Shown here: piece after piece, positions 1-32,645 of the stretch | Numbering within the stretch: the stretch's first letter is position 1 | Layout of the letters: each line of letters opens with the position of its first letter | Source of the DNA: an uncultured Flavobacteriaceae bacterium | Lineage (GTDB): Bacteria > Bacteroidota > Bacteroidia > Flavobacteriales > Flavobacteriaceae | NCBI GenBank assembly: GCA_947497145.1 | Contig: CANMFQ010000036.1 | Span: forward strand, 1-32,645 | DNA: 32,645 nucleotides | Direction of reading: 5' to 3' | Notes under the pieces: generated by a model | The model's database searches: none | What the model was told of the DNA's origin: nothing | The model's input: the letters and a program-made list of their open reading frames with translations, nothing else | Translations under genes and position numbers: made by a program

Positions 1-83
1 TTTTTTTTAACCCCTTTTTTAATCCCTTTACTTTTAGGTTTTTATACCATAACTATCCACGAAAAAAGGGGAATAAAGTCTTA

Positions 84-2066
84 TTACGAGAAGAAGTTCC
101 ACACCAATCCAAATCGAATTACGAAATCGCGATAGGGGTAATTTGGTGCTGCGTAATAATCATACTTACTAAAGAGTGAATTAAAATGTTCTGCTTTTAA
201 AAATATCCTAGTTTGCCTAACCTTTGCATTAATAAAAAAGTCGAGTAATGGATAACCGCCCAACTTCTCTTCATTTTGCACATAGAACTCTCCTAAGACT
301 GGGTTGTAAGCATCCATAGTATAGGCTGTGAAATATTTAAGCGTTACTCCTGTTTGCACGTACATGGCTTTTTTAAAAGTGTCTGCTGAGAAATAAAGCG
401 TATTTCTTGTTACCAATTGGGGCACATTGAGCACGTTATTCGTTTGGCTTACGTTTTGATACATCACCGTGTTATTCAACGCAAATCCTTTTAACTTAAA
501 CTCTTTACTATACTTCACCTTTAAGTGCTGTAAACTATTTGTCTCTTGAAAGGGTCGAATAAAAGCATTCTCGGCTCCTTCCTCAACTGTTTGACTGGGA
601 TCAAAAGCAAAATAGGCGTAGTTATCTACAGTAGCATAGTTCGCCGTTAGATTTCCGAAGGTTTTTGAATCAAAATTGAAAGTCAAACTACTTACTCGTT
701 CTTTTTTAAAATTAGAAGAATTTTGCCAATTATAATTTTGGTAATCGCTTTGGTAAAGCAAGAAATTAAAATTTGGCAATCTGGCTGAAGAATGAAAAGC
801 TACACCTACCCTATTCTTTTTATTTAAATGATAACTAGCAGCGGCATCAATTATATTACCTGTCAATACACCCATTAAATTGTATTTTACTTTTCCTTTG
901 ACAAAGAAGCCTCCTATTTGTTTTTGGTAATTTGCTCCAAGTGCAACCTCCTCACCTTTTAAATTACTTTCAATAGTTTCATTCTCTTTTATCAAAATAC
1001 TATTAAAAAAGTACTTGTAACTATAATGACTTATGTTTGCTTGAAGACTTCCCAAGGTAGCATTATAAAAGTCAGCACTAACTTGATTATAGAATGTCTT
1101 TAAATTTGCTTTATCATCAATATTACTAAGAAAACTATCACCAAAATAGGCATCGGCTGTCGATTGAATAAATTGTGTGTATTTCGTTTCGTAGTTAAAT
1201 TGATGTCCGATTGCTAAAGATGTTTTTTCGAGCCTGCTTGAGTCTTTTTGTTTTTTAATCAATTTATACTTGTGATCAAGAAAGTACCGTTTCCCCAACA
1301 CCCTATTACTAGCTCTAGCTGTATTAAACCTAACATCAACCTTTACACGATCTTTAAACGTAGCTAAACCAGACTCAAATTGTTCCTCTTTATCAGTCAA
1401 ACCACCGTTCTCTTCATTTTCAGCATTTTGTGCAGCGATGTGCGCACGTAAGCTATACCTGCCATTTCGTGTCACATAGTTGGTAGTTGCCATAAAATTA
1501 CCTGACTCACCCTGATCAAACTGGTATTTACCTAAAGAACGAAGACCCTTGTACGAAATACTAAAATTCAACCTTTTGGAAGTATTAAAAGTTAAAAGCG
1601 CATCTAACAACTGCCCCTGTTCAAAAGTTGTTTTAAAAAGAATATCGGTCATGGGGGTAGGAACGTTATAATAATTTACCTCCTCCATTTCTAAATAATT
1701 GTAATGTCTTGCCCTTGCCCCAATAGAAGGATATAGCTTTTGTCGTTCAAAAGAAACACCCAACTTATTATAAGACTGCCCAATATTGGAAAAGGGCATT
1801 AATTCAAAATCGTCTTTTCGCAAATAATTGTATTTATACTCCTTATATATGGTAAGCGTAGTATCAAGGTGCGTTGTGTCTCTCTCAAAAGAAATTATCT
1901 TATAATCTTTAATCGATACTTCATCCTCTTGAGAAGCATTGTTCTTTTTAGATTTTGGTTTCAAATCCTTTTTAAAGCCACTACCTTGTTCAGTAGGTAT
2001 GGGACGACCTTGGGCCATTAAGAAGTTAACATTCAAAATAAAGAAAAATAGCAGGAGATATTTCAT
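84..2066 (-). CDS. Putative outer-membrane porin (Porin_10-like)
   Basis: A 660-residue exported protein that I place in the Bacteroidetes 'putative porin' group (Porin_10-like). Residues 1-18 form a signal peptide ending in NFLMA, with mature QG after it. A low-complexity, lysine-rich linker follows (about 25-50). The rest alternates short polar/aromatic strands typical of an outer-membrane beta-barrel and ends in an aromatic strand with terminal FS. It probably sits in the outer membrane; no substrate can be inferred. The start at 2066 is supported by the signal peptide and by a TAACTTTG -7 element about 17 bases upstream. The gene reads away from the intron remnant and is probably transcribed alone. 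Family assignment is from pattern recognition, not a search. Confidence 0.75.
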   Translation of the reverse strand: MKYLLLFFFILNVNFLMAQGRPIPTEQGSGFKKDLKPKSKKNNASQEDEVSIKDYKIISFERDTTHLDTTLTIYKEYKYNYLRKDDFELMPFSNIGQSYNKLGVSFERQKLYPSIGARARHYNYLEMEEVNYYNVPTPMTDILFKTTFEQGQLLDALLTFNTSKRLNFSISYKGLRSLGKYQFDQGESGNFMATTNYVTRNGRYSLRAHIAAQNAENEENGGLTDKEEQFESGLATFKDRVKVDVRFNTARASNRVLGKRYFLDHKYKLIKKQKDSSRLEKTSLAIGHQFNYETKYTQFIQSTADAYFGDSFLSNIDDKANLKTFYNQVSADFYNATLGSLQANISHYSYKYFFNSILIKENETIESNLKGEEVALGANYQKQIGGFFVKGKVKYNLMGVLTGNIIDAAASYHLNKKNRVGVAFHSSARLPNFNFLLYQSDYQNYNWQNSSNFKKERVSSLTFNFDSKTFGNLTANYATVDNYAYFAFDPSQTVEEGAENAFIRPFQETNSLQHLKVKYSKEFKLKGFALNNTVMYQNVSQTNNVLNVPQLVTRNTLYFSADTFKKAMYVQTGVTLKYFTAYTMDAYNPVLGEFYVQNEEKLGGYPLLDFFINAKVRQTRIFLKAEHFNSLFSKYDYYAAPNYPYRDFVIRFGLVWNFFS

Positions 2067-2083
2067 TGTCTAAGATTACGACG

Positions 2084-2091
2084 CAAAGTTA
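2084..2091 (-). promoter_or_regulatory. Bacteroidetes -7 element of the porin gene
   Basis: On the minus strand this reads TAACTTTG, matching the Bacteroidetes sigma-factor -7 consensus TAnnTTTG. It lies 17 bases before the porin ATG, leaving a leader of about a dozen bases. I see no convincing TTTG -33 element at the expected distance. Confidence 0.5.
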
Positions 2092-2146
2092 ATTTTTTTT
2101 GTTCGTAATAAAATGTGAAAGTTTTGGAGTTTTAAACCAAATAAGA

Positions 2147-2950
2147 ATAGGAAGACAGTGATTAATTCCTTACACATCCTCTGGCACCCCAGTGCGTGCC
2201 GTTCGGCAAACATCGATTCTTTAATTCATGTCATTATTTCCATCTTAAATAGACCTTATACAAAATATCCTAAAGAACGACAAGATAATCCTTTTGAGAC
2301 TCAACTTACATCTTGTCTATTCCTGAGCGCCCTTTGTTACTCCCTACTCTTTTTATAGTTTCGGTTCAGAATAATAAAACTTAAGATACACCTTAACAAT
2401 CCATTCTCAGCATAGACAGCATTTGTGATATTATTTTCAGTTACCAACAAAAACCTGCCCTTTCATATAGTCTTTAGGGTGCCGCCCTATTCCTTTGCGA
2501 ACAGGTATCTTCCGATATTTTCCGTTTCTATCCTTCAAGTGGTAACATTCATCGATTATTACTTATTAAAGTTATGCCCTTTTTCAATGCCGTCAAGTAT
2601 TGAATACCATGCTTTGGCTGACTTCTCACAGCAACTACTATCCACGCCTCATATAGGGTTTCGCCATGTCCGCAAGACTTCCTGTGACAAGGCTAATAAC
2701 TTTCATTCTCTGTACCCGCACAATGCACACCACAATGTCCATGCAACTTTAAGATTTTGCAATGTTTGGCAGACTCATCAACTTTGCATATACCTAATTA
2801 TATTCGCGTTCCTCGGCTAGGAAATTTGCCACTGGCTTCCTTCAGATTCCAGCTCACGGTGAACACCCTTTCCCCTTTAGCTAATACTAAGTAACTACAA
2901 CCCCCATAACCAACGTGCACCGCCCAGATCATTTACCATGTATGGCACAC
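2147..2950 (-). mobile_element. Decayed group II intron (ORF largely deleted)
   Basis: Read on the minus strand, this stretch begins GTGTGCC at 2950, fitting the group II 5' consensus GUGYG. It continues with a structured, GC-richer segment (about 2560-2950) that I recognise as intron domain I-type sequence from Bacteroidetes group II introns. A fragment of the intron-encoded reverse transcriptase follows at 2234-2353. Near the other end, TGCCGAACGGCA (2197-2208) followed by CGCACTGGGGTG and an AGAGG-type run resembles the tip and 3' strand of domain V, but the matching 5' strand is missing. A possible domain VI ends in CCTAT near 2147. About 800 nt remain, whereas intact elements are usually around 2 kb or more. 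Splicing and mobility should be lost. The 3' boundary is uncertain by some tens of bases. Confidence 0.75.
2234..2353 (-). pseudogene. Group II intron reverse transcriptase, N-terminal remnant
   Basis: Minus-strand translation from 2353 gives KRVGSNKGRSGIDKM, which fits the conserved start of group II intron maturases/reverse transcriptases (NKGxxGIDxM, region 0). A stop codon follows at once (TAA, 2306-2308). In the same frame VESQKDYLVVL continues the family pattern before another stop (TAG). No catalytic YxDD box, maturase X domain or endonuclease domain remains between here and the domain V remnant, so most of the roughly 400-600-residue protein has been deleted. No open reading frame survives. 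Confidence 0.75.
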
Positions 2951-2951
2951 C

Positions 2952-2982
2952 AAAAAAAAAAGCCCCCGCATTAGCGAGAGCC
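2952..2982 (-). terminator. Rho-independent terminator of the susC-susD operon
   Basis: In the minus-strand RNA an 8-bp stem (GCUCUCGC with GCGGGGGC, two U-G wobbles, loop of four) is followed by ten U residues. Because two pairs are wobble pairs only in this orientation, it is specific for leftward transcription. It lies 27 bases beyond the susD stop codon, and the intron remnant starts immediately after the U tract. Confidence 0.85.
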
Positions 2983-3008
2983 TAAAATATTTAAAAACAC
3001 TAAAAAAA

Positions 3009-4457
3009 TTAGTGAAAAGGCAGAACTTCAGGAGAAGTTTTATTAGCCACTAAAATTTTATTTACATCAACAACAGTAGTAGCAACACCAGTAGCGGCAT
3101 CATAAGTAATCGCATCCAAATCAGAAGCAACAGCTGAAATAAAAGATGGAATTAAAGGTACAGCACCCAAATCCGTTTCTGAAATATTCTCATTTTGCAA
3201 AGTTTCATTCTCATCAATTATGAGTTTAAGACCCATATCAACAAATCGTAAACCTTCTGCGATAAAAACCTCCTGCCTTGTTCTATACAACAACTCAAGC
3301 CCATCATCATCAGCGGTCAAACTTTCTATATCTTCCGCCGTCAAGGACGTACCTGATACTGAAGGTATCTCAACATCACCTGAATGCCTATTTAAAACCA
3401 AACCTTCTCTTCCATTAACAACAACTATTGTGGAATCTGGCCTAGAGCGTGGCATACCCTCAGTCCGCCCCTCAATACTATCATCAATACTTCGCACTTC
3501 ACGAGTAGCAATTAACTCCAGCAAGTCTGTTAAGTTATCCTGAGCAGCAGCAACATTACCATCAGACAAATTAGCTTCAGCCAAAATCAATAGCGCTTCT
3601 TCTGCTTTCAAATAATGGACAGGAGCATCTTCACCATCAGATAAGAAAGAATATTTAGGATCTAGAAAATCCAAAGTTGGCAACGGCTGCAAATCATCAA
3701 AAGTAGCTCTTTGATACAACGCACTCTCCATAACATTAGCTGGATTGGTACCATCAGGCGTACCCGTAGGAGCATCAGCATCAAACCTTACTATATTATC
3801 AAACGAATCATCAATTGCTAAAGCCGCAGTGGCCGCAGCAACTGCGGCAGTTTTATCACCTAAATAATAATTAACTCTTGCTTTAGCTAAAAGATACCTA
3901 GTTTGCCCAGGGTTTAAAGCTATAGCCTTATCAAAAGCCACAAGCGCATCTTGGTAATTTTGGCTTGCTGAAATAGCAGCTCCACCCGGCTCTTGTGGCA
4001 GGGCAGGGAAATACATTCCAGCATACATATAGGACAAACCTAAATAAAAATTAAAATCTGCTTCTTGTTCTGATGAATACTCAGAATCTCCTGGCCCTAC
4101 AAATTCTAAGCCAAATTTTGCCATCTCTCTAAGTCTTGCCACTTCTCTAGTTGCATCACGTAAATCAGGGTCAGCAGACAACAGTGTTAAATTGTCTAAA
4201 AACTGATTGTAAAACGTCTGCGTGTTAACATAATTATCAGAACCTAACTCGGCCAGCACCAATAACTCATTGTAAACAAAAGCCATATTCTGTTTAATAC
4301 CATCTAACCATATTACTGAAGAATTTGGCTGACCTACGACAGAGGCTTCAGACAAGGTTGGGTTCTCCACTTTTGTAAAATCAACTACACTACTAAAGTT
4401 GTCAGTACAGCTTATCAATAATAAAACCATACATATTGTTGAAACTATTTTTTTCAT
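3009..4457 (-). CDS. SusD/RagB-family nutrient-uptake lipoprotein
   Basis: A 482-residue SusD-like surface lipoprotein. The lipobox is LLIS-C17, followed by TDNF. The N-terminal half contains TPR-like helices; residues about 165-215 (QDALVAFDKAIALNPG, then a YYLGDKTAAVAAATAAL unit) are a clear TPR pair. The C-terminal half has the usual lid region with an alpha-helical LLYRTRQEVFIAEGLRFVDMGLK segment, a typical SusD signature. It starts 18 bases after the SusC stop, so both are one operon. SusD caps the SusC channel and binds the ligand. No glycoside hydrolase, peptidase or regulator is adjacent, so the ligand is unknown. At about 480 residues it is at the small end of the family. Confidence 0.88.
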   Translation of the reverse strand: MKKIVSTICMVLLLISCTDNFSSVVDFTKVENPTLSEASVVGQPNSSVIWLDGIKQNMAFVYNELLVLAELGSDNYVNTQTFYNQFLDNLTLLSADPDLRDATREVARLREMAKFGLEFVGPGDSEYSSEQEADFNFYLGLSYMYAGMYFPALPQEPGGAAISASQNYQDALVAFDKAIALNPGQTRYLLAKARVNYYLGDKTAAVAAATAALAIDDSFDNIVRFDADAPTGTPDGTNPANVMESALYQRATFDDLQPLPTLDFLDPKYSFLSDGEDAPVHYLKAEEALLILAEANLSDGNVAAAQDNLTDLLELIATREVRSIDDSIEGRTEGMPRSRPDSTIVVVNGREGLVLNRHSGDVEIPSVSGTSLTAEDIESLTADDDGLELLYRTRQEVFIAEGLRFVDMGLKLIIDENETLQNENISETDLGAVPLIPSFISAVASDLDAITYDAATGVATTVVDVNKILVANKTSPEVLPFH

Positions 4458-4475
4458 ATCTGTTTTTTATTATAA

Positions 4476-7292
4476 TTAAAACTGAAATTTTAAAGAACTC
4501 ATATAAATTCTTGGAGAAGACTCTGTACCATAAGCAAAACCACCACTAGCAAAACCACCTTGAGCAGCAATACCTGAACCTGTAGCCTCTGGGTCAAAAT
4601 TACCCGCTGTAAAGTTAAACGGATTTGTTACCGACAAGCCAAGCTTAACGTTAGAAAAAGGCTTAAGCGCATCACCAAAGTCATAAGACAAGCCAATATT
4701 TCTAATTTTAAAATAATCATTATCAAAGACAAAGAAGTTTGTATAATTAAAAGGTGATGTTGTACCTAACAATTCCTCAGGGACTGTACTGTCATCAACA
4801 CCACGCAAATGCCTCAACAACAAACTCAAATCTGTAATTTTTCCACCAAATTGATAATCTCCAGTAACAAAAATACTAATCTTATTATTCCAGGAATAGT
4901 CTAAACTCACACTCCCAAAGTTTGGAGCAAATGTATCTCCTAAAAATGAATTCGTCACAAATTCATAAGAACCATCATCTTGTAATACCGCAGCTGTTCC
5001 ACGCAAATAACCAAGACTTTGTCCTTCTGCCACAACTGATCCCAAAACATTAAAACCACCTACAACAAATGGAGCCCCCCCACCAGTACTAACCACCAAA
5101 TTTTCATTGGTATTATATGATACATTTAAATTCATTTGATGTTTTTCTGATTGCAGAACAGCCGCTCTCATCTCAAATTCCCAACCTTCATTTTGCACCT
5201 CGCCAATATTTTGAATTTGATTTTGAGCACCTTCAGAAGGTTTAGCTACTGGTGTAAACAATGCATCAACCGTATTTCCTTTATACCTTGTGCCACTTAA
5301 ATTTAATCGGTTTCTAAAAAAGCCTAATTCTAAACCATATTCTGTCGTTTTAACAGTTTCCGAAACCAAAAGTGGGTTTCCTGGATTAGCAAATGAAAAA
5401 GCTGGCCTATCCAAGAAAGAAGCTAGTTCAAAGGTTTTATCTTGCTCAAAAGGTTCTGCAAAATTTGTTGCCTCACCATAGTTTGCCCGCAATCTAATAG
5501 TTGACAAGAAATTAGAGAAATTACTGTTTTGGTAAAAATCATGATCCGACACATTATAGGTAATTCCGACTTTAGGAAGCAATAAAGGACTAGTCCCTTC
5601 TCCTGATACCGTACTTTTATCTAAACGACCACCAAATTCAAGAAACGCTACATTATAAATTCCTATATTTTCGAGAAAATAAAGACCATAATTCGCATTT
5701 TCTAAAACAAAATCGGCGGCACTTTGAGTAGGAAAAAAATCAATTTTACGCGTACCATCTACACCTCCTGAACCGCTTAATTGGTTTTGTCTATCAGCAG
5801 TTCTAAAAAACTGACCACCCAATATTGTTGTAAATCCAAAATTCTCAGTATTTGCCTTGTGCGTGAAGTTTAAATCCCCCGTAACGATAAAATTTGCCCG
5901 TAACGCTCTTGTTAATGAAGCTTTATCTGTAGTGCCCTGAGGTCTACTACCTAAAGCTACCAACAAAGCATTAGATTGAAGTTCTTCTTGAACCGTTGTT
6001 CTATAATCAATACCAACCACCGCATTCGCTTGAAAATTATCAGTGAAGTCATAAACAAATTTATTAGACCCCGTAAAACGACTCGTTCTAGAAGTAATAT
6101 CTACCAACTCTCCAATTTCCCTTGCATTATCTCTTAACGGTATCCATTCCTCCTCAGTTAACTCATCTAAATTCACACCTCCAGCTGCTCCTTCAAATGC
6201 AGAAAAACGCGAAAAACTGGTATTTGCATTATAATCTAAATTAGAATCAAAGCTGACATATGAAAATGAACCTTGGTATTTAAATTTATCCGTCACCTGA
6301 GCACTGTAACCAAAAGTGAAGGTTCTTCGTACTTGTTCATTTAAATCATTAAACCCATCATCTTTATACAAACTACCTCCAAAATTATAGGTGAATTTTT
6401 CAGAACCACCACTCAATCCTACTCTATATTCTTGTGAAATTCCAGGTTGAAAAATGGCTTCACCTGTCCTTTTATACTTCAAGTAATCGTCTGTTGCTTT
6501 AATAACACCTAATTTACTTTCAAAAAACACAGTACCTTTTCCCGCCTTTCCTTTTTTTGTGATAATTTGAATAATACCGTTTGCAGCATCTGCTCCATAC
6601 AATGTTGTTGCAGCACCTCCTTTTATATATTCAATCCTTTCAATGGACTCAACAGGTATATCTGCTAAGGCAGAAACATTTGCTCCTCCTGTAGCAATCC
6701 CTAATCGGGCATTTGAATTCAGGTTATCAACGCGAATACCATCCACAATTATTACTGGAGTAGATGAACTGGCAGCAGATATTGCTCCCCTAGTTCTAAT
6801 AATTGATGCTGTACCTGGTTGACCAGAACTTAATCGAATCTGAGCACTTGGAGCTGTAGCTTGTAACATTTGGTCAATTTGATTTGCAGGAAGTCTATCA
6901 ATTTTTTCTTCCGTCAAAACATCAACAGTTGTAGACAACTTTCTTCTTTGAATACCAGAACCTTGCCCTGTCACAATAACCTCTTCCAACGCCTGAGCAT
7001 CTTCTTCAAGCTGCACATTAATTGTACTTTCATTGCCTACAGTACGTTCTGTAGTTTTTTGACCGATATAACTAAAACGTAACACCTGGCCTTCATTTAC
7101 ACCTATCGTGTAATTTCCGTCAAAATCAGTCTGTGTACCATTGGTAGTATCTACCACTAAAACTGACACCCCCGGCAACGGAACCCCATCTTGATCCGTA
7201 ACATTACCTGAAATTGTTTTCTCCTGCGCATAGGAAAAACTCATAAAAAGAACCAATAAAGGCCCCCATAACCATAGTTTTTTGTTTTTCAT
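4476..7292 (-). CDS. SusC/RagA-family TonB-linked outer-membrane transporter
   Basis: A 938-residue SusC-like TonB-dependent transporter. Residues 1-22 are a signal peptide (MSFSYA|QEK). Residues about 25-105 form the CarboxypepD-regulatory-like domain (ISGNVTDQDGVPLPGVSV and DFDGNYTI). The plug domain (about 110-245) has the motifs IIRTRGAISAASS, VIIVDGIRVD and ERIEYIKGGAATTLYG. The remainder is the 22-strand barrel, ending in the typical aromatic terminal strand SLKFQF. It imports a ligand delivered by the SusD partner encoded 18 bases downstream, powered by TonB-ExbBD. The pair is an orphan: no degradative genes are beside it. At 938 residues it is a little shorter than the roughly 1,000-residue average. 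No sigma/anti-sigma pair or hybrid two-component regulator lies nearby. Confidence 0.93.
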   Translation of the reverse strand: MKNKKLWLWGPLLVLFMSFSYAQEKTISGNVTDQDGVPLPGVSVLVVDTTNGTQTDFDGNYTIGVNEGQVLRFSYIGQKTTERTVGNESTINVQLEEDAQALEEVIVTGQGSGIQRRKLSTTVDVLTEEKIDRLPANQIDQMLQATAPSAQIRLSSGQPGTASIIRTRGAISAASSSTPVIIVDGIRVDNLNSNARLGIATGGANVSALADIPVESIERIEYIKGGAATTLYGADAANGIIQIITKKGKAGKGTVFFESKLGVIKATDDYLKYKRTGEAIFQPGISQEYRVGLSGGSEKFTYNFGGSLYKDDGFNDLNEQVRRTFTFGYSAQVTDKFKYQGSFSYVSFDSNLDYNANTSFSRFSAFEGAAGGVNLDELTEEEWIPLRDNAREIGELVDITSRTSRFTGSNKFVYDFTDNFQANAVVGIDYRTTVQEELQSNALLVALGSRPQGTTDKASLTRALRANFIVTGDLNFTHKANTENFGFTTILGGQFFRTADRQNQLSGSGGVDGTRKIDFFPTQSAADFVLENANYGLYFLENIGIYNVAFLEFGGRLDKSTVSGEGTSPLLLPKVGITYNVSDHDFYQNSNFSNFLSTIRLRANYGEATNFAEPFEQDKTFELASFLDRPAFSFANPGNPLLVSETVKTTEYGLELGFFRNRLNLSGTRYKGNTVDALFTPVAKPSEGAQNQIQNIGEVQNEGWEFEMRAAVLQSEKHQMNLNVSYNTNENLVVSTGGGAPFVVGGFNVLGSVVAEGQSLGYLRGTAAVLQDDGSYEFVTNSFLGDTFAPNFGSVSLDYSWNNKISIFVTGDYQFGGKITDLSLLLRHLRGVDDSTVPEELLGTTSPFNYTNFFVFDNDYFKIRNIGLSYDFGDALKPFSNVKLGLSVTNPFNFTAGNFDPEATGSGIAAQGGFASGGFAYGTESSPRIYMSSLKFQF

Positions 7293-7522
7293 TTAAGTAT
7301 ATTTAAATTAGTCTTAACGTAAAAGTCTCAAAAAACTATAGTATTTACAAGCAAATGACGCACACAATAACGTGAAATGTTAAAATTACAGGCATAATTA
7401 TCAGCACTTTACAAATCACCATATCACATTACGTAATTTATAAAAATTTAACTATTTTATCACACACTCTTCTTTTTCTAGCTTAGTTCATTTATATTTC
7501 CTAACAATTCTTAACATCTACC

Positions 7523-8119
7523 ATGCTAAAAACGCAACTATACAACACCAATGAAGCCGGCACTGACGAAGCTGGAAGAGGCTGCCTAGCAGGGCCTGTA
7601 ACAGCTGCTGCTATTATATTACCTGCTAATTTTAAGAATGAGATATTGAATGATTCCAAATTATTAACCGAAAAGAAACGATTGCTACTAAAGCCTATTT
7701 TAGAGACAAAGGCCATCACATACGGTGTGGCTCACATACAACCAAAAGAAATTGATGAAATCAATATTTTAAATGCTTCTATATTGGCCATGCACAAAGC
7801 TATTGATCAGTTACAACATGCCCCAGAATTCATCATTGTTGATGGAAACCGCTTTAAACCGTACAAAAAAATTCCGCATGAATGTATTATAAAAGGCGAC
7901 CAAAAATACATGAGTATTGCCGCTGCCTCGGTACTTGCAAAAACCTACAGAGATTTTTACATGGAAGAACTGCATAAAGAATACCCTATGTATAACTGGA
8001 AAAAGAACAAAGGATACCCTACCAAAGAACATCGCGAAGCCATTAGAAAATACGGTATTACAAAATACCATCGAAAAAGTTTCAAACAATTGCCTGAGCA
8101 GCTAAGCTTAAAGCTTTAA
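7523..8119 (+). CDS. rnhB: Ribonuclease HII
   Basis: A 198-residue RNase HII, which cuts the RNA strand of RNA-DNA hybrids and starts removal of single ribonucleotides from DNA, using Mg/Mn in the cytoplasm. The family signature [12 protein letters not shown] gives the catalytic D15-E16 pair. D107 in IIVDGNRF and D126 in [21 protein letters not shown] complete the active site. [12 protein letters not shown] is the conserved C-terminal segment. The length is normal for the family. It is transcribed divergently from susC across 230 bases and is followed 31 bases later by an uncharacterised lipoprotein gene that seems to have its own promoter. Confidence 0.97.
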
Positions 8120-8126
8120 AAAATTA

Positions 8127-8134
8127 TAACTTTG
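8127..8134 (+). promoter_or_regulatory. -7 element upstream of the 819-residue lipoprotein gene
   Basis: TAACTTTG matches the TAnnTTTG consensus exactly and lies 16 bases before the ATG at 8151, just after the rnhB stop. No clear -33 TTTG is seen. It suggests the lipoprotein gene can be expressed independently of rnhB. Confidence 0.45.
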
Positions 8135-8150
8135 AGTAAAATTTGCCTTA

Positions 8151-10610
8151 ATGAAATTTAGAATTCTCGCTATCCTACCCTTGTTTTTCTTTATCAATTG
8201 TGTGAAAAATAACACTCAAGCGCCATCTCTTCTATCGTATGTTCCAAAAAACTCAGCAGTGGTCATACAAATTAAAGCACATGATGCATTTCTAAGCAAC
8301 CTTACAAACAATACCCTTTTACAAGAAGTCAATACATTTGAAGCATATCAAAGTATGCTAAAAAAGCTATCGGTTCTTACTTATGTGCAACCAAAAACTG
8401 AAAGTATTTTGGCAATTACCGAAACTGTTGAAAATAACTATGAATTTACCTATATCACCGATATCACCCCAAATTTATTTGCTGTAGATAGTGTTAAAAA
8501 CAAAGTCATTGAAACCATTACTACTGATAGTTTTATTTATGACAAATATACCGTAGACGATCAGGAATTTTACAGCTTCGCCACCAACAATAAAATTATC
8601 ACTAGCTCTTCGTTATCGCTGTTAAAAAGCGCTAACGAAACTGCAAATATTGCCCCTACGCCTTTACTACAAAAACTATATGCAACCACTAGCAAGACCA
8701 CGCCTGCATCGTTACTCGTCAACTTAAACAAAAGCACAAGCCTATTAGAGCCCTTTTTTAATAAAAACGATAGCGTGATACCTAGTCGCTTTTCTGATTG
8801 GGTTTCCTTTGACTTAAAAGCAAATTCAGACAACCTACACGTAACAGGTATTGGTATTGCAAATGATTCACTACCAAAAACTATAAATTTATTTCTCAAC
8901 ACTTTACCTGTAACAAATAGCACACCCTTATTTGCACCAGAAGAAAGTAATGCCATTGCCTCATATTCTTTTAACAACTACCAAAACTTTGCTAAAAACC
9001 AAAAGTTCTTAACCAATACTACAGTTCCTGAAAACCCTGCTCTTGATGCTATTGAGGAAATTGGAATTATTTATATGAATGGCAAAAAAAACATTCTCTT
9101 AAATACTTTGGGAGGTGAAGCGATTTCAGATTATTTGAAAAACGACAAAAAATCATCTATTGAATTTCAAGGCAACGAAATAATAGCGCTCCAAAATCCA
9201 GATTTTTTAAACGAACGATTTAACCCACTAGTTACAGCATTCAATGCCAACTTTTTCACCATTATCAATAATGCTTTTATTTTCTCTGGAGATCAAGAGG
9301 ATTTAAAAACAATCATCAGCAACTATAAAATTGGCAATACTTTCAATAAAACACCTATTTACACAACCCTGAAAGAAACGCTTGCCCAAGAATCAAATGT
9401 ACTTTTTGTTGCTAGGGCGAATAAGCTAAATACTATTTTCAAAACCAAATTTTCAACAGACTTTTCAAAGATGTTAAAAAAAGCTAGTACAGCCAATCAT
9501 GCTTTTGCCGCTCAAATTATTGCCGAGAAAAAATTCTACCATACCAATATTACATTTAAGAAAAATGAACAAAAAGCAAGTAAACCCATAATCACATCAC
9601 TTTTTTCGTTAGAACTACCTAATACCATTGTTACAAGACCGCAATTTGTAACTAATCATGTAAACAAGCAAAAAGACATTATTGTTCAAGATGAAAACAA
9701 TATTCTCTACCTGATATCTAAAACTGGTAAAATACGTTGGAAAAAACAACTCAGCAGCCTAGTACAAGGAAAGATTCATCAGGTTGACATCTTCAAAAAT
9801 GGACGTCTTCAATTTGCTTTTACCACCAACAACCAATTTATCGTACTCGACAGAAATGGAAAAGAGCTCAAGAAATTTACCAAAACTTTTGATGGGGGCA
9901 ACCTAAACCCACTAGCCGTTTTTGATTACGAAAAGAAAAAGGACTATCGCTTTGTTATTACCCAAAACAATAAGGTTTTCATGTACAACAGCAAAGCAAC
10001 CACTGTAAAAGGTTTTAAATACAAAAAAGCCAAAAAATCGATAATTGCAGCTCCAAAACATTTTACTATTGCAAAAAAAGATTACCTAGTTTTTAAGTTA
10101 AAAGACGGTACGCTAAAAATTCTTAACCGAACAGGAAAAGACAGGGTTAAAGTGAAAGAGAAAATAGCATTTTCTGATAACGAAGTATTTCTCTACAAAA
10201 ACAAATTCACGCTTACTGATAAAAAAGGCATTCTCTATCGCATAGACACCAAAGGAAAAATCACAAAAACAAATTTCAACTTGTCTAGCGACCATGGTAT
10301 GTATGCTACCGCCAAGACATTGGCTCTTATGAATGATAATGTCCTCACCATAAAAGGAAAAAAAGCAACCCTTGAATTGGGCGTTTATACACACCCGAAA
10401 ATATTTTACATAAACAACAAAATATATGTATCTGTAACAGATTTGCAGACCGGCAAAGTATATTTATTTAACAGCCAAGCCAAACCTATTGTTGATACAC
10501 CAATATTTGGTAGCACACCCATTGACCTTGCTAATATTACTGGAAATAAGCAACCTGAAATACTGACCACACTAAATGATAAAAATATTATTGTTTACAA
10601 ATTAAATTAG
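8151..10610 (+). CDS. Large uncharacterised lipoprotein with C-terminal beta-propeller-like repeats
   Basis: An 819-residue protein I cannot assign a function. The N terminus is a lipoprotein signal (FFFIN-C17, then VKNN). Residues about 20-490 form a large alpha/beta region starting LLSYVPKNSAVVIQIKA, with recurring short segments about values held in 'LLKSAN', 'LFVARANKL' contexts, loosely like DUF3352-type repeats; this is only a resemblance. Residues about 500-819 carry repeated strands of the PQQ/WD-like propeller kind: GKIRWKKQL, FIVLDRNGKELKKF, GTLKILNRTGKDRV, GILYRIDTKGKITK, ending PEILTTLNDKNIIVYKLN. It is probably anchored in an envelope membrane as a binding or scaffold protein. 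It follows rnhB by 31 bases; this adjacency may be conserved in relatives but cannot be checked here. Confidence 0.75.
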   Translation: MKFRILAILPLFFFINCVKNNTQAPSLLSYVPKNSAVVIQIKAHDAFLSNLTNNTLLQEVNTFEAYQSMLKKLSVLTYVQPKTESILAITETVENNYEFTYITDITPNLFAVDSVKNKVIETITTDSFIYDKYTVDDQEFYSFATNNKIITSSSLSLLKSANETANIAPTPLLQKLYATTSKTTPASLLVNLNKSTSLLEPFFNKNDSVIPSRFSDWVSFDLKANSDNLHVTGIGIANDSLPKTINLFLNTLPVTNSTPLFAPEESNAIASYSFNNYQNFAKNQKFLTNTTVPENPALDAIEEIGIIYMNGKKNILLNTLGGEAISDYLKNDKKSSIEFQGNEIIALQNPDFLNERFNPLVTAFNANFFTIINNAFIFSGDQEDLKTIISNYKIGNTFNKTPIYTTLKETLAQESNVLFVARANKLNTIFKTKFSTDFSKMLKKASTANHAFAAQIIAEKKFYHTNITFKKNEQKASKPIITSLFSLELPNTIVTRPQFVTNHVNKQKDIIVQDENNILYLISKTGKIRWKKQLSSLVQGKIHQVDIFKNGRLQFAFTTNNQFIVLDRNGKELKKFTKTFDGGNLNPLAVFDYEKKKDYRFVITQNNKVFMYNSKATTVKGFKYKKAKKSIIAAPKHFTIAKKDYLVFKLKDGTLKILNRTGKDRVKVKEKIAFSDNEVFLYKNKFTLTDKKGILYRIDTKGKITKTNFNLSSDHGMYATAKTLALMNDNVLTIKGKKATLELGVYTHPKIFYINNKIYVSVTDLQTGKVYLFNSQAKPIVDTPIFGSTPIDLANITGNKQPEILTTLNDKNIIVYKLN

Positions 10611-10712
10611 CACAATATTCATTAAAACAACTAACAATGTGTGCATTGCAAAAAATGTTGACTAAATTTTATACACAAGAAGAAAGATATTTCTAGAAAG
10701 ATAAAACCAACA

Positions 10713-11429
10713 TTAGACTTTGGTTTCACCTGCTACCATACGTGCCTCAAAAAGCACTTCAAAATGCTGTAGTAACTTTTGTTTAACTTCAGCTATATTC
10801 ACCTCTTTTTGCCCAAGTTCTACATTTAAAGATGTTACCGCCTTATCCTTTATTCCACAAGGAATCATCAAATCAAAATACCCTAAATCTGTATTTACGT
10901 TTAAAGCAAAGCCGTGCATAGTTACCCAACGTGAAGCGCGAACCCCCATAGCGCATATTTTTCTAGCAAAGGGCGTGCCTACATCCAACCAAACTCCCGT
11001 TTCACCTTCTGAACGCTCAGCTTTAAGGCCATATTCTAATAAGGTTAAAATCACCATCTCTTCAAGCAAACGTAGGTATTTATGAATATCAGTAAAAAAA
11101 TTATCGAGGTCTAAAATAGGGTAGCCTACAATTTGCCCAGGACCATGGTAAGTAATATCGCCACCTCTATTTATTTTATAAAACTGAGCGCCCTTTGCCG
11201 CAAGCTGCTGCTCATCTACCAATAGATTTGACAAATCTCCACTTTTACCCAAAGTAAACACATGCGGATGTTCTACAAACAACAAATAGTTGTTCGTTTC
11301 GAAGCTAGTTTCTTCTCTTCTATTTTTAATTTTTAAATTTACGGTATCTTGAAAAAGTTCTTCTTGGTAATCCCAAGTTTCTTTGTAATCTTTTTTACCT
11401 AAATCTTGTAAAAGCACCTTTTTATTCAT
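10713..11429 (-). CDS. lipB: Octanoyl-[acyl-carrier-protein]:protein octanoyltransferase
   Basis: A 238-residue LipB. It moves octanoyl groups from acyl-ACP to lipoyl domains of 2-oxoacid dehydrogenases and GcvH, the first step of endogenous lipoate synthesis; LipA then inserts sulfur. Family motifs are FVEHPHVFTLGKSGD, INRGGDITYHGPGQIVGYPI and MHGFALNVNTDLGYFDLMIPCGIKDKAVTSL. C191 in PCGI is the acyl-cysteine nucleophile and K157 in ARKICAMG the partner lysine. No lipA is next to it. It converges on the lipoprotein gene, with 102 bases between the two stops. The start at 11429 gives the usual N terminus MNKKVLLQDLG; a -7-like element ends only five bases before it, implying a very short leader or none. 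Confidence 0.96.
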   Translation of the reverse strand: MNKKVLLQDLGKKDYKETWDYQEELFQDTVNLKIKNRREETSFETNNYLLFVEHPHVFTLGKSGDLSNLLVDEQQLAAKGAQFYKINRGGDITYHGPGQIVGYPILDLDNFFTDIHKYLRLLEEMVILTLLEYGLKAERSEGETGVWLDVGTPFARKICAMGVRASRWVTMHGFALNVNTDLGYFDLMIPCGIKDKAVTSLNVELGQKEVNIAEVKQKLLQHFEVLFEARMVAGETKV

Positions 11430-11434
11430 CGATA

Positions 11435-11442
11435 CAAAGATA
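11435..11442 (-). promoter_or_regulatory. -7-like element directly before lipB
   Basis: Minus-strand TATCTTTG matches TAnnTTTG. It ends five bases before the lipB ATG, so transcription would begin at or next to the start codon. No correctly spaced -33 TTTG is evident, and the match could be chance. Confidence 0.35.
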
Positions 11443-11527
11443 AGAAATTGACAAACCTCCCACCCATCTCTGCTATTTTTTACCTCCTATTTAAAAACCG
11501 CTAAAAATGTCTTCTCAGAAACAGCTG

Positions 11528-11683
11528 CTAATTAGGATTATTCAAAATAATTAGCGCAGCAATCACGCCAGGCACCCATCCGCAGAAGGTTAAAAGAAGT
11601 ACGATAAAAAAAGACCCACAACCCTTACCAATTACAGCTAGGGGTGGAAAAATAATAGCAAGCAATACTCGCAAAAAACTCAT
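11528..11683 (-). CDS. YqaE/Pmp3-family small membrane protein
   Basis: A 51-residue ORF translated on the minus strand from ATG at 11683 to TAG at 11528. It starts MSFLRVLLAIIFPPLAV and contains the second hydrophobic stretch FFIVLLLTFCGWVPGVIAAL. The pattern of two membrane segments, FPPLAV after the first and a TxxGWxPGxIxA motif in the second, is that of the YqaE/Pmp3 (UPF0057) proteolipid family. These proteins sit in the cytoplasmic membrane and, in yeast and plants, affect membrane potential and salt or cold tolerance; the bacterial role is poorly known. The gene lies 98 bases upstream of lipB on the same strand. No strong promoter or terminator is visible. Confidence 0.88.
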   Translation of the reverse strand: MSFLRVLLAIIFPPLAVIGKGCGSFFIVLLLTFCGWVPGVIAALIILNNPN

Positions 11684-11864
11684 TTGATTTCGATTTTAAT
11701 TGATGATGTACCAAATAGGTCGCAAATTGGCAGTCCTTGTTACAAAAAATCATATTTTTTTAATCTCAAGATTGTTAATTAGTAACTGGTTAGAAACCGA
11801 CACGAATTAGTCAAAGCAAAAAAACAGCTACCTTAAATCAAATTAATACTATAATTTTATTGGC

Positions 11865-12917
11865 ATGAAACAATGGCTCCAAATTATACTGCTTTTACTT
11901 TCAGGTATTTCTGCATATTCGCAATATAGCTTTGAAGGTCAAATTGCAGAAAACAGTGATGCAAAAACCGTGTATCTGTCTATTATTGAAGATTACCGAA
12001 AGCTTTCGCGCCCCTATTGGGAGCAAATTATAAAGAAAACTACTGTTGACTCTTTAGGCTTTTTTAAGTTTCATGGAGATGACCTATCCGCAAGTAACCG
12101 TATTTATCGCATTCATATTGACGCATGTTCAGATGGCGTTTTAGATGCCAATCATTTTTTTGAACAATGCGCCAATAGCAGTAGTATCCTTTTTATAGCC
12201 AGCAATACCGATACCATACAATTTCCAACCAGCCTTGCTGATGAAGTTTTATGTGAAATTAGCACTTCTAATACTAAATCTTCACTATTTTTAGAAATCA
12301 ACGCCTTGAAAGAAGAAATGGCTTTTGATTTTTATGACGTTAAAAATGAAGCTAGTCGTAAATTAAATTCTAAAAAGTGGTTCACTAAATGGCATAGTTA
12401 TGGAACAGCACTTAATGAGCCCCTTGCCGAACTGTATATTTTTGATTTTCTATCAGACAAAAGCAACGAAACCTATGCTTACTATTTAAAAGATGTTGTT
12501 AACAGCTCATACTACACTGAATTAGCGCAACGCTTAGAAAAAAAATACCCAAATGCCCCATTCACCAATTTATTTAAAAAGGAAATTACCGTCGATAAAC
12601 AAATGATGGGGCAACATAACAGTTCTAATTCTACATTGAAATGGATTTTAGCCGCATTACTTACCCTTTCAGTACTATTAAATATATATCTGTTTACCAG
12701 ACAGAAAATACAACGAAAAGAACATCACAATGCAGCCTTAAACACCCTTACAGCGCAAGAAAGAAAAATAGTTAATGAAATTTTAAAAGATAAAACCAAC
12801 AAAGAAATTGCTACTGATTTGTTCATTAGTGTAAGTACCGTTAAAACCCACATCAACAATCTGTACAAAAAACTGCACATAGCTTCTCGCGAAGATATTA
12901 AACGCCTTTTTAGATAA
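11865..12917 (+). CDS. Membrane-tethered LuxR-type transcriptional regulator
   Basis: A 350-residue one-component regulator with an extracytoplasmic sensor. Residues 1-20 are a signal peptide (ISAYSQ). Residues about 21-250 form a periplasmic domain rich in beta strands at its start (YSFEGQIAENSDAKTVYLSI), faintly like the DUF4369 domains found before thioredoxins; two cysteines (C88, C102) could form a disulfide. One membrane segment spans about 259-277 and is followed by a basic stretch (RQKIQRKEHH). Residues about 293-350 form a LuxR/GerE helix-turn-helix: LTAQERKIVNEILKDKTNKE, then the recognition segment VSTVKTHINNLYKKL. No TPR or receiver domain is present. The signal and target genes are unknown; an exported thioredoxin-fold protein is encoded 215 bases downstream. 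Confidence 0.85.
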   Translation: MKQWLQIILLLLSGISAYSQYSFEGQIAENSDAKTVYLSIIEDYRKLSRPYWEQIIKKTTVDSLGFFKFHGDDLSASNRIYRIHIDACSDGVLDANHFFEQCANSSSILFIASNTDTIQFPTSLADEVLCEISTSNTKSSLFLEINALKEEMAFDFYDVKNEASRKLNSKKWFTKWHSYGTALNEPLAELYIFDFLSDKSNETYAYYLKDVVNSSYYTELAQRLEKKYPNAPFTNLFKKEITVDKQMMGQHNSSNSTLKWILAALLTLSVLLNIYLFTRQKIQRKEHHNAALNTLTAQERKIVNEILKDKTNKEIATDLFISVSTVKTHINNLYKKLHIASREDIKRLFR

Positions 12918-13097
12918 TGCTTAGGCAACACCCCATATCTTCTTCTTATTGAGCGACTAGTCATAACTACCCAAAAAGTAAATTTATTTCTTTTGAGACT
13001 TTTTATTTAAAACCTCGTTTTCAATCACTTATAAAAATCCACCTAGGGTCTAGTTCCTATTTCCATCCTGTAAAAACAGATTTAAACTTGGTTTTTT

Positions 13098-13127
13098 TTC
13101 AATTTTCGACTCTAATCTAAAATTGAA
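13098..13127 (+). promoter_or_regulatory. 9-bp inverted repeat just before the thioredoxin-fold gene
   Basis: TTCAATTTT and AAAATTGAA are perfect inverted repeats separated by 12 bases and end five bases before the ATG at 13133. It could be an operator or a leader hairpin near the ribosome-binding region. The arms are AT-only apart from one pair, so the hairpin would be weak. Confidence 0.3.
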
Positions 13128-13132
13128 AAAAC

Positions 13133-13693
13133 ATGAAACGTATTCTAAAACTAGCCTTCTTCATCTGTATTCTAAACACGATAACTGCTCAGCAAATCAA
13201 TCAAGAAATCAAAATAGCTGATGACCCAGCCTTTTTAGTAGGCCAAATTACTATTGATGGGCTTACCTCAAATTCATACAATGATTGGTATGCCAACAAT
13301 CATGACTCCTACAAGGTAGACACAGAAACCATAGCAACCATCAAGACAACTTTACAATCATATCATATCTTAATTTTTATGGGTACTTGGTGTGGTGACA
13401 GTAAAAGAGAAGTGCCCCGTTTTATAAAAATTCTTGAAACGGCTGATTTTCCTATGGAGCATTTAAAAATAGTAGCACTAGACCGAAGAGAAGACCATTA
13501 TAAAATGAGTCCCAACGGTGAAGAATGGGGTTTAGCCATTAAACGTGTACCTACATTTATTTTTTATAAAAATGGCAGCGAAGTAAATCGTATTATTGAA
13601 AGCCCTATTGTCACTTTGGAGGCAGATATTAAAGCAATTGTCAACAATTTACAATACACGCCAAATTATCCACAATCATTGCATTTCGATTAA
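13133..13693 (+). CDS. Exported thioredoxin-fold protein with WCGDS active site
   Basis: A 186-residue secreted or periplasmic thioredoxin-family protein. Residues 1-20 are a signal peptide (ILNTITAQ). The thioredoxin fold spans about 70-175: strand YHILIFMGTWCGDSKREVPRF with active-site C87, and the cis-proline loop KRVPTFIFYKNG with P140. The usual second cysteine of CxxC is replaced by serine (C87-G-D-S90), so it is a monothiol variant. It cannot form the normal intramolecular disulfide and may act as a reductase through mixed disulfides, or as a chaperone. It sits between the LuxR-type regulator and lysS on the same strand, with no overlap to either. Confidence 0.85.
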   Translation: MKRILKLAFFICILNTITAQQINQEIKIADDPAFLVGQITIDGLTSNSYNDWYANNHDSYKVDTETIATIKTTLQSYHILIFMGTWCGDSKREVPRFIKILETADFPMEHLKIVALDRREDHYKMSPNGEEWGLAIKRVPTFIFYKNGSEVNRIIESPIVTLEADIKAIVNNLQYTPNYPQSLHFD

Positions 13694-13719
13694 TCTTGTT
13701 TGAGCTTGTATAAGTTAAC

Positions 13720-13743
13720 TGCAAAAGTGTAATTTTGCACTTT
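13720..13743 (+). promoter_or_regulatory. lysS promoter with overlapping inverted repeats
   Basis: TAATTTTG at 13730-13737 matches the TAnnTTTG -7 consensus, 17 bases before the lysS ATG. A possible -33 TTG lies about 20 bases upstream, in AGCTTG. The -7 element is flanked exactly by AAAGTG (13724-13729) and CACTTT (13738-13743). A second overlapping inverted repeat is TGCAAAA (13720-13726) with TTTTGCA (13733-13739). A repressor-binding role is possible but unproven. Confidence 0.5.
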
Positions 13744-13754
13744 AATTTTTTTAT

Positions 13755-15446
13755 ATGCAATTGTCAGAACAAGAAATCGTACGAAGAGAGAAATTAGCAA
13801 AATTACGCGAAATGGGTATTGACCCGTATCCTGCAGCCTTATACCCTGTAGACGCTACTGCAACAAGCATAAAGAACAATTACGAAGAAGGAAAAAAGGT
13901 CGTAGTTTCTGGTAGGCTTATGTCGAGAAGAATTCAAGGTAAGGCCTCCTTTGCAGAATTGCAAGATAGCTCTGGGCGTATTCAAGTATATTTTAATCGT
14001 GATGAAATATGTACAGGAGAAGACAAGACCTTATATAATGATGTATATAAAAAATTACTAGATATTGGTGATATCATAGGAATTGAAGGCGAATTATTTA
14101 CCACACAAGTAGGTGAAAAAACCATTATGGTTAAAAATTTCACCGTCTTATGTAAAACACTACGCCCTTTACCATTACCAAAAAAGGATGCCGATGGTAA
14201 TATCTATGATGAGTTTAATGACCCAGAAATGCGCTATCGTCAACGTTATGTTGATTTGGTGGTAAACCCATCAGTAAAAGAAACCTTTATAAAACGAACG
14301 AAAATCACCAATAGCATTCGCCAGTTTTATAACGAACGTGGATATTTAGAAGTAGAAACACCAATTCTTCAGCCAATTCCGGGTGGCGCGGCAGCACGTC
14401 CGTTTTTAACGCACCACAATGCTTTAAATATTCCGTTGTATCTACGAATTGCCAATGAATTATATCTTAAAAGATTGATTGTAGGTGGGTTTGATGGTGT
14501 TTATGAATTTTCAAAAGATTTCAGAAATGAAGGCATGGACCGCACCCACAACCCAGAATTTACAGTTATGGAACTGTATGTTGCCTACAAAGATTACAAT
14601 TGGATGATGGACACTACCGAAGCCCTTTTAGAAAAAGTGGCTATTGATGCAAACGGCACTTCAAAGGTAACGGTAGGTGACAATGAAATAGAGTTTAAAG
14701 CGCCATATGCTCGTGTACCTATTTTAGAAGCTATCAAAATTCATACAGGTGTTGATGTTGCCGGAATGGACGAAGTAGAACTTAGGGAAACCGCAAAAAA
14801 ATTAGGATTAGAAGTTGATGAAACAATGGGCATTGGTAAGCTTATTGACGAAATCTTTGGTGAAAAATGTGAGCACTTTTACATACAGCCTACCTTTATT
14901 ACAGACTACCCTAAAGAAATGAGTCCTTTAACCAAGGCACATAGAGACAACCCTGCTTTAACCGAGCGTTTTGAGCTAATGGTAAATGGCAAAGAACTGG
15001 CTAACTGCTATTCTGAGTTGAATGACCCTATTGACCAACGAGAGCGCTTTGAAGAGCAACTACGTCTTTCAGAAAAAGGAGATGATGAAGCAATGTTTAT
15101 AGATCAAGACTTTTTGAGAGCTTTAGAATATGGTATGCCTCCTACATCAGGTATTGGTATTGGTATTGATCGTTTGGTGATGCTACTCACCAATAACGCT
15201 TCTATTCAAGAGGTATTATTCTTTCCGCAGATGCGACCCGAGAAAAAAGCTGTTGAATTATCAGAAGAAGAAAAAGGCATCATTGCCATTTTAAAACCTG
15301 TTGGCAATATGGAATTGAGTACCCTGAAAGCTCAGGCAGCGCTTAGCGGAAAAAAATGGGATAAGGCGATGAAATCACTATCTAATCATAAATTGGTAAA
15401 AGTAAACAAAACGGATGATGGGCTTTTTGCATCATTAATTTCATAA
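13755..15446 (+). CDS. lysS: Lysyl-tRNA synthetase, class II
   Basis: A 563-residue class II LysRS charging tRNA-Lys with lysine in the cytoplasm. The N-terminal OB-fold anticodon-binding domain spans about 35-150 ([23 protein letters not shown]). The catalytic domain follows: motif 1 around [20 protein letters not shown], motif 2 [15 protein letters not shown], and motif 3 [25 protein letters not shown] is the usual lysine-pocket segment. Beyond motif 3 there is a C-terminal extension of about 70 residues (from [13 protein letters not shown] to ASLIS) that is typical of Bacteroidetes LysRS and resembles a small winged-helix unit. The start is fixed by the strong promoter 17 bases upstream and the conserved [20 protein letters not shown] terminus. 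Confidence 0.97.
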
Positions 15447-15522
15447 AAAAAGAAAGCGTAATAGCAGTTTTTTATTTCAAACAACAAACATTAATTCAAA
15501 AATCAAGGACGAGCTAGCTTGC

Positions 15523-15573
15523 TCATAGTTAGAATTATTACTATTTTTCAAATTGAAACAATCCTAACTATGA
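15523..15573 (+). promoter_or_regulatory. 10-bp inverted repeat enclosing the start codon of the GH95-like gene
   Basis: TCATAGTTAG (15523-15532) and CTAACTATGA (15564-15573) are perfect inverted repeats with a 31-base AT-rich spacer. The right arm contains the ATG (15570-15572). If transcription starts upstream of the left arm, the hairpin would bury the start codon. If it starts within the spacer, the repeat could instead be an operator. Confidence 0.4.
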
Positions 15574-17864
15574 AAAACCTGTTCGCCCTACTAGCCTTCG
15601 TACTTATTTCAAATGCCGTTTGCAGCCAAAAACTCCCTGAATTAATTGCCTCACCTCATGATTTACATTTTAACAATCTTGCCAACACTTGGGATGAAGC
15701 AATCCCCTTAGGCAATGGTATGGTTGGTGCCTTAGTTTGGAAAAAGGAAGAAAAACTCCGCCTCTCACTAGATCGCGCAGACATTTGGGATTTACGTCCT
15801 ATGGAAAACCTAAAAACTCCGCAATGGAAATATAGCTGGGTATACGAACAATGGAAAAAAGACACCTATACTAACGTTCAAAAGAGATTTGACGAACCTT
15901 ATGATAAAATACCCGCCCCGTCAAAAATACCCGGTGCAGCCCTAGAATTTGATATTGCTGGTTTGGGAGAAATCGCCTCAGTACATTTATACATCAATCA
16001 AGCTATTTGCGAAGTAAAATGGAAGAATGGTGTTCGCTTATTAACCTTTGTTCATGCTACCGATCCTATAGGCTGGTATCATTTTGAAGGACTCGCCAAG
16101 CCTTTATCTTATGAGATAATTCCACCAGCATATAACATTCCTGGAACAAACAAAGAAGAAAGTCCCGTAAAGGGTCAAGATTTACGTAGGCTAGAATACC
16201 CTCAAGGTACGGTAACAAAAAACAAAAATTCAGCCACATACACCCAAGAAGGATGGGGCGGATTTAAGTATGAAGCGCATACCAGTCATAAAACACTACC
16301 TAATGCAATGACAGGTAGCTGGAGTTTAAGTTCTGAATTTCCTTCGTGGGAAAAATCACCTAGCGCTACCACAATAATAAAAAAACAAATGCAAGAAGGT
16401 ATGACCAAAGCATTTGACACGCATGCTACTTGGTGGCGTGACTTTTGGTCTCAATCTGCTATTAGTATCCCTGATGCTACAATAGAAAAACAATGGCATT
16501 TAGAACAATACAAATTTGGTTCCGTTGCACGTTCATCAGGACCTCCTATTTCGTTGCAAGCAGTTTGGACAGCCGACAATGGTAAATTACCACCATGGAA
16601 AGGTGATTTTCACCACGACCTTAACACTCAACTCAGTTACTGGCCTGCCTATAGTGCAAACCACCTTAATGAAGAAATAGGGTTTGTAAACTGGTTATGG
16701 AAATACAGAAACACCTTTAAAAAATATACAGATGAATACTACGAAGCAGAAGGCTTAAACGTGCCTGGCGTAACCACCCTCACAGGTGAACCTATGGGTG
16801 GTTGGATACAATATTCATTCGGCCCCTCAGTTTCTGCTTGGCTCGGACATCATTTTTACTTGCACTGGAAGTACTCTATGGACAGCACTTTTTTAGCCGA
16901 ACGTGCGTACCCATGGATAAAAGATGTGGCTACTTACCTCAATGCAATCACTCAAAAAGATGCCAATGGAAAACGCAAACTCCCCATCAGTTCAAGTCCA
17001 GAAATACATGATAATAGCAAACAAGCGTGGTTTCCGAACACCACTAATTTTGACTTAGGCTTGATAAAATGGACGTATGAAAAGGCTGCAGAACTCGCCG
17101 ATGAATTAGGCAAAAAAGAAGAAGCCAATACATGGAAAAAAATAGCTTCTGAATGGCCGCAACTTGCCAGTAGCGAACAAACAGGACTCATGATTGCACC
17201 AGGAGCTCCTTATGCACAATCGCATCGCCATTTTTCACATCAAATTGCTTATCATCCGCTAGGTATTGTAGACTTTTCTAGAGGAGAACAAGACCAGAAA
17301 ATCATAAAAAATACCATAAGCACCCTAGATAGCATAGGGTCTTCATTATATGTAGGCTATTCTTTTAGCTGGTTGGCTAATTTAAAAGCCCGTGCTTTTG
17401 ATGGTGAAGGAGCCGCAAAAGCTTTGAAAATTTTCGCAACTAGCTTTTGCCTCCCCAATAGCTTTCATGTTAACGGTGATCAATCTGACAACAACTATTC
17501 AAGATATAAATATCGTCCGTTTACCTTAGAAGGAAACTTTGCTTTTGCCGCAGGTTTACAAGAAATGCTTATTCAAAGTCATACTGGCATTCTTCATATT
17601 TTTCCCGCTGTACCAAAAAGCTGGTCTACACCAAGTTTTGACCAACTGCGTGCACAAGGGGCTTTTCTTGTTTCGGCAAGTATGAAAAATGGCGCCACTG
17701 AAAAAGTTAGCATTACATCACTAAAAGGAAGTGTATTAAAACTTAAAAACCCATTTAACACCTCCAATTTTCAGTGTAATATGCCGTATGAATTAAGTGT
17801 CGATAATATTATAACAATTAACACCAAAATGAATGACCAGATTGAACTTTCGTTAAAAAACTAA
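15570..17864 (+). CDS. GH95-like exported glycosidase
   Basis: A 764-residue glycosidase related to family GH95 (alpha-L-fucosidase/alpha-L-galactosidase) with an N-terminal GH65N-type beta domain. I start at ATG 15570, which gives signal peptide MKNLFALLAFVLISNAVCSQ; a longer in-frame version from a TTG codon at 15519 lacks one. The beta domain begins with WDEAIPLGNGMVGALVW (41-57). The (alpha/alpha)6 part has DFHHDLNTQLSYWPAY (346-361), the acid candidate E478 in SSSPEIHDN, and GYSFSWLANLKARAFDGE with D611, the expected base region. The GNFAFAAGLQEMLIQS segment near 655 is also typical. Where characterised GH95 enzymes carry N-x-N, this protein has D350-L-N352, so mechanism or substrate may differ. 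It heads the cytochrome/DUF1501 cluster; a 284-base gap follows. Confidence 0.8.
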   Translation: MKNLFALLAFVLISNAVCSQKLPELIASPHDLHFNNLANTWDEAIPLGNGMVGALVWKKEEKLRLSLDRADIWDLRPMENLKTPQWKYSWVYEQWKKDTYTNVQKRFDEPYDKIPAPSKIPGAALEFDIAGLGEIASVHLYINQAICEVKWKNGVRLLTFVHATDPIGWYHFEGLAKPLSYEIIPPAYNIPGTNKEESPVKGQDLRRLEYPQGTVTKNKNSATYTQEGWGGFKYEAHTSHKTLPNAMTGSWSLSSEFPSWEKSPSATTIIKKQMQEGMTKAFDTHATWWRDFWSQSAISIPDATIEKQWHLEQYKFGSVARSSGPPISLQAVWTADNGKLPPWKGDFHHDLNTQLSYWPAYSANHLNEEIGFVNWLWKYRNTFKKYTDEYYEAEGLNVPGVTTLTGEPMGGWIQYSFGPSVSAWLGHHFYLHWKYSMDSTFLAERAYPWIKDVATYLNAITQKDANGKRKLPISSSPEIHDNSKQAWFPNTTNFDLGLIKWTYEKAAELADELGKKEEANTWKKIASEWPQLASSEQTGLMIAPGAPYAQSHRHFSHQIAYHPLGIVDFSRGEQDQKIIKNTISTLDSIGSSLYVGYSFSWLANLKARAFDGEGAAKALKIFATSFCLPNSFHVNGDQSDNNYSRYKYRPFTLEGNFAFAAGLQEMLIQSHTGILHIFPAVPKSWSTPSFDQLRAQGAFLVSASMKNGATEKVSITSLKGSVLKLKNPFNTSNFQCNMPYELSVDNIITINTKMNDQIELSLKN

Positions 17865-18148
17865 CATAACAATCTGCAATTTCGTTGTGCATTTAACAAA
17901 TTAATTTTGAGTTTGCTTTATATTTTGGATACATTTTAATTTTCTTATATTTATAAATTGAACTCATATTGACTTTTTGTTTGTAACCGATAATTATAGC
18001 TTTTGTGCCGTAATGAAGTTATTTTTGATACATAGCCATAACTACAGTCCTCAAAAATGACATAATTAGGGTGCCAAATGTATACTTTACAGCTAAAGAA
18101 AAAGTCAAGATGAGTTCATTATACCTAATTTTATATGTTAGTTATATC

Positions 18149-20890
18149 ATGAAAAAGAAATTTAAAAAAATAATTCCTTTTTTAGGACTACTATTGTTAC
18201 TTACAATAATCACTAGTTGCTCCTCATCTTCTGAAAAAATAGATTTCAGCACCCAAATCAAACCCATTCTTAACAACAAATGTATCACCTGCCATGGTGG
18301 TGTTAAAAAAAATGGTGGGTTTAGTGTCTTGTTTAAAGAAGAGGCTTTAGCGAATACAAAATCTGGCAAACCTGCAATAATTCCTGGTAATGCTTCTGAA
18401 AGCGAGTTCATTAAAAGGCTACATGAAGAAGACCCCGAACTTCGCATGCCCTATGAAAAACCAAAATTATCAGACGAAGAAATTGATTTATTGACTCGTT
18501 GGATAGACCAAGGAGCAGAATGGGGTAACCATTGGGCTTATTCTTTACCCGAAAAGGTTGATGTTCCCGCTTTTACGCAAGAAGCTGGTTTTGATATCAA
18601 TACTGCTACTCCCTTTATTCAAAACAATATTGATAATTTTATTGCAGCACGCTTAAAAAGTGAGAAACTTACTCCAAATTCACCTGCCGAAAATAACATC
18701 ATATCTCGCAGAGTGGCTTTAGACCTTACTGGCTTACCTCCTGATCAAAAACTACATCAAGCCTTTTTATCGGGAGAAATATCCTATGAAAATTTGGTAG
18801 ATAGCCTCTTGTCAAAAAAAGAATATGGCGAAAAATGGGCTAGTTGGTGGCTAGATATGGCGCGATATTCTGACAGTAAAGGCTATGAAAAAGATCAAGG
18901 TAGAAGTATCTATCAATATCGAGATTGGGTCATTAAAGCACTAAATAAAGACATGCCGTTTGATGAGTTCACTATCACCCAACTCGCTGGCGATTTACTT
19001 CCAGACCCCTCCATAGATCAGCTTATTGCTACCGCCTTTCATCGTAATACCATGAATAATGATGAAGGTGGTACAGATGATGAAGAATATAGAATTGCTG
19101 CAGTCATTGATAGAGTGAACACCACTTTTGAAGTATGGCAAAGCACCGCTATCGGTTGTGTGCAATGTCATGGTCACCCCTATGATCCCTTTAAACATGA
19201 AGAATACTATAAATTAATGGCTTTCTTTAATAATACTAGGGATGAAGATATGCCAAGCGAAGCCCCAGTGCTCAAATTTTATTCACCAGAAGAAGAACAA
19301 AAAATAACGCAGATAAATGATTGGATTCATAAATATGGTGATCAAACCGTTGCAGAACAATACAAAAAGTTCATTCGTTATGCAGAACCAGTTCATAATG
19401 CCCATCACCTAAAAAACATTCAAAATGGTGCTTATGATGATCATGCTTCAACAGTTCTTTGGGATAAAGGCTCTTGTAAATTTGAAAATATCGCTGCCGA
19501 AGGGGCAACTACCCTGCTCTTAAAACATCGATCCGCTATTGACGGCACTACCATCACCTTTAAAAAGAATAATGCTGAAGGCGAAGTTTTAGCTCAAACT
19601 ACGATAAACAAAACAAGGGGAAGTTATATTCTAAAAATACCTTTTAAACCTGTTGATGGTCGTTTTGATCTGTACATTGAAACCAATAACAACAGCGTTG
19701 CCAAAGAGGTAAATGTAATTAATTTGTATTGGGTAGCGCTATTACAAGATTTGCCAGGAAAAGATCAAAACGGTTATGCAGCTATCAACAAAACATTGAC
19801 AAACATCTTAAACACCAATACGCCAACGGTACCCATTATGGTTGAGAACCCAGCGTTTATGAAGCGCACTACACAAGTGTTTGAACGTGGTAACTGGCTC
19901 ACAAAAACAGACACCGTACAACCAGAAACGCCAAAAACACTGAACCCATGGGAAGCTGAATGGCCAAAAAACAGATTGGGACTTTCAAAATGGTTGGTGA
20001 GCAAAAAAAATCCGTTAACGGCAAGAACCATGGTTAACCGTGTATGGCACCAAATTTTTGGTCGTGGTTTTGTGGCTTCTATTGAAGATATTGGTTCGCA
20101 ATCTGATGCTCCATCACACCCAGCCTTGCTAGATTGGCTGGCTCTTCGGTTTATGAATGAGCATAACTGGAGTATTAAAGCTTTGGTAAAAGAAATTGTT
20201 ATGTCGGGCACCTACCGTCAAAGTTCTGAAAGCAATGCAGAACTGTACCAAAAAGACCCACATAATGATCTTTATGTCCGAGGTCCGCGGATACGCTTGA
20301 GTGCAGAACAAATAAGAGATCAAGCTTTAGCAGTTGCCGATTTATTAAGTCCAAAAATGTACGGCCCCGGGGTAATGCCTCCGCAACCAGAAGGTGTTTG
20401 GCAAACCGTTTATAGTGGTGAAAAATGGATTGAAAGCAAGGGTGAAGACCGCTATAGAAGAGCCGTTTACACCTATATGAAACGCACCAGCCCCTACCCT
20501 TCTTTTATTACTTTTGATGGTGGTAGTAGAGAAGTATGTTTAATACGTAGAACGGTTACCAATACGCCTTTACAAGCTTTAGTTACTCTCAATGACCCTG
20601 TATTTTTAGAAGCTGCACTTGCACTGGCAAAAAACCAACAGCTTGCTACAAACGTTGATCAAAGTATTGCCAACATATATGAGAAAGCTACCTATACCAA
20701 AATAACTCCAGCGAAACTAGCGGCTTTAAAAAACCTCTATAACAATGCGTATGATGAATTTAAAAATGATGAAGAAACCACAGCAAAACCCTTTTTTCAT
20801 CTCAAAAAGAAGCCATCAACAGAACTGGCAGCGTTAACTATTGTAGCCAATGCGATTATGAACCTAGATGAATTTTTAAGCAAAGCGTAA
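18149..20890 (+). CDS. PSCyt1-PSCyt2-PSD1 (DUF1549/DUF1553) cytochrome lipoprotein
   Basis: A 913-residue envelope protein of the type abundant in planctomycetes. I start at ATG 18149 because it gives a lipoprotein signal (IITS-C24); an in-frame ATG at 18071 would add 26 non-signal residues. PSCyt1 (about 33-125) carries haem-c site CITCH (45-49) and likely axial M100 (ELRMPYEKP). PSCyt2/DUF1549 (about 160-375) has RRVALDLTGLPP, WWLDMARYSDSKGYEKD and a second CxxCH, CVQCH (337-341). PSD1/DUF1553 occupies the C-terminal third, with GLSKWLVSKKNPLTARTMVNRVW and GTYRQSS. It probably moves electrons in the periplasm; the reaction of the DUF1549/1553 parts is unknown. It is two bases from the DUF1501 gene, its usual partner. 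Confidence 0.92.
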   Translation: MKKKFKKIIPFLGLLLLLTIITSCSSSSEKIDFSTQIKPILNNKCITCHGGVKKNGGFSVLFKEEALANTKSGKPAIIPGNASESEFIKRLHEEDPELRMPYEKPKLSDEEIDLLTRWIDQGAEWGNHWAYSLPEKVDVPAFTQEAGFDINTATPFIQNNIDNFIAARLKSEKLTPNSPAENNIISRRVALDLTGLPPDQKLHQAFLSGEISYENLVDSLLSKKEYGEKWASWWLDMARYSDSKGYEKDQGRSIYQYRDWVIKALNKDMPFDEFTITQLAGDLLPDPSIDQLIATAFHRNTMNNDEGGTDDEEYRIAAVIDRVNTTFEVWQSTAIGCVQCHGHPYDPFKHEEYYKLMAFFNNTRDEDMPSEAPVLKFYSPEEEQKITQINDWIHKYGDQTVAEQYKKFIRYAEPVHNAHHLKNIQNGAYDDHASTVLWDKGSCKFENIAAEGATTLLLKHRSAIDGTTITFKKNNAEGEVLAQTTINKTRGSYILKIPFKPVDGRFDLYIETNNNSVAKEVNVINLYWVALLQDLPGKDQNGYAAINKTLTNILNTNTPTVPIMVENPAFMKRTTQVFERGNWLTKTDTVQPETPKTLNPWEAEWPKNRLGLSKWLVSKKNPLTARTMVNRVWHQIFGRGFVASIEDIGSQSDAPSHPALLDWLALRFMNEHNWSIKALVKEIVMSGTYRQSSESNAELYQKDPHNDLYVRGPRIRLSAEQIRDQALAVADLLSPKMYGPGVMPPQPEGVWQTVYSGEKWIESKGEDRYRRAVYTYMKRTSPYPSFITFDGGSREVCLIRRTVTNTPLQALVTLNDPVFLEAALALAKNQQLATNVDQSIANIYEKATYTKITPAKLAALKNLYNNAYDEFKNDEETTAKPFFHLKKKPSTELAALTIVANAIMNLDEFLSKA

Positions 20891-20892
20891 TT

Positions 20893-22401
20893 ATGGACAA
20901 TCTAGAAACACTTATACAAGAATATTTACAACGAGAAGCACAGGCCAAAACGCGAAGGCATTTTATTAAAAATTGCGCTAGTGGCTTGGGTGGACTGGCT
21001 TTAAGTTCCATATTTATGGGCTGTGACCCATTGTCAACGCAAAAGAAAAAAGCCAAAATCACTTTTTCTGAACGAGATTTAAACCCCCTTGCTACTTTAG
21101 CACCTCCATTGAGCCCCAAAGTAAAATCGGTGATTTATTTGCATATGGCTGGGGCACCTTCGCAACTAGAAATGTTTGACTACAAGCCTGTTTTACAAAA
21201 ACTACATGGCAAGGATTGTCCGCAGTCACTTTTAGAAGGTAGAAAATTTGCGTTCATTAAGGGAACACCAAAACTTCTTGGACCGCAAGCGGAATTCAAA
21301 CAAGAAGGAGAATCAGGCAATTGGGTTTCAAATTTCTTACCTCATTTTAAAAAGGTGGTAGATGAAGTGGCTTTTGTTAAAGCAGTTCATACAGACCAAT
21401 TTAATCATGGGCCAGCTCAGTTATTCATGCATACGGGTAGCGCCCGTTTAGGCAGGCCTAGTATTGGTGCTTGGGCTACCTATGGTCTAGGATCAGAAAA
21501 TCAAAACCTACCCGGATTTGTAGTTTTAACCTCTGGAGGGAACACCCCCGATGCTGGAAAAAGTGTTTGGGGCAGTGGTTTTTTACCGTCGGTATATCAA
21601 GGTGTTCAATGCCGCTCTAAAGGAGATCCCGTTTTATATATTGAAGACCCCGATGGTATTTCAAGAAATTTAAAAAAGAGCACTATTGATGCGATTAACA
21701 AAATAAATAAAGAAGAATATGCCAAATATGCAGATCCTGAAATTTTAGCCCGTATCAATCAATATGAAATGGCGTATCGTATGCAAATTGCTGTTCCTGA
21801 AGTTATGAACATCAATAATGAACCCGAAAATATAAAACAAATGTATGGGGTAGAACCCGGTAAAGAATCCTTTGCCAATAACTGCCTTTTAGCCCGCAAA
21901 CTGGTAGAAGACGGCGTTCGCTTTGTACAGCTTTTTGATTGGGGATGGGATACACACGGTAATATTCGTGAAGGATCTATTGATTTGGGACTCCGAAACA
22001 AATGTCGTGAGATTGACCGTCCAATTACGGCCTTAATTCTCGACTTAAAACAACGCGGATTATTAGACGAGACCCTTATCGTTTGGGGAGGTGAATTTGG
22101 GCGTACGCCAATGCAAGAAAATAGAGGAAATAAAAAAATGGCTTACCTAGGACGCGATCACCATGGCGATGCTTTTACCATGTGGATGGCAGGCGGAGGC
22201 ATCAAAAAAGGGGCCTCACACGGGCAAACTGATGAGATTGGTTTCTCTGGTGTTGAAGGTCAAGTTTCTGTTCATGACATACATGCTACCATTTTACATC
22301 TGCTAGGCTTTAACCATGAAGAATTTACATTCGATTTTCAAGGAAGACCATTCAGGTTGACCGATGTGGAAGGGGAAATTATTAAAGATATTTTAGCTTA
22401 A
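20893..22401 (+). CDS. DUF1501 protein, Tat-exported
   Basis: A 502-residue DUF1501 protein, a family in the alkaline phosphatase/sulfatase superfamily with no established reaction. A Tat motif TRRHFIK (20-26) precedes a hydrophobic stretch and IFMG-C44, so it may be a Tat-exported lipoprotein. Family segments are VIYLHMAGAPSQLEMFDYKP near 80, VRFVQLFDWGWDTHGN near 345, LIVWGGEFGRTPMQ near 397, and GRDHHGDAFTMWMAGGG near 420; the Asp/His residues in them fit metal ligands of the superfamily. The gene begins two bases after the DUF1553 gene stops, so the two are co-translated. The pair is a standard planctomycete and verrucomicrobial module. Confidence 0.93.
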   Translation: MDNLETLIQEYLQREAQAKTRRHFIKNCASGLGGLALSSIFMGCDPLSTQKKKAKITFSERDLNPLATLAPPLSPKVKSVIYLHMAGAPSQLEMFDYKPVLQKLHGKDCPQSLLEGRKFAFIKGTPKLLGPQAEFKQEGESGNWVSNFLPHFKKVVDEVAFVKAVHTDQFNHGPAQLFMHTGSARLGRPSIGAWATYGLGSENQNLPGFVVLTSGGNTPDAGKSVWGSGFLPSVYQGVQCRSKGDPVLYIEDPDGISRNLKKSTIDAINKINKEEYAKYADPEILARINQYEMAYRMQIAVPEVMNINNEPENIKQMYGVEPGKESFANNCLLARKLVEDGVRFVQLFDWGWDTHGNIREGSIDLGLRNKCREIDRPITALILDLKQRGLLDETLIVWGGEFGRTPMQENRGNKKMAYLGRDHHGDAFTMWMAGGGIKKGASHGQTDEIGFSGVEGQVSVHDIHATILHLLGFNHEEFTFDFQGRPFRLTDVEGEIIKDILA

Positions 22402-22470
22402 AATACCGCTTAGGATATCAAAAAAAACAATGCGACACAGTACAAATGCTTTATAAAACCAAACCTACAA

Positions 22471-23346
22471 ATGACCAGATTACTCATTGTCCTATTTTTC
22501 ACTTCCCTATATAGTTTTTCGCAAGAGAACAACTTACAATTCTTCAATACCGACTGGGGTAGAACCGTATCTTGGGATGCTTTCTGCGAACGTACGAAGG
22601 CGGCTGGTTATGATGGTATAGAAATTTGGTTTCCCTCAGATGTTGAAAGTCAAAAACAACTAAAAGTAGCTCTTGACAAATACAATTTAAAAGTTGGTTT
22701 TTTAAACGGCACCAATAAATCGCTACCTTTTAATGAGAGTTTGAAAGCGTATACTGAACATTTCAAAACCCTTTTGTCTTGGAATCCTGCGTATATAAAT
22801 TGCCACACAGGGAGTGATTTTTTCACTACTACACAAAATAAAGCGTTTATAGAAGCGGCTAACAAAATAGCTAAAGAAAGTGGCACCCCCATTTATCATG
22901 AAACCCACCGTGGTCGGTTTAGTTTTAATTTGCCCGATACAAAAACTTACTTGGCTGCTATTCCTGATTTAAAACTCAATCTAGACATTAGTCATTGGAT
23001 GGTAGTTCATGAATCGCTCTTAGAAAATCAAGATAAAGAACTAGAAGAAATCATCAATAGATCATACCACATTCATGCTCGCGTTGGTCATGCAGAAGGG
23101 CCACAGGTGAATGACCCTGAAGCTCCAGAATGGCGAAAAGCCGTAGACAGGCATCTTGATATTTGGGAAAAAATCATTCGAACCAAATGGGCACAAAGCC
23201 AAACTCCTTTTACTATTACAGCCGAGTTTGGCCCACCTGATTACATGCCTACACTACCCTACACCAAAGTTCCCGTTGCGGATCAATGGAAGGCAAATGT
23301 TTTTATCATGGAAGCGATTAAAAAAAGAATGAAGATTAAAAATTAA
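22471..23346 (+). CDS. Exported sugar isomerase/epimerase-like TIM-barrel protein
   Basis: A 291-residue xylose-isomerase-like TIM barrel (AP endonuclease 2 superfamily) with a signal peptide (1-18, FFTSLYSFSQ). Most relatives are cytoplasmic sugar isomerases or epimerases; this one is exported. Likely metal ligands lie at the expected strand ends: E144 (YHETHRGR), D172 and H175 (LNLDISHW), H200/H202 (YHIHARVGHAEG) and E252 (TAEFGPPDYMP). Exported TIM barrels of this kind occur with periplasmic sugar-oxidation genes in Bacteroidetes, for example around 3-keto-glycoside metabolism, but neither a DUF1080 hydrolase nor a Gfo/Idh oxidoreductase is present here. It is 69 bases behind DUF1501 and nine bases before the next gene. 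Confidence 0.88.
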   Translation: MTRLLIVLFFTSLYSFSQENNLQFFNTDWGRTVSWDAFCERTKAAGYDGIEIWFPSDVESQKQLKVALDKYNLKVGFLNGTNKSLPFNESLKAYTEHFKTLLSWNPAYINCHTGSDFFTTTQNKAFIEAANKIAKESGTPIYHETHRGRFSFNLPDTKTYLAAIPDLKLNLDISHWMVVHESLLENQDKELEEIINRSYHIHARVGHAEGPQVNDPEAPEWRKAVDRHLDIWEKIIRTKWAQSQTPFTITAEFGPPDYMPTLPYTKVPVADQWKANVFIMEAIKKRMKIKN

Positions 23347-23355
23347 CGGTTTTAT

Positions 23356-24750
23356 ATGGATGTTCTAAAACAACTCTTGGGTAGGTTACACCCCCTATTT
23401 GTTCACCTTCCCATTGGCTTTATCATTCTTGGCTTGCTCATTAAATGGTATGACCGTAAAAAAAATGCCCATACAGACTTACTCCCCCTAATTTTTCTTT
23501 GGGCAGGATACAGCGCGGTGCTAGCATGCATAACAGGATATGCCCAGTACATTGGTGAAGGTTATGCCTTTGAAACGGTAAAAATCCATTTATGGGTAGG
23601 TATTGCGACAGCAGTTTTTTCCTTTATAATGTATGCCAAATTAAAAGAATTAAAAGCCGTTGCTTTTCTTTCTAAAGTTTCTATTACTGTATTATCTGTG
23701 GTGTCTTTTATATTAATTTCATTCACAGGACATGAAGGCGGTACTATTACCCACGGCGAAGATTATTTGATTGAACCGCTTCCAAATTCTGTAAAATCGG
23801 CGCTAGGCTTTGAAACCTATGAGGAGAAAGACATTGTGCTTACTGATGAAAATTGGCAAGAAGCCCAATTGTATGAAGATGTAATAAAACCCATTTTGAA
23901 CAATAAGTGTATCAGTTGCCATAACCCCAAAAAATCAAAAGGAGGTTTACTATTACACTCAGAAGAAGCTATTTTGAAAGGTGGTGAAAACGGGCCTGTA
24001 ATCACCGCTAATAAGGCTTCTGAAAGCGAACTATTCACCCGTATGAAACTACCCAAAGAAGATGATAACCATATGCCTCCCGAAGGCAAGTCGCAACCTT
24101 CAAAAGAAGAGATTACCCTCATAGGTGCTTGGATAGATGCTGGGCATCCATTTGACAAATCAATTGGTGAGCTGAATCTTAAAAAAAACCTTTTCCTTCC
24201 TTTTATACCTAAAAAGGCAGCTAATAATTATCCTGATATTGAAATTACAGCAGCATCAGCCGACAGTATAAAAGCTATTGAAAAAACAGGAGTTCACGTA
24301 GATTTGATCAGTAAATCTTCTAATTTCTTAACTGTTTCGTGTATTAACAAGCCTGCTTTTACAAATGCTGATTTCGATGCTTTACTTCCTATAAAATCTC
24401 AAATTGCTGTTCTTGATTTGGGGGGTACAAAAATCACTGATGCTATTGTAGAAAAACTACCCATGCTAACTAATTTAACCGTTCTAAAACTAGACAACAC
24501 CCAAATAACGGGCGAAAACATAGAAAAACTAGATGGCTTAGCACATTTAAAAAGTCTCAATGTAACGTACACCAACTTTGCAAAAGAGCACCTGACCAAA
24601 CTTGCTAATTTTAAAAAGCTAGAAAAAGTGTATGTTTACAACACCCCCATAAACGCAACAGATAGTACTTTTTTAAAAGGAAGTGACATTCATATCGATT
24701 ACGGTAATTATCAATTGCCACAAATAGCGGCAGATACTATTGTGTATTAA
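23356..24750 (+). CDS. DUF2231 - cytochrome c (PSCyt1) - leucine-rich-repeat membrane protein
   Basis: A 464-residue fusion. Residues 1-125 are a four-helix membrane domain of the DUF2231 type (LGRLHPLFVHLPIGF), with histidines H12, H17, H78 and H126 that could bind haem b. Residues about 170-270 are a PSCyt1-type domain with haem-c site CISCH (185-189) and likely axial M240 (DNHMPPEGK); it closely matches the first domain of the DUF1553 lipoprotein (IKPILNNKCI is shared). Residues about 345-450 are leucine-rich repeats (IAVLDLGGTKITDAIVEKL, LTVLKLDNTQI, LKSLNVTYTNF). It looks like the membrane electron entry point of the cluster, with the repeats as a docking surface. Only nine bases separate it from the TIM-barrel gene. 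Confidence 0.88.
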   Translation: MDVLKQLLGRLHPLFVHLPIGFIILGLLIKWYDRKKNAHTDLLPLIFLWAGYSAVLACITGYAQYIGEGYAFETVKIHLWVGIATAVFSFIMYAKLKELKAVAFLSKVSITVLSVVSFILISFTGHEGGTITHGEDYLIEPLPNSVKSALGFETYEEKDIVLTDENWQEAQLYEDVIKPILNNKCISCHNPKKSKGGLLLHSEEAILKGGENGPVITANKASESELFTRMKLPKEDDNHMPPEGKSQPSKEEITLIGAWIDAGHPFDKSIGELNLKKNLFLPFIPKKAANNYPDIEITAASADSIKAIEKTGVHVDLISKSSNFLTVSCINKPAFTNADFDALLPIKSQIAVLDLGGTKITDAIVEKLPMLTNLTVLKLDNTQITGENIEKLDGLAHLKSLNVTYTNFAKEHLTKLANFKKLEKVYVYNTPINATDSTFLKGSDIHIDYGNYQLPQIAADTIVY

Positions 24751-24799
24751 TTTTAATAGCAACGAAAAATAACATAGCTTAGAGCTTCTAATTAAAACT

Positions 24800-26230
24800 A
24801 TGCATTACAGTAGCAAATTGGGTTTGTTTTTAGGCCCTATCTTATTTCTTATTCTTATAAACCTTCCGCTTGAAATTGTTTCAGAACAGGGAGATGCCGT
24901 AATAGCCGTTGCCCTATGGATGGTTATTTGGTGGATTACCGATGCTGTTTCTATATCTGTAACGGCATTGCTTCCATTAATTCTCTTTCCTTTACTAAAA
25001 ATAATGCCCATAGCCGAGGTTGGTTCCAATTATGGTAGTCCTATAATATTCTTATTTTTTGGCGGCTTTGTAATGGCATTAGCATTGGAAAAAGTGAGTC
25101 TCCATAAACGCATTGCCTTAAACATCATTAAAATTACAGGTACTACCCCAAACAAGGTGGTCTTAGGCTTTATGATTGCTACCGCTTCTCTAAGCATGTG
25201 GATCAGTAATACGGCGAGTACCGTAGTTATGCTCCCCATTGCCATGTCGGTAATTAGCTTATTAATTGATGACAAAGACGGCTTTACCAAAAGTGACCAG
25301 AATTTTGCCTTGTGTGTGATGTTGGGTATTGCCTTCTCTGCCAACGCTGGTGGAATTGCAACCGTTATAGGAACACCGCCAAATTCAGTGATGATAGGTT
25401 TGCTGGAAAATGAATATAATATTCAAATTTCTTTTTTAAAATGGATGGTTATAGGCGTTCCTTTTTCAGCCATTATGATTGTACTAAGTTATTTGGTTTT
25501 AGTGAAATTGATGTTTCCCAATAAACAACATGCCTTTACAGCCAGTAAAAACGTTATTAGTGATGAATTAAAAAAACTGGGGCCAATGAGTGGTAAAGAA
25601 AAGATGGTTTTACGCATTTTTGCAATTACCGTTTTCTTATGGATTTTCAGAACATTAATCAACAGCCTATTCCCCAATTTAGGGCTCTCTGATACCATCA
25701 TAAGTATCTTTGCAGCTATTTCATTGTTTGCAATTCCTTACAATTTAAAAAAAGGAGATTTTATTCTCATTTGGGAAGACACCTCAAAACTAGCATGGGG
25801 TATCTTAATTCTATTCGGTGGAGGGCTAGCTCTTGCAAAAGGCATGTCAGTAAGTGGGATTGTTGATGTGGTAACAAATGCCATTGCTGCCAGTGATATT
25901 AGTGTCTTATTTACCGCATCACTACTTATTATTTTAATGCTATTTATGACAGAATTAATGAGCAATGTAGCACTAATTGCCGTATTAGCACCGGTAGTTG
26001 CTGGTATTGCTATTGGTTTAAAAATACCAATACTGTATTTATTAATACCCGTTACCATGGCTAGCAGTTGCGCCTTTATGCTGCCTATGGCTACGCCACC
26101 TAATGCCATTGTATTTGCCAGCGGCTATATAAAAGTACATCAAATGGTACGTGCGGGCATATTATTAAATCTCATTGCTGTTGCCCTTCTTATTGTATTA
26201 TTTCAATTTATCATCCCATTATTATTTTAA
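24800..26230 (+). CDS. DASS/SLC13-family sodium:carboxylate or sulfate symporter
   Basis: A 476-residue polytopic inner-membrane transporter of the divalent anion:Na+ symporter family, with 11 or more hydrophobic segments. The first SNT motif is SMWISNTASTVVMLP (132-146). The second half has FMTELMSNVALIAVLAPV in the equivalent position and the family end motif MASSCAFMLPMATPPNAIVFASG. Family members import dicarboxylates, citrate or sulfate. It is 49 bases behind the DUF2231 fusion on the same strand, so it probably carries the acid product or substrate of the cluster across the inner membrane; this role is inferred from position. Its 3' end faces the terminator at 26244-26275. Confidence 0.92.
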   Translation: MHYSSKLGLFLGPILFLILINLPLEIVSEQGDAVIAVALWMVIWWITDAVSISVTALLPLILFPLLKIMPIAEVGSNYGSPIIFLFFGGFVMALALEKVSLHKRIALNIIKITGTTPNKVVLGFMIATASLSMWISNTASTVVMLPIAMSVISLLIDDKDGFTKSDQNFALCVMLGIAFSANAGGIATVIGTPPNSVMIGLLENEYNIQISFLKWMVIGVPFSAIMIVLSYLVLVKLMFPNKQHAFTASKNVISDELKKLGPMSGKEKMVLRIFAITVFLWIFRTLINSLFPNLGLSDTIISIFAAISLFAIPYNLKKGDFILIWEDTSKLAWGILILFGGGLALAKGMSVSGIVDVVTNAIAASDISVLFTASLLIILMLFMTELMSNVALIAVLAPVVAGIAIGLKIPILYLLIPVTMASSCAFMLPMATPPNAIVFASGYIKVHQMVRAGILLNLIAVALLIVLFQFIIPLLF

Positions 26231-26243
26231 GTCGCTTTAGGCA

Positions 26244-26275
26244 CAAAAAAAGCCCTTGTTAAAACAAAGGCCTTT
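26244..26275 (-). terminator. Rho-independent terminator of the YLPEGF-repeat gene
   Basis: In the minus-strand RNA the arms GCCUUUGU and ACAAGGGC (one mismatch) are followed by seven U residues. It lies about 30 bases beyond the stop of the 26303 gene. On the plus strand a short T run also follows, so weak termination for the DASS gene is possible. Confidence 0.7.
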
Positions 26276-26302
26276 AAACGTTGTGGTTCTAATAGAACAT
26301 CT

Positions 26303-26704
26303 TTATTTCTGAAATGCATTAAAACCTTCGGGCAAATACTTTTTAGTATCAAACCCTACATCAAAAGTGTCATTATCATCAATATAATTGATGCTTTGTA
26401 CATCTGTTGGGTATGCATACGCATCAAAACCTTCAGGCAAATGTTTTGACAAATCAAGCATCGGTAGCTCATCATCTTCTATATATGTTATTGCATTTAA
26501 GTCAACATATATTTTATAGGGATCAAAACCCTCTGGTAAATAATCAGCAGCATCGAAACCAAGATCAATCTCAACCTCTTCCTCAATATATTCTATAGTA
26601 TTAATATCAAAAAATTCTTTGTCTTTATTTGATGTACTTGCAAAAGCTCCGTTTACCAAAGCTATACCCATTGCTATACTTAATTTTAAATTTTTATTTC
26701 GCAT
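26303..26704 (-). CDS. Small exported protein with three YLPEGF repeats
   Basis: I cannot assign a function. With ATG at 26704 the protein has 133 residues and a signal peptide MRNKNLKLSIAMGIALVNGAFA; an in-frame ATG at 26716 adds four residues. The mature part is almost wholly three acidic repeats of about 35 residues with the plan I-x-Y-I-[ED]-[ED] ... D-[LV]-x-F/S ... [YH]-LPEGF-[DN]-[APx]-[YF]. The units contain INTIEYIEEE/YLPEGFDPYK, LNAITYIEDD/HLPEGFDAYA and VQSINYIDDN/YLPEGFNAFQ. The first half is strand-like, so it may form a small repeat sheet or bind metal through its acids. It is flanked by its own terminator and has no obvious partner gene. Confidence 0.8.
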   Translation of the reverse strand: MRNKNLKLSIAMGIALVNGAFASTSNKDKEFFDINTIEYIEEEVEIDLGFDAADYLPEGFDPYKIYVDLNAITYIEDDELPMLDLSKHLPEGFDAYAYPTDVQSINYIDDNDTFDVGFDTKKYLPEGFNAFQK

Positions 26705-26716
26705 TATTTGTATCAT

Positions 26717-27357
26717 TAAAATATGAGATAGTATAACGCAATAAGCTTCTATTATTGTGACGATTGTATTTCATCGACCAACGCAAAACCATCTAAAATA
26801 ACATATCTTCAATGTACAATCTAAGAAATTACCAACTACGCAAAACTACCCCTCAAATATTGAACTCTTAACAGGTCTCGTTGTAAATTTTTATTATAAA
26901 AAAAACACTATTTCTTAAACTTTTATCGATTAACCTCGTACAAAACAATAGTTTATCTAAACCTTAGTCACGCAAGTACTCCTACATAGGGGGGTAAAAT
27001 ATTATATCAAATTTTAAAATCAGCACAAGTTGACAATCAACTAAGCACAAAAAAAGCCGCTACCAATGGTAAGCGGCTTAACAGCTGACTAATTCGAAAA
27101 TTGAAAAATGAAATCTTCTACTTATAAGACTACAGATTTTACAAAATGTTACAGTTAAAATCAATTTTACATGAAAAATGTATAAGCGCATACCACCTAT
27201 CATCTTGTTGTCAGCTAAACGTCTCAATCGCCAAAAAACTATAAAACTTAAACCCGCTATATATTCAAAAATATCAGCACTTTCTTAGGCTTCTCAAACG
27301 CTGTTTTTAATTAACAAACACCTTATAAGTATATTAAAACAAGAACCTTTGATTTTA
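26717..27357. other. 641-base region without a convincing gene
   Basis: Very AT-rich. Apart from the leftward terminator at 27049-27079 I find no ORF with a credible start, signal or family motif on either strand, and no tRNA-like or rRNA-like sequence. The right part (about 27085-27357) would be the 3' trailer of any leftward transcript that starts near 27490, or could encode a small RNA. Confidence 0.5.
27049..27079 (-). terminator. Rho-independent terminator without an obvious adjacent gene
   Basis: Minus-strand RNA: stem GCCGCUU-ACC with GGU-AGCGGC (one bulged base) followed by seven U residues. It is strong in sequence, yet the nearest leftward ORF candidate ends about 280 bases upstream at 27358. 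Confidence 0.75.
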
Positions 27358-27486
27358 TTATATCATATCATAAAAGGTACTCTTTTGGGCCTTGTTTACT
27401 TTTTGCCAAAAACTGTACTTATCGACAAACGGAAAATAAACCAGATAAACAAAAACGGCAATCAACAACAAAACTAAATTTGACAT
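27358..27486 (-). CDS. Candidate 42-residue single-pass membrane protein
   Basis: Minus-strand ATG at 27486 to TAA at 27358. The first 20 residues (MSNLVLLLIAVFVYLVYFPF) are a clear membrane segment or signal anchor, followed by a charged tail (VDKYSFWQKVNKAQKSTFYD). This arrangement is that of a bacterial micro-membrane protein. No homologue is recognised, no clear promoter is seen, and a chance ORF is possible. It faces away from the 50-residue candidate at 27570, with 83 bases between the starts. Confidence 0.4.
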   Translation of the reverse strand: MSNLVLLLIAVFVYLVYFPFVDKYSFWQKVNKAQKSTFYDMI

Positions 27487-27569
27487 CAAAAAAAGCACTA
27501 TTCACAACAAACCGCATTTTCGCCCTACTTTTTACTATAGATTAGCCCCAGAATCAAAAATTAATTATC

Positions 27570-27722
27570 ATGTCTCAAAAAACAAAAAGTGCTCTTTATT
27601 TTATAGCTTTCGTTGTAACCTTGATAACTTACTACCAAATGGATAATGTAAAAACCATTCAAAAAAATGAAATAGCTAACAATACTATAAAACAAGTTTC
27701 TGAACAAGGAACATTGAATTAA
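27570..27722 (+). CDS. Candidate 50-residue small membrane protein
   Basis: ATG at 27570 to TAA at 27722. Translation starts MSQKTKSALYFIAFVVTLITYY, one membrane helix preceded by basic residues, then a polar tail rich in N, K and Q ending EQGTLN. No homologue is recognised. It lies upstream of the hairpin at 27798-27825, which could be its terminator. The positive-inside arrangement supports it; the lack of a clear promoter does not. Confidence 0.45.
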   Translation: MSQKTKSALYFIAFVVTLITYYQMDNVKTIQKNEIANNTIKQVSEQGTLN

Positions 27723-27797
27723 AAATATATGAACAGCTCTTTGGTTTCCCAAAAAACAAAGAAATGTTCACCTAGAATTTTTACCTACTTACTCTAA

Positions 27798-27825
27798 AAA
27801 GGCTTGGGCAAAGCTCAAGCCTTTT
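27798..27825 (+). terminator. Terminator hairpin upstream of the metzincin gene
   Basis: AAAGGCTTGGGC and GCTCAAGCCTTTT pair around an AAA loop (one G-T position), followed by a short T-rich run. A related hairpin with a different stem sequence stands at the same place before the paralogous gene (32153-32181), in nearly identical context (AGAATTTTTACCTACTTAC before both). Confidence 0.7.
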
Positions 27826-27912
27826 CATTTCAGCCGTACTTTTATCCTGTTCATCTAATAGATCAAATAAAAGATCTTCGCAAATCGTTCATGAGAAAAC
27901 ACCAACCCTTTC

Positions 27913-30900
27913 ATGAAATATTTTTGTCTTAATTTCATTGTTTATGCTTTTATTTTCTGCTGCGCAAATTTTGCTACAGGACAACAACTCCCTACCGAAT
28001 CAGTATTAATCGCTGAAAGCACCAAGGAATTTATAGAAGATTTTGATCGAAAAAAATCTGGCAAAAATACTGGTATCACCATTACATTAACTGAATCAAA
28101 AAGTATTCAACTTCATTTAAACGTAAAAAAACAACAAAATAGAAGTTTAACCTATATCGGTTCTGTAGATGATAAAGAGAGTGCTTCTTTTACTTTCTCA
28201 TATGCTAATGGTAAAATTGAAGGGCATATTATTGAACGGAAAGAAAAGAACGCCTATCGTATTTATACTAATGGTAAAAATGAACTTTTTGCACAAAAAA
28301 TAGATATCAACACCCTTTTGTGTGTTGGTTTTGATCAAATACCAGAATTAACTCTTTCCAAAAAGCGTAAAAGTAGCACACGTAAAGACGCACTGTTAAA
28401 CCTACAAAGTAGACCTAGCGCTACAGCAGTAATTTATCTTGATTTTGATGGGGAAACTGTGAGTGGTACAAGTTGGAATAATGGAAATACCATAAATGCC
28501 GCACCGGTCAACCTATCTGATGACGAAATACGAATTGCTTGGGAGGTTGTCGCAGAAGATTTTAGTCCGTTTAATGTAAACGTTACTACCAACAGGTCGG
28601 TCTTTGACGCAACGCCGAAATACAAAAGAATGATGTGTATTTTTACACCAACAGATACTGCAGCACCTGGAGCTGGAGGTGTAGCACTACTTAATTCATT
28701 TTCTTGGAACAACGACGACCCTTGTTGGGCATATAATATACAAACAGGTAAACACGCTGGTGATACAGCTTCGCATGAAATAGGTCATACTTTAGGGCTA
28801 AATCACGACGGGCAAGGAGCCACCCAATATTACTCGGGACATGGCAACTGGGGGCCGATAATGGGTTTTAGCTTACAGAGACCTGTTGCCCAATGGAGTA
28901 TAGGGGAATATACAAATGCCTCCAATACTGAAAATGATTTACAAATAATAACACGTCCACAGAATAATTTCAGTTTTGTACCTGATGACCATGGCAATAC
29001 CATAAATACAGCAACAACACTTAAGATTACAACATTCGGAAACCTAATTGAATCTGAAAACACCGGTATCATAAGTAGAAATAGTGATATTGATGTATTC
29101 CAATTTTTTGCAAAACAAGGTGGAGCTTCCTTTAATATTAATGCACATGATGTGCATCCAAATCTTGATATTCAAGCGCGATTATTAGATGCTAGTGGCA
29201 ATGAGCTTGTTCGCAGTAACCCTGCCGGATTAAACGCTTCAATAAGTACCACCTTAACCACTGAAGGACTTTATTATTTAGAGATTCAAGGCGTTGGCGC
29301 AGGAACAGTGAATAACGGATATTCTGATTATGCCTCATTGGGTAAATTCACTATTACGGGTAGCTATGTTGCTCAAATACCTGATGATGACATTAAATTA
29401 CTTGCTATTACTCCTGAGGAAGGCAGCCTCATTTGCGGGCAAATCACTCCTACTGCCGTTGTGAAAAATAAAGGCACTAATACGATATCAGATTTTGACA
29501 TCGTATATAGCATCAATAACCAAACACAACAGACAATAGCATTTACAAATACCATAGCCCCCGAAGAAACGCTAACGGTTAACTTACCGCCCATACCCCC
29601 AAACACATCAGGTGTAATGCTTATTAAAATTATTGCTAAAATTGACAATGATGATATTCCTAACAATAACACCTTAGAACAATATTTTTTCACAAATCAT
29701 TCAGGAGTCGCTAATCAAACCAATTCATTTGAAACTGCTAACGATGCACTACTTCATTATAACAATGCGGGTAATACCTCCGTTTGGGAAAGGGGTTCAC
29801 CTTCAGGCACAGTGCTCAACAGCTCAAAAACGGGTCAAAATGCCTATGCCACTAATTTAGATGGCAACTACCCTGATGAGCAACTAAGCTATTTACTAAC
29901 CAATTGCTATGATTTCACCAACATGAATCTGCCTGTTTTAAAATTTGAAATGGCGTATGATTTAGAAGTTAATTTTGATATTATCTATGTTGAATATTCC
30001 CTAGACAGCGGTATTAACTGGAATCTTCTAGGTTCAAAAAATAGCCTTCCAAACTGGTATTCTAGTAATCGTACCAATGCTAGTTCTGGTGAAGCTAATG
30101 ATTGTCATAATTGCCCTGGCGGCCAGTGGACAGGGAGCAATACGCAATTTAACACCTATTCTTATGATTTTACAGCAAACGCCACAACAGAAACTAATTT
30201 AACCCAAGCTGATAATATCATCTTTCGCTTTGTATTTCAATCTGATCAATTAATACACCAAGAAGGTGTGGTCATTGACGATTTTGTAATTGAAGAAACC
30301 CCAATTGATACGGACAATGATGGTGTTGCAGATAGGCTTGACAACTGTCCTACCATAAGCAATGCGAATCAACTAAATACCGATGGTGACGCCATGGGCA
30401 ATGCATGTGACGACGATGACGATAATGATGGCATACCAGATGTCATTGATAATTGCCCCCTAACTAACAATCCAGATCAGGCTGATAGTGATAACGACGG
30501 TATTGGTGATGTTTGTGAAGACCCTAATGATGATGATGGCGACGGTATTTTAGATACTGATGACAACTGCTCAACGGTTGCCAATCCAAACCAAGAAGAC
30601 AGCGATAACGATGGTATTGGAGATGCCTGCGATGACGATGACGACAATGACGGTGTTTCAAACAATATAGATAATTGTGTCACCATGTATAACCCTAATC
30701 AAGAAGATATAGACAATGATGGTATTGGTGATGTTTGTGATAGCGATGATGACGGGGATGGCATTTTAGATGTTAATGACAACTGTTCTATGATAGCCAA
30801 TACCAATCAAGAAGACAGTGATGAAAATGGTATTGGAGATGCTTGTGACAGTACTGCTGGTGATATCGATGGTGATGGCATAACTGATGATATAGACAAT

Positions 30901-32013
30901 TGCCCTATGGCTGCAAACCCAGATCAGGTAGATACCGACAATGATGGGATAGGTGATACCTGTGATACTGATGATGACAATGACACTATTCTTGATATTT
31001 TTGATAACTGCCCTATGATAGCCAATCCCAATCAAGAAGATGCTGATGAAGATAGTATTGGCGATGCTTGTGATAACCTGGCCAATGATTTAGACGGTGA
31101 CGGTATAACTGACAATCTTGATAATTGCCCTATGGTAGCAAATCCAGATCAGGCAGACGCTGATAATGACGGTATAGGTGACATTTGCGATACCGATGAT
31201 GACAATGATACTATTCTTGATATTATTGATAATTGCCCCTTTAATAGTAACCCAGACCAAACGGACACTAATAATAATGGTATCGGAGATGTTTGTGACA
31301 GTAGCCTTTCAATACCAAATTCTAACTATCAGCTAACTTCTTTTATAGCTTGTGATACGCAAAAAGGAAGCATTACTATTAGGGTACAAGAGGCAAATAA
31401 TTACCGTGTTACGCTTACCAGCGATAAAAGTAGTATTGCAAAAAACTTTATTACATCAACAACATTCAACAATTTAGATTTAGGTAAATATACCGCTTGC
31501 TTCACCATTGCTGGCGAAGATGATTACAGGGCATGTTTTGAAATAGCTGTTGAGGCACTTTCTGTAACCACTCATGTGCTTCTAAATAGTAAAACAGTGA
31601 CATTAGCACTAACAGGAGCCAGTCCGTATACCGTTACCTTAAATGGTAACACCCAAATATATAACCAAAAGAACATAAGTTTACCCTTAACGCAATTACG
31701 AAACTCCTTAAAAGTAACCTCTAGCAATACTTGTGAAACAGCCTATGAGCAAGAGGTTTTCTTACCCTCAAAAGTATATATCTATCCTAACCCGGTATAT
31801 GGCGACGAACTTACTATTCTTCTACACAAAGAATATGAAAAAGAAATTGAAGTATCACTTTTTAATATGGACGGGAAACGCACCTCTTCAAAAGACTATA
31901 CTATTGAAAACAATAAAATAAAGATTGATGTACGTGGTTTAGTTCAGGGAGTATACCTACTCAAACTGGTTACTCCCAATGAAACCACTAGTTATAAAAT
32001 TATAAGAAAATAA
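27913..32013 (+). CDS. T9SS-secreted metzincin protease with thrombospondin type-3 repeats
   Basis: A 1,366-residue secreted zinc protease. Residues 1-24 are a signal peptide (FATGQ). A propeptide-like domain covers about 35-130. The reprolysin-like catalytic domain (about 170-350) has the zinc site HEIGHTLGLNHD (288-299; H288, E289, H292, H298) and Met-turn M317 (GPIMG). A pre-peptidase C-terminal-like domain (about 355-485), a CARDB-like domain (about 495-600) and a jelly-roll-like segment (about 610-795) follow. Residues about 797-1130 hold nine thrombospondin type-3 calcium repeats (DNDGIGDxC). A T9SS type A sorting domain (about 1285-1366; VYIYPNPV ... GVYLLKLV) ends the protein. It should be exported by Sec, then T9SS, and stay on the cell surface or be released. 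The next gene is a paralogue. Confidence 0.92.
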   Translation: MKYFCLNFIVYAFIFCCANFATGQQLPTESVLIAESTKEFIEDFDRKKSGKNTGITITLTESKSIQLHLNVKKQQNRSLTYIGSVDDKESASFTFSYANGKIEGHIIERKEKNAYRIYTNGKNELFAQKIDINTLLCVGFDQIPELTLSKKRKSSTRKDALLNLQSRPSATAVIYLDFDGETVSGTSWNNGNTINAAPVNLSDDEIRIAWEVVAEDFSPFNVNVTTNRSVFDATPKYKRMMCIFTPTDTAAPGAGGVALLNSFSWNNDDPCWAYNIQTGKHAGDTASHEIGHTLGLNHDGQGATQYYSGHGNWGPIMGFSLQRPVAQWSIGEYTNASNTENDLQIITRPQNNFSFVPDDHGNTINTATTLKITTFGNLIESENTGIISRNSDIDVFQFFAKQGGASFNINAHDVHPNLDIQARLLDASGNELVRSNPAGLNASISTTLTTEGLYYLEIQGVGAGTVNNGYSDYASLGKFTITGSYVAQIPDDDIKLLAITPEEGSLICGQITPTAVVKNKGTNTISDFDIVYSINNQTQQTIAFTNTIAPEETLTVNLPPIPPNTSGVMLIKIIAKIDNDDIPNNNTLEQYFFTNHSGVANQTNSFETANDALLHYNNAGNTSVWERGSPSGTVLNSSKTGQNAYATNLDGNYPDEQLSYLLTNCYDFTNMNLPVLKFEMAYDLEVNFDIIYVEYSLDSGINWNLLGSKNSLPNWYSSNRTNASSGEANDCHNCPGGQWTGSNTQFNTYSYDFTANATTETNLTQADNIIFRFVFQSDQLIHQEGVVIDDFVIEETPIDTDNDGVADRLDNCPTISNANQLNTDGDAMGNACDDDDDNDGIPDVIDNCPLTNNPDQADSDNDGIGDVCEDPNDDDGDGILDTDDNCSTVANPNQEDSDNDGIGDACDDDDDNDGVSNNIDNCVTMYNPNQEDIDNDGIGDVCDSDDDGDGILDVNDNCSMIANTNQEDSDENGIGDACDSTAGDIDGDGITDDIDNCPMAANPDQVDTDNDGIGDTCDTDDDNDTILDIFDNCPMIANPNQEDADEDSIGDACDNLANDLDGDGITDNLDNCPMVANPDQADADNDGIGDICDTDDDNDTILDIIDNCPFNSNPDQTDTNNNGIGDVCDSSLSIPNSNYQLTSFIACDTQKGSITIRVQEANNYRVTLTSDKSSIAKNFITSTTFNNLDLGKYTACFTIAGEDDYRACFEIAVEALSVTTHVLLNSKTVTLALTGASPYTVTLNGNTQIYNQKNISLPLTQLRNSLKVTSSNTCETAYEQEVFLPSKVYIYPNPVYGDELTILLHKEYEKEIEVSLFNMDGKRTSSKDYTIENNKIKIDVRGLVQGVYLLKLVTPNETTSYKIIRK
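30850..31299 (+). repeat. 225-bp higher-order tandem repeat in the thrombospondin region
   Basis: Two consecutive 75-residue units (residues 980-1054 and 1055-1129), each holding two type-3 repeats, match throughout: DGDGITDDIDNCPMAANPDQ against DGDGITDNLDNCPMVANPDQ, and CDTDDDNDTILDI in both. The array has grown by duplicating a two-repeat block. Confidence 0.8.
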
Positions 32014-32084
32014 TGATTTAATGAATAGAAATGGAATTTCCTTAGTAAAAAGAATATCCATTAAACCCGCATTATACATTTGAA

Positions 32085-32268
32085 AATCTATGCTGCTTTT
32101 TTGGTTTGAAAAAGCAAACAAACACCACATAGAATTTTTACCTACTTACGCTAAAAAGCTTGGATCGAATCCAAGCTTTTTACATTTCAACCCATATTTA
32201 ACCTGTTCATCCAAAAGGTTAAATATTACAGAAACCACTCCCGTTCATAAGAAAAAACTTACCCACTC
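32085..32268 (+). repeat. Duplicated intergenic leader (copy of about 27730-27912)
   Basis: This stretch matches the sequence before the first metzincin gene: TTTGGTTT, then TAGAATTTTTACCTACTTAC, CTAAAAA, a hairpin, CATTTCA, CCTGTTCATC, and AGAAAA shortly before the start codon. The stem bases of the hairpin differ but pairing is kept. Confidence 0.75.
32153..32181 (+). terminator. Terminator of the first metzincin gene
   Basis: AAAAAGCTTGGAT and ATCCAAGCTTTTT form a perfect 13-bp stem around loop CGA, with T and A tracts on both sides. It lies 140 bases after the stop at 32013 and 88 bases before the next start, so it separates the two paralogous genes. Confidence 0.75.
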
Positions 32269-32645
32269 ATGAAGTATTACCGCATAAGTCTAATTGTTCG
32301 AACTCTTCTATTCTTCGGTTTCAATTTTGCACTAGGGCAGCAACAGCATGAAGCACCTACGCTTCTATCAGATAGCACGAAAGACTTCATACAAAACTTT
32401 GATCTTAAAAAATCGGGTAAAAATACTGCCATGACCGTAAAGCTTAACGCTACAAAAAACGTTCAGCTCTATTTAAACACAAAAAAACAACAAAGCAGAA
32501 CTACAACGTATATTGGCTCGGTTGATAAAAAACAAACTGCTTCTTTTAGTTTTTCATATGCCAATGGCAAAATTCAAGGACATATTATTGAACGAAAAGA
32601 AAACAATGCATATCGCATTTATACAAATGATAAAAATCAACTCTT
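32269..32645 (+). CDS. Second metzincin-type secreted protein, N-terminal part (cut by window edge)
   Basis: The reading frame starts at ATG 32269 and runs off the end of the window after 125 complete codons. Those residues align without gaps to the start of the 27913 product; I count about 77 identities of 125. Shared blocks are KKSGKNT, YIGSVD, FSYANGKI, GHIIERKE and NAYRIYTN. A signal peptide (FNFALGQ) is followed by the propeptide-like domain. The catalytic domain would lie beyond the window, so protease activity of this copy is inferred only from the paralogy. Confidence 0.88.
   Translation, partial: MKYYRISLIVRTLLFFGFNFALGQQQHEAPTLLSDSTKDFIQNFDLKKSGKNTAMTVKLNATKNVQLYLNTKKQQSRTTTYIGSVDKKQTASFSFSYANGKIQGHIIERKENNAYRIYTNDKNQL

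Follow-up and report, generated by a model that had tools for sequence, protein, structure and literature searches.

Planctomycete-specific PSCyt/PSD gene pairs are among the closest described counterparts of the locus reported here, and their functions are called entirely unknown in the paper that treats them (He et al. 2017, PMC5615132). In that account, as here, a PSCyt1-PSCyt2-PSD1 protein stands next to an uncharacterised gene family, of which some members carry carbohydrate-binding modules; the present cassette differs from the pairs as they are described there in adding a DUF2231-cytochrome membrane gene as a fixed part and an exported TIM barrel as an optional one (PMC5615132). Rhodopirellula baltica is credited, in the genome account concerned, with 41 copies each of the PSC2 and PSD1 domains (PMC2754498). 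DUF1501-DUF1800 pairs, in the section of the paper describing them, likewise join a DUF1501 protein exported by the Tat route to one constant partner (PMC5122149). Their DUF1501 is homologous to that of the cassette (hhalign 93.9%), whereas no homology could be detected between DUF1800 and the PSCyt-PSD1 protein (hhalign probability 0.2%), and DUF1800 is ruled out as a detectable homologue. A search of open-licence PubMed Central literature found no function for PSCyt/DUF1501 genes or for the cassette.

For the optional TIM barrel, too, possible counterparts have been described. AtOGE and the CGEs are Mn-dependent 3-keto-glycoside beta-eliminases; AtOGE is a TIM barrel with the metal site His132/Asp163/His189/Glu233 and the catalytic residue His134, and in the CGEs His132 is replaced by Glu, according to the section on these enzymes (PMC10628242). 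With these and with LgdB1/LgdB2 the present barrel shares, within what those descriptions cover, the annotation as sugar phosphate isomerase/epimerase and, if the reading proposed below holds, an oxidised sugar as substrate (PMC10628242, PMC7676230). It differs from them, on the same accounts, in being exported and in having partners that are haem proteins instead of enzymes using NAD or flavin.

The window analysed is a stretch of 32,645 nucleotides from an uncultured Flavobacteriaceae bacterium. Six open reading frames, all on the + strand, lie where the sequence-only reading had placed them, and the open reading frame list and Pfam confirm its positions, strand, domains and gaps. With the gene on their left they are:

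13755..15446, + strand: lysS (TIGR00499, 612 bits), left border of the cassette site
15570..17864, + strand: divergent GH95-like protein (Pfam GH95 catalytic domain, 163.7 bits), a neighbour outside the conserved unit
18149..20890, + strand: lipoprotein-like PSCyt1-DUF1549(PSCyt2)-DUF1553(PSD1) protein with two haem-c motifs (Pfam, alignment, motifs), core
20893..22401, + strand: DUF1501 protein with a twin-arginine-like leader (Pfam 502.5 bits, alignment), core
22471..23346, + strand: exported AP_endonuc_2 TIM barrel (Pfam 45.9 bits, hydrophobic leader), accessory to the core
23356..24750, + strand: DUF2231-like four-helix membrane domain, then a PSCyt1 haem-c domain, then LRR (Pfam, hydrophobic stretches), core
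24800..26230, + strand: DASS-family symporter (TIGR00785, 294.4 bits), apparently a resident neighbour at the lysS-DASS site

The four inner genes form a conserved cassette, probably a cell-envelope machine that draws electrons from sugars. Read from ATG starts, the gaps between the six genes are 284, 2, 69, 9 and 49 bases. Sigma-70-like sites (33 in the window vs 35.2 expected) and Bacteroidetes-type promoter sites (4 vs 3.9 expected) neither support nor refute a single transcript; none of the latter four falls in the intergenic gaps from lysS to DASS, and a terminator scan gave no excess over background. A Pfam scan of 18 window proteins gave no SusD family match, and the adjacent SusC/SusD pair of a polysaccharide utilisation locus is not found. 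A TonB-plug receptor gene lies 8 kb off on the opposite strand. The PSCyt, DUF1501 and TIM genes have a G+C content of 38-41% vs 35% for the rest; the cassette is only slightly higher, and recent transfer is not clearly indicated.

The order PSCyt1-DUF1549-DUF1553, DUF1501, exported TIM, DUF2231-PSCyt1-LRR recurs in 28 loci of four Bacteroidota families, one of them (L047) interrupted by a canonical GH95 gene, so the association of the inner four genes is more than chance. The cassette is present in 22 of 298 family genomes (the surroundings of 31 of the 33 matches were viewed; the other two carry an in-frame stop close to contig ends and are left out) and in 9 of 395 phylum genomes (all 19 new matches retrieved); the two samples overlap. 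One further scan of genome contigs returned a single locus. These 28 loci bear out the earlier view that the cytochrome-DUF1501 module, the DUF2231-cytochrome protein and the exported TIM barrel belong together. A lack of conservation outside very close relatives had been named beforehand as refuting the proposal; the inner four genes are conserved more widely than that, the GH95-like gene is not. There is little doubt that the unit consists of the PSCyt1-DUF1549-DUF1553, DUF1501 and DUF2231-PSCyt1-LRR genes, with the exported TIM gene as an optional fourth.

The sequence-only reading had gone further, to one six-gene operon in which a sugar freed by the GH95 enzyme is isomerised by the TIM barrel and then oxidised by the cytochromes, while an organic acid is taken up through DASS. 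The genes are indeed adjacent and on the same strand in the window. The DASS protein is a genuine family member (TIGR00785, cut-off 198.6 bits) near the NaDC1, NaDC3 and VcINDY structures, with nothing unusual relative to these SLC13-like symporters. In many Flavobacteriaceae, however, the cassette is seated between lysS and the DASS gene: lysS is upstream of 15 of the 27 other TIM cassettes, among 20 sampled DASS loci that do not adjoin a TIM cassette, 14 show lysS-DASS and no cassette, and one genome retains lysS-DASS with its cassette at another place. DASS is absent from 13 of the 28 cassette loci. Its orthologues of at least 57% identity number at least 80 (a hand count over the best five or fewer candidates scored per genome), 45 of which lie outside the context survey. 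The adjacency of DASS to the cassette is explained by the lysS-DASS site; pairs without a cassette rule DASS out as a pathway part, and on these neighbourhoods it appears to be a resident neighbour of lysS, not a cassette component.

The GH95-like gene encodes a protein with both the catalytic and the C-terminal Pfam domains above cut-off and with BH0842 as its best structure match (8.7e-40), yet it scores low for this alpha-L-fucosidase/galactosidase family (163.7 vs 602.5 bits for the canonical member in L047). We take the GH95 catalytic set to be an Asn/Asp pair and an acid Glu. E478 (the SPE glutamate) and N352 are kept; relative to L047 the Asp is replaced by Glu (LEGNF in the window aligned to IDGNF) and the first Asn by Asp (D-L-N vs N-I-N). 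A GH95-like gene of 70% identity likewise precedes the cassette in L018, the canonical GH95 lies inside that of L047, and in L041 a GH95-like gene lies close to a TIM homologue that lacks a leader, all of which favours the six-gene operon. Against it, such a gene adjoins TIM cassettes at only 2 of 14 places in the 298 genomes (best three or fewer candidates scored per genome; the count concerns TIM cassettes, as distinct from any TIM-less ones that may stand beside the GH95-like gene of G115, G142, G225 or G257), and it is missing from the lysS-PSCyt junctions of three genus mates, which rules it out as a fixed cassette part. With the TIM gene dispensable as well and DASS accounted for by its site, the route from glycosidase through isomerase and oxidation to organic acid import is not what is conserved, and the six-gene operon is very improbable.

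The TIM barrel belongs to the AP_endonuc_2 superfamily (PF01261, cut-off 31.1 bits) and carries its metal-site residues. E144, D172, H202 and E252 are present in 49 of 49 homologues and H146 in 48 (the set leaves out L056, which has no usable TIM reading frame), and these near-invariant residues support a role as a metal enzyme. Within this set a leader is found in all 28 barrels inside cassettes, and a clear one in none of the 21 outside (among which L057 and L060 have uncertain starts and a longer upstream reading is possible). The gene is missing from six related cassettes, one of them with a remnant, in a tree that leaves out 4 of 7 source-genome paralogues; an indispensable role for the barrel is ruled out by these loci. 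The residue pattern of OGE/CGE, Glu/His-x-His on strand 5 with Asp, His and Glu on strands 6-8, appears in the window protein as E144-x-H146, D172, H202 and E252; this is a likeness of pattern to the metal site described for those enzymes (PMC10628242), with no sequence match to a solved structure at E 0.01. Glu/His-x-His also stands at the aligned place in 7 of 15 other AP_endonuc_2 proteins of the source genome, a control that weakens the E-x-H motif as proof of a lyase.

Two of the three core proteins carry haem-c motifs. The PSCyt protein unites PSD1 (308.1 bits), PSCyt2 (251.6 bits) and PSCyt1 (54.8 bits) with the haem-c motifs CITCH and CVQCH, and C45/C48/H49/M100 and C337/C340/H341/H343 are invariant among 19 aligned proteins. 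A candidate lipobox, LTIITSC, was read by eye; the frame also extends open upstream of the ATG to a GTG at 18071. The DUF1501 protein (PF07394, above cut-off) has a twin-arginine-type leader whose R21, R22 and F24 are invariant among 20 aligned proteins, as are D353, H355, E401, H424 and D447. The third protein combines four hydrophobic stretches with PSCyt1 (53.1 bits), the haem-c motif CISCH and LRR_4 (28.1 bits). Its DUF2231 match (PF09990) is below the Pfam cut-off (18.2 vs 26.4 bits) and the protein is therefore termed DUF2231-like; a fused paralogue in the source genome passes (39.7 bits). H12, H17, H78, H126 and H133 are invariant among 14 aligned proteins. A natural DUF2231-PSCyt1-DUF1549-DUF1553 fusion in the source genome (L015:13708-16542) ties the membrane part and the PSCyt part together. 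Predicted structures, each from two sequences, reached pLDDT 28.1 and 34.2, too low for use.

From these features we infer, tentatively and at somewhat less than even probability, that the cassette is a membrane-anchored module oxidising saccharides by way of c-type cytochromes, and that the barrel acts on what this oxidation yields. In the periplasm, a saccharide would be bound and oxidised by the PSCyt lipoprotein together with the DUF1501 protein, the latter exported by the Tat route. Electrons would flow through the two haem-c groups of this pair into the haem-c domain of the DUF2231 protein and onward to the quinone pool or a haem b, by way of conserved DUF2231 histidines close to the outer face. 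For the TIM barrel, a metal enzyme on this view, the proposed step is isomerisation, cleavage or hydration of the sugar so oxidised. The carbohydrate link comes from domains in relatives (Laminin_G_3 in 4 and CBM_6 in 3 of 19 PSCyt proteins) and from neighbouring genes: sulfatases, an L-rhamnose mutarotase (27 bases off), a GSDH-cytochrome c and CBM9 lie near other DUF1501 genes of the source genome. Together with the fusion, these are consistent with the carbohydrate and electron-transfer themes proposed earlier. Counted against saccharide oxidation are the window's PSCyt protein, with no CBM_6 or Laminin_G_3 match at E 0.1, the cassette proteins, in which profile search (Pfam, TIGR) recognised no oxidoreductase domain of a known kind, flavin and PQQ types included, and most Flavobacteriaceae cassette loci, with no glycosidase recognised among the neighbours scanned.

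DUF1501 could instead belong to the alkaline-phosphatase/sulfatase superfamily and hydrolyse glycan esters, the haem proteins then having a part in redox sensing, in peroxide handling or in respiration of an unrelated kind. The structures listed for the DUF1501 profile, 10 in number, are all sulfatases or a lipoteichoic acid synthase. None is significant (E 0.17-0.92), but this nearest structural kinship with hydrolases is also counted against the oxidation mechanism. Some DUF1501 genes have sulfatase genes in their vicinity. No nucleophile was located in DUF1501, and a haem-bearing DUF1549/1553 partner adjoins all 9 DUF1501 genes of the source genome, which is counted for the oxidation mechanism and against a hydrolase, an unlikely reading overall. 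DUF1501-DUF1800 pairing, seen in relatives in this analysis, is also counted against it; we know of no haem motif described in DUF1800, the DUF1501 partner in other bacteria. A non-sugar substrate (e.g. aromatic, lipid or metal), with nearby carbohydrate genes incidental in polysaccharide-degrading Bacteroidota, has a somewhat smaller chance still. It would fit lysS, not a polysaccharide locus, as the site of most Flavobacteriaceae cassettes, and hydrazine synthase and the iron oxidase FoxE as the best structural matches of the PSCyt1 domain. Those matches, however, span the generic cytochrome domain only, CBM_6 and Laminin_G_3 lie within relatives, a mutarotase and glycosidases stand beside some of them, and TIM homologues occur in sugar-catabolism contexts.

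Within the preferred saccharide-oxidation reading, a more specific and decidedly speculative version makes PSCyt/DUF1501 a new flavin-free, cytochrome-c-linked saccharide dehydrogenase that might feed the quinone pool via the DUF2231 cytochrome; the exported barrel might then complete the cleavage in the periplasm as a lyase, hydratase or epimerase of keto-sugars, with no classical glycosidase needed. Planctomycetes and relatives have PSCyt and DUF1501 genes in great abundance, and finding their role carries corresponding weight. The cassette is compact and combines a membrane electron acceptor with a natural fusion and an optional exported enzyme, which opens the question to direct tests in cultivable Flavobacteriaceae, where natural strains with and without each cassette part would aid such tests.

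The PSCyt-DUF1501-TIM-DUF2231 cassette lies within a run of plus-strand genes:

13755-15446, plus strand: lysS (NCBIfam), 5' of the six-gene stretch
15570-17864, plus strand: GH95-like glycosidase gene
18149-20890, plus strand: PSCyt1-DUF1549-DUF1553 (PSCyt) gene
20893-22401, plus strand: DUF1501 gene
22471-23346, plus strand: exported AP_endonuc_2 TIM barrel (TIM) gene
23356-24750, plus strand: DUF2231-PSCyt1-LRR gene
24800-26230, plus strand: DASS symporter gene

ORF coordinates bear out the six genes that the sequence-only reading had joined into one pathway (glycosidase, isomerase, cytochrome oxidation, DASS organic acid import), and the gaps between them. Their domain assignments hold by Pfam and NCBIfam except for the DUF2231 of the fifth protein (18.2 bits vs a Pfam cut-off of 26.4); the protein resembling GH95 diverges from that family (163.7 bits, Pfam). 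Further along, a large protein (27913-32013) has no relation to the cassette; it carries nine repeats of thrombospondin type 3, a secretion sorting domain at its C terminus and a weak match to reprolysin.

With the TIM protein as query, matches came from 30 of the 298 genomes sampled in the family and from 21 of the 395 sampled across the phylum (overlapping samples), and 20-kb surroundings were retrieved for 49 matches, the window not counted. The order PSCyt-DUF1501-TIM-DUF2231 recurs in 27 of these 49 loci, besides the window. By taxon, 21 of these 27 cassettes are from the same family as the window, and six from two further families of the class plus one family of another class. Genus mates supply four more, one truncated by a contig end. 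In the window's own genome, a DUF1549/1553 partner adjoins the DUF1501 gene at all nine places, the DUF2231-like gene coming next in the window, L009, L010 and L012; on contig C4 (L015:13708-16542), DUF2231, PSCyt1, DUF1549 and DUF1553 are fused as one protein beside a divergent DUF1501 gene. Of 11 genus mates, 10 (L067-L076) have a gene for DUF1800, its partner being a second Tat-leader-like protein; a search of the window's own genome found none.

The TIM barrel is an optional cassette gene. It is missing from the Algoriphagus cassette (L016), whose genome gave no TIM match, and from four more PSCyt-DUF1501-DUF2231 cassettes (L102, L103, L106, L109); L110 has the PSCyt-DUF1501 pair only. These last five come from a set of 20 inspected DASS loci. 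On the DUF1501 tree six TIM-less rows are interspersed among TIM-bearing ones, requiring six changes, four forced by well-supported branches, and TIM labels cluster no more than shuffled ones (278/500 as low). L102 still encodes the last 52 TIM residues (50% identity, E 5e-11), so the gene was lost there. An earlier, midpoint-rooted tree without five of the six TIM-less rows grouped 28 TIM-linked rows with L016 and the paralogue L015 (100/100 support), the remaining six own paralogues falling outside.

TIM leader and cassette location co-occur. Among 49 alignable TIM proteins, all 28 from cassettes have at least 28 residues, including a hydrophobic or twin-arginine-like stretch, ahead of the first conserved tryptophan; 19 of the 21 others have 9-17, starts being uncertain in two. 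Sugar genes adjoin the non-cassette homologues wherever neighbours were scanned: PhyH at three loci, glycosidases of GH2, GH127 and GH92, and 2-keto-3-deoxygalactonokinase plus KDPG aldolase. On contig C19 of the window's genome (L042), a PhyH dioxygenase gene overlaps at its end with the gene of a leaderless homologue (37% identity); L041 and L052 hold similar pairs.

The DASS gene, proposed as the pathway's carrier, is a neighbour belonging to the site. Its orthologues (at least 57% identity) occur in 80 of 298 genomes (counted by hand), 15 adjoining a TIM cassette, one across an intervening ORF; 13 of the 28 TIM cassettes have no DASS gene beside them. Among 20 DASS loci inspected that lack an adjoining TIM cassette, 14 keep lysS and DASS together with no cassette: in nine the two genes touch directly, in five 1-2 ORFs separate them; the other six are four TIM-less cassettes with DUF2231, one partial cassette and one elsewhere. 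Genome G075 has a DASS-less cassette at a separate place (L027) and an intact lysS-DASS pair (L114). Neighbouring lysS and DASS genes are seen in Flavobacteriaceae loci L095-L101, L104, L105, L107, L108, L111, L112 and L114; the site is empty or occupied by cassettes differing in content.

The GH95-like gene came to the cassette's side late. Searching the 298 genomes for it gave 14 matches, spread over 12 genomes (at most three candidates scored per genome). Two adjoin a cassette (window and G222/L018) and one is near a leaderless TIM homologue (G212/L041); the rest are in genomes lacking a TIM match, or on a different contig from it or far away. In three genus mates PSCyt follows lysS at 68, 79 and 89 bases. 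Elsewhere, a canonical GH95 gene (602.5 bits) sits between PSCyt and DUF1501 in L047, two glycoamylase-type genes precede the L050 cassette, and glycosidase-like genes beside some cassettes vary. Because different glycosidase-like genes adjoin different cassettes, the glycan connection recurs, but not through one enzyme. The L047 cassette (L047:2-7570) also holds a tandem pair of PSCyt-PSD1 genes. DUF1501 neighbours in the window's genome include sulfatases, L-rhamnose mutarotase, GSDH-cytochrome c, CBM9 and DctP; four of 19 PSCyt proteins carry Laminin_G_3 and three CBM_6, neither matching the window's own.

Alignment gives the PSCyt protein two haem-c motifs with invariant M100 and H343, the DUF2231-like domain five invariant histidines and the TIM barrel near-invariant metal residues; the DUF1501 protein carries a Tat-type leader. 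Hydropathy suggests that the histidines share a side with the haem-c domain that comes next. PSCyt/DUF1501 would oxidise a saccharide, its electrons passing to the DUF2231 membrane protein. The TIM E-x-H pattern resembles that of the CGE/OGE beta-eliminases (PMC10628242), which, like LgdB1/LgdB2 (PMC7676230), act after sugar oxidation, but Glu/His-x-His also occurs in 7 of 15 other AP_endonuc_2 proteins of the genome, taken as control. The TIM profile matched no solved structure at 0.01, its best at a cut-off of 10 being D-tagatose 3-epimerase (0.013).

Literature searches of open-licence PubMed Central found no function for DUF1501, DUF1501/DUF1553, PSCyt, DUF1800 or DUF2231-cytochrome proteins, and PMC5615132 calls the functions of PSCyt/PSD-type genes wholly obscure.
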